Shown: positions 1 to 64,000 of the stretch, in pieces
Layout: the number at the start of each line of letters is the position of its first letter
Position numbering within the stretch: the first letter of the stretch is position 1
Assembly: GCA_029237695.1 (NCBI GenBank)
Contig: CM055272.1
Span: forward strand, 16,108,042 to 16,172,041
DNA length: 64,000 nt
Direction of reading: 5' to 3'
DNA from: Conchocele bisecta
Taxonomy: Eukaryota > Mollusca > Bivalvia > Lucinida > Thyasiridae
The notes under the pieces: generated by a model
The model's database searches: none
What the model saw: only the letters and a program-made list of their open reading frames with translations
Told to the model about the DNA's origin: nothing
Made by a program: the position numbers and the translations under genes

Positions 1-668
1 ATTAGCTGAGGGTGGGGTGGTACTTTGGGATGGTCCATATCCCCCCTCAAAACTTGCATCCATAAATACAAATCAGATGAAAGATACGTAATACAGAGTT
101 GGGGGGGGGGACTTTGGGCCGGCCCATAATCCTCCCCACTCTCTCAATTCGTCAACATGCACACACATCAGCGGCAAGGTAATTATTAGGTGGTGGGGGG
201 GGGGAGGACTTTGAACAATAATTCAATAATCCACCCCACCCCTCTGAACTCGTCACCATAAATACAAATCAGATGCAAGATAAGTAGTGGGGGGGGGAGT
301 TAGTTTGGGGCCGGCCCATACTCCCCCCTCAACTCGTCAACATGCACACAAATCAGCTGCAAGTATTAGGTGAGGGTGGGGGGGGGCTTTGGGATGGTCC
401 ATACCCCCCCCTCAAAACTTGTAACCGGCCCATAATTCCCCCGCCCCCTCTCTCAATTCGTCAACATGCACACACATCAGCGGCAATATAATTATTAAGT
501 GGGTAGGGGGAGGACTAATAATACAAAAATCTCCCCCCCTCCCCCCCCCCATCTGAACTCGTAACCATAAATACAATAATAAGTAGTACGGAGGGGGGGG
601 GGGACCCGGGGGGGGGGGGCTTTGGGCCGGCCCATAATGCCCCCCGCCCCCCCCCCTCTGAACTATAA

Positions 669-672
<4 letters not shown>
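1..672. repeat. G-run/C-run tandem repeat, block A
   Basis: Degenerate tandem units in which a long G run is followed by ACTTTGGGCCGGCCCATA, a C run, and a short AT-rich link resembling CTCGTCAACATGCACACA. GGCCGGCC-type palindromic cores recur. No coding potential is credible: the open frames here are proline/glycine runs. The same repeat recurs at 4689-5106, where it abuts the end of the first minisatellite, so it marks the left edge of both duplicated blocks. Opposed G and C runs could form hairpins or quadruplexes; that is inference. Confidence 0.8.

Positions 673-716
<44 letters not shown>
673..716. repeat. (TA)n microsatellite
   Basis: About 44 bases of nearly perfect TA dinucleotides directly after the G/C-run repeat. 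A shorter interrupted (TA)n sits at the homologous place in block B (5107-5142). Confidence 0.95.
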
Positions 717-720
<4 letters not shown>

Positions 721-1112
721 TATTTTTATTTAATTTTCGACCACTTGGTCTTTATCAAAATAGTGTGAAAATGTTTTGGCAGCCCTACATGACGTCCATA
801 GTCCAGCAGTAAACCGAATGTTATGAGCCGGACGTCATGATGTAGCGCGAACCCAGGCCATACGTCAAATCACGAAACCACGATACACCACTTGTGCATC
901 ATCATCTCGCGATCCGACGCACAGTCCACGCCCGTACGACGTCAAATCCATCCCATGACACCCGATACCAGTAACAGAAAACAGAAACAAAAGTTAGGTG
1001 GGGGGGATTTCAGACTGGTGGGGGGAGGGGAAGTTGACTGGTTGAATGTACCCGGGGGGGAGTTAATGCCGGCCCAAAGTCCCCCCGGGGGAATTTTAAG
1101 GCTAGCCCAAAC
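717..1112. repeat. Duplicated spacer, copy 1
   Basis: Non-repetitive-looking spacer beginning at TTTTCGACCACTTGGTC, with a GACGTCATGATGTAGCGCG stretch, ending in a G-rich part that leads into the CCG palindrome. It is nearly identical to 5143-5546. No gene recognised; the open frame through it ends in Arg/His-rich translation of the CCG run. Confidence 0.75.
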
Positions 1113-1487
1113 CCGCCGCCGCCACCGCCGCCACCGCCGCCACCGCCACCGTCGCCGCCGCCGCCAAAGGAAAAGGTATGCCTATGTCCCGTTTCTGCTA
1201 AAGCAGGCGGGACAAAAACCATGGGCAGTTGCGTTTACTGTGTTTTGAAAAACATGTGGTCTCTTTTATTACAAATATGTTTTCTGTTTAAAGTGTGTGG
1301 AGTCCGAAGAACTGCACATAAACATAAAAGAGACCACATGTTTTTCATAAACACAGTAAACGCAACTGCCCATGGTTTTTGTCCTGCCTGCTTTAGCAGA
1401 AACGGGACATAGGCATGCCTTTTCCTTTGGCGGCGGCGGCGGCGGTGACGGCGGCGGCGGCGGTGGCGGCGGCGGCGGCGGCGACGG
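1113..1487. mobile_element. Foldback palindrome with CCG/CGG triplet ends, complete copy
   Basis: Two ~155-base arms (about 1113-1268 and 1325-1487) are reverse complements around a ~57-base loop. The outer part of each arm is an interrupted triplet run, CCG on the left and CGG on the right. The inner part shares AAAGGAAAAGG, a GGGACATAGGC piece, CCATGGGCAGTTGCG and ACATGTGGTCTCTT. The right arm alone recurs at 5560-5760 and 7397-7592. A diverged whole hairpin of the same family, without triplets, lies at 61936-62052, which suggests a mobile foldback/MITE-like family. Open frames here encode alanine, proline or arginine runs and are not genes. Confidence 0.8.
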
Positions 1488-3255
1488 CAGCAACATTTCA
1501 CGTTAAGTTTTTGCGTTTAGCTCAGTTTCCAGAAAACTATAAGTCCTACGACCTCCATACTTGGCATACATCAACACTGTGGTGTAACCATCTGCACAGA
1601 GGGAGCCCATGTGACATTGACCTAGTTGTCATGGTTCAATAATTTACTTTTCACATGCATTCGACGTTATGTTTTTGCGTTTAGCTCTGTTTCTAAAACT
1701 TAACGCCCAGGTTAATTCATTGTAACTTCTGTTTCCCTCAATGAAATGATTTAATATTCCATACATGCATTTGTAACAACATCCGCATGATTATACCGAA
1801 AACCCATGGTACCCGCTAACCCAAGGTCAATGTCACGTGCTTAGAAAAATGCTCAGTTTTGAAAACTTAATGCTTGGGCTAATTTATTGTAACTGTTTCC
1901 CTTGATGGAATTTTTAATATTTTTCATTCATTCATGCATTTGTAAGAACATTCCGCATCATCTGCAGAAAGTTCATGGTTTCCAGTAACCCCAAGGTCAA
2001 GATCATGGACTTCAAAAATGTCTAGTATAGAAATTTAGCATCGGTGCCAGGAGATACATGTCGTTGGCGGCATTATTGTTTGTGTTTAGCTGTGTTTGTT
2101 GGAAAATAAGTGTTTTGGTTTCAGTTTATTATCACCTCGCGTAGCGAAAATGGGATATAGGGATGCAAAAGTCTGTTCGTCCGTCTGTCCGTCACACAAA
2201 TGAACATTGGGGTTAATCTGCAATAACTTCCGTTTCCATTGATGGAATGCTTTCATATTTCATAGGTGCATTTGTAACATCATCCTGCATCATTCTACAG
2301 AAAGTATATGGTGCCCGCTAACCACAAGGTAAAGAAAGGACGTAGACCATTTTACACTTCATTAATCTTTCCCTCAATGGAATGCTTTAATATTTCATAG
2401 GTGTATTTTTAAGAACATTTCTCATCATTCTACAGAAAGCCCATGGTGCTCACTAACCCCAAGGTTCTAACCCCAAGGTTATTACAAGCTCCGTATGTAC
2501 TATCAATCTGCGCCAGGCGGGACATCTTGCTCCGCGCAACTCTTGTATTACTTATATTTACATTGCATTTTCGGATAGCTTAGTGTAAACGTTATTTTTT
2601 CGCAATTCATAGAACACAAGGTGTATGATCACGTGGTTTCCAAACCCGATTTTCCGACGTGACGTAATCTGTGACGTCATTTTTACAGTATATTTTCATT
2701 AAAATCTTCCTAACAAACGGACTTATTTTGATGATATGTAGCGCACCAAATACGATCGCATATGTGTTTTATGGGTGCTCTGAAAGTTATTTACAGTAAC
2801 TTATAAATTTCACAAAGAATCGATTATCGAGTACCGTTTATTTCTTACATTCACGTACTTTAGTTTTTATTTACATTTACGGCAACCGATTCTTCGTCAA
2901 AACGACATAATTATGAGATTAAAGCCGCATATACAATAAAGGGCAACATGTATCGCATTTGCTGCGGTATATTTCATAAAAATATGTCATTCCATTTAGC
3001 AAGATATTAAAGAAATCACTGCAAACACATCTAAAAAAAACATGACGTCATGACGTTCGGAAACCACGTGATCCCCACCTTGGAACAGCGATGTTGTCGG
3101 TCAATAGTGTTACATTATAGACAACGTCATGTATATTCATCATGTGAAACAAACTTTAACGAATCAACATTTATGGACAGTGTAAACACATTGGTGTACA
3201 TGGTGCAATGTATACATACTCGATATATCGGCATTGTCAATTTGGAGCACATTCC
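1488..3255. repeat. 1.8-1.9 kb duplicated unit, copy 1
   Basis: Starts at CAACATTTCACGTTAAG after the CGG run and ends at the minisatellite. It contains several ~150-200-base degenerate repeats of the type 'taacttctgtttcc..tgatggaatg..aaccccaaggtc', an ATCACCTCGCGTAGCG element followed by GTCC-type repeats, a GCCAGGCGGGACATCTTG element, and the inverted-repeat element at 2628-3073. It is nearly identical to 5761-7348 and 7593-9359. No protein-coding gene is supported. Confidence 0.85.
2628..3073. mobile_element. TIR element with GATCACGTGGTTTCC ends, copy 1
   Basis: Begins GATCACGTGGTTTCC and ends with the reverse complement GGAAACCACGTGATC; the inner termini also carry GACGTCA motifs in opposite orientation. 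About 446 bases, with no transposase frame, so a non-autonomous MITE-like element. Copies lie at 6908-7348 (right terminus cut) and 8731-9175, each inside a duplicated unit. Confidence 0.75.
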
Positions 3256-4688
3256 GTCTGTTGTAGCGTTATAATAATCAATAATAATCAATCCAACCAG
3301 CATTGTGTCTGTTGTAGCGTTATAAAGGTTGGTGTAGAGTCAATCCAACCAGCATTGTGTCCCAATCCAACCAGCATTCTCTCTGTTGTAGCGTTATAAA
3401 GGTCGGTGTAGACTCGATCCAACCAGCATTGCGTTTGTTGTAGCATTATAAAGGTTGGTATAGAGTCAATCCAACCAGCATTGTGTCCCAATCCAACCAG
3501 CATTCTCTCTGTTGTAGCATTATAAAAGTCAGTGTAGACTCAATCCAACGAGCATTGTGTCTGTTGTATCGTTATAAAGATTGGTGTAGACTCAATCCAA
3601 CCAGCATTGCGTTTGTTGTAGCGTTATAAAGGTTGGTGTAGACTCAATACAACAAGCATTGTGTCCCAATCCAACCAACATTCTCTCTGTTGTAGCAATA
3701 TAAAAGTCAGTGTAGACTCAATCCAACCAGCATTGTGTCTGTTGTAGCGTTATAAAGGTTGGTGTAGACTCAATGCAACCAGTATTGTGTCTGTTGTAGT
3801 GTAATAAAGGTCAGTGTAGACTCAATCCAACCAGCATTGTGTCCATTGTAGCATTATATAGGTTGGTGTAGACTCAATCCAACCAGCATTGTGTACCAAT
3901 CCAACCAGCATTGTGTCCGTTGTAGCATTATAAAGGTCGGTGTGGACTCAATCCAACCAGAGTTGTGTCCCAATCCAACCAGCATTGTGTCCATTGTGGC
4001 ATTATAAAGGTCGGTGTAGACTCAATCCAAGCAGCATTGTGTCCCAATCCAACCAGCAGTGTGTCCATTCTAGCATTATAAAGGTCGGTGTAGACTGAAT
4101 CCAACCAGCATTGTGTCCCAATCCAACCAGCATTGTGTCTGTTGTAGCGTTATAAAGGTTGGTGTAGAGTCAATCCAACCAGCATTGTGTCCCAATCCAA
4201 CCAGCATTCTCTCTGTTGTAGCGTTATAAAGGTCGGTGTAGACTCGATCTAACCAGCATTGCGTTTGTTGTAACATTATAAATGTTGGTATAGACTCAAT
4301 CCAACCAGCATTGTGTCCCAATCCAACCAGCATTCTCTCTGTTGTAGCATTAAAGTTCAGTGTAAAAGATCAATCCAACCAGCATTGTGTCTGTTGTTGC
4401 GTTATGAGGTTGGGTGTAGACTCAATCCAACCCGTATGTCTGTTGTAGTTGTAATAAAGTCGTGTAGACTCAATCCAACCAGCTTGTGTCCATGTAGCTT
4501 ATATAGGTTGGTGTAGACTCAATCCAACCAGTATTGTGTCTGTTGTAGTGTAATAAAGGTCAGTGTAGACTCAATCCAACCAGCATTGTGTCCATTGTAG
4601 CATTATATAGGTTGGTGTAGACTCAATCCAACCAGCATTGTGTACCAATCCAACCAGCATTGTGTCCGTTGTAGCATTATAAAGGGGG
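3256..4688. repeat. ~55-bp minisatellite carrying EXD2 exon-junction sequence, block A
   Basis: Tandem units of roughly 55 bases: CAATCCAACCAGCATTGTGT, then (C)TGTTGTAG, then CRTTATAAAGGTYGGTGTA, then GACT. Some units have an extra ~22-base 'cccaatccaaccagcattgtgt' insertion. By length there are about 25 units. The TGTTGTAG..TTATAAAGGTCGGTGTA part matches the acceptor and first bases of the EXD2 exon at 11165. Here the array is not followed by an exon; it breaks off in a TATAAAGG and runs into the G-run repeat of block B. Confidence 0.9.
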
Positions 4689-5106
4689 GTGAGTTAGTTT
4701 GGGCCGGCCCATACTCCCCCCTCAACTCGTCAACATGCACACAAATCAGCTGCGAGTATTAGGTGAGGGTGGGGGGGGGGGGCTTTGGGATGGTCCATAC
4801 CCCCCCCCCCCCAAAACTTGTAACCATAAATACAAACCAGATGCAAGATAAGTAATACCGGGTGGATGGGGGGCTTTGGGCCGGCCCATAATCCCCCCCC
4901 TCTCTCAATTCGTCAACATGCACACACATCAGCGGCAATATAATTATTAAGTGGGTAGGGGGAGGACTAATAATACAAAAATCCCCCCTACCCCCCCCCA
5001 TTTGAACTCGTAACCATAAATACAATAATAAGTAGTACAAGGGGGGGGGACTTTGGGGCCGGCCCCCCATAATGCCCCCCCCCCCCCCCCCATCAACTGA
5101 ACTAAA
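4689..5106. repeat. G-run/C-run tandem repeat, block B
   Basis: Same repeat family as 1-672, joined directly to the truncated end of the block A minisatellite. Contains ACTTTGGGGCCGGCC cores and long G and C homopolymers. Confidence 0.8.
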
Positions 5107-5142
5107 ATATATATATATATATAATATATATATATATATATA
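5107..5142. repeat. (TA)n microsatellite
   Basis: TA dinucleotides interrupted by one AA step, homologous in position to 673-716. Confidence 0.9.
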
Positions 5143-5546
5143 CACTCTTTTTATTTAATTTTCGACCACATGGTCTTTATCAAAATAGTGTGAAAATGTT
5201 TTGGCAGCCCTACATGACGTCCATAGTCCAGCAGTAAACGGATGTTATGAGCCGGACGTCATGATGTAGCGCGAACCCAGGCCATACGTCAAATCACGAA
5301 ACCACGATACACACTTGTGCATCATCATCTCGCGATCCGACGCACAGTCCACGCCCGTACGACGTCAAATCCATCGCATGACACCCGATACCAGTAACAG
5401 AAAACAGAAACAAAAATTAGGTGGGGGGGGATTTCAGACTGGTGGGGGGGGGGGGAAGTTGACGGTGTTGAATGTACCCGGGGGGTGGGGGGGGGGGGAG
5501 TTCATGCCGGCCCAAAGTCCCCCCGGGGGAATTTTAAGGCTAGCCC
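5143..5546. repeat. Duplicated spacer, copy 2
   Basis: Near-identical copy of 717-1112, with longer G runs around 5420-5500. It ends at a short CCGCCG remnant (about 5550-5558), where the left arm of the triplet palindrome has been lost. Confidence 0.75.
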
Positions 5547-5714
5547 AAACCCGCCGCCGGTGTGTGGAGTCCGAAGAACTGCACATAAACATAAAAGAGA
5601 CCACATGTTTTTCATAAACACAGTAAACGCAACTGCCCATGGTTTTTGTCCCGCCTGCTTTAGCAGATACGGGACATAGGCATACCTTTTCCTTTGGCGG
5701 CGGCGGCGGCGGTG

Positions 5715-5762
<48 letters not shown>

Positions 5763-7348
5763 ACATTTCACGTTAAGTTTTTGCGTTTAGCTCAGTTTCC
5801 AGAAAACTATAAGTCCTACGACCTCCATACTTGGCATACATCAACACTGTGGTGTAACCATCTCGCACAGAGGGAGCCCATGTGACATTGACCTAGTTTT
5901 CATGGTTCAATAATTTACTTTTCACATGCATTCGACGTTATGTTTTTGCGTTTTAGCTCTGTTTCTAAAACTTAACGCCCATGGTTAATTCATTGTAACT
6001 TCTGTTTTCCTCAATGAAATGATTTAATATTCCTTACATGCATTTGTAAACAACATCCCACATGATTATACCGAAAACCCATGGTACCCGCTAACCCCAA
6101 GGTCAATGTCACGTGCTTAGAAAATGCTCAGTTTTGAAAACTTAATGCTTGGGCTAATTTATTGTAACTGTTTCCCTTGATGGAATGTTTTAATATTTCA
6201 TTCATTCATGCATTTGTAAGAACATTCCGCATCATCTGCAGAAAGTTCATGGTTTCAGTAACCCCAAGGTCAAGATCATGGACTTCAAAAATGTTCTAGT
6301 ATAGAAATTTAGCATCGGTGCCAGGAGATACATGTCGTTGGCGGCATTATTGTTTGTGTTTAGCTGTGTTTGTTGGAAAATAAGTGTTTTGGTTTCAGTT
6401 ATATCACCTCGCGTAGCGAAAATGGGATATAGGGATGCAAAAGTCTGTTCGTCCGTCTGTCCGTCACACAAAATGAACTTATTGGGGTTAATCTGCAATA
6501 ACTTCTGTTTCCATTGATGGAATGCTTTCATATTTCATAGGTGCATTTGTAACATCATCCTGCATCATTCTACAGAAATATATGGTGCGCCGCTAACCAC
6601 AAGGTAAAGAAAGGACTTAGACCATTTTACACTCTTCATTAATCTTTCCTCATGGAATGCTTTAATATTTCATAGGTGTATTTTTAAGAACATTTCTCAT
6701 TCATTCTACAGAAAGCCCATGGTGCTCACTAACCCCAAGGTTCTAACCCCAAGGTTATTACAAGCTCCGTATGTACTATCAATCTGCGCCAGGCGGGACA
6801 TCTTGCCCTCCGCGCAGCTCTTGTATTACTTATATTTACATTGCTTTTAGGATAGCTTATGTGTAAACGTTATTATTTTTTCGCAATTCATAGAACACAA
6901 GGTGTATGATCACGTGGTTTCCGAACCCGATTTTCCGACGTGACGTAATCTGTGACGTCATTTTTACAGTATATTTTCATTAAAATCTTCCTAACAAACG
7001 GACTTATTTTGATGATATGTAGCGCACCAAATACGATCGCATATGTGTTTTATGGGTGCTCTGAAAGTTATTTACAGTAACTTATAAATTTCACAAAGAA
7101 TCGATTATCGAGTACCGTTTATTTCTTACATTCACGTACTTTAGTTTTTATTTACATTTACGGCAACCGATTCTTCGTCAAAACGACATAATTATGAGAT
7201 TAAAGCCGCATATACAATAAAGGGCAACATGTATCGCATTTGCTGCGGTATATTTCATAAAAATATGTCATTCCATTAGCAAGATATTAAAGGAAATCTA
7301 CTGTAAACACATCTAAAAAAAACATGACGTCATGACGTTCGGAAACCA
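5547..7348. repeat. Palindrome right arm plus 1.8-1.9 kb unit, copy 2 (truncated)
   Basis: After the CCGCCG remnant the sequence jumps to GTGTGTGGAGTCCGAAG, the loop side of the palindrome, then the right arm with a long uninterrupted CGG run (about 5696-5758), then the unit. The unit matches copy 1 until 7348, where identity stops inside the right terminus of the GATCACGTGG element. A segment equivalent to the left arm is missing compared with 1113-1268. Confidence 0.8.
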
Positions 7349-7410
7349 AGTTCTTCGGACTCGACACACTTTAAACAGAACAAATATGTTTTCTGTTTAA
7401 AGTGTGTGGA
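7349..7410. repeat. Hairpin at the junction of two duplicated units
   Basis: AGTTCTTCGGACTC..ACACACTTTAAACAGAA is followed, after a short loop, by its reverse complement TTCTGTTTAAAGTGTGTGG..GTCCGAAGAACT. This restores a palindrome centre from sequence that occurs as a single arm in copy 1 (about 1286-1314) and lies exactly where the upstream TIR element is cut. Confidence 0.8.
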
Positions 7411-9359
7411 GTCCGAAGAACTGCACATAAACATAAAAGAGACCACATGTTTTTCATAAACACAGTAAACGCAACTGCCCATGGTTTTTGTCCCGCCTGC
7501 TTTAGCAGAAACGGGACATAGGCATACCTTTTCCTTTGGCGGCGGCGGCGGCGGTGACGGCGGCGGCGGCGGTGGCGGCGGCGGCGGCGGCAGCAACATT
7601 TCACGTTAAGTTTTTGCGTTTAGCTCAGTTTCCAGAAAACTATAAGTCCTACGACCTCCATACTTGGCATACATCAACACTGTGGTGTAACCATCTCGCA
7701 CAGAGGGAGCCCATGTGACATTGACCTAGTTTTCATGGTTCAATAATTTACTTTTCACATGCATTCGACGTTATGTTTTTGCGTTTAGCTCTGTTTCTAA
7801 AACTTAACGCCCAGGTTAATTCATTGTAACTTCTGTTTCCCTCAATGAAATGATTTAATATTCCATACATGCATTTGTAACAACATCCCGCATGATTATA
7901 CCGAAAACCCATGGTACCCGCTAACCCCAAGGTCAATGTCACGTGCTTAGAAAATGCTCAGTTTTGAAAACTTAATGCTTGGGCTAATTTATTGTAACTG
8001 TTTCCCTTGATGGAATGTTTTAATATTTCATTCATTCATGCATTTGTAAGAACATTCCGCATCATCTGCAGAAAGTTCATGGTTTCCAGTAACCCCAAGG
8101 TCAAGATCATGGACTTCAAAAATGTCTAGTATAGAAATTTAGCATCGGTGCCAGGAGATATATGTCGTTGGCGGCATTATTGTTTGTGTTTAGCTGTGTT
8201 TGTTGGAAAATAAGTGTTTTGGTTTCAGTTTATTATCACCTCGCGTAGCGAAAATGGGATATAGGGATGCAAAAGTCTGTTCGTCCGTCTGTCCGTCACA
8301 CAAATGAACATTGGGGTTAATCTGCAATAACTTCTGTTTCCATTGATGGAATGCTTTCATATTTCATAGGTGCATTTGTAACATCATCCTGCATCATTCT
8401 ACAGAAAGTATATGGTGCCCGCTAACCACAAGGTAAAGAAAGGACTTAGACCATTTTACACTTCATTAATCTTTCCCTCAATGGAATGCTTTAATATTTC
8501 ATAGGTGTATTTTTAAGAACATTTCTCATCATTCTACAGAAAGCCCATGGTGCTCACTAACCCCAAGGTTCTAACCCCAAGGTTATTACAAGCTCCGTAT
8601 GTACTATCAATCTGCGCCAGGCGGGACATCTTGCTCCGCGCAGCTCTTGTATTACTTATATTTACATTGCATTTTCGGATAGCTTAGTGTAAACGTTATT
8701 TTTTCGCAATTCATAGAACACAAGGTGTATGATCACGTGGTTTCCGAACCCGATTTTCCGACGTGACGTAATCTGTGACGTCATTTTTACAGTATATTTT
8801 CATTAAATCTCCTAACAAACGGACTTATTTTGATGATATGTAGCGCACAATACGATCGCCATATGTGTTTTATGGGTGCTCTGAAAGTTATTTACAGTAA
8901 CTTATAAATTTCACAAAGAATCGATTATCGAGTACCGTTTATTTCTTACATTCACGTACTTTAGTTTTTATTTACATTTACGGCAACCGATTCTTCGTCA
9001 AAACGACATAATTATGAGATTAAAGCCGCATATACAATAAAGGGCAACATGTATCGCATTTGCTGCGGTATATTTCATAAAAATATGTCATTCCATTAGC
9101 AAGATATTAAAGGAAATCTACTGTAAACACATCTAAAAGAAACATGACGTCATGACGTTCGGAAACCACGTGATCCCCCACCTTGGAACAGCGATGTTGT
9201 CGGTCAATAGTGTTACATTATAGACAACGTCATGTATATTCATCATGTGAAACAAACTTTAACGAATCAACATTTATGGACAGTGTAAACACATTGGTGT
9301 ACATGGTGCAATGTATACATACTCGATATATCGGCATTGTCAATTTGGAGCACATTCCG
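7411..9359. repeat. Palindrome right arm plus 1.8-1.9 kb unit, copy 3
   Basis: Contains the right arm with its CGG run (about 7538-7592) and the full unit, near-identical to copies 1 and 2, and continues into the second minisatellite. No gene recognised. Confidence 0.85.
8731..9175. mobile_element. TIR element with GATCACGTGGTTTCC ends, copy 3
   Basis: Intact terminal inverted repeats, as in 2628-3073; about 445 bases and no coding frame. Confidence 0.75.
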
Positions 9360-11164
9360 TCTGTTGTAGCGTTATAATAATCAATAATAATCAATCCAAC
9401 CAGCATTGTGTCCCAATCCAACCAGCATTGTGTCTGTTGTAGCGTTATAAAGGTTGGTGTAGAGTCAATCCAACCAGCATTGTGTCCCAATCCAACCAGC
9501 ATTCTCTCTGTTGTAGCGTTATAAAGGTCGGTGTAGACTCGATCCAACCAGCATTGCGTTTGTTGTAGCATTATACAGGTTGGTATAGACTCAATCCAAC
9601 CAGCATTGTGTCCCAATACAACCAGCATTCTCTCTGTTGTAGCATTATAAACGTCAGTGTAGACTCAATCCAACCAGCATTGTGTCTGTTGTATCGTTAT
9701 AAAGGCTGGTGTAGACTCAATCCAACCAGCATTGCGTTTGTTGTAGCGTTATAAAGGTTGGTGTAGACTCAATACAACAAGCATTGTGTCCCAATCCAAC
9801 CAACATTCTCTCTGTTGTAGCAATATAAAAGTCAGTGTAGACTCAATCCAACCAGCATTGTGTCTGTTGTAGCGTTATAAAGGTTGGTGTAGACTCAATG
9901 CAACCAGTATTGTGTCTGTTGTAGTGTAATAAAGGTCAGTGTAGACTCAATCCAACCAGCATTGTGTCCATTGTAGCATTATATAGGTTGGTGTAGACTC
10001 AATGCAACCAGTATTGTGTCTGTTGTAGTGTAATAAAGGTCAGTGTAGACTCAATCCACCAGCATTGTGTCCATTGTTAGCATTATATAGGTTGGTGTAG
10101 ACTCAATCCAACCAGCATTGTGTACCAATCCAACCAGCATTGTGTCCGTTGTAGCATTATAAAGGTCGGTGTGGACTCAATCCAACCAGAGTTGTGTCCC
10201 AATCCAACCAGCATTGTGTATGTTGTAGCGTTATAAAGGTTGGTGTATAGTCAATCCAACCAACCGCATTGTGTCCCAATCCAACCAGCATTCTCTCTGA
10301 TGTAGCGTTATAAAGGTCGGTGTAGACTCTATCTAACCAGCATTGCGTTTGTTGTAGCATTATAAATGTTGGTATAGACTCAATCCAACCAGCATTGTGT
10401 CCCAATCCAACCAGCATTCTCTCTGTTGTAGCATTATAAAAGTCAGTTGTAGACTCAATCCAACAGCTTATGTCTGTTGTAGCGTTATAAAGGTTGGTGT
10501 AAACTCAATCCAACCAGTATTGTGTCTGTTGTAGTGTAATAAATGTCAGTGTAGACTCAATCCAACCAGCATTGTGTCCATTGTAGCATTATATAGGTTG
10601 GTGTAGACTCAATCCAACCAGTATTGTGTCTGTTGTAGTGTAATAAAGGTCAGTGTAGACTCAATCCAACCAGCATTGTGTCCATTGTAGCATTATATAG
10701 GTTGGTGTAGACTCAATCCAACCAGCATTGTGTACCAATCCAACCAGCATTGTGTCCGTTGTAGCATTATAAAGGTCGATGTGGACTCAATCCAACCAGA
10801 GTTGTGTCCCAATCCAACCAGCATTGTGTCCATTGTGGCATTATAAAGGTCGGTGTAGACTCAATCCAAGCAGCATTGTGTCCCAATCCAACCAGCATTG
10901 TGTCCATTGTGGCATTATAAAGGTCGGTGTAGACTCAATCCAAGCAGCATTGTGTCCATTGTGGCATTATAAAGGTCGGTGTAGACTCAATCCAAGCAGC
11001 ATTGTGTCCCAATCCAACCAGCATTGTGTCCATTGTGGCATTATAAAGGTCGGTGTAAACTCAATCCAAGCAGCATTGTGTCCCAATACAACCAGCATTG
11101 TGTCCGTTGTAGCAGTATAAAGGTCGGTGTGGACTCAATCCAACCAGCATTCTGTCTGTTGTAG
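9360..11164 (+). repeat. ~55-bp minisatellite fused to an EXD2 exon boundary
   Basis: Same unit as 3256-4688, roughly 30 units by length, with the extra 22-base 'cccaatccaaccagcattgtgt' segment in many. Each unit holds TTGTAG followed by CRTTATAAAGGTYGGTGTA. The last unit reads CTGTTGTAG and then GATTATAAAGGTCGGTGTA, continuing into TCTGCCAAGGACGATGG, the coding sequence of the EXD2 exon at 11165. The array therefore ends at a functional-looking 3' splice site whose sequence is the repeated motif. On the minus strand it gives a repetitive open frame of no significance. Confidence 0.9.
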
Positions 11165-11287
11165 GATTATAAAGGTCGGTGTATCTGCCAAGGACGATGG
11201 GAAGAAGTTATTCACAGATTACGGGATGCCCTTGTGTGGTTGCGTCGACCTGTGCCATGTCCTGGCCCGTGTACGCGGATATAACTG
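11165..11287 (+). CDS. EXD2: EXD2 internal exon: exonuclease domain, Exo II region
   Basis: EXD2 is a 3'-5' exonuclease-domain protein linked in vertebrates to DNA end resection and mitochondrial function. The exon follows TTGTAG and starts with one base of a split codon, then I-I-K-V-G-V, then an S-A-K-D-D-G-K-K-L run. This aligns with the vertebrate EXD2 'K-V-G-V-G-x-x-x-D' block that contains an acidic residue of the DEDD core, and is followed by T-D-Y-G and G-C-V-D-L. It ends in R-G-Y-N plus two bases (TG) before GTATGG. The donor phase (2 bases) fits the acceptor phase of the next exon at 12378. The N-terminal exons, with the first acidic motif, would lie upstream of the window. The exon's first ~18 bases are the repeated core of the adjoining minisatellite. 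Family assignment rests on the ordered match of this and the following three exons. Confidence 0.75.
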
Positions 11288-11336
11288 GTATGGACCATAG
11301 TATCACACTATTCGGGACCGCCTATCGAATTACATG

Positions 11337-11491
11337 TACAGTCGAACCTGTGCTAAAGGCCACTTACGATAGCAATTACCTGTCTGTAGCAGCCACACAT
11401 TTGTTCTCCAAATTATTCAATTACTACATAAATGAACCTGTGAACAAAGGCCATACTAGCATTTTTTTCTTTATTCACAGGTTTGACTGTA
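11337..11491. mobile_element. Short TA-flanked MITE in an EXD2 intron
   Basis: CAGTCGAACCTGTG at the left and CACAGGTTTGACTG at the right are near-perfect inverted termini. TA lies immediately outside each end, as expected for a Tc1/mariner/pogo-type target site. About 150 bases between the TAs and no coding capacity. A single similar terminus (CAGTCGAACGCCTGT) is seen near 56296. Confidence 0.7.
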
Positions 11492-12377
11492 CCTACATTT
11501 TCGCATGACCATATATCGCCGTGATTGATTTTGAAAATTATCATTATTTTCATTAACTGCTGTCGAAATTAAATTCTGCATAATCTCTGATATGTATGTG
11601 AACTTTCCATTTCGTGTACAGGAAATGTTGTATATATACAATGTATTCGAAATCAATGTTGTGATAGGGAGTAATTCCAGAGTGGACCGATTTGGTATTA
11701 CCGGTAATTAATTAATTTCGAAATGATTTTGAATGGCAAGTTCTCTAGTGCAACATTTAAAAACCTTTATTTTTGTTGACTTCCTTTAAAACTTTTAGTT
11801 TATCAGAAAAACCTTTATTCTGTCGGAAAATCTGTAAAAAACTGTTATTTGTTATGGAAACTTTGAAGCTCCCCTGCATTTAATTCCTTAAATATCCAAT
11901 ATGTGAACAATATACATGTACTAAAATACCATATTAAACAAAAAATGGCATCATTAAACAAAACTTATCCCCTCGCTGGCAGCCTTAATAATAATAATAA
12001 TAATAATAATAAAATAAAACAGTGACCTTGACCTTGGGCGGTCGAACATGAGTCGCACAGGCAGCCTTGATAATAAAAAAAGAAGAAGGAAAAAAAAACT
12101 TTATAGCATTTTTGTTTTACAAATTTGCCTTACAGACAAGGTGAACATATGTCCTTAGTGACCTTGACCTTGGGCAGTCGTACGGAGGTATGCAAAGCAA
12201 CTCATCATCCATAGACACACGTTGTGGCCAAGTATTATCAAAATCAGTAAAGCGGTTCATGAGTTATTGAAAAATTAATTGTACGTACGTACATGGACTA
12301 ACGCTATATCCCCTCTTGCCCATCGGCGAATGGATAGTAATCACTCCAGTAATAGCATATTTGTATTGTGACTTCAG
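11492..12377. other. Intron sequence with (AAT)n and a GACCTTGACCTT repeat
   Basis: AT-rich intron between EXD2 exons. It contains an (ATA)n run at about 11987-12012 and a dispersed repeat at about 12020-12340 with GTGACCTTGACCTTGGGC, AGACACACGTTGTGGCC and GCCCATCGGCGAA. This repeat is clearly related to 62980-63200. Nothing else recognised. Confidence 0.6.
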
Positions 12378-12489
12378 CCCGAATCAGGGATTACATGGCT
12401 TGGCCTCGGGAATTCTGGGTGTTGCCATGGTGAAGGACGTACACATACGGTGTGGAGACTGGGAGGCGGACACATTGTCTGACGACCAG
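12378..12489 (+). CDS. EXD2: EXD2 internal exon: between Exo II and Exo III
   Basis: Bounded by a TTCAG acceptor and a CAG/GTGATT donor. The first base completes the codon begun by TG at 11287 (giving Cys). Reading continues P-N-Q-G-L-H-G-L-A, then G-D-W-E-A-D-T-L-S-D-D-Q and ends on a complete codon. The pattern C-x-D/N-W-x-x-x-x-L-x-x-D-Q is the characteristic run of WRN/EXD2-type exonucleases just before the Exo III tyrosine motif. The alternative of a separate 60-residue open frame starting at 12316 is rejected because its first part is repeat-derived. Confidence 0.75.
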
Positions 12490-13021
12490 GTGATTTAACT
12501 TTCTCAGCAGATTATCATGCTCAAAATCATGCAGTTTGATTGGTTGATGCTGAGCTGTGCTAAGAACTCAGTATTTGCAAAGTGGTATGTCCCTTGAAAA
12601 ACTTTTCAGTGTACATATATGTATAATCGCCACCCAGTCCGTCTGTTAACCCTTTTCATGCTGAGGATACGCCATTATGTTTGCGGAAAATCCTATATAG
12701 GTTCCTTCTGTGCGCTCGGAAGTATATGTTGCGACCACTATTTAAACCGTCTCGTCTCGTTCAAATGAGTGGTCACAACATATACTTTCATTGAGAAAAA
12801 AATATGTAATACATTTCATATGTGTAAAGGTGTATTCTTACTTACCGTATTCTTACTGTATCCAACGTCGGTAGTAAGCCTTTGACTTCTTAGACGTATC
12901 TTTTATTATTTTCTTAATCACTGGTCTTCCTGGACTGCGCACATTGGTTTTGTTTCATTAAAACTATTTACATGTGTATACATGCACTGTCATCGGTGTG
13001 ACAGGACAAGCCCTGCCAACA
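12490..13021. other. Intron sequence, nothing recognised
   Basis: AT-rich, no open frame of note and no clear repeat boundary. A short inverted pair, GTATATGTTGCGACCACT and AGTGGTCACAACATATAC, lies at about 12722-12787 and may be a small foldback. Confidence 0.5.
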
Positions 13022-13039
13022 ATTGACACAATCAATTAC

Positions 13040-13672
13040 TTAGTAACAGTATGGAGCAAATTTAATGATATTGTCCTTCCAGACTTTGTTCAGTCTGTTC
13101 TTGAACTGGTTTATTGATTCCGCGGTTACTACATTTTCAGGCAAGTTGTTCCAGTCATTTACTATTCGTTGGCTGAAATAACGTTTTCTTATGTTTAGAC
13201 GAAATTGTCTCTTGTATATTTTTTGCTGATGCCCCCTTGTTCTTGAATGCATAATTGGAATATTTTTGTCTTTATCTATATGCTCGATGTTGTTGATTAT
13301 TTTGTAAACTTGTATCATGTCGGCTCTTACTCTTCGGTATTGGAGTGATGGTAGACCTGGTTCCATTATTCTTTCACTATACGGTTTTTGGCTGATTGAT
13401 TTCACAATTGTGGTGGCTCTTCTTTGGACATTTTCGATTGCGATACATTTTCTTCTGTAGACGACAGGCCATGCTTGCGATCCGTATTCTAGATGTGGTC
13501 TCACTAATGATTTGTAGAGTTGAAGGAACCTAGTTTTGTCCATACATGTATATGAACACAATCGTTGGATAATTCCTAGTACTTTGTTCGCTTTTTTGAC
13601 ACTGGTATTTATTTGTTGTGTAAATTTCAGCTGATTCTCAATAACTACTCCAAGATCTTTTTCCTCCGTCAC
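13040..13672 (-). pseudogene. LINE ORF2 C-terminal fragment
   Basis: 210 residues open. It begins within the E-K-D-L-G-V-V-I block that follows the RT thumb. Key runs are L-V-R-P-H-L-E-Y-G, V-Q-R-R-A-T, L-P-S-L-Q-Y-R-R and W-N-N-L-P. These are typical of the post-RT region of CR1/Jockey-like elements. It is the longest intact piece of the LINE; the frame upstream (13673-14050) is broken by indels at an A-rich tract on the coding strand. Ends at a natural stop, so the C-terminus is complete. Confidence 0.85.
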
Positions 13673-14055
13673 CTCACTTAGTGCTACTTTTTTTTATCTT
13701 TTTTTTATCTTAATCGCTATCGTTCATTGACTATGGAAGGTGTTAATAGTGTCTGCCTATGTGCCTTACTTTGCATTTGGAAGAGTTAACACGTAGTTGC
13801 CATTTTTCTGACCAATCACTCAGTTTATCTAGATCATTTTGTAGACTAATCTTGTTATCGGTATCGTTTGAGACAGTGTATATACAAATGACGTTTTTTA
13901 CTACGTCCGGGAGATCATTGATGTATGGAATAGTACTGGTCCTAGTACACTGCCTTGTGGAATACCACTTTCCACTCTTTGCATCCTATTCTTCAGAAAC
14001 ATTTATATCCACTTTACAACCGTTCCCTCAATTGTGTATCCTTTTAATTTGGTTA

Positions 14056-14355
14056 TTAATCTACGGTGTGGAACTGTACCAAATGCTTTTTAAAGTCCAA
14101 AAAGATTACATCTATACTTTCTGATTGATCAAGCGTTTCCGTCCAATCATCAAGAACTTCGATTAGTTGTGTGATACAGGAATAGCCCTTTCGAAATCCG
14201 TGTTGATGTTTGGTGAAGAGGTTATTTGACTCCATATGTTCTATTATTTGCAAATTACTGATGTTAAGCTTATCGGCTTGTAATTTTCTGCTTTTTTTCT
14301 TGCTACCTTGTTTGTGGATGGCCGAGATGTTTGCTTTTCTCCAGTCATTCGGCAT
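14056..14355 (-). pseudogene. LINE reverse transcriptase fragment
   Basis: 99 residues. It starts M-P-x-D-W-R-K-A-N-I (the W-R-x-A-x-I/V motif at the start of the RT fingers), lacks a clean Y-R-P-I-S motif, then has Q-H-G-F-R-K-G-Y-S-C and V-I-F-L-D-F-K-K, where the first catalytic Asp lies in F-L-D-F. The frame is lost in the following A-F-D motif region at about 14090. Confidence 0.85.
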
Positions 14356-15048
14356 TGTTCCTTCATATAGTGATTTTCTAAACGGTTCTGTCAGAGGTTC
14401 TGTTATATTGTGTGCCGTTTTTTTCAGTATCTTCGGATGTAAGCCGTCAGGTCTTTGTGATTTCCCTGGCTTAAGATTATCTAGTGCTTTTTTGACTACT
14501 TCTTGGTTTATTGTTATATTATCTAGGGATCACCGCGTGATGTTTAGTTTCGAAGTTTGGTATATTTAATATTTTCGTCCGTGAACACACTTATAAAGAA
14601 CTTGTTCAATATGTTCGCTTTTTCTAAGGTGCCTGCCGTCGGTATACCATTTTCGTCTTTTAGTTCGGTTATTGTTATTTTGGGTTTCGCACATATTTAC
14701 GGAATAATTTTGTATCGTCTTTGATATGTTCTGCTATGTTTTGCTCATATTTATACTTTTCCCCCTTAGTTTCTGTGGTTGCTGTGTTCCTCACGGCTAT
14801 ATATAGGTTATGGTTTCTTTCAGTTCTACAGTGCATATATTTCTTCCACATTGTTCTTTTGTGTTTCATTACTGTTTATCCAGGGTAGACGTGGTCGATT
14901 GCATGGGTCTGCCTTGCTCACTGGTATATACTTGTCAATTAATTTATTTAATATATCGGCAAAGCAGTCCCATATTTCGTCGGTATTTTTCCCTTGAAGC
15001 CTAGTCTCACAGGTTATCATTTCTAATGTGTTATTGATAGAAATATAA

Positions 15049-15360
15049 TCAGCTTTGAAGTATCTGTGATGTCGGTTCGATTAGAGTGTAACATGCGAAA
15101 TTGAATTGCAAAACCAGATGGTCACTTTTCTCTAGACCTGGTAGGTAACTTATAGTGTCGATCATATTTTCTTCGTTTGTGAAAAATAAGTCCAGAGTGT
15201 GAGGAGTTTCATTCCCCCTAAGTCTAGTAAAGTTGTGTACGTGTTGGTGGAGGTAATTATCTGTGATTTTTTCGAGAAATAATGTTGATGGGTGGTTTTC
15301 ATTGACGTTTGTAGTTTTTTTTAGTTCCAGTTGAACCTCTTTGTAGTTGAAATCTCCCAT
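15049..15360 (-). pseudogene. LINE apurinic-type endonuclease fragment
   Basis: 103 residues. Opens with the endonuclease motif M-G-D-F-N-Y, followed by L-D-L-F-F-T-N-E and G-L-E-K-S-D-H-L-V-L, where S-D-H is the conserved catalytic motif near the domain's end. The upstream frame with Y-T-D-I-Y-R-S-P-N-S (about 15440-15480) is in another phase, so the domain is frameshifted. Confidence 0.85.
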
Positions 15361-15722
15361 TATAAGAATATGTGATGGTTTTGCATGTTTGGTTCTTTTA
15401 GTAACCTATCTATATTTGCATATGCATCTATCTTACTGTTAGGGCTTCTGTAAATATCTGTGTATTCCGAAAGGAATGGGTTAATCTGTCTGTCCGAATA
15501 AAATTACCCCACCCACTTGAACCCACAGAGAAATGAATCTTTACAATGAGTATTGACTTGAACTTATGGACTTACTTTAGTAGCCCTGTGCACCAATGTC
15601 ACCCCTGTGCTCAAGGTCAAGTGTTATTGATTTCTTGTTCTGTGTGTTGTTATTGCCTCGCTTGAGTAGCTGGAGCGACTATACTCTCTGCTTTTCTATG
15701 ATGTCAACATTCGTCAGTTTTT

Positions 15723-18329
15723 ATACGCCCGTTTGAAGAAAAAAAACGGGATGTATTATGTATTCACATTGTACGGGCGGGCGGGCACAGCTTGTCCAAG
15801 CAATAACTAGAGTTCTACTTCACCGATCGTAACCAAATTTGGTATACATGTTTATCACGGTAAGACGAAGAAGCCTATATATTTTGACAATTTCAATGAC
15901 TTATCTCCCCTAGGCGGCCATTTTTAGATCGCCTGCATGAAGTGCAGAAGAGCTTATGGCATACCCCCGGCGTCGTCGGCGTCGGCGTCCACAAACTTAA
16001 CGTTGGGGTAAATGTCTTATAACTTCTGTTTCCTTTCATGGAACACCTTGATATCTCATACATGTATTCCTCAGATGATACTCTATCATGCTGTAGCATA
16101 TTCATGTCCCACCACCAGCCCTTACACCAAGGTCAAGGTCACAAACTTAGCACATTCACAAACTTAACGTTGGGGTAAATGTATTATAACATCTGTACTT
16201 CATACATGCATGCATCTGATGATACTCTATCGTGCTATAGCAAATCCATGACCCAACCCCACAATTTTCCCCAAGGTCAAGGTCACAAACTTAGCGCATT
16301 CATAAACTTAACGTTGGGGTAAATGTATTATAACATCTGTTTCCTTTCATGGAACGCCTTGATATTCCATACATGCATTCATCTGATGATACCCTATCGT
16401 GCTATAGCAAATCCATGACCCAACGGACATCCCTTACACCAAGGTCAAGGTAAAAAACTTAGCACATTCATAAACTTAACGTTGGGGTAAATGTTTTATA
16501 ACTTCTGTTTCCTTTCATGGAACACCTTGTTATTTCATACATGCATTCCTCAGATGACCCTCTATCATGCTGTAGCAAGTCCATGACCCATCACGTAGCC
16601 CTTACCCCAAGGTCAAGGTCAAGGTCACAAACTTAGCACATTCAAAACGTTGGGGTAAATGTCTTATAACATCTGTTTTATTTCATGGATCGCCTTGATA
16701 TTTCATACATGCATTCATCTGATGATACTCTATCGTGCTATAGCATATTCATGACCCACTGCCCATCCATTATCCCAAGGTCAAGGTCACAAACTTTGCA
16801 CATTCATAAATTTAACGTTGGGGTAAATGTAGTATTGCACCTGTACTTCACACATGCATGCATCTGATGATACTCTATCGTGCTATAGCAAATCCATGAC
16901 CCAACCCCACCATTTTCCCCAAGGTAAAGGTCACAAACTTAGCACATTTGTAAACTTAACGTTGGGGTAAATGTCTTATAACATCTGTTTCCTTTCATGG
17001 AACGCTTTGATATTTCATACATGCATTCATCTGATGATACCCTATCATGCTATAGTAAATCCATGACCCACCGCCCACCTCTTACTCCAAGGTCAGGGTC
17101 ACAAACTTAGCACATTCATAAACTTAACATTGGGGTAAATGTCTTATAACATCTGTTTCCTTTCATGGAACGCCTTGATATTTCATGCATTCATATGATG
17201 ATACTCTACCGTGCTATAGCAAATCCATGACCCACCGCCCATCCCTTACCCCAAGGTCAAGGTCACAAACTTAGCACATTCATAAACTTAACGTTGGGGT
17301 AAATGTCTTATAACATCCGTTTCCTTTCATGGAACGTCTTGATATTACATACATGCATTCCTCAGATGACCCTCTATCATGATGTAACAAATCAACAACC
17401 CACCAACCAACCCTTACACCAAGGTGAAGGTCACAAACTTAGCATGTTCATAAACTTAACGTTGGGGTAAATGTTGTGTAACCTCTGTTTCTTTACAGGG
17501 AACGCTTTGATATTTCATACATGCATTCATCTGATGATCCTCTATTGTGCTACTGCAAATCCATGACCCACCCCCACCCCTTTCCCCAAGATCAACATCA
17601 TAACCTTAATGTTGGAGTAAATGTCTTTTTATAACTTCTGTTTCTTTACATTGAACGCTTTGATATTTCATGCATGCATTCATCTGATGATTCTCTATTG
17701 TGCTACAGCAAATCCATGACGGACCCATCCCACCGCTTTCCCCAAGGTCAAGGTCACAAACTTAGCACATTCATACATGTATTCCTCATGTGAATAGCTA
17801 TCATGCTGTAGAAAATCACCAACTTAGTGCGTTCATAAACTTAACGTTCAGTTAAATTTTGTTTTACTTCTGTTTTCAGGGAGCGCATTGATATTTCATA
17901 CATGCATTCATCTTAATATGCTATATCATGCTATAGCAAATCCACGACACACCTTCCACCATTGACCCCAATGTCAAGGTCCATCACACACCCCTTAACC
18001 CAAGGTCAAGTTATAATATTCATGTTTTTGTATGCAACTGTGCCAAGTTTGAGTGAAGGCTGCCAACAGGCGAGCTTCGTTGTCTTCTGCCAAGAACTTG
18101 TTAATTTACTTGTCCCACTCCGTATCCTCACGCAATAACTCAAGTTCTACTTCACCGATCGTAACCAAATTGGGTATACATGTTTATCACGGCAAGACAG
18201 AAGCCTGATTTTGATTTACGGGTCGTAACCAAATTTGGTATACATGTTTATCACGTCAAGATGAAGAACCCTATTGATTTTCAGTGAGTTACATCCCCTT
18301 GTTGACTGGCCTTGCCTCGACGGGCGTAT
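15723..18329. mobile_element. TIR element loaded with ~160-bp satellite
   Basis: ATACGCCCGT at the left and ACGGGCGTAT at the right form short inverted termini. The left end continues into a small hairpin (CCCGTTTG..AACGGG). Adjacent to both ends are copies of 'ttctacttcaccgatcgtaaccaaattt' and 'gtatacatgtttatcacg'. The middle is a tandem satellite (separate entry). No transposase is visible. Similar terminal segments recur at 18330-18640 and 63480-63772, so this is a dispersed family that has captured or grown a satellite. A Helentron or DNA-transposon origin is possible but not shown. Confidence 0.55.
15955..18005 (+). repeat. ~160-bp tandem satellite, about 12-13 units
   Basis: Units of roughly 155-165 bases carrying, in order, CTTAACGTTGGGGTAAATG, TAACWTCTGTTTCCTTTCA, TGATATTTCATACATGCAT, TCATCTGATGATACTCTAT, a GCTATAGCAAATCCATGACC piece and CCCCAAGGTCAAGGTC. 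Divergence between units is modest and rises towards the right end. Diverged relatives occur at 23701-24360 and within the 1.8-1.9 kb units (1660-2480). Length and dispersed occurrence recall the old bivalve ~160-bp satellite family (BIV160-like); that match is from memory and untested. Confidence 0.85.
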
Positions 18330-18640
18330 GTTGTGACCTTCGGCACTCTTGTTAATTTTCGCACTCTGTATCCTTGTCCATGCAATAACTCAAAGTTCTA
18401 CTTCACCGATCGTAACCAAATTTGGTAGAATAGAATAGAATATAAGCCATTTTGATTTTGACTCTGTATCTTTGTCCACGCAATAACTCAAGTTCTACTT
18501 GACTGATCGTAACAAAATTCAGTATACAAGTTTATCACGTCAAGATGAAGAACCCTTTTGATTTTCAGTGAGTTACATCCCCTTGTTGACTGGCCTTGCC
18601 TCGACGGGCGTATATTGTGACCTTCGGCACTCTTGTTGGG
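18330..18640. repeat. Second copy of the TIR element's right end
   Basis: Repeats the 'ctacttcaccgatcgtaacc', 'cagtgagttacatcccctt' and CTTGCCTCGACGGGCGTAT segments found just upstream, again followed by TTGTGACCTTCGGCACTC. A partial AGAAT microsatellite lies at about 18427-18442. Confidence 0.7.
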
Positions 18641-18844
18641 CTTATGTTCATAACTTCAATACGTTACCACCTAGCGCCTTCCTATTTAGTACATACCGGT
18701 ACTTTTATTATGATATGTAAATTAACGTAGGTATATTTAACCCTTAAAGCGCTATCTTATTTTTTAGTCGTCTGCTGTTTATTTTACATTTTCCATTTCT
18801 ATCATCAAACACATGCTTTGACAGCAATTTAGAATAATTTGCAA

Positions 18845-18906
18845 CATGCTTTGACAGCACTTCAGAATCATTTCCATTGGAAATGATTCTGAAATGCTGT
18901 CAAAAC
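18845..18906. repeat. Hairpin (CAGCACTTCAGAATCATTTCC)
   Basis: TTTGACAGCACTTCAGAATC and GATTCTGAAATGCTGTCAAA pair around a short CATTTCCATTGGAAATG centre. A related sequence occurs at about 62695-62735. Probably a remnant of a short foldback element. Confidence 0.7.
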
Positions 18907-19019
18907 ATATTTTTATTGAGAAATAAGGCAAGATATAAAATCAACAGCATACGTGGCTGAATGGGGGAGGGGGGTGCAACCCCGGAAACCCCCCCTCTAG
19001 ATCCACCCCTGCTGGTTAT

Positions 19020-19285
19020 ACCCCTTATATGAATATTACGATTATTCGTAGTCCTATTTTAGGGAAGGGGCCAACTGACTTTGGTGTGGTATGGACCTGG
19101 CATCAGGTCAGGTTATTCTAATTTCAGGGCTGAATATATCTTCTTTTTTTCAATGTAAATATTCAGTTCTGACTTTGGGATTTTCCCTCCAATGCAGCAG
19201 GTTAAATACGGGATCGAACCCATTGGCCCGGCCTTAAATGACCCTAGCTGTTGATATGCCGTTAAACACCAATAAACAAGCAAAC
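19020..19285 (+). repeat. SINE-like dispersed repeat, copy 1 (3' part)
   Basis: Contains GGGAAGGGGCCAACTGACTT, GGTGTGGTATGGACCTGGCA, AATATTCAGTTCTGA, then CTTAAATGACCCTAGCTGTT and a tail GCCGTTAAACACCAATAAAC followed by AAGCAAAC. Copies lie at 32160-32628, 39500-39915 and 51800-52140, and a partial reversed copy at about 62750-62935. The AAAC-rich tail and sharp 3' end suggest a retroposed SINE-like unit. Confidence 0.65.
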
Positions 19286-19313
19286 TAACCTGGTATTCTC
19301 TAATCCCTTTCAG

Positions 19314-19553
19314 ATTAACTATGCGACTGATGACGCATTAATCGCTATAGACATTCTCATGCAGCTGGTTGCCGTGAAAATATATGGCATTATATGGCAA
19401 CACTGTTACTATGGTAACACAGTTAGCACAGACGAGGCTTCATTCTGGCAGACTGCCAGATCTCTCTGTCAGGGTATCGTCGATGTCGCGTTCAATAATC
19501 CAAAGACAACATCTTCAAGGATGGATAATGAGGCTGGACAGAGAAGCATGTAG
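19314..19553 (+). CDS. EXD2: EXD2 internal exon: Exo III motif, ends in TAG
   Basis: Follows CCCTTTCAG. Reading in the phase set by the previous exon gives I-N-Y-A-T-D-D-A-L-I-A: the Y-x-x-x-D motif of the DEDDy exonuclease core (Exo III). It continues with F-W-Q-T-A-R-S-L-C-Q-G-I-V-D-V, which matches the W-x-x-x-x-x-x-C-Q-G-V-V-D run of vertebrate EXD2. The frame stays open to ..R-S-M followed by TAG, and TAG/GTATAT is the best donor. With that donor the phase (0) agrees with the acceptor at 20172, but the last codon is a stop. An ancestral CAG/GT changed by C-to-T is the simplest reading. A donor at 19550 (CAT/GTAGGT) would avoid the stop but breaks the phase to the next visible exon. Confidence 0.75.
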   Translation: MNYATDDALIAIDILMQLVAVKIYGIIWQHCYYGNTVSTDEASFWQTARSLCQGIVDVAFNNPKTTSSRMDNEAGQRSM

Positions 19554-19565
19554 GTATATATATAT

Positions 19566-19690
19566 AGAGAATAGTAGGTTAGTGCCGTGAATGGGAAAAC
19601 ATATCTGGCAAGGCTTAGGAAATGTGATGGGCGAGGCGTGCCACGCCAGATATTTTTTCGCATTCACAGCACTAACCTACTATTCTATTT
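19566..19690. mobile_element. Foldback MITE, AGAATAGTAGGTTAGTGCCG family, copy 1
   Basis: AGAATAGTAGGTTAGTGCCG and ATATCTGGC at the left pair with GCCAGATAT and AGCACTAACCTACTATTCT at the right. Complete relatives lie at 61311-61457 and, interrupted, at 22746-23003. The element begins about a dozen bases after the EXD2 donor. The following AT-rich flank (19690-19790) recurs inverted at about 22660-22745. Confidence 0.85.
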
Positions 19691-20171
19691 ATCCCATCAA
19701 CACTACAAATAGCTTTAAAATGCAAAAAAAAAATAACCCCAGCCGCATCCTCAAAATCTGAGAATCAACTAGTATGACAACTGCACATAGTCATACTCGG
19801 TGATTAGGTCGTATTGACAGGATATCAAAAATGTATCACGGCACCGTGTTTCACGGCACATACCCACAGTGTGGATGGGCCAGGTTCAATAAACATCATG
19901 TTAAATCAACATAAATGTTACATTTTATTTCTTGCATAAGATTTTATTTCTTGCATAAGCATAGCACCATCTGTTGCAGTTGTATTGATCACTTCACATG
20001 TTTTCCGTAGTGACCTGATTTGCATATTTATCACACTGGTGTATTATGACTTTTATTACATGTAAAAGCCATGTTATGCCCTAAAATGATGATATAATTT
20101 AAACACCATTAAACAAACAAACTTTATCGCTGATATGGATCTACACTGGTATGTTTTATACATTCACACAG

Positions 20172-20323
20172 GGCTCAGAATTGGAGACGGGCTACAAGGT
20201 CGGCAAACACAAAGACTCATACAAGGCGTACATGACATGGAAGCGCCCCCTATACTACAACTGTAAGCTGATCGCACCAGATGGCACGCCCCTCACTACG
20301 TGTGACATACGCAAGGTGGAATG
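20172..20323 (+). CDS. EXD2: EXD2 internal exon: post-exonuclease region
   Basis: Starts after CACACAG in phase 0. Reads G-S-E-L-E-T-G-Y-K-V-G-K-H-K, then R-P-L-Y-Y-N-C-K-L-I-A-P-D-G, T-C-D-I-R-K-V-E-W-Y. This matches the vertebrate EXD2 segment S-P-L-Y-D-N-C-x-L-x-A-P-D-G-x-P-L-x-T-C-D-x-R-K that follows the exonuclease domain. The end is uncertain: a donor at 20324 (TG/GTACAG) would split the W codon. Immediately after comes an AACAG-type pentamer run that is the 3' tail of an antisense LINE. The later EXD2 exons (with the C-x-x-C region of the C-terminal part) were looked for by eye downstream and not found. Confidence 0.75.
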
Positions 20324-20325
20324 GT

Positions 20326-21980
20326 ACAGAACAGAACAGAACAGAACAGAACATATCCTTTATTTGGCAATGATCTCAGACCACTTAGTGGTATATGAGT
20401 GCACACATGTACAAGCATAATTTATTATGAACAACAACAACAGCATGGCGAGAGTTATGTGGAAGTACTGTACTCGGTCTAATTTATCAGCGAACTTGTT
20501 TGCAGTCAAATTTAGTTAAATAGTCAACATCTATATATTTTGCAATGATTCGGCTTGATGGTATTTATCAGTAGCGAGTATTGACTGGGAGAAATTCATC
20601 AAGTATTATATGTAAAGGAACGTGGTCAGTAAGCTTGGATCCGAATCAGAACAATTTGTTTTAAACATAGTTTGACAATAATTCCAATTCTTAGAAACTC
20701 ATCTACGAGTTTATAGGAGTTAGATTTGGTAAAATTTAATGCTACGTCAAACATTTTACAATTAAATATACAAGCATATAGAAAAACGGGTTGCAAGTAT
20801 ATTCGATTGCAAAAAAGACCCGCACATCCTGTGTGTCATCAGTCTCCAGGAATATGGAGAACGAGACAGGGCATGTCAGGATGAATACACGGTGAATTGT
20901 AGTGGGACACACTCTCATCAGATAGCGAAAATCGAAAGTTGGTGAGAGTATGTATGCCACTTAATACTAAGTTATTATACAGTTTCTCGTAAGTTAGACA
21001 TCGTAGTATGGGTGTGCCTGTATTGGTTGGTATCGGACCGCACGCACAACGACAACTCATATAGTTTGTGTATGCTTGGCACCCTCCAATAGCATGCATA
21101 TCGTGTCGTTATTTACCATGCAAATATCATATCAATCCTTCATGAATATTGATAGGTGTGAACAATGTACATCTTGATTTACTAGTATGTGACTGAACAA
21201 CAGTATGTTGTGTTTTACTCATAATTGTCAGTAGTATAATATCTACAATTAGTGTAGCCCCGGATGAGATTGCTCAAAGTAAGCCATCCCAACAGGATCT
21301 GCACCACTTGTGAATGACTCTGTGAGTATGATTACTATTGAACTATAATACAAAAGTCATAAATAACAAAATTATGAACATGTGAATTACTTTATAATCT
21401 AGGAGGTACATTTAATTTAATCAATATTGTTATTGGAAAAAACGCATAATCTCAGCAATAAAGATGCTCAACCGTCGTAACTGTATTTCTGACTTGCAAT
21501 TGAGAAGTTCTTTGAATTTTATAACATTTGGATACCGATAATAGTAACGTTTGAGATACAATTTTCGTTTATCCGAGAAATGTGGGACAGACTAGCAGAT
21601 AATGAAATTCGTCACCCAAATCATTTTTATTACATATGGTACACTTACGTTCAGAATGGGGTATCCCTAACCATCTACCTGTCTCAATTGGGAGTTTATG
21701 ATTACCTGTTCTAAATCTTACAAGATTATAGTACAATGATTGTGGTAAACATGTGAAGTATCCTTCTATATTTGTGTTATCTTTAAATAAATATACATCT
21801 TACCTTTGTTAGATTCCGAGACACGTGAATGCCAGTTTTGGATAAATTGATCCATTAGAGTACGTTTAATTTTATTTTTACTTAGTTCCTGCATATTATA
21901 GTCTAGATTATTCCCCGTTTCATTTACTATATGTTTTATGAACTGCAACCATTTAAAATTAGTGTTTTCAAGGTTCATCG
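20326..21980 (-). mobile_element. LINE 3' fragment ending in (TGTTC)n beside an EXD2 exon
   Basis: On the minus strand, 21978-21766 and the following ~250 bases read F-R-T-G-N-H-K-L-P-I-E-T-G-R-W and then C-T-I-C..D-E-F-H-Y-L-L-V-C, a C-x2-C-x-H-x-C knuckle typical of LINE C-termini. The frame then has stops. A long noncoding 3' region follows and ends in CAAATAAAGGATATGTTC with a TGTTC pentamer tail at 20326-20353. The 20440-21500 part is assigned to this element by continuity only and may include other insertions. LINE clade not assigned. Confidence 0.6.
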
Positions 21981-22745
21981 CAAAGGGACTCGGAGGTACT
22001 TGTGTATTTTTGTTGTGTCATAGACGAAGGGTTCATTTTATTGGAATCCAAGTTTGCCTCAACAGAGCTCCAGATAAGCTGCGTATTTGCTTAAATACCA
22101 AATTAAAATTACCAAAAACCCAATTGAAATCAGAAGTAGCGAGTATCAAAAAGCAAAACAATATTTGTTATACCTTTATCATGCTGCAGAAAATAATAAA
22201 TAGATCACAAATATATCATATTTTTCTTATTTTCCGTGAAAACACATCTTGGTATTTCATTAGAATTGTCTCCGAGGACTAAATTCTAATGAAATGCCAA
22301 GACAAGTTTTCATTTTGAAGCAAACTATTCAATAATTGCTGTCTGCTGATGTGTAAACAGTAGTGTGATTTTGTTTTACCCAATTAAAATTTTGTAATAC
22401 CCAATTGCTTTAGTAATGATGGAGTGATAATACTCAATTACTAATTCCTTAGCTGAAGCCCTGTGCTGGTATATAACACGGTAGTAAATCAGAGATACCC
22501 TCTGCAACTAACTGCGTGGATACACAGGCTGGTCGCAAATCTCATAAACCCATTTTATCTCGTCAACACAGTGTGTATGTGCCGTCAAACACGGTGGTGT
22601 GAAACATTGTTGATATCCTGTCAATGCGACCTAATCACTGCGTATGAATATGTGCGGTTGTCATACTAGTCGATTCTCCGATTTTGAGGATGCGGCTGGG
22701 GCTATTTTTTGCATTTTAAAGCTATTTCTAGAGTTGACGGGATAA
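21981..22745. other. No gene seen; one hairpin
   Basis: AT-rich. A clear hairpin at about 22247-22304 (TCTTGGTATTTCATTAGAAT and ATTCTAATGAAATGCCAAGA). The 22660-22745 part is an inverted relative of 19690-19790. Short open frames have no recognisable similarity. Confidence 0.5.
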
Positions 22746-23003
22746 ATAGAATAGTAGGTTAGAGCCATGAATGAGAACATTTCAAAAAATATCTGGCGTG
22801 GCACGCCTTGCCCATCCCGTTTCTATGGAACGCCAAATCTACATAAACTCAAATATATATTGCTAGCTCTAAATATTTAGAACTAGCAATATATATTTAG
22901 AGCTAGCAATAAAACATTTCGAGCTATCTCCAATTCATTTGAAGAGCTCTCTAATTATATATGTTTTCCCATTCGCGGCACTACCCTACTATTCTCTATT
23001 TCT
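22746..23003. mobile_element. Foldback MITE copy 2, with a nested AT-rich element
   Basis: Outer ends AGAATAGTAGGTTAGAGCC and GGCACTACCCTACTATTCT match the 19566 family. The centre is occupied by a different palindromic sequence, GGAACGCCAAATCTACATAA followed by alternating GCTAGCTCTAAATATTTAG-type units, which also occurs at 53938-54245. This looks like insertion of the second element into the first. Confidence 0.75.
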
Positions 23004-23207
23004 CTAGTCACATCCATACAGTTGCACATTCAGTAACATAAAATGCTATCTAATACCAGGTTAGTGTATCAATGCAGTGTATCAGACTCGACTCGCCAAC
23101 GGTTGGAATTCCTTGGTGAACTCGAAATTCCTACACATTTTCTAACCAGGGCCGATAAATTTGATATAAAAATTCCCTAGCCTGGCATTCTCTATTTCTA
23201 TATATGT

Positions 23208-23700
23208 ATACCCCCGCAACGAGTTGTGTGGGGGGGGGGGGAAGGGGGGGGGGGGGGGCGGGGTATACTGGAGTCAGGTTGTCCGTCCGTCCGTCAGTCC
23301 GTCAGTCCGTCCGGGCACACATTAGGGTACTTATGTGGCTAGCCCCACAGGGTTATGGACTTGTTAAAGGATAGGGTTGGTTACAATTAGCCACGTAAAC
23401 AATCGTTTTAAGTGGCTAAAAATCGTTTTATGTGGCTAATATTTAACATGTGATAAGCCACATAAGTACCCTAATGTAAGAACGTCCGTCCGTCCGTCCG
23501 CGGACGTCCGTCCGTGCGTCCGTCCGGGCACACATTAGGGTACTTATGTGGCTAGCCCCACAGGGTTATGGACTTGTTAAAGGATAGGGTTGGTTATAAT
23601 TAGCCACCTAAAAAATCGTTTTATGTGGCTAATATTTAACATGTGATAAGCCTCATAAGTACCCTAATGTAAGAACGTCCGTCCGTGCGTCCGTCCATCC
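23208..23700. repeat. CCCCGCAACGAG element, GTCC runs and a duplicated MITE
   Basis: TATACCCCCGCAACGAGTTG with a following G run, then (GTCC)n. Embedded are two copies (about 23321-23478 and 23534-23670) of a hairpin element with ends ATTAGGGTACTTATGTGGCT and AGCC(A/T)CATAAGTACCCTAAT. Both copies share the same GTCC flanks, so the ~210-base segment was duplicated in tandem rather than inserted twice. Confidence 0.75.
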
Positions 23701-24360
23701 GTGCGTCCGTCCGTCCATCCGTCACTAAACTTAACATCAGAGAAATATTGTTATAAACTTTTATTTCCTTCATCTAAAATGCTTAATATTTCACACATGC
23801 ATTCATGGAAGGCTCTACTACTATGTTGTGCCAAATCCACGACCGTCCAACCCCCGCTGATCCCAAGGTCCAGGTCAAATACTTAGTCTCTTTACAAAAC
23901 TTAACATCAGAGAAATATGTTATAACTTATATATATGTTGTAAGTGCAAAATTATGATAGTCTGTAAATTTCACATTAACAATGTGTTCTTGTAAACAAT
24001 TATTATACCCCCGCAACGAGTTGTGGGGGGTATACTGTAGTCCGTCAGTCCGTCGTCCGTCCATCCGTCCGTCAATAAACTTAACATCAGATAAATATTG
24101 TTATAACTTCTATTTCCTTCATCTAAAATGCTTAATATTTCACACATACATTCCTGTAAGGCTCTACTACCATGCTGCGCCAAATCCACGATCGTCCAAT
24201 CCCCGCTGATCCCATGGTCAAGGTCAAATACTTAGTCTCTTTACAAAACTTAACATCAGATAAATATGTTATAGCTTCTATTTCCTTCATCTAAAATGCT
24301 TAATATTTCACACATGCATTCCTGTAAGGCTCTACTACCATGCTGCGCCAAATCCATGAC
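23701..24360 (+). repeat. Diverged ~160-bp satellite units
   Basis: Three units with AAACTTAACATCAGA, TTATTTCCTTCATCTAAAAT, GCTTAATATTTCACACATGC, GGCTCTACTACYATG and AAGGTCAAATACTTAG. They have the same layout as the 15955-18005 satellite. A second CCCCGCAACGAG/GTCC head at 24004-24075 splits the group. Confidence 0.75.
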
Positions 24361-24727
24361 CACCGAAGAGAGGATAAGAATATACGGTGTACTGGAAGAG
24401 ATTAGGGGAAAAACACGTTGATATAATATATGGACACTGTCTACATACACTTTGAAACTGGGTAGAGGACACCTCGTGAGTATCTGTACGTATTTGCTCC
24501 ACATCGGCCATTTCTTCTTCAACCCAGTACTCAATAGGATGAGCTGAGTGTACCAGATAGACGTCAATGAGGATGAGTTAACACCCACTGTGTCCGGTTT
24601 GTTGCCGATATGCCTGTACTACAAAATAGAATGCTGCCCTGCTTACAATAAGTTATTGCAATTTTGACCCCCATTTCTATTAAAAGTGTGGAAGGATAGG
24701 AAGGGTATTAAGGATTCATATCTTAAC

Positions 24728-25242
24728 TTAAAGGTACATGCCCACTCATTAGGTACAAAATGTTCTTTATAGGAATTAAATAAGTGTATAATTGTGTCAC
24801 TATTCCACCAGTTCTAAAAATTATGAGTGCCCGATATAGAAATATAATCATTTAGTAATATTTATTTGACTGATAGCGACTTGCGGTGGTATCAGGCTAT
24901 TTTCATATGCAAATGAGGCATGATATCTTTTAATTATGTATACTAATTAAATGTTACACATGAAAAAATAATATTTTCAACAGATTATAAAGTACACATG
25001 ATCATTGCTCAACACAAAATAAATACAGAGAATAAATAGTAATGTTCGTTAACATTTTAAGGAAACATGGTTATCGCCCCTGATATCAGTGTGGAAATTT
25101 ACGTCTGATATAAAGTGTATCATAATGCAAATCAATATGTGGGGTATTGATGAATGAATGTTTATTTTGCCACACAATGTCTCGGATGATGTCGCTGATA
25201 TAAAGAACATGTTGTGCCTACTGAGTGGACATGTACCTTTAA
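24728..25242. mobile_element. TIR element TTAAAGGTACATGCCCACTC, copy 1
   Basis: Ends TTAAAGGTACATGCCCACTC and GAGTGGACATGTACCTTTAA are inverted repeats; TTAA could be the target site. Internal GTGGTATCAGGCT and CCTGATATCAGTGTGG blocks are shared with 31343-31846. About 515 bases, no transposase frame. Confidence 0.8.
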
Positions 25243-25391
25243 GCAAAATATTTTATATCGTACAATGACATATTGCTAGGTGCCAATTGATCCCAAGTTG
25301 TTAAGATGCCCAGTAACGGATCAGGATAGTTTATTGCAGTGTTGTATTGCTAATTGTACTGTGCTCCCTCTATACATGCGCATTCTGTATA

Positions 25392-25630
25392 TGTGGCTGT
25401 GACTGGAGAAATAGGATTTGTGACCAGTGTAGCTCCTGATCAAATAGCACTCTCGTAGCCTGATAATAATCTAATAGTACTTGTTAGAAGCTTAACGGGT
25501 GTTTCATCGATTGTTTAATTGATGAAATGGCGAATAGTGCAGATCCTGATCAGACTGTGCGCATGCACAGGCTGGTCTGGATCTCCACTGGTAAAAAGAA
25601 AAAAGCCCCATTTCTTCAGTCACAGCCACA
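25392..25630. mobile_element. MITE TGTGGCTGTGACTGGAG, copy 1
   Basis: TGTGGCTGTGACTGGAGAAA at the left pairs with an inverted CAGTCACAGCCACA at the right. The interior has CAGTGTAGCTCCTGATCAAA and TGCAGATCCTGATCAGACTG then ATCTGGATC-type sequence, itself partly palindromic. Other members: 27387-27600, 39133-39370, 51305-51770 (interrupted), 63845-64000 (cut by the window end). Confidence 0.85.
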
Positions 25631-26846
25631 TATGACCTTGCTGTTGTACAGATATAAAACCCAATCAATCAATCTATTAAAAAGGATTATATTTTATGGA
25701 GAATCGGCATTTTAATGTGGGAAAGTATCCCTCAAGCCGACTCTATTTCAAATGTCCTGTCTTATGAATTATGTTTGTGTAACGCAGAGCGACTTGATTT
25801 GCGTTACACAAATAGAATTTGGTTTAGTCCAAATACAGCACCAACAGTACACTGCTTTCCTGTGTCAACATCTGCACTATGTAATGGAATACACCAACAG
25901 TGTTTGTTTACTGCGTGCACATCTGCACAATGTAATCAAATTCACACACAGTGTGTCTCGTGTACACGGTAATATTTACCGTATAATCTGTATGTATATG
26001 TCACTGTTAAAGAGGGTAATTGGTGGGTATTGGAATAAATTCTTAAAATTTAGATTAAATGCAAACAGAATTTTTTCCCCAATTGGCAATAACATATCAA
26101 AACAATATCATGGACTTATTATATTGGTTGCTGAAAAAAATCTAGAGCTAATTAACTAATTATATTTGCGAAAAAGGGCATTTCCTTTTCGATGCTCCGC
26201 AACAATTTTCTATTTTAAATTATACACGAAACTATAAATTATGCAGTTTGTTCAAGTGACGAGTACGGCACCCAAGCGCGTGCATACACATTGGAATAAT
26301 ATTGGAATAATGCGGCGAGCATTTTACTGACGTTCTGCAAATTAGCCGCGTGCCAGCTCGCGGTAAGATGGGTACGCAACAAGTGCACGCAAATTAAAAA
26401 TTGTCTGATTCTCCATGAGGTGAAAATTTACTGAACTAGAAAATGCGATCTGTCGACACACTTAGGTGATTTGAGCAACTGTTGCAAAAAAGAAACGGAC
26501 AGACGGACAGACAGGACGAAACCTATAGGGCACCGCCAATTTTCGGCGGGGCCCTAAATACACAGATAATATAATTTTGTCAAGTACATGTTCATGAATA
26601 CACAGCCGGTGGACATGGATATTATGTAGAAAAGTTATTTATTTATCCATTATTTAATTGTAAAGTTGATTCTGTTGAGTACACTGTTTTATTCCATTTC
26701 CCGCCTATTGCCCTTTTTAAATGAACTATGATCTGATTTTATTGTATAAACATGTACCGTAATCTTTCTCAAAATATTTATGTACGAGGTTAAAAATGCT
26801 ATTATGAAAAACAAACAAGTTCATAAAACCTGAGTGTGTCATGATG
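25631..26846. other. No gene recognised
   Basis: AT-rich. Contains a direct pair of AACATCTGCACTATGTAAT / CACATCTGCACAATGTAATC segments (about 25868-25935) and a block ending in GGACAGACGGACAGACAGG followed by GGGCACCGCCAATTTTCGGC (about 26498-26555), which looks like a repeat terminus. Two overlapping open frames of 85 and 135 codons (25715-26159) show no recognisable domain and run over the direct repeats; not called. Confidence 0.5.
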
Positions 26847-26881
26847 AAGGGGGCTAACTCCTTGAGGGAGTTAGCCCCCTT
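26847..26881. repeat. Perfect 15-bp-arm hairpin
   Basis: AAGGGGGCTAACTCC, then TTGA or so, then GGGAGTTAGCCCCCTT. The GC-rich perfect stem stands out in AT-rich surroundings. No U-tract or gene beside it suggests a terminator or RNA function; may be a very recent small foldback. Confidence 0.85.
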
Positions 26882-27386
26882 CTTCCACTGACCCCTTAAT
26901 TGTAATGAGTACACCCATGTAAAGAATTGATGCCCATGATCTACATGTTATAACCTTAGTATTAACTCTTTGCATGCCAGCGGTGAAAATAACCAACAAA
27001 TTTGGAGTATTTTTCTGCTTTCTCTCTGTTAATATGTGTTTCCCGCGTTTTGACGTCACATTGTGTTACGTCAAACGTGACGCCGTGTAAACATTTTGAA
27101 ATCCAAATTACGCAGCTGTTTCTATGAACTAGATATATTTGAGTGCATGTTTGGAATGTGTTAAATCACGTCAACATTGTACAATAGTCGAGATTCTTTC
27201 CAAATAACTTTATTTTGACTAATAAAACAGGGTGCAAATACGGGTGTTCTCTTCACTGTGTATTATTTGTAAGGAATTGATTACAGGTTTATTCATGTGC
27301 AAAGTGGTATCAAAATGATGCGAAATACAAGACAGTGAAACCCAGATTATACATGTACGTTGGACTTGATTTACTGCATCATACTA

Positions 27387-27600
27387 TGTGGCTGTGACTG
27401 GAGAAATGGGGCTGATGGCATTTGTAACCAGTGTAGCTCCTGATCAAATAACATACTCCCTGTAAGCCAGCCAACGGTCTGTATTGTTTGTTAGAAGCAT
27501 GACGGGTATCTTCTTGATGGAATGGCGACCTGTGCAGATCCTGATCAGACTGTGCGGAATGCACAGGCTGATCTGGATCTACACTGGTCACAAGTATGAC
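27387..27600. mobile_element. MITE TGTGGCTGTGACTGGAG, copy 2 (right end missing)
   Basis: Clear left terminus and interior (CAGTGTAGCTCCTGATCAAA; AGATCCTGATCAGACTGTGC; TGGATCTACACTGGTCAC). The inverted right terminus is absent. Confidence 0.8.
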
Positions 27601-28024
27601 TTACATAATGTTATTGTATCAGAACGTTAGTAGAATGTGAGACATAGCGGTCACAAATCAGCGACGTTGTAGTCGTCATTGGCGTCGGACAATGACATCC
27701 AATATCTCCTAATCCCGAGTCATATCATTACAAACTTCTTTAACAATAGCTTACCTCACATACCTGGCTATCCACCACCCAGTTTGTCATGTGGGGCGAA
27801 AGTTGGGAGTTTGGGTCAAGGTGACCTTGACCTTAGTGAACTTGAACCACTTTGTGGATGAGACATTTCGTTGGCGATTCGCCTTGTTTTGTTTGCATAC
27901 ATGTCTCTAATAAAACAGGATTTATGCATGTATTAAGAATTTGAATGTTGATATCAATAAATACTGAAACATAGTACACTGTGCCTACATACATTGCACC
28001 GTAGACACGCATGTGGATTTTGTA

Positions 28025-28265
28025 CATTTCGGACATCTATGTAATTTCATTAAATACAAAAAAAGTCTAACAAAATCCAAGTATTTTTCATAAATAAAGT
28101 CACAAGTTGACAAAAACTTTCAGAGTACATGCGGCCATATTGTCAAACAATTTTTGACGCATATTTACGGAAAATATTGTAAATTTTTTTTTGTAAACAT
28201 ATTTCATGATTTTTACCGCAGATGTCTGAAGGTAACAGAATCACATGCAATAAAATGTCAGTCAT
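28025..28265. mobile_element. Foldback MITE of the GACACGCCATGCG family, diverged copy
   Basis: TTCGGACATCTATGTAATTT on the left, AGTTGACAAAAACTTTCAG and AGTACATGCGG in the centre, and CGCAGATGTCTGAAGGTA on the right reproduce the internal order of the well-preserved copy at 40429-40695. The outermost termini have decayed. Confidence 0.6.
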
Positions 28266-29005
28266 TTGGCGGGGTAAAATCTGATCATGTGGCGACTACA
28301 GTACCTGAAAATACAGCTGTTTCGGTCATTGAATCGCGAATCGCAATATATGACCCCGTATCTGAACTGCGCTGCTGATTCGCCAGGGAGTCTGACGATA
28401 GACTGGTCGCTAAATGATTGTAAGGTACATCAAAGTCTCAACCGCGAGTAGAAATTAAATATTAACCATTTATCGGCCCAATTTCATAGTTCATCCCTAC
28501 TTAATAAGCCAATCACTGGCCAGTATCAAAAAAATTGAGCTCCACGCTGTTTCACATATTGTAAGATTTAAACCCCAAATAAAAAGTTACATATTACAGA
28601 TTTAATCCAGTAAACTTGTCGGCAGGAAGTGGAATCAATCAATACTCGAGGTGGGAGATGCATTAATACAAGAATTCCGCCACGGAAGCGGTATCGCGCC
28701 TGCCGAGGCATTTGACCGTGTTGTGAAAAAACAATAACTTTAACGCATTTGCCTTACAAAACAAGAGCTGTAGGAGAACAGCATAGCTCGACTACGAGGG
28801 TTGTCGATGTACACATAGCTTGACAAAGAAGGTGGCTGCGGCCTGGCTTATAAAAACCTTAACCAAGGTCGACTAAAAACATTAACCAAGGGAAACTAGA
28901 AATGTGGCCTGTCGGCACACGAATACCCCCACTGGCAGCCAAAGAAAAACGAGGCATTTATTTTTGATTATAAGCCATTTAGCCGAGCGTTAAGGTTTCA
29001 AACGC
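28266..29005. other. No gene recognised
   Basis: Moderately AT-rich, no open frame of note. From about 28760 it becomes repetitive with ACAAGAGCTGTAGGAGAACA and AACCTTAACCAAGG pieces that lead into the tandem arrays. Confidence 0.5.
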
Positions 29006-29745
29006 AATCAAGCCTGTGACCTTGACCCTGGCATCATTAGTGTGATAAATCCATGCATCGGTGTAGAAGAATATAGAGCGGAAGGGAATTTCAATAGGTT
29101 TGACCTTTGACCTTCAACTATGACCTTGACCTTGGACGTAGGTGCGTGGATTATTGATCGAGACAACACCCCCTTCTCATCCTGAGAAACATTTGTGCCA
29201 AGGCATTTGATATCCATGCATCGGTGTAGAAGATATAGAGCGGAAGGGAATTTCAATAGGTTTGACCTTTGACCTTCAACTGTGACCTTGACATTGACGT
29301 AGGTGCGTGGTTATTGATTGCGACACACTTCCTCATCATGAGAAAACATTTGTGCCAAAGCCATTTGATAATCCATGCATCGGTGTAGAAGATATAGAGC
29401 GGAAGGGAATTTTCAATAGGTTTGACCTTTGACCTTCAACTGTGACCTTGGACGTAGGTGCATGGTTAGCAATTTGATAATCCATGCATCAGTGTAGAAG
29501 ATGTAGAGCAGAAAGGAATTTCAATAGGTTTGACCTTTGACCTTCAACTGTGACCTTGACCTTGGACGTAGGTGCGTGGTTATTGATCGCGACACACCTT
29601 CTCATCATGAGAAACATTTGTGCTAAGCCATTTGATAATCCATGCATCGGTGTAGAAGACATAGAGCGGAAGGGAATTTCAATAGGTTTGACCTTTGACC
29701 TTCAACAGTGACCTTGACCTTGGACGTAGGTGCGTGGTTTTCCAA
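29006..29745. repeat. GACCTTTGACCTTCAACTG tandem array
   Basis: About five units (roughly 130-180 bases, with internal deletions) containing ATCCATGCATCGGTGTAGAA, ATAGAGCGGAAGGGAATTTC, AATAGGTTTGACCTTTGACC, TTGGACGTAGGTGCGTGG and, in most units, ATGAGAAACATTTGTGC. Open frames across it repeat the same peptide and are not genes. Confidence 0.85.
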
Positions 29746-30754
29746 GTATGGTTGCTGTAGGCCCAGGAGTATTCCATATACAAGCTTGAGTAAAAACCGT
29801 AACCAAGGGGAGATAACTAAGTAATCCAAGGATAAAAGTAGGTCAAGGTCAAATATAGGTCAGGGGTTATTGATGTACATCCCTATGAGAAAAAGTTATC
29901 CAAGTATGGCGTATGTATGCACAATAGTATTCCATCTACAAGCTTGACTAATAACCTTAACCAAGGTTGAGTAAAAACCTTAACCAAGGGGAATTAAGTA
30001 AGTAATTTAAGGTTAAATGTAGGTCAAGGTCAAATATAGGTCAGGGGGGGTTGTTGATTGTACATCACTAGGAGATGAAGTTGTCCAAGTATGGTTGGTT
30101 GTAGGCCATGAGTATTCCATCTACAAGCTTGAGTAAAAACCTTAACCAAATGAGAAATTAAGTAAGTAATTCAAGAGGAAATGTAGGTCAAGGTCCAAAT
30201 ATAGATCAGGGGGTTATTGATGTACAATCACTATGAGAAAAGGTTGTCCAATTATGGTGTCTGTAATGCACAATAGTATTCCATGTACAAGCTTGAGTAA
30301 AAGCTTAACCAAGGTCGAGTAAAAACCTTAACCAAGGGGAAATTAAGTTAAGTAAGTAATTCAATGTTAAAATGTAGGTCAAAAGGTCAAAGGTCAAATA
30401 TAGGTCAGGGGTTGTTGATGTACATCACTAGGAGATGAAGTTGTCCAAGTATGGTTGGTGTAGGGCCAGGAGTATTCCATGTACAAAGCTTGATTAAAAA
30501 CGTTAACCAAGGGGGAATTAAGTAATTCAAGAGGGGTTAAATGTAGGTCAAGGTCAAATATAGATCAGGGTTGTTGAATGTACATCACTAGGAGATGAAG
30601 TTGTCCAAGTATGGTGGGTGTAGGGCCAGTAGTATTCCATATAGAAGGTTGACTAAAAAACCTTAACCAACCAAAGGAATTAAGTAAGTAATTGAAGAGG
30701 AAATGTAGGTCAAGGTCAAATATAGATCAGGGGTTATTGATGTACATACCTATG
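29746..30754. repeat. AGGTCAAGGTCAAATATAGG tandem array, cut by gap
   Basis: Units of roughly 130-190 bases with TGTAGGTCAAGGTCAAATAT, GGGGTTATTGATGTACATC, TATGAGAAAA or TAGGAGATGAAG, GTCCAAGTATGG, AGTATTCCATCTACAAGCTT and AACCTTAACCAAGG. The array runs into an assembly gap, so its true length is unknown. Confidence 0.85.
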
Positions 30755-31254
30755 NNNNNNNNNNNNNNNNNNNNNNNNNNNNNNNNNNNNNNNNNNNNNN
30801 NNNNNNNNNNNNNNNNNNNNNNNNNNNNNNNNNNNNNNNNNNNNNNNNNNNNNNNNNNNNNNNNNNNNNNNNNNNNNNNNNNNNNNNNNNNNNNNNNNNN
30901 NNNNNNNNNNNNNNNNNNNNNNNNNNNNNNNNNNNNNNNNNNNNNNNNNNNNNNNNNNNNNNNNNNNNNNNNNNNNNNNNNNNNNNNNNNNNNNNNNNNN
31001 NNNNNNNNNNNNNNNNNNNNNNNNNNNNNNNNNNNNNNNNNNNNNNNNNNNNNNNNNNNNNNNNNNNNNNNNNNNNNNNNNNNNNNNNNNNNNNNNNNNN
31101 NNNNNNNNNNNNNNNNNNNNNNNNNNNNNNNNNNNNNNNNNNNNNNNNNNNNNNNNNNNNNNNNNNNNNNNNNNNNNNNNNNNNNNNNNNNNNNNNNNNN
31201 NNNNNNNNNNNNNNNNNNNNNNNNNNNNNNNNNNNNNNNNNNNNNNNNNNNNNN
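30755..31254. other. Assembly gap (500 N)
   Basis: Exactly 500 unresolved bases; a round number that suggests a placeholder of unknown real size. It falls within the tandem array, which probably caused it. Confidence 0.98.
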
Positions 31255-31342
31255 TTTCTTAGTATTTCCATCCCACGTGTCTGTCAGATGAGACTATAAA
31301 CTGGGGTCCTGTCTCTATATGACCCTAACTGTTGGTGGGACG

Positions 31343-31846
31343 TTAAAGGTACATGCTCACTCAATAGGCACACCATGTTCTTTATAGTAATTAAATAAGT
31401 GTAGACTTGTGTCACTGTTTTACCAGTTCTAAAAAGTACATGTGCCCACTATACAGATATAATCATTTAGTAATATTTATTTTACTGATAGTGACTCACG
31501 GTGGTATCAGGCTGTTTTCATATGCAAATGATATTTTTTTAATTGTCACCAGAAAAAATAATATGTTCAACAGACTATTAAGTATGATCATTGCACATCA
31601 AAAAATAAAGACAAAATAAATAGTAATGTCCGTTAACATTTTAAGGAAACATGGTCATCACCCCTGATATCAGTGTGGAACTTTTCGTCTGATATAAAAT
31701 GTATAATAATGCCAATCAATACGTGGAGTAATATTGAATGAATGTTTATTTTGCAGAAAATGTCATCTACAGAATATACAAAGCTATCTGTCTCCCTATA
31801 TTATAACCTGGCATTTTGTTTCTACTGAGTGGGCATGTATCTTTAA
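31343..31846. mobile_element. TIR element TTAAAGGTACATGCCCACTC, copy 2
   Basis: TTAAAGGTACATGCTCACTC at the left and GAGTGGGCATGTATCTTTAA at the right. Interior shares GTTAACATTTTAAGGAAACA, CCCCTGATATCAGTGTGG and AATGAATGTTTATTTTGC with copy 1. Confidence 0.8.
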
Positions 31847-32010
31847 ACGCAGTCACTCACTTTTGGCACCACTTGTCATTTCTCTGTATACAATGGGGCT
31901 GATTATGGCACTGAAGGAGGTTAGTGTAGTAGCCAAATGCCGCATATATTGCGATACGTTTGTGGCGACGATTACCTCGTGAAACGCCAGAAAATTCATC
32001 TATAATACAG

Positions 32011-32066
32011 ATTTACATTTATTAAGCATAGGCTGCATATGCAGCCTATGCTCAATAAATGTAAAT
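32011..32066. repeat. Near-perfect palindrome (TTTACATTTATTAAGCATAG)
   Basis: A ~56-base palindrome centred on GCATATGC, arms ATTTACATTTATT..AGCATAGGCTGC and the reverse complement. Its arm sequence is the centre of the foldback elements at 50399-50628, 50762-50997 and 56013-56229, so it is a core-only member of that family. Confidence 0.8.
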
Positions 32067-32159
32067 CCAACAATACATAGTTCCCAGATGAGCTAATGTG
32101 ACATGGAGTAGTCTCCCTTGTCCGCCATCTTTGTGGGCAAAACTAAATGTGACAAATAT

Positions 32160-32628
32160 GAGAAGGTGGGTGGTGGTCGGGCGAATGTGACGGCGTAAAT
32201 TAACGGTAGGGGTTCCTCCTTATAGGAATCACGATTTGCCTGGTTTGGCCCTCGGGTACGTTTTTATCTTTGGCTCTTTTGTTACCTGGGAGTTGAATTG
32301 GGTTATTTCCCATTATAAAAGTAGTAAGATTATTACTGATCATATTGCTTTTGGGTGGGGCCAAGTGATTCTGGTGTGGCGAGGACCTGGCATCAGATTG
32401 GGATTATTCTGATTTCAGAGCTGAATATATAGTTTTGTTATTGTAAATATTCAGTTCTGATTTTGGAATCCCCCCCCCCCCTTTTGTACATGTATTTGAA
32501 CATGTACATGTACTTGTACAGGTAATATATGGGATTTAGTACTAAACCAATTGACCCGGCCTTAAATGACCTTAGCTGTTGATAGGCCGTTAAAGCCCAA
32601 CAAACAAACAAACAAACAAACAAACAAA
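32160..32628 (+). repeat. SINE-like dispersed repeat, copy 2
   Basis: Order: GGTAGGGGTTCCTCCTTATA, TGGTTTGGCCCTCGGGTACG, TGGGGCCAAGTGATTCTGGT, AATATTCAGTTCTGA, a C run, GGCCTTAAATGACCTTAGCT and GGCCGTTAAAGCCC, ending in an (AAAC)n tail at about 32602-32627. Longest recognisable 5' extent among the copies here. Confidence 0.7.
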
Positions 32629-32635
32629 TAGGAGA

Positions 32636-33215
32636 AATGTTTATATTGTCAGTAGTCCATTATGTACATTCTGTAAGAAGTTTTCGGAAACAATGAAACA
32701 TTTGTTTTGGGATTGTAAGGTTACACAAAACATATTTAGGGAACTTCAAGAATAGTTAGTGACAAAAAATATAACTATTACAATTAACGAAAACTCGTTC
32801 ATCTTTGCGAAAAAATTTACGAAAAAACAATAAGTATCTTCAAACAATTAATACTATTAGAAACTAAATACTATCTCTATTATTGCCGGTGTTCAAAAGT
32901 AGTTCCAAGTCTCAGCGTACTGAAGCATCGAATTCAACTAGTGTATGAATTTTCCAGGAAGGCAGCAATAATGGACAACAAACTTGAAAACTTTACAAAA
33001 ATTTGGGAAGACTTTATCATTTCACAAATTTAATTTATGTAACAAAAATACCAAAATAAGATTTCATCTTCAGCTGAGCTAGTTGCGGGTGCTATAATAA
33101 ATCTCTGCTTGTGTGTGTTTTCTTTCTTTGTTTTAACCCCTTCCCCACCCCTCCCCACCCACATTCCACCTCATATTATAGGTTTGGGAAATAAAGACAT
33201 TATACATATGAATCT
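32636..33215 (+). mobile_element. L1/Tx1-like LINE 3' remnant
   Basis: Reads C-T-F-C-K-K..M-K-H-L-F-W-D-C (about 32665-32720), the same C-x2-C-x-H-x4-C knuckle as in the LINE at 40804-44286 (C-D-F-C..K-H-M-F-W-E-C), but with several stops after it. Ends in a T/C-rich noncoding part and GGGAAATAAAGACATT. Starts directly after the (AAAC)n tail of the SINE-like copy. Confidence 0.7.
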
Positions 33216-33373
33216 ATCTAGTAGAAGAATATAATATAGTCAGAGTAATACAGGTTCAAGCAAAGACCATGATCTGACGGAGCCAGCCGCGTTTTGTTTT
33301 ATAACCAGTGTGGGGATCGGAACAGATTGTACATTAGCTTGTCAATACATAATGTTACCAACAACTTTAACAT

Positions 33374-33609
33374 TTAACCCTTTCAGTCCTAAAGAACTGG
33401 AATGGATTATAATATGTTAATTTTCGGTCAATTCCATTCAACACAAAATACTTTTCAAATAATCGATTTATAATTTTTTTTTTTTTAAATATGAAAATTA
33501 CTTGCAAAGAGTGCAGATCCTGATGATACAGCTCATCATGAGCCGGCTCGTCTGGATCTACACTGTTTAAAAACACCTACATAAATGGATGTAGTGTTGA
33601 AAGGGTTAA
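33374..33609. mobile_element. TIR element TTAACCCTTTCAG
   Basis: TTAACCCTTTCAGTCCT at the left and GTTGAAAGGGTTAA at the right. The interior has TGCAGATCCTGATGATACAG..CGTCTGGATCTACACTG, related to the interior of the TGTGGCTGTGACTGG family. About 236 bases, non-coding. Confidence 0.75.
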
Positions 33610-34154
33610 CACACGATTTAAACATGTAGATGTACAGTAGGATTGAACTTCACTTTTTACAGAGTGGGGCTGGTTCAGTTGGATCATGGGTAATATGAAT
33701 GATAACATATAATCAATTAGTACATGTATTACATATGCTAAATCAAACTTTGGCTCTTGCAGCACTGGAGAGTGACATTGTCATCTGCGGGTTTATTATA
33801 AGTATTACTGTCTTCTTTTAATAACACGAGCAAGTTTTTTTATTGAAAATTAAGGTCTCTCATTAATGACGATTCTAATGTACCACTCAACCATGAAGTC
33901 TTAATAGAAAAGTGATTTCTACCCAGTACTGCAAGAGCAAAAGGGGGTTAATATCTGTAATTGTATATTTTGTATTTGTAACTGACTATTACATCTATAT
34001 TATGTACGGTTTGTGGGGGATGGCCCCGACCCAAAATACTCACAGCAAAGTGAAAATACGCATTGATTTTCAAATTGAGTAGTGAAAAGCAAACACTGTT
34101 TGCCTTTTGTAGCTTATATAAGAATTGTTTTTCATTTTTGTATTATTTGTTCCC
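33610..34154. other. No gene recognised
   Basis: AT-rich without long open frames or an identified repeat. Confidence 0.5.
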
Positions 34155-34390
34155 TAATCTACCCAAATCTTACCCAAATCTTCATTAAAAACAACTTTTA
34201 TTATCATGATTATTATATTATATACTATTTCTACCATATATCGTTAGTATGTCATATGATATGAAGTTTTTAGATGAAAAAAGAAGAAGAAAGCACATAT
34301 TTCCGCGGTAAAGCGACCGATATAGTATTATTATAAAGGGAGACTGCCGTGATCGTGCCTCATTAATTATGTCTCAGTTGTCTAACTTTC
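34155..34390. repeat. Left arm of a distant inverted pair
   Basis: TTACCCAAATCTTACCC, then AAGAAAGCACATATTTCCGC, AAAGGGAGACTGCCGTGAT and ATTATGTCTCAGTTGTC. All appear in reverse complement and reverse order at 36925-37085, about 2.5 kb away. A third GTAAGATTTGGGTAGATTTG segment lies at about 35116-35148. Confidence 0.65.
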
Positions 34391-35267
34391 TATGTATCAT
34401 TGCTTATCGACTTTGACTGAAGAAATGGAGTTTATGTGTGTTGTGACCAGCGTAGATGAGGCTTGGCTTGCAAATAGTATGTTTAGATCAGTGTGGATCC
34501 AGGCCGTGCATCCGCACAGTTTGATCTCGATCAAATAGGAGTTTGCTATTTGATCACAAAACTCCAAATTAAAGCTATTGAACAAACAAGGTTCTTAACA
34601 TATCATATATTTAAGAGAACGGTAATGTCCCGTTTATTGTATGAATAATTTAAATTGCAAATTAATTTTAATTTATACTACTAAATACCAACTACGGATT
34701 AATATCGTTTAGTAATAAACTCCCATAAACTCCATTGATCCCGTCACAGCTTCAAATATGCATGTTGAATAACCGAATAATGCAGTGTGTTCCCTGATAC
34801 AAAATTCGATGGAAATTCTGTACACACATATTATTATAAAAACACACATTGTCGCCAAGGATGTCAACATTAGAGAGGTTCTGCTTAATTTTTATTTAAT
34901 TTTATTTAAATAGAAAATAATCCTTCCCATTTAGCCATTTTAAAGTGGATTATCTTCCTTGGCTTCCTAGTAAAAGGAAATTACGGTACTCTCCCTTTGT
35001 TTCATATAGAAATATTTCCAGTTTGCACCAAAACATTAAAATGGGCCATGTAAGTACATCGTTATTATGATGTATATAGCTGTATTTATTAACACATATA
35101 GTAATTACATGAAGATTTGGGTAAGATTTGGGTAGATTTGGGTAAATCGTGCCTCCCCTATTTAATAAGGAAGAAAATCAATAATACATTTGTAAACATA
35201 AAATGTGCATTGAATTTGAAATCTGGTGGTATAATACTATTTAGATACAAAACTTATCTGGAGTTCT
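34391..35267. other. No gene; partial copy of the TGTGACTGGAG family
   Basis: 34410-34590 carries a diverged copy (TTTGACTGAAGAAATGGAG; GTGACCAGCGTAGATGAGG; inverted TTTGATCTCGATCAAATAG). The rest is AT-rich with nothing recognised. Confidence 0.5.
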
Positions 35268-35572
35268 GTAGCCTATTTCATCAACATTGCAAAGTATACT
35301 TTACTAGCAAAGTATACTTTGAGGGAGTAATCATTTATTTTTCCTGAAATGCATTATTTCATATAGAACTAACAAATGCATATATTTCATGATTAAAAGT
35401 ATGCAGAATTATTATACTGAATTTATTACATTATCACAGCCAAATTGGCTATGATAATGTAATAAATTCAGTATAATAAAAATTAATAAATTTATCATAA
35501 AATTGAAAATTTCTCCCTCAAAGTATACTTTGCTACTAAAGTATACTTTGCAGTGTTGATTAAATCGGCTAC
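35268..35572. mobile_element. Foldback element GTAGCCNATTTCATCAACAT, copy 1
   Basis: Outer arms GTAGCCTATTTCATCAACAT..GCAAAGTATACTTT and AAAGTATACTTTGC..TGATTAAATCGGCTAC. Inner arms ACTGAATTTATTACATTATC and GATAATGTAATAAATTCAGT. A direct doubling of AAAGTATACTTT occurs in each arm. Relatives lie at 50998-51292 and 51365-51628. Confidence 0.85.
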
Positions 35573-35688
35573 CGGTATATTGTAACATTATTACAGAGTT
35601 TGCAATGCTACCCACATTCAGGTGCATTCCTATCTGTAAATAACCTGCTGTGGAATAGACGTAAAACACCATTCAACCCATTTGATGC

Positions 35689-36245
35689 GGTATCACTAAA
35701 TGGCGTAATGGTAGATTTTTGGATAATGGGGGAAATGGGGCGTAATGGTGGAAAATGGGTGCGTAAGGGTGGATACCAGTGGCTTAATGGTGGATTATGA
35801 TAATGTAAAATATTAATATGGATAATGGTGATATTTGTATAGCATGATTGTTGCTGATGGCGTTATTGAACTTTTGTTTAATCTACCATTATCCACCATG
35901 TATGAGTGTGCAAGGGGAATTATATTTACAATTGCTGCAAATGTCGTAAGGTCCCTTTCTCAGCCAGGGGCACATGTTTATTCCTTACTGTGCTGGAAAT
36001 ACAAAATTTTCATTTTAATACACCCCTATCTAACATTAAGAGTTGTTAATTCACCATTATGCCATTTCTTTATTACGCTGGTGTGGAATTAGCCATTACA
36101 CAGTCGCGTAAGGCAATATAAGTTGTCATATCTTGGGTATATGAACTACTTAGGCATATATTGTGTCATTATCACCATTTTCCCCATTATCCCCATTATC
36201 CCCATTAACCTCACCATTATCCCCATTACGCCATTTAGTGAGACC
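35689..36245. mobile_element. TIR element (CACTAAATGGCGTAATGG)
   Basis: GGTATCACTAAATGGCGTAATGG at the left and CCATTACGCCATTTAGTGAG at the right. Sub-terminal regions are simple repeats of GGATAATGG / CCATTATCC type, inverted between the two ends. About 557 bases. The 85-codon frame inside is not recognised. Confidence 0.75.
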
Positions 36246-36427
36246 CGATTTTGATTAATATTCCGACTAATTCAGTCTTACAAAATGTTTTCAGACTAAT
36301 CCATTTATTAAAAGGGGTGTTTTTTTCTTCTGAAAAATATGAAAATTACTTGCGAAAAGTGCAGATCCTGATGAGACGACTCGTCACAAGCCTGCTCTTC
36401 TGGATGTACACTGCAAACACCGCTATA

Positions 36428-36722
36428 TGAGACACGCCATGCGATGTTGTACCTTCGGACATTGAGACACGCCATGCGATTTTGTACCTTCGGACATTGA
36501 GACATACCATGCGATTTTGTACCTTATACAATATTTTTCATAAACAAAGTCAAAAGTTGACAAAAAACTCTGGAGTACATGATTCGGCATGTACTCTGAA
36601 CATTTTGTCGACTTTCGACGCTAACTTTCGATGCTATTTTTTGGAAAATATTGTAAATTTTATAAACGTATTTCATGAAATTACGCAGATGTCCGAAGGT
36701 TCAAAATCACATGGCGTGTCCT
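36428..36722. mobile_element. Foldback MITE GACACGCCATGCGATTTTGT, copy with triplicated end
   Basis: The left terminus (GAGACACGCCATGCG..TTGTACCTTCGGACATT) is repeated three times in tandem at 36428-36530. Then follow the internal TTGACAAAAAAC and AGTACATG..CATGTACTCTGAA palindrome, and the right terminus ATGGCGTGTC. Other members: 40429-40695 (best), 28025-28265, half copies at 49535-49668 and 56871-56975. Confidence 0.85.
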
Positions 36723-36924
36723 ATATAGGGCTGTGGTGTTGAAATGGTTCAGATAGGAAACAAAAAATGTCATCCATTTTTCACTTTTCACAATCATGTT
36801 CATATTTATGTCATACAATCTGTCATTTTGAAGCCATTGCTTTTGTTATCTTTCTAATATCCTCAGGGTGAACGATCTGCAAGTTGTGTAAGATATAACG
36901 GGTGGCACATGAAGATTGTGTTAT

Positions 36925-37085
36925 ATTTGGGTAAGATTTGGGTAGATATGTCTCGGACGACTGAGATATGATTAATGAGTCTCGATCACAGTAGTCTCCC
37001 TTTATACTAATGCTATATTAATCGCTTTCCCGCGGAAATATGTGCTTTATTCTTCCTTTTTCCGGTCCAAATGTGCTTATTATAT
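36925..37085. repeat. Right arm of a distant inverted pair
   Basis: Reverse complement of parts of 34155-34390: GTAAGATTTGGGTAGAT, GACTGAGATATGATTAATGA, GATCACAGTAGTCTCCCTTT, CCGCGGAAATATGTGCTT. Together they could be the ends of a ~2.9 kb foldback or an inversion remnant. Confidence 0.65.
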
Positions 37086-38238
37086 GATATACTAATGCTA
37101 TATTGTAGAAAAAGTATATACAATGTAATATAATCATAAATTATGAACGTGGTGAGAGTTATTACACGGTTGAAAGTGTTGTTTGAAAGTTTGTATATGT
37201 TCTAAAATGTGAATAACAATAAACAGTAAAGCATAGTTTTCTACAATTCTAGTGACGGAAATTCCGCATAAACACTGGCAACTCCAGGTGTTGACACTAC
37301 AATAACTTTTCATTAACTGACAGTATATTTTTCACAATGTTAGTATGGAAATTGCAAACTTGTTAGGATTAATAATTTGGTGGGTTTCCACCAATGATAT
37401 TTGTCTGTTGAATGGCAATCCAGGCGGAACCAGATTTCATGCAGGAACATTCAATCTGGGCGGAGACAAAAGGTGTGGTCACTCAGGTTTTGTAATATCA
37501 ATAATTAATCAAACATATCACCGTCCAAGCGCTTTATGACAAGGGCTAACTGCGAAATGGCAAACACGGGACAAAGAACGAGACATTTTACCTGGCTTGT
37601 ATAACATATGTAGAGATACAAACTTAGAGATTATATGTGGCATTGTTATCACCAAAGATTTGAGACCCATTATCAATATTACACTTTCATAACTTTATCC
37701 AGAATGATATTTGTTTGATCATTAATAATAAAATACACATTTCTACAGAAACATTTTTCGACAATGTAAACATAATATTTGAACTGCAAATTTCCTGCAT
37801 GTTGAAATGAATACAAACATCAATAATATTGGACAAGTATGATTATGCCAACAGTTTACATGCATTTCCCGAACATTTATAAAAAGATAATATACAGACT
37901 TATCCTTATTTATATTATTGTGTTTTGTAAACAAGCGCTACTATAATATTAATATACGCATACGTATTGTAAAATGTGAACCATCATCTGGTTAAATTCT
38001 CATCATAACAAAGACACCATTTAGTTATAATAGAGAAGCTGTAACACCGTGGTAGTTGCGGGAAGTAGCTCTGCAATACTACAATATACTACGGTACCGT
38101 ATATAGCATACTAACATCATGGTAAAGCTATCAATTGGTAAATTTACTTTCATACACTAACGTCGCCCGTCATAGGTAGTACCTATTTCATATTACAATA
38201 AATCATGCGTACAATATAGGTACATGCGTCCCATGTTG
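37086..38238. other. No gene recognised; 3' flank of the collagen C4-like gene
   Basis: AT-rich. A 64-codon plus-strand frame at 37345-37539 (..G-G-T-R-F-H-A-G-T-F-N-L-G-G-D-K..) resembles nothing I know and is not called. This region is downstream of the minus-strand gene at 38239; no clear AATAAA on that strand was identified close to its stop. Confidence 0.5.
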
Positions 38239-39042
38239 TCATTTTGTGCAGACGACACAAGGCAGCTCCCGCCCTTGCACATACGGCGGACATCTCAGCG
38301 CGCCACACCTCACTTCTGTGAAATACAGCAAGTGACCATTTTGGTCACTTTCGCCTCCCTCGAGGGATTCTGGGTTCGCGTCGATGCAATGGTAGTCGCC
38401 TTGTGATGTATGACTATAGTGCCCCGTCATTATGTAACCCCAATACTCCCGCGTCCATCCGGCATAACACGTGACCCGGCCTGCTATCATGATCATCGAC
38501 TTCCGGCTAGACTCGCAGACTGTGCATGGTACATCTCGATCATGAAGACTCTTGCCGAATATGGCGTTTGCTCGATCAGCGAGGATTTGTTCATATTCGA
38601 CCCCGTATATGTGCGCACCAATGTCATCTTCTGCGTCGCGATATTGTCCCCATTCTGGATTGCGAGGAAGGCAAAGCATATTTGGCGAGGCGCCCGTATG
38701 AGTGTAATGGCCCGCGGCAGCATAACCTTCGAACATCGTCAGGGAACCATTCCCGGGACATTCCGTTCTTCCCCATCGTACATACGTTGCCACATGTAGG
38801 CCTTCTCGTTCATCAAGTTCACTCATTCTTGTCGCGAGTTCTTCTAATGCACGAATTAGCGCAGTGTGTCTGACTTCAGCGAGAATGGAATCCAGTTTCT
38901 TATCGAGCGCATTGTGTTCTCTTGTGGTCTGTGTATCCATGATGGCTGGCAAACTTGTTGACAGAATATCAGATGCAATAGATTCATTATGGCAACATAT
39001 GGAAGCCGCCAGGCACACAACGATAATTCCAACGAAAAACAT
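38239..39042 (-). CDS. Secreted short-chain collagen C4-like protein, intronless
   Basis: 267 residues, complete frame from ATG to TGA, no intron. Residues 1-18 or so (M-F-F-V-G-I-I-V-V-C-L-A-A-S) form a signal peptide. Residues about 41-80 are charged and heptad-like (L-D-x-x-L-x-x-I-L-A-E-V..A-L-E-E-L-A-x-R-M), a likely oligomerising coiled coil. Residues about 84-267 match the C-terminal domain of 'short-chain collagen C4-like' proteins, many in molluscs and sponges: Y-V-R-W-G-R-T-E-C-P, G-H-Y-T-H-T-G (111-117), L-C-L-P (123-126), I-Y-G-V-E-Y (145-150), P-C-T-V-C (172-176), G-H-Y-S-H-T (207-212), D-A-N-P-E-S, C-P-P-Y and a final P-C-V-V-C. Paired GHYxHT and PCxVC motifs suggest an internal duplication. 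Ten cysteines in the domain imply disulphides. No Gly-X-Y collagen repeat is present. Molecular role unknown; probably extracellular matrix or immune-like secretion. Overlapping frames on both strands are shadows. Confidence 0.85.
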   Translation of the reverse strand: MFFVGIIVVCLAASICCHNESIASDILSTSLPAIMDTQTTREHNALDKKLDSILAEVRHTALIRALEELATRMSELDEREGLHVATYVRWGRTECPGNGSLTMFEGYAAAGHYTHTGASPNMLCLPRNPEWGQYRDAEDDIGAHIYGVEYEQILADRANAIFGKSLHDRDVPCTVCESSRKSMIMIAGRVTCYAGWTREYWGYIMTGHYSHTSQGDYHCIDANPESLEGGESDQNGHLLYFTEVRCGALRCPPYVQGRELPCVVCTK

Positions 39043-39132
39043 CGCTGCAGTGTTCGTACATATACTTCTGCTGCGTGTCGTGTATTTGTCAATTATGTCT
39101 TTGTATATTAGCTACAAGATACCATATCCATT

Positions 39133-39370
39133 TGTGGCTGTGACTGGAGAGAAATGGAGCTCATGTGATTTATGGTCGGTGTAGCGCTCAGTAGCACTGA
39201 GTGATGTAGCCTGATAACAGTCTATGCGCTTTGTTACAATCATGACGATTTTTTCTGTGATGGAATAGCGAATAGTGCAGATCCTGATCAGATAGTGCGG
39301 ATGCACAAGCTGATCTGGATCTACACTGTTCGTAATAACCATAAGCCCCACTTAACCAGGCAAAGCCACA
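39133..39370. mobile_element. MITE TGTGGCTGTGACTGGAG, copy 3
   Basis: TGTGGCTGTGACTGGAG at the left; CAGGCAAAGCCACA at the right. The interior is AGTGCAGATCCTGATCAGAT..GCACAAGCTGATCTGGATC. It lies about 90 bases upstream of the collagen C4-like start codon, so it may overlap that gene's promoter. Confidence 0.85.
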
Positions 39371-39499
39371 TTTAATGACGCACCGGACACACACACTCTA
39401 TGTAGCGTTACTCTCCCGCGATGCTATAGCACAATAACAGAAAACTAAAATTAATAAGAAATAAAAGTAAAACACAGATACATGTATAGAGACATGGCA

Positions 39500-39915
39500 T
39501 GTTAGTCTAGGTGCCTTTGGGTGGTTGGTCTGGACCACTCGACTGGTAATTCAAGATCGACGTTCATCCTTACCGGAATTCCGACTGAATACCTGATTTG
39601 AGCCTCAGATACGTCTACATATGGCATTGTGTATGTTACAGTTGAATCTAGTTATACCCCTTATGTGAGTATTACGATCATTCGTAATCCTATTTTAGGG
39701 GAAGGGGCCAAGTGACTTGGTGTGGCATGGATCTGGCACCAGGTCAGTTTATTCTAATTTCATGGCTGAATATATTTTTTCTCGATGTAAATATTCCGTT
39801 CTGATTTTTGGACCCCCCCCCCCCCACCCCCAATGCAACAGGTTAAAACGGGACGAACCTTACATGACCGTAACTGTTGCTAGGCCGTTAAACACCGATA
39901 AACAAATAAACAAAC
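39500..39915 (+). repeat. SINE-like dispersed repeat, copy 3
   Basis: Starts near GGTGCCTTTGGGTGGTTGGT, then GACGTTCATCCTTACCGGAA, GGGGAAGGGGCCAAGTGACT, AATATTCCGTTCTGA, a C run, GGCCGTTAAACACC and AAACAAATAAACAAAC. The GATCGACGTTCATCC part is only weakly B-box-like, so a tRNA origin is not certain. Confidence 0.7.
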
Positions 39916-40221
39916 TAAATGCTCAATTTCATTCAGTCCATTGAGCTACAATATCATTAAGCCAAAGGTTTGTGAAAACACACATGTCGTTCAGAAAAAA
40001 AACGTCTGAATTTAATTGTTCTCATTTGACGTATAGTAATGTGTATTGCCTTTTAAAAATGGCTACCATGTTTTGACGGACTTAAGGAAAAATGTACCAG
40101 CACGCCATGTTTGCCGAGTTGCAGCTAACTGTTGTTTGCAAATTTTAATTATATTTTCTGTTATCCTGCTCGCCAACACCAGCCACCCTACCCCAGTGCC
40201 CCTCCTTAGTTAACCAGGTGT

Positions 40222-40417
40222 TCCACAGGTGGAAGACTCGGACCTATAACCCAATACTTGGTTCATTTCAAAAACGTTACCCCACCCACCCATTTCAATA
40301 CACTATACATTACAGCCTGTAAACTGTAAGGTACAGTGTATGGAAATGGGTGGGTGGTGTAACGTTTTCCAAATGAGCCAAGTATTGGGTCAAAGGTCCG
40401 AGTCTTCCACCTGTGGT
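40222..40417. mobile_element. Foldback element CCACAGGTGGAAGACTCGG
   Basis: Arms of ~85 bases: TCCACAGGTGGAAGACTCGG..AACCCAATACTTGG..AACGTTACCCCACCC and its reverse complement GGGTGGTGTAACGTT..CCAAGTATTGGG..CCGAGTCTTCCACCTGTGG. The loop is short and contains ACAGCCTGTAAACTGT. No coding. Confidence 0.85.
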
Positions 40418-40428
40418 TCTTTCCATTT

Positions 40429-40695
40429 GAGACACGCCATGCGATTTTGTACCTTCGGACATCTGCATAATTTCATGAAATACGTTTACAAACTTTACAA
40501 TAATTTCCGTAAACAGCGTCAACAGTTGACAAAGTTTTCAGAGTACATGCGGAATTATATTTTCCGCATGTACTCTGAAAATTTTGTCAACTTTTGACTT
40601 TATTTATGAAAAATATTGTCAACTGTGTAAAGTTTTACGTATTTAATGAAATTACGCAGGTGTGCGAAGGTACAAACATCGCATGGCGTGTCTCA
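40429..40695. mobile_element. Foldback MITE GACACGCCATGCGATTTTGT, complete copy
   Basis: TGAGACACGCCATGCGATTT..TACCTTCGGACATCTGC..TTTCATGAAATACG..AGTACATGCGG pairs with CCGCATGTACT..CGTATTTAATGAAATTACGC..TGTGCGAAGGTA..GCATGGCGTGTCTCA. Imperfect palindrome of ~267 bases. Confidence 0.9.
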
Positions 40696-40792
40696 TTTAT
40701 ACATGTACAGTAGAGAAAATTCTGACTTTTTTTCTTCACATGAGGCCTTTGTTCGCAGGTTAATTAAGTAGTAATTTAATAATTGGGCAAAA

Positions 40793-43054
40793 ATGCGTGG
40801 CTGGAGAATTCTTAATCCTAATACAAGGAAATTCACATGGCATTCAAATACTAAACCACCAATATTCTGTCGTTTGGACTATTTTCTAATATCTGAAAAT
40901 GTAATTAACAGAGTAACAAAAAGTAAAATTACTACAGGGTTTAAGTCTGACCATTCTTTAGTATATTTTTGTTTACAGACTCAATCTAATGAAAGGGGTC
41001 CGGGATATTTTAAGTTAAATAATAGTCTACTTTTAAAAACGGAATACCAACAACTAATTAGACGAAGTATTTCTACCATTGCCGAAATCAACCAGCATGC
41101 TAATCCAAATACGCTTTGGGAGATAATTAAAGGCACAATACGAAATGAAACGATAAAATTTGCGTCCACTGAAAAGAAAAAAGATTTAAAAATGGAAAAT
41201 AAATTAATAAAGGAAATAGATAAATTAGAAGCAGACTACTCCAAAAAAATATCGGAAGATATTTTAATAGAATTAAACACCAAAAAAGATATGTTACAGT
41301 ATTTATATGAACATAAAGTTAGAGGAATTATGTTAAGATCAAAAGCCGAATGGATTGAGGGTGGGGAAAAAAATACAAAATACTTTGCAAATTTAGAATG
41401 GAAACGGTCTGAAAATAAAACAATAACTAGATTAACGGTAAATGGTCAAAATATTACGAGCAATGGTGAAATATTAAATGAAGAAAAAGAATATTATAAA
41501 AAATTATATACGAAAAAAGAAGCTGAAAATACAAATCACAATTTTTTTTCAAATGATAATGGAGTAAACAGATTATCCCAAGAAAATAAAGAATTATGCG
41601 AAGGCAGCCTTTCAGAATACGAATGCAGTAACTCTTTAAAGGAAATGAAAAACAATAAGAGCCCAGGCTCAGATGGTCTGACTGTGGAATTTTATAAAAT
41701 ATTTTGGAATGACATAAAAAGATATTATATGGATTCTTTTAAATTTTCATTAGCAAATGGATCACTAAGTGAATTGCAAAAACAGGGTGTAATAACATTA
41801 ATACCAAAAAAGGATAGCGATTTATCTATACTTACGAATTGGAGACCTATATCATTACTTAATGTGGATTACAAAATTGCATCAAAGGCCATAGCAAACA
41901 GAATTAAAAAGGTTTTACCAAATATAATAGATGATTCACAAACCGGATTTCTTAAGGGAAGGTACATCGGAGAAAATATTAGAACTCTATACGAATTAAT
42001 GGACCATTTGAATGAAAATGAATTACCGGGTTTATTTTTCTTCGCAGATTTTGCAAAGGCATTTGATACTGTCGAACATTCTTACCTCTTAAAAGTTATG
42101 AAACATTTAAATTTTGGCAACGACATTCTAAATTGGATTAAGCTTTTTTACTCTGATGCAAAAAGCTGTGTTACAAACAATGGTTACTTATCGGATTTCT
42201 TTTCAATAAATAGAGGCGTACGTCAAGGCTGTCCTTTATCACCTTACCTTTTTATTATCGCCATTGAAATACTATCCAAAGCAATTATAAATGAAAAAGA
42301 TATAATAGGGGTGACAATTTATGATATAGAAATTAAAAACACAATGTTTGCCGATGATGCAACTTTTGTGACAGATGGTACAAGAAAATCATTTGAAAAG
42401 TTAATATACATAATAGATGAATTTAGTAAAATATCTGGTATCAACCTTAACACAAAAAAATCCACTGTAATGCGCGTTGGTGCCTTAAAAAATGTGGATC
42501 TGATTTTCTGTCCGGATAAGAAATTCATTTGGACTTCTCTTAGTGCAAAAACGTTAGGGATTACGTTCTTAAATAATAATACAGATATCCACGAATATAA
42601 CATCCTTCCTAAAATAGTAGAGTTTGAACAGTGTCTTGATAAGTGGAAACATAGAAACTTAAGTTTACTTGGAAAAATTACAGTTATTAAAACGTTTGCT
42701 GCTCCAAAATTAATATATCCATTAACAGTTTTACACGACCCTCCAGACAACATGATCAAAAGAATTAAAAAAAAATTAATCGATTTTTTATGGGACAGTA
42801 AGCCTGATCAAATTAAAAGAAACATAATCATCCAATCCTACGAAAAAAGGGGATTAAAAATGTTAGATATAGATAGTTTTATAACATCAATAAGAGCATC
42901 ATGGGTAAAACGAATATGTGACACATCAAACAGAGGCAAATGGAAACAACTTTATGAAAAAAAACTTGAAAGATATGGTGGATTTTTGCTCTTTGAATGT
43001 AACATAAAACAGCAAGATGTAAAACATATAGCGAAGAAAATAAGTTTTAAATAA
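40793..43054 (+). CDS. LINE ORF2 fragment: endonuclease end and reverse transcriptase
   Basis: 753 codons open. The first four residues (M-R-G-W) come from host target-site sequence; the LINE protein begins at R-I-L-N-P-N..F-T-W, the last third of an apurinic-type endonuclease, with K-S-D-H-S-L-V at about 51-57. The reverse transcriptase has N-W-R-P-I-S-L-L (~349), T-G-F-L-K-G-R-Y, F-F-A-D-F-A-K-A-F-D (~416), G-V-R-Q-G-C-P-L-S-P (~475) and M-F-A-D-D-A-T (~518), so the catalytic aspartates are intact. The W-x-S/L-L-G-K-I-T-V-I-K thumb region follows. The motif set is that of L1/Tx1-type elements. The frame ends early at a frameshift-derived stop. Confidence 0.9.
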   Translation: MRGWRILNPNTRKFTWHSNTKPPIFCRLDYFLISENVINRVTKSKITTGFKSDHSLVYFCLQTQSNERGPGYFKLNNSLLLKTEYQQLIRRSISTIAEINQHANPNTLWEIIKGTIRNETIKFASTEKKKDLKMENKLIKEIDKLEADYSKKISEDILIELNTKKDMLQYLYEHKVRGIMLRSKAEWIEGGEKNTKYFANLEWKRSENKTITRLTVNGQNITSNGEILNEEKEYYKKLYTKKEAENTNHNFFSNDNGVNRLSQENKELCEGSLSEYECSNSLKEMKNNKSPGSDGLTVEFYKIFWNDIKRYYMDSFKFSLANGSLSELQKQGVITLIPKKDSDLSILTNWRPISLLNVDYKIASKAIANRIKKVLPNIIDDSQTGFLKGRYIGENIRTLYELMDHLNENELPGLFFFADFAKAFDTVEHSYLLKVMKHLNFGNDILNWIKLFYSDAKSCVTNNGYLSDFFSINRGVRQGCPLSPYLFIIAIEILSKAIINEKDIIGVTIYDIEIKNTMFADDATFVTDGTRKSFEKLIYIIDEFSKISGINLNTKKSTVMRVGALKNVDLIFCPDKKFIWTSLSAKTLGITFLNNNTDIHEYNILPKIVEFEQCLDKWKHRNLSLLGKITVIKTFAAPKLIYPLTVLHDPPDNMIKRIKKKLIDFLWDSKPDQIKRNIIIQSYEKRGLKMLDIDSFITSIRASWVKRICDTSNRGKWKQLYEKKLERYGGFLLFECNIKQQDVKHIAKKISFK

Positions 43055-44286
43055 TGTTTTAAAATCCTGGTCACATATTAACTATTCCTCCAGAAATGAC
43101 ACAGTATCAAAAGAAATACTTTGGAATAATTCCAATTTAAAGCATCAAAACAAAACAATCTTTTTCAAAGATTGGTACAATAAAGGCATTAAATATGTTG
43201 AACATCTATATGACTATAGAGTAAGGAATTTTCTACGATTTACTGATTTTACAGCAATATTCAATATACGTCAGGACGATTTTATAAAATATCAAAGTAT
43301 TGTGAACAGCATAAGTCCATTATGGGCCGAGAAAATAAAAACAGAAAGCATCAACACAACTCCACAATCTACGTCGCTTATATCGAGAGTACAAGATAGC
43401 AAATATGTGAACAAATTACTATATACAAGACAAACACACAAACAAAATATAGAAGAAATAAAATCTCAACAAAAATGGACAAATGAATTTTTGATGATAA
43501 TTTATGCTGGCAACAAATTTACACATTAGCTTTCGATTGTACAATAGACTCAACATTACGCAATTTCCAGTATAGATATTTAATGCGTATCATTGGGACA
43601 AATAAACTACTCTATCGTTGTAATATAGTAAATAGCAGTCTATGTGATTTTTGCTCTATGTATGTTGAGAGCATAAAACACATGTTCTGGGAATGTATGC
43701 ATGTGCAACATTTTTGGTCACAGCTTCGAAATTATCTAAATGAAAAAGACTTAACATATGAAATAAATTTTCGAAGTATTTCTCTAGGAATAACAAATAA
43801 GGCACTGATGGTAAAACAATTTAATTTTATAATTTTGTTAGCAAAATACTATATTTTCAAATGTAAATATGAAAAGCATGATATTACTTTCGAATCTTTT
43901 GTAAGTTACTTGAAAAATAGAATACATATAGAAGAAGAAATAGTGACAATGAAAGACAAAAGAGAACAGCATATTATTAAGTGGGGCAGGTTTAATATAT
44001 AAAGTTCTTATAGGCACCGCACGAAAAATCAAGCACAACATATCTCTATATTAAATATAAACTACAAAGGCCCAGCAGGTGTGAACACAGAGAAAGAAAC
44101 CCTTACATTCTTCCTTCTTTTTCATGCTCTGTATATCTTAACTACTTTACTCTCCCATACATTTCACTTTTTAATATAATATGTAATCATTGTATTTCAT
44201 TTAGCTATATTCTCTTGTAAACTTTATAAAATGTACATGTTGTATTTAAAAGTGGAAATAAACCATTTAATAACAAAAAAAACAAA
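40804..44286 (+). mobile_element. 5'-truncated L1/Tx1-like LINE with 15-bp TSD
   Basis: The 15 bases AAAAATGCGTGGCTG occur at 40789-40803 and again at 44287-44301, flanking the element: a target-site duplication. The body starts within the endonuclease domain, has a full reverse transcriptase, a C-terminal C-x2-C..H-x4-C knuckle at about 43645-43705, an A/T-rich 3' UTR with AATAAACCATTTAATAAC, and an A-rich tail. Two frameshifts (about 43046 and 43492) break the single large frame. It is 5' truncated, so it cannot move on its own, but the perfect TSD shows recent insertion. Confidence 0.92.
43055..44002 (+). pseudogene. LINE ORF2 C-terminal part, frameshifted
   Basis: Continuation of the same protein in other frames: V-L-K-S-W-S-H-I-N..F-K-D-W-Y-N-K-G-I-K-Y-V, then after a shift near a TTTTT run (about 43488-43492) A-F-D-C..R-I-I-G-T-N-K-L-L-Y, then L-C-D-F-C..K-H-M-F-W-E-C (zinc-knuckle-like) and a natural stop at 44002. 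One shift is next to a homopolymer, so a base-call error is possible. Confidence 0.85.
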
Positions 44287-44301
44287 AAAAATGCGTGGCT
44301 G

Positions 44302-45120
44302 ATATAGGCAGGTAATTCCTATTCGGAATGGCATTTAGCACACTCAGGTTCGACAGTATTGCATTTTGGGGGAATAATACATGCCAAGTAATTGACCGAA
44401 ATAAATACTTTTCTCGAGTGGTACTTTGAGCCAATATGGCTGAAGCACATACACATCCTGTTGTTACATGGAGCTCGCATGACTCCAGTTATAATTAGTT
44501 CCATTGTATCGCTACTTTTGTGACTGTGACTGTGACTATGCCTTTAGCGACCAGTGTAGCAGTTTGTAAAACTTAAGAATCATCGCCGACATTAATTTTG
44601 TTCTAAAACGCACCTGCCGAATGACGTCATCACATGTTTTGTCGACGTCATATGCTTTGAGTTTGAATCGCAGATTTCGTTTCAACATTTCAGGTAAGTC
44701 GGTGGTCTGGTTGCATGCAATGGCGGATTCATGTAGGGGAAAACACGGCGCGAGCACCCCCCCCCCCCACCTCCTGGCTCTAAAATGCGCCAGAACGCAG
44801 CAAAATGGGATGCAGATATCAAAAATATTCCGTATGGCAGACCGCCGAACCCACCTAGTAGCCTCCCGAAAATATAGTAAGCTATTTCAATTAAGAAGTC
44901 CCGCTCCCCCCCCCCACCCCCCCCCCCCCCCCCCCACCCCCCTAACCTGAAATCCTGGATCCACCCCTGGCATGTTTGCTGTCTGTTTCACGAAACCTTC
45001 CCAAATGTTACGGCTATATAAACATTGCAATAAACATTCGATAATTTTATTACGAAAAATTGATGTGTCTACTGTATGGAATTTGACATGGGGGAAAAGG
45101 AGGTGGAGAAGATACATGTA
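44302..45120. other. No gene; C-run rich segment
   Basis: After the LINE target site the flank continues GATATAGGCAGG. A stretch at 44715-44970 has GGCGGATTCATGTAGGGG, two long C runs (44757-44768; 44908-44942) and GGATCCACCCCTGG, resembling the ends of a DNA element, but the inverted termini are not convincing. No gene recognised. Confidence 0.5.
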
Positions 45121-48100
45121 GGTTAGCCACTTCAAAATATTTTTACTATATAATTTAACCGATTGTCATCCAATAAGGCCAGTCTCTCCTACTTTCACTA
45201 TTCGTATGGATGCTGTGGGACCCACTTGTACATGACCTGCAGCCAGTCTGTACTGGTTCTGCATGAACTAAACAATAGGTTCACTTACTCCTAAGAAAGA
45301 AAAATTCAACCTTGTCATATTTTGCAATATTGTTTACATTTTTTGGCCAAGGAAACTCTGTTTACATCACGTGACCAACATGTTCAGTATTTTCTTTTAA
45401 ATGCTACAAATATTCTGAAAACTGGTGTTAAAAGCACCCCAAAATGTTACTCAAGTGAAACTATTTGCAAGCAAACGGTGTCTGTGACCTCAAAACACCC
45501 GCACTATTTTTGTACACCGGACTATTTTTGCATACACCCTGGGCGATTTCGGACCATTTGGTATCCTCTAACCTATAAGTGTACCAGGCTCACTACAAAT
45601 CATTCTACACTATTCACTATTCCAAACTAGGTTCTATTCCTTGATACAGTACCAAGTTTGGAGCAAATATCTCAAATGGTTGTCACACAGCAGCTGTGTA
45701 ACTCCACCATGTGACTGTTCACATTCTGCCTTAAATTGAGCTACTACATAACTATGGAGAGATTTAATAGATGATTAATTAAAAGCACAAACGTCCATAA
45801 AATCACATAACATTACCCTAAATAGTGGTATAGCTAACCATTCTACATATAAAGACTCATCACTCAAACTATACCAACATGTATGCCACTCTGGAATGGT
45901 CGACAGACAAAAGGGTACTGACTTGGAATGGTCAGTCAAGAAATTTGCTTTATGACACAGGAGGAAAGGAAAAACAATGTTTTCTAAGTACTAGTGTATT
46001 GGTACTATACCGATATGCGAAAACAATACACTTGCGCCTAATTTTGGCAAATTTTGGAACAGCGTCGCGATGTCACGCCACTTTCCCGAACTTCTTAATT
46101 GTCCATCAGGAAGCCAATATCAATGAAAAAAAAAGAAAAACACACTATAATGACTGTTTTGTTTTGGAGTTCGCTTGATTACTCTTGTCGCAGAAACAAC
46201 TTTAAATTATGTTCCCAGAGACATAGCTACAAGAAACATACAATTCCAACTTCAAATTCTACAAAAAAACATATCTCACATCGGGCCTAGGCCAACCTTA
46301 TAGGTTAACCACCTCCAAATAGTTTTACTATATAATTTCAACGATTGCCATCCAATAAGGCCAGTTTCTCCTACTTTCACTATTCGTATGTATGCTGTGG
46401 GACCCACTTGTACATGACCTGCAGCCATTCTGTACTGGTTCTGCATGAACTAAACAATAGGTTCACTTACTCCTAAGAAAGAAAAATCCAACCTTGTCAT
46501 ATCCTCCAATATTATTTACATTTTTTTGGCCAAGGAAACTCAGTTTACATCACGTGACCAACAGGTTCAGTATTTTCTTTTAAATGCTACAAATATGCTT
46601 AAAACTGGTGTTAAAAGCACCCCAAAATGTTTTTCAAGTGAAACTGGGTAGTAATGGATCAAGATTTGCAAGCAAACGGTGTCTGTGACCTCAAAACACC
46701 CGCACTATTTTTTATACCGGACTATTTTTGCATACACCCTGGGCGATTTCGCACCATTTGGTATCCTCTAACCTATAGTACCAGGCTCACTACAAATAAT
46801 TCTACACTATTCACTATTCAAAACTAGGTTCTATTCCTTGATACAGTACCAAGTTTGGAGCAAATATCTCAAATGGTTGTCACACAGCAGCTGTGTAACT
46901 CCACCATGTGACTGTTCACATTCTGCCTTAAATTGAGCTACTACATAACTATGGAGAGATTTAATAGATGATTAATTAAAAGCACAAACGTCCATAAAAT
47001 CACATAACATTACCCTAAATAGTGGTATAGCTAACCATTCTACATATAAAGACTCATCACTCAAACTATACCAACATGTATGCCACTCTGGAATGGTCGA
47101 CAGACAAAAGGGTACTGACTTGGAATGGTCAGTCAAGAAATTTGCTTTACGACACAGGAGGAAAGGAAAAACAATGTTTTCTGAGTACTAGTGTATTGGT
47201 ACTATACCGATATGCGAAAACAATACACTTGCGCCTAATTTTGGCAAATTTTGGAACAGCGTCGCGATGTCACGCCACTTTCCCGAACTTCTTAATTGTC
47301 CATCAGGAAGCCAATATCAATGGAAAAAAAAAGAAAAACACACTATAATGACTGTTTTGTTTTGGAGTTCGCTTCATTACTCTTGTCGCAGAAACAACTT
47401 TAAATTATGTTCCCAGAGACATAGCTACAAGAAACATACAATTCCAACTTCAAATTCTACAAAAAAACATATCTCACATCGGGCCTAGGCCAACCTTATA
47501 GGTTAGCCACCTCCAAATAGTTTTACTATATAATTTCAACGATTGCCATCCAATAAGGCCAGTTTCTCCTACTTTCACTATTCGTATGTATGCTGTGGGA
47601 CCCACTTGTACATGACCTGCAGCCAGTCTGTACTGGTTCTGCATGAACTAAACAATAGGTTCACTTACTCCTAAGAAAGAAAAATCCAACCTTGTCATAT
47701 CCTCCAATATTATTTACATTTTTTTGGCCAAGGAAACTCAGTTTACATCACGTGACCAACAGGTTCAGTATTTTCTTTTAAATGCTACAAATATGCTTAA
47801 AACTGGTGTTGAAAGCACCCCAAAATGTTTTTCAAGTGAAACTGGGTAGTAATGGATCAAGATTTGCAAGCAAACGGTGTCTGTGACCTCAAAACACCCG
47901 CACTATTTTTTATACCGGACTATTTTTGCATACACCCTGGGCGATTTCGCACCATTTGGTATCCTCTAACCTATAGTACCAGGCTCACTACAAATAATTC
48001 TACACTATTCACTATTCAAAACTAGGTTCTATTCCTTGATACAGTACCAAGTTTGGAGCAAATATCTCAAATGGTTGTCACACAGCAGCTGTGTAACTCC

Positions 48101-49163
48101 ACCATGTGACTGTCCACATTCTGTCTTAAATTGAGCTACTACATAACTATGGAGAAATTTAATAGATAATGAATTAAAAGCACAAAAGTCTATAAAATCA
48201 CATAACATTACCCTAAATAGTGGCATAGCTAACCATTCTACATATAAAGACTCATCACTCAAACTATACCAACATGTATGGCACTCTGGAATGGTCGACA
48301 GACACAAGTGTACTGGCTTGGAACGGTCAGTCAAGAAATTTGCTTTATGACACAGGAGGAAAGGAAAAACAATGTTTTCTGAGTACTAGTGTATTGGTAC
48401 TATACCGATATGCGAAAACAATACACTTGCGCCTAATTTTGGCAAATTTTGGAACAGCGTCGCGATGTCGCGCCACTTTCCCGAACTTCTTAATTGTCCA
48501 TCAGTAAGCCAATATCAATGAAAAAAAAGAAAAACACACTATAATGACTGTTTTTTTTGGAGTTCGCTCGATTACTCTTGTCGCAGTAACTTTAAATTAT
48601 ATTCCCAGAGACATAGCTACAAGAAACATACACTTCCAACTTCAAACTCTACAAAAAACATATCTCACATAGGGCCTAGGCCCACCTTATATGTTAGCCA
48701 CCTCCAAATAGATTTACTATATAATTTCACCGATTGCCATCCAATAAGGTCAGTCTCTCCTACTTTCACTATTCGTATGGATGCTGTGGGAACCACTTGT
48801 ACATGACCTGCAACCAGTCTGTACTGGTTCTGCATGAACTAAACAATAGGTTCACTTACTCCTAAGAAAGGAAAATCCAACCTTGTCATATCCTCCAATA
48901 TTGCTTACATTTTTTCGCCACGGAAACTCTGTTTACATCATGTGGCCAACAGGTTCAGTATTTTCTTTTAAATGCTACAAATATGCTGAAAACTGGTGTT
49001 AAAAGCATCCCAAAATGTTCCTCAAGTGAAACTGGGTAGTAATGGATCAAGATTTGCAAGCAAACGGTGTCTGTGACCTAAAAACACCCGCACTATTTTT
49101 TTTATACCGGACTATTTTTGCATACAACCTGTGCGATTTCGCACCATTTGGTATCCTCTAACC
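45121..49163. repeat. Tandem array of ~1.2 kb units (3.4 copies)
   Basis: Units begin at GGTTAGCCACCTCCAAATAG: 45121-46302, 46303-47500, 47501-48691, and a partial 48692-49163. Each holds CATCCAATAAGGCCAG, ACCCACTTGTACATGACCTG, TCACGTGACCAACA, TTTGGAGCAAATATCTCAAA and GCCACTCTGGAATGGTCGAC. Units 1 and 2 are nearly identical; unit 3 and the partial unit are more diverged. A ~100-residue plus-strand frame (M-Y-A-T-L-E-W-S..Y-D-T-G-G-K-E-K-Q-C-F-L) recurs at 45879, 47076 and 48274 and in the dispersed copy (54502). A 101-residue minus-strand frame (48029-48334) is open in unit 3 only. Neither is recognised; coding is doubtful. Confidence 0.9.
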
Positions 49164-49701
49164 TGTATATTAAACGTGTTATCAAGAAAGTCCGAGAACG
49201 TTATGACTGAACCTCGTACATCTTCCATTGTGGGTACTTTGACAGTATAAAAGGGGTCCGAAACCTCGGAACGGTGACTGTGTAGATAATTAACAATTTG
49301 TTTCGTGTGCACTGATTGAGCATTACTAGTTGCACAAGCTATGTCAATTACCCAAAACCAACGAAATTCACCAAAATCTACCAAATATTCACCAAAATAC
49401 CCAGATGACACCAAACACACTGACCATCTGTTCAAACACATGTGAAACAGAGAGCTGGTCAGGTAACAAATCTGCGGTCAGAGAGGATTTCTCTCAGACT
49501 TGGAAGCGAAAGTAAATCGCATAGGGCTACATCTGGCGATATAATTTCGCATGCACTCGGAATATTTTGTCAACTTTTGACTTAATCTATAAAAAATATA
49601 GAATATTTTGTAAACGTATTAATGAAATTGCGCAGATGTCCAAAGGTACAAAATCCCATGGCGTGTTTCAATTAGGAGATAGTAACTCCTAATAATGACT
49701 T
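49164..49701. other. No gene; half copy of the GACACGCCATG MITE
   Basis: 49535-49668 matches the right half of 40429-40695 (TTTTGTCAACTTTTGACTTA; ATGAAATTGCGCAGATGTCC; CATGGCGTGTTTCA). The part before it (49164-49500) shows nothing recognised beyond an ACCAAAATA-rich stretch. Confidence 0.55.
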
Positions 49702-50265
49702 ACTGTCTGTTTCATGAAACCTGCCCAAATTGTAAAGCCATTTAAACAATGACAAAACTATTTTTTTTTTCTATAATATTAAATTTTATCAAAATTTAAG
49801 AATGAGGTTTCTTTTTATTTCACGAAATTTGGTCCAATATTGATTTTATTACGATTTTGTTCCCTATGTTAAATCCCCATAGACATCTTCACAGAGTGAA
49901 GAAGTCTATGGGGATTTAACATGGGGATTTTTTTCTCAAATTTCTGAAATAGTGGACCGATTTTCAAAATTCAAACTTTTGTTTTCTTAGTTAGATCGTT
50001 TCGAAGCTATCTAGCTACGTTTCAATGTCAATTTCCCATTTTTTTTTGTTTTTCGACCCCTCCTTCCTCTTTTTCCCCATGTTAAATTCCCATACAGAAA
50101 TCTTTTTTTCATAATAAAATCAATATTTGACCAACTTTTACGAATAAAAAGAAGGATCATTCTTAAATTTTGATAAAATTTAATATTATCAAAAAAAAGA
50201 TTGTGTTTGCATTGCTTATACATGTATAGCCGTAAAATTTGGGCAGGTTTCTTGAAACAGACAGT
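49702..50265. mobile_element. Foldback element ACTGTCTGTTTCATGAAACC
   Basis: Long arms: ACTGTCTGTTTCATGAAACC..TAATATTAAATTTTATCAAA..TTAAGAATGA, and the reverse TCATTCTTAAATTTTGATAAAA..GGTTTCTTGAAACAGACAGT. An inner hairpin at about 49869-49930 has ATGTTAAATCCCCATAGAC and GTCTATGGGGATTTAACAT. About 564 bases, non-coding. Confidence 0.85.
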
Positions 50266-50398
50266 AGTATCTTCTAATTGAGGAGATACATATATTTTAG
50301 CATTGGCACCAGGACGCTTCCATACATTTGCGAACTTATTTTTTACGGTAGTTTTGATACAGTTTAGTACTTTCTGTGCCGTATCGACACGTGTCCTG

Positions 50399-50628
50399 GG
50401 GTCGTCTCATAAACTTCGTAAGACTAAAATGTACGTAAGTGCAAAATTATGATAGTCTGTAAATTTCACATTAACACTGTTTTCTTGTAAACTATTATTT
50501 GATATACATTTATTGAATATGCAGCCTATGCTCAATAAATGTAAATACATCAACAGAACTTTCCAGACGATCCTAAATTTGCACTTATGAACATTTTAGT
50601 CGTACGAAGTTTGATGAAACGGTCCCCT
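50399..50628. mobile_element. Foldback element ACTTCGTACGACTAAAATG, copy 1
   Basis: AAACTTCGTAAGACTAAAATG..CGTAAGTGCAAAATTATGAT at the left; GCACTTATGAACATTTTAGT..CGTACGAAGTTTGATGAAAC at the right. The centre has AATATGCAGCCTATGCTCAA. Confidence 0.85.
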
Positions 50629-50761
50629 GTTCTGCTCACCTGTAAGCAAGCAAGGTTTCCAGTTTACAGATATCTTTCTAACTTTCATAACCTTTCTCAG
50701 AATCCGATGCTCATGAAAACCCAAATATACCTTCCATCATTTACACTAGATATCTGTACAC

Positions 50762-50997
50762 CAGGGGCCGTTTCACTATACTTCATGCGACTAAAATGTT
50801 CGTAAGTGCAAATTTAGGATCGTCTAGAAATCTCTGTTGATAATGATAATGCGTGTGCAGCCTATGTTCAATAAATGTAAATCAAATAAGTGTTTACAAG
50901 AAAATGTTGTTAATGTGAAATTTACAGACTATCATCATGATCATATGTTTGCACTTACGAACATTTTAGTCGTACGAAGTTTAGTAAAACGCACCCA
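50762..50997. mobile_element. Foldback element ACTTCGTACGACTAAAATG, copy 2
   Basis: GGGGCCGTTTCACTATACTT..GACTAAAATGTTCGTAAGTG pairs with GCACTTACGAACATTTTAGT..CGTACGAAGTTTAGTAAAAC. The centre is shared with 32011-32066. It is immediately followed by another foldback element. Confidence 0.85.
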
Positions 50998-51292
50998 GTG
51001 GCCTATTTAAACAACATTGCAAAGTATACCTATCTTGCTAAGTACACTTTGAGGGAGAATTTTTCAATTTAAGGATAGTTTATATTATTTTTTATTATAC
51101 TGAATTTATTACATTATCACAGCTATCTATGTTATGAATTCAGAAAAATAATTCAGCATACTTTTAATCATCAACTATATGCAGTCGTTAGTTCTATATG
51201 AACTAATGCATTTCAGGAAAAATAAATTATTACTCCCTGAAACTGTACTTAGCTAGATAAGTATGCTTAGAAATGTTGGTGAAATCGGCTAC
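50998..51292. mobile_element. Foldback element GTAGCCNATTTCATCAACAT, copy 2
   Basis: GTGGCCTATTTAAACAACATTG..CTTTGAGGGAGAA and GAAATCGGCTAC with the inner ACTGAATTTATTACATTATC. One inner arm is partly lost. Confidence 0.75.
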
Positions 51293-51304
51293 AGTCTTAT
51301 TAGT

Positions 51305-51770
51305 TGTGGCCCTGACTGGAGAAATAGGGCTTATGGCATTTATAGTCGGTCTTGTTCGTGATCTGTAGCCGATTTCATCAAAATTGCAAAGTATACTTAT
51401 CTAGCAATTTAAGGATAAATTTATTAATTTTCATTATCCGGAATTTATTACATTATCACAGCTATTTTGTGATAATGTAATACATTCAGTATAATAATTC
51501 TGCATACTTTTAATCATCAAATATATGCAGTCGTTAGTTATATGACATAATGATTTTCGGGAAAAATAAATGATTACTCCCTCAATTTATACTTTGCTAG
51601 ATAAGTATGCTTTGATGAAATCGGCTACTGATAGAACATTCCTGCAATCTGATATGGACATATATACTGTTTATGAGAAGCAGGACGGGTGATTTATTAA
51701 CCATACGGCGAACAGTGTAGTGCCATATCAGACTGCGCGGATTTGGGGCTACACTGGTCGCATAACACAT
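51305..51770. mobile_element. MITE TGTGGCTGTGACTGGAG, copy 4, split by an insertion
   Basis: 51305-51364 has the left part (TTGTGGCCCTGACTGGAGAA; GGGCTTATGGCATTTATAG). 51629-51770 has the right part (AAGCAGGACGGGTGATTT; GGCGAACAGTGTAG; TACACTGGTCGCA). The foldback element at 51365-51628 sits between them, so that element is younger. Confidence 0.75.
51365..51628. mobile_element. Foldback element GTAGCCGATTTCATCAAAAT, copy 3 (nested)
   Basis: GTAGCCGATTTCATCAAAAT..AAGTATACTTATCTAGC at the left and GCTAGATAAGTATGCTTTGA..TGAAATCGGCTAC at the right; inner hairpin TTTATTACATTATCACAGC and GTGATAATGTAATACATTCA. Inserted into the MITE at 51305-51770. Confidence 0.85.
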
Positions 51771-51799
51771 ACGCCCTTTCATCGAACTGTACAGACTTA

Positions 51800-52074
51800 C
51801 AGAATGCGGGTGGGTAATTTAACGATCGGGATTCATCCTCACCGGAATCCAGACAGGAGACCTGATTTGGCCCTCACGTACGTTTTTGGTTTTCTTGTAT
51901 GTGAGAGTTGAATCTGGTTATATCCTTATATGAGTAATATGATTATTCGTAATCCTTCTACTTTTATGGGAAGGGGCCAAGTGACTTTGGTATATTATGG
52001 ACAGGTCAGGTTATTCTAATTTGAGGGCTGAATATATAGGTTTTTCTCTGTAAATATTCCGTTCTGATTTCGGG

Positions 52075-52117
<43 letters not shown>

Positions 52118-52140
52118 CCCATTCAAACAAACAAACAGGC
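51800..52140 (+). repeat. SINE-like dispersed repeat, copy 4, with long C run
   Basis: AACGATCGGGATTCATCCTC, CTGATTTGGCCCTCACGTAC, GGGAAGGGGCCAAGTGACTT, AATATTCCGTTCTGA, then a C run of about 40 (52076-52118), then ACAAACAAACAGG. The GGCCTTAAATGACC..GCCGTTAAACACC part is missing; the C run and tail are joined. Confidence 0.7.
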
Positions 52141-52227
52141 CGCGTATTTTCGGCGCCCTGGCATTGCAGCGTCTTTAACAATTTCTACACCAGCTGCACC
52201 CTACGGAGCGCCGCAAGGGACATGGAT

Positions 52228-52456
52228 TTTTTTTATTAATTCGTTCCCACGAAATAACAATTCGTTCCCTCAATTTAACTTCGTTCCCTCAATTTAACAA
52301 TTCCGTTCCCTCGAATTAACAATTCGTTCCCACGAAATGACAATTCGTTCCCTCAATTTAACAATTCGTTCCCACGAACGAATTGTTAAATTGAGGGAAC
52401 GAATTATTAATTCGTGGGAACGAATTGTTATTTCGTGGGAACGAATTAATAAAAAA
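52228..52456. mobile_element. Foldback made of ~21-bp AATTCGTTCCCACGAAATAAC repeats, copy 1
   Basis: The left half is a direct array of AATTCGTTCCCACGAAATAAC and AATTCGTTCCCTCAATTTAAC units. The right half is the same array reversed (GAACGAATTGTTAAATTGAG). Each unit core TTCG..CGAA is itself palindromic. Ends TTTTTTATTAATTCG and CGAATTAATAAAAAAT. Second locus: 55610-55970. Confidence 0.85.
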
Positions 52457-53194
52457 TAGAATTCTACGTAGCACCCACCTCAACACTGTACTGTACGATA
52501 CCCCAGTATCACAAATGCATTTCCCAGTGTATATCTGCCTCGCAGATGCTATCTCATTTGAACGAGATAGAATGTTATCTCGTGGAAAGCTACCTCGTAC
52601 ACCATATGATTGTTTGCTTCATGTACAGTAAAGGCTATATAAAACTATATCAATTAATCGCACCATTTTATTTGATGAAATTTACAAAAACAGGCGTTAT
52701 ATTCACGTACATGTTATCAGAAACTGTGATGAACAGGGGAGACAATTTGATTTTGGCATAATGTTGTCATTGTCGCTACATATGTTCCAGTAAGGAAACA
52801 TTGTGAAATAAGGTGTTTTTCTTTTGTAGAACAATCATAGTATAGTATACCACATTTAGAAAGATGCGTTTGTGTAATTAACATAAATAAAATAAATTAA
52901 TAACCATCGATTGCAAAACATATTTACAATAAATATTGAAAAGTAACTAGCGGTGGATAACACGAAGCAGCGAAGTCAAAATGTTCAAACAAGTTCCCTA
53001 ATGACGTTTTAAAGCCAGCAGAAAGTGAGAAAAAAATACCACGAAAAGCCAAAAAAAAAACAAAAGCCACACAATTTTTGCCTTTCTGACGTTCTGCAGT
53101 TTCGAAATATAATTATAGTATTAGGGGAACTGTAACAATATTATCATCCCTGCTACGTTTTATTTACCTGTGGGCGCCACAGGTTGAAGTAACG
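52457..53194. other. No gene recognised
   Basis: AT-rich; a short inverted pair ATCTCATTTGAACGAGAT is present near 52550. A-rich tracts near 53049-53060. Nothing else. Confidence 0.5.
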
Positions 53195-53392
53195 TACTGT
53201 ACCAATGTCTATAAATACATTAAATATACCTAGAGTACATGTATCAATAAGTGGGAGAAAATCAGTTAAAACAAAAAGTTTACTCCCTGTTCTAACAGGG
53301 AGTAAACTTTTTTTTTTCAACTGATATTTTCTCACTTCTTGATGCTTTTAGGTATATTTAATGCACATGTATTTATAGACCGTTGTACGTCT
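53195..53392. repeat. Inverted repeat just upstream of a candidate exon
   Basis: ACTGTACCAATGTCTATAAAT..TTAAATATACCTA..AAAGTTTACTCCCTGTT and AACAGGGAGTAAACTTT..TAGGTATATTTAA..TATTTATAGACCGTTGTAC. Arms of ~90 bases, with mismatches; the very centre (about 53276-53311) is near perfect. It may be a foldback inserted into the intron before the exon. Confidence 0.8.
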
Positions 53393-53410
53393 CTGTCTCT
53401 GTTCCCGCAG

Positions 53411-53878
53411 CAGTGCCAGTCTACTTCACTCCACGTCGGAAGACGACACGATGGCGGTGACGACGGAACCAACGAAGCCGAGAACCAAATTGCGAGCACC
53501 CACATTACGCCCACGAAAGTCGGCCCACAAGTCGTCCAGCCAAACCTGGACGGGAGTCAGCGAGTACGAAATACAGCTCATGCAACTTCCGGCTACGTCA
53601 TGCAGAACCGCCAATTTCAAAGCAGGCACGAACTGTCTGCAAAGGATAAGCCGAGCAGACGAACGAAGCGATTTTCCCACCCAGCAATCGACGGATTCTT
53701 TGTTAAAACAGGCAATGTGGTGTTTTACGACCGTTGTGAACTGTCATTTAGAAAATTGTTTAAACATCCAACGACGCTCTGCCCGTCTCCGGAAGATCAC
53801 GTGACCAGGATGTTCGATTTGAAACACGAGTTGCCATTGGCTTGTCCAACCTGTTGGAGCGTACAGAGGAATTTGTAG
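53411..53878 (+). CDS. Candidate terminal exon of an unknown protein
   Basis: A strong polypyrimidine tract and acceptor (TCTCTGTCTCTGTTCCCGCAG, ending at 53410) is followed by 155 open codons and a TAG at 53876-53878. The stretch is clearly more GC-rich than its surroundings. The frame reads Q-C-Q-S-T-S-L-H-V-G-R-R-H-D-G-G..R-R-T-K-R-F-S-H-P-A-I-D-G-F-F-V..C-P-T-C-W-S-V-Q-R-N-L. It is rich in polar and basic residues with a C-P-x-x-C near the end. I do not recognise the family. No upstream exon and no AATAAA downstream were identified. A 117-codon frame in another phase (from 53451) is the alternative reading; the acceptor-linked frame is preferred because it uses the whole GC-rich block. 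Confidence 0.45.
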   Translation, partial: QCQSTSLHVGRRHDGGDDGTNEAENQIASTHITPTKVGPQVVQPNLDGSQRVRNTAHATSGYVMQNRQFQSRHELSAKDKPSRRTKRFSHPAIDGFFVKTGNVVFYDRCELSFRKLFKHPTTLCPSPEDHVTRMFDLKHELPLACPTCWSVQRNL

Positions 53879-53937
53879 CGCTCATGTATTGACGTCGCAC
53901 TCAGTTACCATGGCAATGTACACGTCTGATAAATAGG

Positions 53938-54245
53938 TTACGGAGCTCTAAATAATGAGAGCTAGCATTACATATTTAGAGATAGCTCCAAATCATTTGA
54001 AGAGCTCTCTAAAACATTTGGAGCTCGCTCTAAATATTTAATGCTACCTCTCTAATTATTGAGAGCTAGCATTACTTATTTGAGTTTATGTAGATTCGGC
54101 GTTCCAGGAACGCCAAATCTACATAAACTCAAATAAGTAATGCTAGCTGTAAATATTTACTGCTAGCTGTAAATATTTACTGCTAGCTCCAATTATTAAG
54201 AGCTAGCATTAATTATTTGAGTTTGTGTTGATTTGGCGTTCCATA
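53938..54245. repeat. Palindromic AT-rich GAGCTC/GCTAGC repeat cluster
   Basis: Short units such as GAGAGCTAGCATTA, AGAGCTCTCTAAA and TAAATATTTACTGCTAGC, and a central palindrome GATTCGGCGTTCCAGGAACGCCAAATC at about 54094-54119 flanked by TTTATGTAGATT and AATCTACATAAA. Same sequence as the nested centre of 22746-23003. Confidence 0.75.
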
Positions 54246-54289
54246 TCATTGACGTTGGATTTCACATAAGTTTGACTCCATGTTTTACG

Positions 54290-55120
54290 TTTTAAAGGCA
54301 CTGGGTCTCAGATATAGCTATAAAGTAATGACACATACGAGGGCTGGTCAATAACTGATACATGTACTACAGAACTATGGAGTATTTTAGTAGATAAGGG
54401 ATTAAAATCACAAAAGTCCATAAAATCACATAGCTTTACCCTAAATAGTGGTATAGCTAACCATTCTACATATTAAGACTCATCACTCAAACTATATCAA
54501 CATGTATGCCACTCTGGAATGGTCGAGAGACAAAAGGGTACTGGCTTGGAACGGTCAGTTAAGACATTTGCTTTATGACACAGGAGGAAAGGAAAAACAA
54601 TGTTTTCTGAGTACTAGTGTATTGGTACTATACCGATATGCAAAAACAATACACTTACGCCTAATTTTGGCAAATTTTGGAACAGCGTTGCGATGTCGCA
54701 CCACTTTCCCAATCTTCTTAATTGTCCACCAGGCAACCAATATCAATGAAAAAAACACTATGATGACTGTTTTTTCGTTTTGTGTCACATTCCAAGCCCA
54801 ATCACCTACAGGTAATTTAGATACACTGGGATATTATATTTGACAAATAAAGCTGAGAAATCAAGATTTTACGATTGTTTACATTTTTGGCCACGGAAAC
54901 ACTGTTTACATCACGTGACCAACAGGTTCAGTGTTTTCTTTTAAATGCTACAAATATGCTGAAAACTGGTGTTAAAAGCACCCCAAAATGTTCCTCAAGT
55001 GAAACTGGGTAGTAATGGATCAAGATTTGCAAGCAAACGGTGCCTGTGACCTCAAAATGCACGCACTATTTTTTATACCGGACTATTTTTGCCCCTGGGC
55101 GAATTCGCACCATTTGGTGT
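54290..55120. repeat. Dispersed copy of the ~1.2 kb unit
   Basis: Matches the 45121-49163 units in two parts (ATAAAATCACATAGCTTTAC..GTCCACCAGGC and TTTACATCACGTGACCAACA..CACCATTTGGT), joined by CAATCACCTACAGGTAATTT. The intervening middle part of the unit is absent. Confidence 0.8.
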
Positions 55121-55609
55121 AGTATAACCTCCATAAATAGTTTGAGACATTCAGTGTAGAGGAACTAATTTCATAATCTCCATTGCATCATTGTAGGTTG
55201 TGTGGCACCGTACTGATATTGTCATTGAAATTGTAATTATTTCGTAATTTGCTTAAGGTTGTTGTGCCCTACGTGTCTATGGAAATCTAATAAAAAATCC
55301 TACTCAAAAACCGTTAGCTACTCACAGTAATACATGATATACACGTATATGTGTCCTTTAAGTAATTATGCGTATGCTGCCATTAAGGAAATCACACCAT
55401 ATGCTGTAGTTAGACAATAAGAAGCACATGTGTGTTACATGTACAAATTGGCTTCTACACACCTGTGTAGAGACGTAAATATACGTGCCCTACATCAAAA
55501 ATTGTTTATTATTTGCATATTATAGGTCTGTGTGCATTTTTATTGGTACCAGTATTTGCATAATGACTTACATAATCACATACATATGGTTTATTTATGT
55601 CAGTCGCTA
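55121..55609. other. No gene recognised
   Basis: AT-rich with no marked repeats or open frames. Confidence 0.5.
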
Positions 55610-55970
55610 TTTTCTTACTAAATTTAACAATTGGTTCCCTCGAATTAACAATTCGTTCCCTTAATTTAACAATTGGTTCCCTCGAATTAACAATTCGTTC
55701 CCACGAAATGACAATTCGTTTCCTCAATTTAACAATTCGTTCCCACGATATAACAATTCGTTCCCACGAAATAACAATTCGTTCCCACAATTCGTTCCCA
55801 CGATATAATAATTCGTTCCCACGAAACAACAATTCGTTCCCACGAAATAACAATTCGTTTGCACGGGAACGAATTGTTATTTCGTGGGAACGAATTGTTA
55901 ATTCGTGGGAACGAATTGTTAAATTGAGGCAACGAATTGCTATTTCGTGGGAACGAATTAATAAAAAAAT
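55610..55970. mobile_element. Foldback made of ~21-bp AATTCGTTCCCACGAAATAAC repeats, copy 2
   Basis: A longer left array (about 55618-55862) and a shorter reversed right array (about 55863-55963), ending CGAATTAATAAAAAAAT. Open frames through it read a repeated I-V-I-S-W-E-R and are not genes. Confidence 0.85.
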
Positions 55971-56012
55971 TCAAGTCGCTATAACCCGGATATTCGTGCT
56001 AGTTCAATGCCT

Positions 56013-56229
56013 GGGGCCCGTTTCACTAAACTTCGTACGACTAAAATGTGCAAATTTAGGATAGTCTAGGAATTTCAATTGATGGATTTACATTTATTGA
56101 GCAGCCTATTACCAATAAAGGTAAATCCAATAATTGTTTACAAGATATCACTGTTAATGTGAAATTTACAGAAATATCATAATTTTGCACTTTTATTTTA
56201 GTCGTACGAAGTTTAGTGAAACGGGCCCC
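56013..56229. mobile_element. Foldback element ACTTCGTACGACTAAAATG, copy 3
   Basis: GGGGCCCGTTTCACTAAACT..CGTACGACTAAAATG and CATTTTAGTCGTACG-type reversed end closing with TTTAGTGAAACGGGCCCC. Best-preserved outer termini in the family. Confidence 0.88.
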
Positions 56230-56435
56230 AGATACGACATTGTGTACGTACTCGGCAAAAACAAAACTCGTTACATGATACATATCAACTACAGTCGAAC
56301 GCCTGTAAAGCGGACAGAGAGACAAGGATGTTGTGCTTAATATTGATATATTTCGTTGCCATTTTCTCCGAGGATACGGTCTCTTCATGACCGCAAAGCA
56401 CATACGCGTGTCTTAAAGTAGTTATATGCAAGTTT

Positions 56436-56507
56436 CACAGTGGAACCTCTCTAAACGGACACCCTGGGATGTTCCCAGAGTGTCCGGTTTTGAGAGGGTC
56501 CACTGTG
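56436..56507. mobile_element. Hairpin MITE ACAGTGGAACCTCTCTAAAC
   Basis: ACAGTGGAACCTCTCTAAAC..GGACACCCTGGGA and TCCCAGAGTGTCC..TTTTGAGAGGGTCCACTGT. About 72 bases and almost all stem. The CAGTGGAACCTCT start is reminiscent of pogo/Tigger termini (inference). Confidence 0.75.
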
Positions 56508-56639
56508 CTTGTAACTGTAGATATGTATGTGTAGTGAAGAGTGTAGGTACTGATCAAAAGTGCGCAAAGTTTAAACTTTATTTATTTTACAACGATTACA
56601 AACAAGCGCGAGAGCACTTATATAAATGCTTTCGTTGGC

Positions 56640-56826
56640 ACAGATGAAGGCGAAAGGGCGGTCATTAATGTGGGAGGAAACCGGAGTACCGGAGTACCCG
56701 GAGGAAACCCACTTGTCCGATCTGGCGACCACCATACCTTGTCACATACTGCCCCGGCCGAGGATCGAACCCGGGGCCGCATTGGTGAAAAGGGCGCTCG
56801 TTACCGATTGCGCTAACCGGACAACC
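56640..56826 (-). mobile_element. tRNA-derived SINE
   Basis: Read on the minus strand it starts GGTTGTCCGGTTAGCGCAAT with an A box TAGCGCAATCGG (56804-56815) and a B box GGTTCGATCC (56762-56771) about 32 bases apart, the spacing of a tRNA promoter. After the tRNA-like head comes a body with GGGTTTCCTCCGGGTACTCC, a run I recall as widespread in marine-invertebrate SINEs. Not a functional tRNA: the acceptor stem does not close and a SINE body is attached. A tail is not clear; it may be 5'-complete and 3'-truncated. Confidence 0.75.
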
Positions 56827-56870
56827 AAAAGTGCGCAGATGTGCTGGCTGAATGTGCCATAACAATAGAG

Positions 56871-56975
56871 ACACGCCATGCGATTTTATACCTTCGAACA
56901 TCTGCGTAATTGCATACGTATACAAATTTTACAATAGTATCCGTAAATTTCGACAAAAGTTGACAAAATGTTCGT
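56871..56975. mobile_element. Half copy of the GACACGCCATGCGATTTTGT MITE
   Basis: GAGACACGCCATGCGATTTT, CCTTCGAACATCTGCGTAAT and AAAGTTGACAAAATGTTC match the left half of 40429-40695; it stops where the 71-bp minisatellite begins. Confidence 0.8.
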
Positions 56976-59900
56976 AAACCCCGCTAAGCGACCCCCACTC
57001 AGTTACATGCGTTGCCAGCTCCGTGAATCCCCACCTCCGGCTTCGTGAACCCCACTATGTGACCCCCACTCAGTTACATGAGTTTTCAGCATCCATGAAT
57101 CCAACCTGCAGCTTCGTGAACCCCGCTACGTGACCCCAACTCAGCTACATAAGTGAAAATGATCTCCGTGAATTCTCCTCTCCACCTTCATGAACACCGC
57201 TATTTGAACCCACTCAGCTACGTGAGTTCTCAGCTCCGTGAAATTCCACCTTATGCGTTGCCGGCTCCGTGAATCCCCACCTCCGGCTTCGTGAACCCCG
57301 CTATGTGACCCCCACTCATTTACACGAGTTTTCAGCTCCGTGAATTCCCCCCTGCAGCCTCGTGAACCCCGCTATGTGACCCCCACTCAGCTACGTGAGT
57401 TCTCAGCTCCGTGAATTACCCCTGCAGCTTCGTGAACCCCGTTATGTGACCCCACTCAGCTACGTGAGTTCTCAGCTCCGTGAATTCCCCCTCCAGCTTC
57501 GTGAACCCCACTAGATGACCCCATGCAGCTACATGAGTTCACAGCTCTGTGAATTCCCACTTCCAGCTTCGTGAAACCCGCTATGTGACCGCCACTCAGT
57601 TACATGGGTTTTCAGCTCCGTGAATTCCCCCCTGCAGCTCCGTGAACCCCGCTATGTGACCCCCACTCAGCTACATGCGTTGCCAGCTCAGCTACATGAG
57701 TGAAAATGAGCTCCGTGAATTCCCCTCTCCACCTTCGTGAACCCCGCTATGTGACCCCACTCAGCTACATGTCTTCTCAGCTCCGTGAATTCCCCCTGCA
57801 GCTTCGTGAACCTCGATATGTGACCCCACTCAGCTACATGTGTTCTCAGCTCCGTGAATTCCCACCTCCAACTTCGTGAACCCCGCTATGTGACCCCACT
57901 CAGCTACATACGTTCTCAGCTCCGTGAATTTCCCCCTCCAACTTCGTGAACCCCGTTATGTGACCCCACTCAGCTACATGAGTTCCCAGCTCCGTGAATA
58001 CCCACCTCCAACTTCGAGAACCCCACTAGGTGACCCCATTCAGCTACATGTGTTCTCCCAGCTCTGTAAATTCCCACTTCCAGCTTCGTGAACCCCGCTA
58101 TGTGACCCCACAAAGCTACGTGAGTTCTCAGCTCCGTTAGCTCCCACCTCCAACTTCGTGAACCCCGTTATGTGACCCCACTCAGCTACATGAGTTCCCA
58201 GCTCCGTGAATACCCACCTCCAGTTTCGAGAACCCCACTAGGTGACCCCATTCAGCTACATGAGTTCTCCCAGCTCTGTGAATTCCCACTTCCAGCTTCG
58301 TGAACCCAGCTATGTGACCGCCACTCTGCTACATGAGTTCCAGCTCCGTGAATTCCTCCCTCCAGCTTCATGAACCCCGCTATGTGACCCCCACTCAGCT
58401 ACATGATTTCCCAGCTCCGTGAATCCCCACCTCCAAATTCGTGAACCCCGCTATATGATCCCCACTCAGTTACATGTGTTCTCAGCTCCGTGAATTCCCA
58501 CCTCTAGGTTCGTGAATCCCGCTATGTGACCCTGCACTCAGCTACATGAGGTTTCAGCTCCGTGAATTCCCACCTACAGCTTCGTGAATCCCACTGTATG
58601 ACATCCATTCAGCTACATGAGTTCCCAGCTCCGTGAATCCCCACCTCCAGCTTCGTCAATCCCGCTAGGTGACGCTCACTCAGCTACACGAGTTCCCAGC
58701 TCCGTGAATTCCCACCTCCAGCTTCGTAAACCCCACTATATGATCGCCACTCAGCTACATGAGTTCCAGCTCCGTTAATCCCCACCTCCAGTTTCGTGAA
58801 CCCCGCTATATGATCCCCACTTAGGTACATGAGTTCTCATCTCCTTGAAGTGAATCCCCACCTCCAGCTTCGTGAATTCCGCTATGTGACCCCCACTGAG
58901 CTACACGAGTTTACAGCTGTTCTGTGAATTCCCCCTTCCAGCTTCGTGAACCCCGCTATGTAACCCCCACTCAGCTACATGAGTTCTCAGCTCCGTGAAT
59001 TCCCCCCTCCAGCTTCGTGAACCCTGCTATGTAACCCCAACTCAGCTACATGAGTTCCAGCTCCGTTAATCCACACTTCCAGCTTCGTGAAGCTCGCTAT
59101 CTGTTCCCCACTCAGATACATGAGTTCCCAGCGCCGTGAATTCCCACCCCCAGCTTCGTGAACCCCGCTATGTGACGTCAATTCAGCTACATGAGTTCCA
59201 GCTCCGTGAATTCCCACCTCCAGCTTCGTGAAGCCCGCTATGTGTTCCCCACTCACCTACATGAGTTTCCAGCTCCGTGAATTCCCATCTCCAACTTCGT
59301 GAACCCCGCTATGTGACCTCCACATAGCTACATGAGTTCTCAGCTCCTTCAATTCCATCTAGCTTCGTGAACCCAGCTATGTGACTAAGCTATATGAGTT
59401 GTTAGCTCCGTGAATCCCCACATCCAGCTTCGTGAACCACGTTATGTGACCTCCACTAAGCTACGCGAGTTCTCAACTCCGTGAATCCCCACATCCAGCT
59501 TCGTGAACCACGTTATGTGGCCCTCACTCGCTACATGTGTTCCCAGCTCCGAGAATCCCCACCTCCAGCTTCGTGAACCCCGCTATGTGAACCCTACTAA
59601 GCTACGTGAGTTCTCAGCTCCGTGAATCCCCACATCCAGCTTCGTGAACCACGTTATGTGACCCCACTCCGCTACAATTGTTTCCAGCTCCGAGAAACCC
59701 CACCCCCAGCTTCGTGAACCCCGCTATGTTAACCCCACTCAGCTACATAAGTTCCCAGCTCCGTGAATTATCCCATCTCGTTTCATGAACACAGCTATGC
59801 GACCCGCACTCAGCTACATGAGTTCCAGCTGCGTAAATTCCCTCCTCCACCTTAGTGAACCCCGCTATGTGACCTCCAATCAGCTTCATAAGTTCCCAAC

Positions 59901-60330
59901 TCCGTGAATCCCCACCTCCAGCTTCGTGAACCCCGCTAGCTATGTGAATCCCACTCAGCTACATGAGGTCCGAGGTCCGTGAACTCCCACCTCCAGCTTA
60001 GTGGATCCCGCTATGTGACACCCACTCAGCTACATGAGTTCTCAGCTCCGTGAATTCCCCCCTGCAGCTTCGTGAACCTCGCTATGTGACCCTCATTCAG
60101 CTACACGAGTTCCCAGCTCCGTGAATCCCCACCTCAAACTTCGTGAACCCCGCTATGTGATCCTCACTCAGCTGCAGTAGTTCCCAAATCCGTGAATCCA
60201 TCTCCAGCTTCGTGAACCATGCCGTGTGACTCAGCTTAGTGAATTCCCAATTCCAGCTTCGTGAACCCCGTGATTCCAGCTCCGTGAATCCCCCTAGCCT
60301 TGAGAATCCCCAAACTCGGCTTCGAGAGTG
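56976..60330. repeat. ~71-bp minisatellite with internal subrepeats
   Basis: About 3.3 kb of tandem units: GCTCCGTGAATTCCCACCTC-CA, GCTTCGTGAACCCC, GCTATGTGACCCCCACTCA, GCTACATGAGTTCTCA. The four parts share GCTnnRTGA and CC, so the unit itself looks like four diverged ~18-bp repeats. Some units lack one part. No gene; minus-strand frames repeat V-H-E-A-G-G-G-N-S. Confidence 0.92.
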
Positions 60331-61310
60331 CCGCTATGTTATTTCATCACAAAGCAATGATGTCTTGACGCTGACGTCATCATGTTTTAAAAGCCATTAG
60401 AAGTATCCATGACTCATTAAAATTACTGCAATTGTTAAAATGTGAATCCGTTTGGTACTACATGTATGTACCTTACAAAGAACGGGAAACAATCATATTA
60501 TATACGTATACCGGTATGTTTAATAGTTTTATCGACTTAAACTATTTTTCTCTGTGAATATCTGCAGGTTTTCTGCAATTGTATGCACCTCGCCATAACT
60601 CGTTCATAAAGCTCATACCAAATGAAAACTCGTTTGAGATCCTGTATATATTATTAAAACACATTGAAGTAAGCAATTAAATTCTACCAAATAATACTAG
60701 GGAATGATGTTGATTTCATCGCAACATTTGATCAGGTAAAGAGCTTTGCATTGACGTACTGATCGATAATATAATGTCTTAATAATCGTATCAGGCATTG
60801 AACTGATTACGATTATTCGGGTTACAACGAATTGAAAAGTTACGTTTCATTGGTCGAACGGTGTAAAATGGCGTTACCGAAAGACGTGAGTATAATCACG
60901 TAACGTAAACAACTCCGCGTTCTTTGCAACGAAAACTATTTTATATTTGACCAGCGGCAAGCATAAAACTGTATCTGATGAATAATACCAGCCTAGTGTA
61001 TGTTGATATCAAGTTTATCAGGCTCGGCTGGGAAACAGTAGGAATTACTCGGCGAGCCTCGGAATTCCTACGCATTTTACGATAAACATGATATCACAAT
61101 ACATTTGGCTAGTATTCTCTATTTCCCACTTTTCGAGCTTAAGCTATATTTATGGCTGGTCAATGCACATTTAAAATGCAATAGAAATATCCGTAATGTT
61201 TTTGCGGTATGGGAATAATGTTCAGTTGATCCCAATTATAATGAGAACATCTCAAGTACCACTCGATCGAAACATAGGGGATAAAGTATGTGTTACATGT
61301 AAGATATATA
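60331..61310. other. No gene recognised
   Basis: AT-rich. A weak inverted pair AATAATCGTATCAGGCATTG / GATTACGATTATTCGGG at about 60780-60822. No exon with clear borders seen. Confidence 0.5.
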
Positions 61311-61457
61311 GAGAATAGTAGGTTAGTGCCGTGAATGGGAAAACATATCTGGCAAGGCTTAGGAAACGGGATGGGCGAGGCTCTTCCGAGCACATCCCTT
61401 TTTCCGAGCCGCGCCAGATATTTTTCCCATTCACTGCACTAACCTACTATTCTATTT
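61311..61457. mobile_element. Foldback MITE AGAATAGTAGGTTAGTGCCG, copy 3
   Basis: GAGAATAGTAGGTTAGTGCC..GAATGGGAAAACATATCTGGC and GCGCCAGATATTTTTCCCATT..GCACTAACCTACTATTC. The flank TTTATCCCGTCAACAC on the right is shared with copy 1. Confidence 0.88.
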
Positions 61458-61935
61458 ATCCCGTCAACACCTAAAAATGGCTTTAAAATGCAAAAAGAAG
61501 TAACCCCAGTCACCGCATATATTCATACGCGGTGATTAGGTCTTATTGACAGGATATCAAAAATGTTTGACGGCACCGTGTTTCACGGCACATACGCACT
61601 GTGTTGACGGGATAAGGTATAATATTTACACTGTCCTTAAATTCATAATGGAAACACGCATTGAACGTATTGCGTTTTCATTGTTTTATATCCCAGTATA
61701 TTACATTCATTAAAATACATGACGTTCATCGTCGTTGTCAATGATATTGACAGGCAACGTCGCTGTTCTAATAAATTCAATTCAATTCAATTCAATTCGC
61801 TAATAAATTGAATTGCTGTTCTAATAAAATGCGACAAAGTGACATAAAACAATACGATTCCTAATATTAACGCCGTATTCGGTTATTTACAATTCTGAAA
61901 CAATCAGAGCATGCAATGTAAATATGAGTAATAAA
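61458..61935. other. No gene; (AATTC)n microsatellite
   Basis: The first ~150 bases are the same post-MITE flank as 19690-19860 (GACAGGATATCAAAAATGT; GGCACCGTGTTTCACGGCAC). A pentamer run (ATTCA)n lies at about 61773-61798. Nothing else recognised. Confidence 0.6.
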
Positions 61936-62052
61936 ACATGGGCAGTTGTTTTTACTGTAGTATGAAACACATTTGGTCTGTTTAAAGTTTGCGATTCGTA
62001 CTTCAAAACAGACCAAATGTTTTAAAAACTACAGCAAACACAACAGCCCATA
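61936..62052. mobile_element. Diverged hairpin relative of the CCG/CGG palindrome
   Basis: ATGGGCAGTTGTTTTTACTG..ACATTTGGTCTGTTT and AAACAGACCAAATGTTTT..CAGCAAACACAACAGCCCAT. The arm matches the inner arm of 1113-1487 (GGGCAGTTGCGTTTACTGTG..ACATGTGGTCTC) but has no triplet run. Confidence 0.75.
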
Positions 62053-62749
62053 ATTGTATTTCTTTATTAAATAAGTACCTGACGTGTGCTGTCGTTGTTA
62101 ATGGCTTCACTGCGATAGCTCTACTTGTTTGTGCGCGTTTACGACGAATGAACGTGAAGGTTGTGCGTACCTAAGTCAATTTATCTATGTATTATAAGTA
62201 ATAACACGGTGCTTCACAATCAAAATACACCAACGTGACATATGCAGGACTGTTTTCTGGTTTTCTCTCAGATAATGCGTAATTATGCAATTTCCACATT
62301 GAATACAGGTAATATTTATGTAGCGTCTCTTCCAAGAAGACTTATTCATCTATTTATGGATTGTTATTCATGGACTGAACATGTATATACACAACAATGT
62401 ATAAATTACACATATCGGATTGTGTTAAAGGCGAGTACCTGTCAGCTAGTTCAGTAGTGAGCCTATAATTCGTGTCACTTGTTGCTCATCAATACAAGGC
62501 CTCCGTGCCATTCCTTGTCGAAAACTTCTGGAATATCACAAACTACAGTACGAACCTCATTGCCATCGTCCAATTAGTATAGTCTTGCAGAATGTGTTAT
62601 ATACATCGACTAATTGATTAACCCTTAGAATGCTGGGCACGAACATTGTCGTCTGCTATTATTTTGTATATTGCCTTAATTCTCAGTAAAACATGGATTG
62701 ACAGCACTTCGGAAATGATTCTAAAGTGCTGTTATGTCCAACTTGTCAG
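62053..62749. other. No gene recognised
   Basis: AT-rich. At about 62620-62740 there is a diverged copy of the sequence at 18735-18930 (TTAACCCTTAGAATGCTGG; GTCGTCTGCT; GACAGCACTTCGGAAATGAT). Confidence 0.5.
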
Positions 62750-63200
62750 GCGGTGCAACAAATCTGCAATTAAATGAAATAGACTGACTTGGTGCCAGGT
62801 CCATTCCACACCAAAGTCGCTTAGCTCCAACCCCGACAGGATTTAGCTCTCAAGTATCAAAAGTTTGAAAATGTACATGAGGGCCAAACCATGTAAAAGT
62901 CGGTATTCCGGTAAGGATGAACCCCGATCATCCCATTACCTTTCGCGTGCTCCGCTCCCGACCAACCACCCACAAGCAATGTGAACATAAGTCCTCACTG
63001 ACCTTGACCTTTGGCGGTCGGACGTGGGTCGTGTGAAAAACAACGTACACTCGCTAGACACACATTGTGGCCAAATATTATCGCGGTTCATAAGATATTG
63101 AAAACATGAAAGGTGTTTGTTACTAACTGCACGGCGCGCATGCGTGCACGTACAGGGACGAACGCTATTTCCCGTCTTGCCTATCGGCAAGGGGATAACA
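62750..63200. repeat. Reversed SINE-like fragment and GACCTTGACCTT repeat
   Basis: 62780-62935 is a reverse-strand partial copy of the SINE-like family (TTGGTGCCAGGTCCATTCCA; GGTATTCCGGTAAGGATGAA). 62975-63200 is the dispersed repeat also found at 12020-12340 (GACCTTGACCTTTGGCGGTC; AGACACACATTGTGGCC; TGCCTATCGGCAAGGGGATA). Confidence 0.65.
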
Positions 63201-63844
63201 AACTACTTCCAATACAATTTGTCTCAGAAATGCGCTGAAAGTGGGGAATCAGATCAGTAAAGCATATTTTGATTATCAATTCGCATGGTATTTATGAATC
63301 TAATTGTAATTATTACCCAACTCTCTATATAAGTTGATATTCCATAATTTTAACTAATTCCATTGGTTTTGACGTGCCTGTGAAATAGTTTCGCGTGCCT
63401 GATCAATAGTTCCGCGTACAAGTGGAATAGACAAAACTATTTCACCCCTGAAAATCATGACGTCATGATTTCTATAAAAGATTACGACATACAATTTACC
63501 GATCCTAACCAAATTCGGTATGCATGTTTACCACGGCGAGAATAAGCCTATAGATTAAACAAATCCGATTACTTACTCCCCTTGGCGGACATTTTTAATT
63601 GTTGTACTCGGTACCCTTGTCCACGTAAAAACACAAGGATCGTAACAAAATTCGGTATATTTTTATCACGGCGAGATGGAGAACCATATTGGTTTTCAGT
63701 GAGTTATCTCCCATTTTTGACTGGCCTTGCCTCGACAGGCGTATATTAATTGTGACCTTCTGCACTATTGTAGGAAATCGCATGAAATTGTGTTTTGGGT
63801 TGATACATGTCAAGGAAAACACAGTGCTGTAAAAGTGCCCAGTA
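63201..63844. repeat. Copy of the CGACGGGCGTAT element end
   Basis: From about 63480: TACCGATCCTAACCAAATTC, GTATGCATGTTTACCACGGC, TTGGCGGACATTTTTAATTG, GTTTTCAGTGAGTTATCTCC and CTTGCCTCGACAGGCGTAT (about 63723-63741), the same order as the terminal segments of 15723-18640. 63201-63480 is AT-rich with nothing recognised. Confidence 0.65.
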
Positions 63845-64000
63845 GATGGGGCTGACCAGTGTAGCTCCTGCTCAAATAGCACACTCATGTGGCATTATAA
63901 TGATCTACATGTAAATTGCTTGCTTGAAGCATGGCATGTGTTTCATTGAGGGTGTGGCGAACAGTGCAAATCCTGATCAGACTGTGCGGAAATAGTAAGT
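63845..64000. mobile_element. MITE TGTGGCTGTGACTGGAG family, copy 5, cut by window end
   Basis: GGGGCTGACCAGTGTAGCTC, GCTCAAATAGCACACTCATG and CAAATCCTGATCAGACTGTG in the family order; the left terminus is lost and the right end lies outside the window. Confidence 0.75.

Follow-up and report, generated by a model that had tools for sequence, protein, structure and literature searches.

Probable tandem amplification of a splice acceptor junction into a mirage-type minisatellite at EXD2 exon 3 of the bivalve Conchocele bisecta

A minisatellite of 30 units runs directly into exon 3 of an EXD2 copy in the thyasirid bivalve Conchocele bisecta. It is probably a mirage-type array, one in which the acceptor junction of the exon has been tandemly amplified while the copy next to the exon is still the one that is spliced. 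The array lies in a stretch of 64,000 nucleotides (the window: assembly GCA_029237695.1, contig CM055272.1, positions 16,108,042 to 16,172,041 of the forward strand; window coordinates are counted from its first letter). The best reading of its origin would be neutral: local tandem duplication appears to be tolerated at junctions, and the exon-proximal site is likely picked by exon definition. A tandem duplication across a junction would leave one intact junction beside the exon and, since it does so, may be as tolerable as a duplication within an intron; slippage or unequal exchange could later lengthen or shorten the resulting array.

The junction array and its EXD2 copy

The array, its second copy and the EXD2 exons of the window are as follows (exon numbering is that of this analysis).

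9353 to 11183, plus strand: mirage-type minisatellite whose 30 units each join the acceptor to the exon start; the final one is the true junction
11157 to 11164, plus strand: terminal TGTTGTAG acceptor adjoining the exon, splice-site position assigned by homology and frame
About 3250 to 4685, plus strand: second array copy inside a segmental duplication, 21 units, 17 with AG, cut off with no exon behind it
11165 to 11287, plus strand: EXD2 exon 3, 123 nt, beginning and ending in phase 2
12378 to 12489, plus strand: EXD2 exon 4, open
19314 to 19553, plus strand: EXD2 exon 5, with a terminal in-frame TAG at 19551 to 19553
20172 to 20330, plus strand: EXD2 exon 6, with an ACAGA repeat disrupting its end

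The units span the intron-exon boundary together with its splice signal: each carries an acceptor and 19 exon-like bases, and AG is kept in 25 of the 30. As the original prediction had it, the array leads straight into an EXD2 exon. The tandem array adjoins the exon at 11165, so that the final unit is the exon's own acceptor; the 41 residues of the exon match human EXD2 (PDB 6k17, E = 3.8e-5), their translation begins I-I-K-V-G-V as predicted, and a donor, GTATGG, follows at 11288. The units themselves are less regular than had been proposed. Rather than a period of about 55 bp, spacings of 52 or 74 bp account for 26 of 29, the 74-bp units holding an extra block of 22 bp. The motifs expected in every unit occur in only some of them: TGTTGTAG in 17/30, the exact exon-like 19-mer in 12/30 and both in 7/30, counting units called with at most 9 mismatches in a 27-base core, a threshold at which more decayed units may be missed. 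GTGG units close to the exon look like a single amplified variant.

The proposed make-up of the unit (about 30 bases of intron, the acceptor and about 18 bases of exon) is supported as to its junction origin and needs revision as to the share of intron. When the left edges of the arrays are compared with the unit, they suggest that the amplified segment was only about 17 bp of native intron and 19 bp of exon; the 16-bp GACTCAATCCAACCAG of the unit resembles a linker, and this division between linker and native intron is inferred from the same comparison.

Judged from its sequence, the EXD2 copy in the window is a truncated, stop-bearing fragment of four exons. It was rejected as a working EXD2 gene on several grounds. 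Exon 5 ends in a stop codon where gene A, a second EXD2 copy described below, has GAG before the donor, and exon 6 is disrupted. Exon 3 reads DLCHV and is without an arginine that is invariant at that place in a 25-row alignment. Upstream of exon 3, no EXD2 exons were found in 31 kb (500 bases of which are N), and a genome search with alligator EXD2 gave no later exons near the window copy among the matches listed. Just 3' of exon 3, window positions 11323 to 11400 have matches on many contigs and represent a dispersed repeat.

Junction arrays at other EXD2 copies and in a second gene family

Gene A is found on the same contig (C8), minus strand, at 28.29 to 28.23 Mb and 12 Mb from the window, with partial copies nearby. 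It is more complete than the window copy. The best named matches of its joined protein are in clams: Ruditapes at 53%, Mactra at 53% and Mya at 51%. It can be called complete-looking, short of proven: a stretch of about 40 residues, after exon 8 and ahead of the last exon, could not be located, and the match to the first exon is weak. A match on another contig, C1 (L031, 323 codons in one open frame), was considered as an EXD2 exon and rejected, as it resembles another exonuclease gene by sequence likeness only.

Six EXD2 loci on C8 carry the exon 3 array, and its length varies among these paralogues from 5 to 45 units: the window has 30 and gene A 45, and the remaining four loci have 14, 15, 10 and 5. 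The exon start is deleted at the 5-unit locus. At the other five, which are all the arrays that have an exon, the array enters the exon in the same register. The left edges match at all six loci, with a small deletion at one, and the array is therefore older than the duplication of the EXD2 loci. AG is kept in 129 of 140 units when the six loci are taken together with the exon-less array of the window. The original prediction had named many copies of the array lying away from any exon as evidence against a junction origin. In a DNA search of the 1.89-Gb genome, which scored 40 out of 1166 first-look candidates, every listed match to the array part of the query fell on C8, at EXD2 copies or at the second, exon-less array of the window. 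Gene A's junction array is adjoined by a different minisatellite, of GTACAATGTTTACATAGTCAATATATTGGTATTGTCAAATTGG type (C8, about 28280930 to 28283000), and the window seems, by eye, to hold one related unit at about 9290 to 9350.

Gene A has two more amplified junctions besides that of exon 3, at exons 7 and 8, with splice sites assigned from homology and frame.

L034, 1690 to 3007: 19-bp acceptor array before exon 8 of gene A, 68.1 copies
L033, 1690 to 2184: 19-bp acceptor array before exon 8 of gene B, 26.1 copies
L028, 1276 to 1590: 121-bp donor array after exon 7, 2.6 copies
L029, 661 to 1588: 121-bp donor array after exon 7, 7.6 copies

The exon 8 unit is of the type TTTCCACAG/GTATTTCCCA (the slash marks the splice point here and below), and the array enters an exon start that encodes the conserved YFP...KDH. 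A stricter match retained 50 junction cores in the exon 8 array of gene A, 34 of them with AG. Many cores read AG/GT, an acceptor and a donor at one point (24/50 in L034 and 13/25 in L033). The exon 7 unit contains the exon end together with its donor, AGGAA/GTAGGT. By sequence, then, EXD2 has three junctions with arrays made from their own junction, those of exons 3, 7 and 8.

Junctions of a second gene family, the chaperonin family (PF00118), were surveyed in the same genome. A search gave 56 matches, and the surroundings of 44 were examined. After reading, repeats that cross the junction were found at 9 of 88 junctions, the exon ends being the ends of profile matches and not mapped splice sites. 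Four of the 44 donors (L036, L037, L038 and L054) and five of the 44 acceptors (L036, L038, L039 twice and L044) are affected, so that together with the EXD2 exon 7 donor both 5' and 3' boundaries are represented in the genome. The L037 donor came from a tandem-repeat scan; the window-based test described below hides copies of short period. Two borderline acceptors, L040 and L056, with about 3 to 6 intronic bases in the copy, are outside the nine, as are L045 and L037 588 (the copy is exon sequence only or nearly so), L049 (a simple repeat), the L039 donor at 2683 (copy not read) and the L056 donor (intron only). In L038 (2095 to 2792), a 29-bp unit that matches the gene's own acceptor junction is repeated 25 times ahead of the acceptor. 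These repeats in genes other than EXD2 are spread over five contigs.

Duplication of junctions was compared with that of other sequence by taking a 90-bp window at each junction of the first 36 exon matches and looking for a same-strand copy within 450 bp. Junction windows were duplicated no more often than intron tiles (11/72 vs 58/392, p = 0.86). Exon middles were duplicated in 1/27, a difference from junctions that is not significant (p = 0.17), and shuffled junction windows from other genes had no local copies (0/360). Without the distance limit, copies were found for 3/36 donors, 9/36 acceptors, 87/321 intron tiles and 1/15 exon middles; the last 8 exon matches had 2/8 positive donors and 1/8 positive acceptors. 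For this one family and modest sample, duplication is roughly as frequent at junctions as in intron. With arrays at the exon 3, 7 and 8 junctions of EXD2 and a repeat at roughly one surveyed junction in ten, the data suggest that splice junctions are not shielded from tandem duplication in such genomes.

Splice-site choice among similar acceptors

If the exon 3 array is transcribed with its gene, the spliceosome would face many alternatives to the real acceptor: the window has 24 AG sites ahead of it and gene A has 43. With the reading phase taken from gene A exon 2, simple extension of the exon runs into a stop from every one of the 102 upstream AGs at the five exon-bearing loci. Use of an upstream acceptor would thus give a premature stop, and the RNA would be expected to be degraded. 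Before exon 8 the situation is slightly more permissive: of the 68 AGs within 1318 bp upstream, 5 allow an in-frame open extension. Many of the sites upstream of exon 3 nearly copy the real acceptor. Among gene A's 43, 24 differ from it at no more than 2 of 23 bases, and because of this closeness local sequence alone fails to explain which site is chosen. Identity over all 23 bases is seen at 0/24 sites in the window, 0/43 in gene A, and 1/13, 1/14 and 1/8 at the other three loci. A likely basis for the choice is exon definition. The introns are about 5 to 11 kb (about 10 kb before exon 3 and about 5 kb before exon 8), and where introns are long, exon definition is reported to favour the sites closest across the exon (PMC9225289, as far as its accessible text goes). 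In introns of this size exon definition would favour the nearest site across the exon, that is, the final unit.

The original prediction had pointed to cryptic acceptor use, exon extension with microexon-like inserts or slowed splicing. A stronger form of that idea is that the array is a functional brake on splicing, with decoy acceptors that compete with the real one, a premature stop from each use and an array length that tunes EXD2 output. The number of upstream sites, the stop that follows from every one of those tested and the exact 23-base twins of the real site at three loci would all suit such a device, as would the preference for upstream 3' sites that is often seen in human genes (the accessible part of PMC9225289 gives an overall preference for them that long introns lessen, which also speaks against choice of the innermost copy). 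Against a brake, the AG is kept no better than its neighbouring bases across 108 units (A at -2 in 102/108, G at -1 in 107/108); selection either for or against the decoy AG was set aside on this ground. Unit number ranges from 10 to 45 among the copies that retain the exon, similar repeats are no commoner or rarer at junctions than in plain intron, the window copy is a broken one, and RT-PCR in amphioxus is reported to show regular splicing (PMC3087553, accessible text). We consider a brake unlikely. Because the AG is unremarkable, the window copy is broken and amphioxus splicing is reportedly unaffected, the predicted effects on splicing are not favoured by this analysis of sequence.

A more general form of the neutral reading can be put forward as a speculation, and one that we hold to be a good deal less probable than the account of the exon 3 array itself. 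Mirages could be present genome-wide in this bivalve, with junctions duplicated as freely as intron, the innermost copy picked by exon definition, and array length setting both the loss of transcripts to decoys and the rate at which new introns arise. If so, the genome would be a natural library in which each exon faces its own splice site in anything from one to about 70 copies.

Origin of the unit and relation to known systems

Array lengths or copies could in part be products of assembly. The window contains a segmental duplicate of the array region (1271 to 4685 vs 7380 to 10775, 95.4%), runs of N lie beside the gene A array, and the C8 EXD2 loci are partial and rearranged. Set against this are the six loci whose arrays have diverged units and the five contigs on which genes other than EXD2 have junction repeats, and an assembly artefact is accordingly given little credence. 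The region upstream in the window (1 to 11183) is duplicated two to three times, in 1271 to 4685, 5560 to 7348 and 7380 to 10775 (95 to 97%), as either a real segmental duplication or uncollapsed haplotypes.

Origin from the exon's own acceptor and coding start has several lines of support. The 18 bases common to unit and exon encode I-I-K-V-G-V, and in 24 animal homologues the columns of I-[I/L]-K-V-G-V hold I in 20, I or L in 22, K in 24, V in 20, G in 24 and V in 23. An unrelated exon start in related species had been named as a finding that would count against the prediction; the homologues share the start (K and G in 24/24, the last V in 23/24, the first I in 20/24). The exonic part of the unit thus appears to come from the adjoining coding exon, whose residues are conserved and which the array enters in register at five loci. 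Exon 3 as the source of the unit is supported, because its start is conserved and the listed DNA matches lie at C8 EXD2 copies or at the second array. Chance likeness of unit and exon was set aside in view of the conserved EXD2 residues in the 24 homologues. An unrelated satellite, alike by chance or having overwritten the exon start, would account for the 16-bp part of the unit that has no match in the left flank and for the variants that exon and array have in common, as expected under conversion, yet it is highly improbable given that the 18 common bases encode conserved EXD2 residues, that the register is the same at every array with an exon and that the gene's other arrays are built from their own junctions.

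Judged by structure, the exon 3 array belongs to the kind of repeat named mirages in amphioxus, where they have been described in Adh3, in the globins BflGb6 and BflGb9, in TnC and in PGBD5 (PMC3087553; PMC3902484). In the accessible text of these reports, too, minisatellite-like copies span an exon-intron boundary, at the 5' or the 3' side, with splice signals in many units, and mirages are said not to interfere with regular splicing, as RT-PCR suggested. The differences are of host and scale: a bivalve in place of a cephalochordate, arrays that reach 45 and about 68 copies against the 3 to 6 given for BflGb6, and three junctions of one gene plus about one in ten junctions in a second family. 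The view that no minisatellite of this origin had been described may therefore hold for EXD2, but the kind is known from the amphioxus genes. Two other comparisons can be drawn. First, the Rogers model of intron gain by AG/GT-bearing tandem duplication (cited in the accessible part of PMC3087553) likewise adds splice signals beside an exon; its outcome is a novel spliced intron inside the former exon, whereas what is seen here is junction arrays. Second, a minisatellite in intron 3 of an abalone TSSK1-like gene (27-bp unit; PMC6905558) is likewise intronic, variable in copy number and from a mollusc; in the accessible text its unit is not tied to an exon boundary, whereas the EXD2 unit is built from a junction. 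No report of a mollusc mirage was recognised among the open-literature matches listed, judged by titles and abstract openings.

Junction minisatellites had thus been described in amphioxus in the literature searched, and the present ones are in a bivalve. What is new is the truncated state of the window copy, the 45-unit array of gene A and the arrays of 5 to 15 units at four other copies, two more EXD2 junction arrays and the junction repeats of the chaperonin family. Such arrays offer a test case for how the spliceosome chooses among tens of similar sites, and they are a possible origin of new introns. They also carry a warning for gene prediction, in which array units may be called as exons. 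The window contains two further features. A 71-bp tandem array of 35.5 copies occupies 57709 to 60218, with no gene linked to it, and on the minus strand at 13040 to 15405 there are open reading frames that resemble pieces of reverse transcriptase, recognised by eye.
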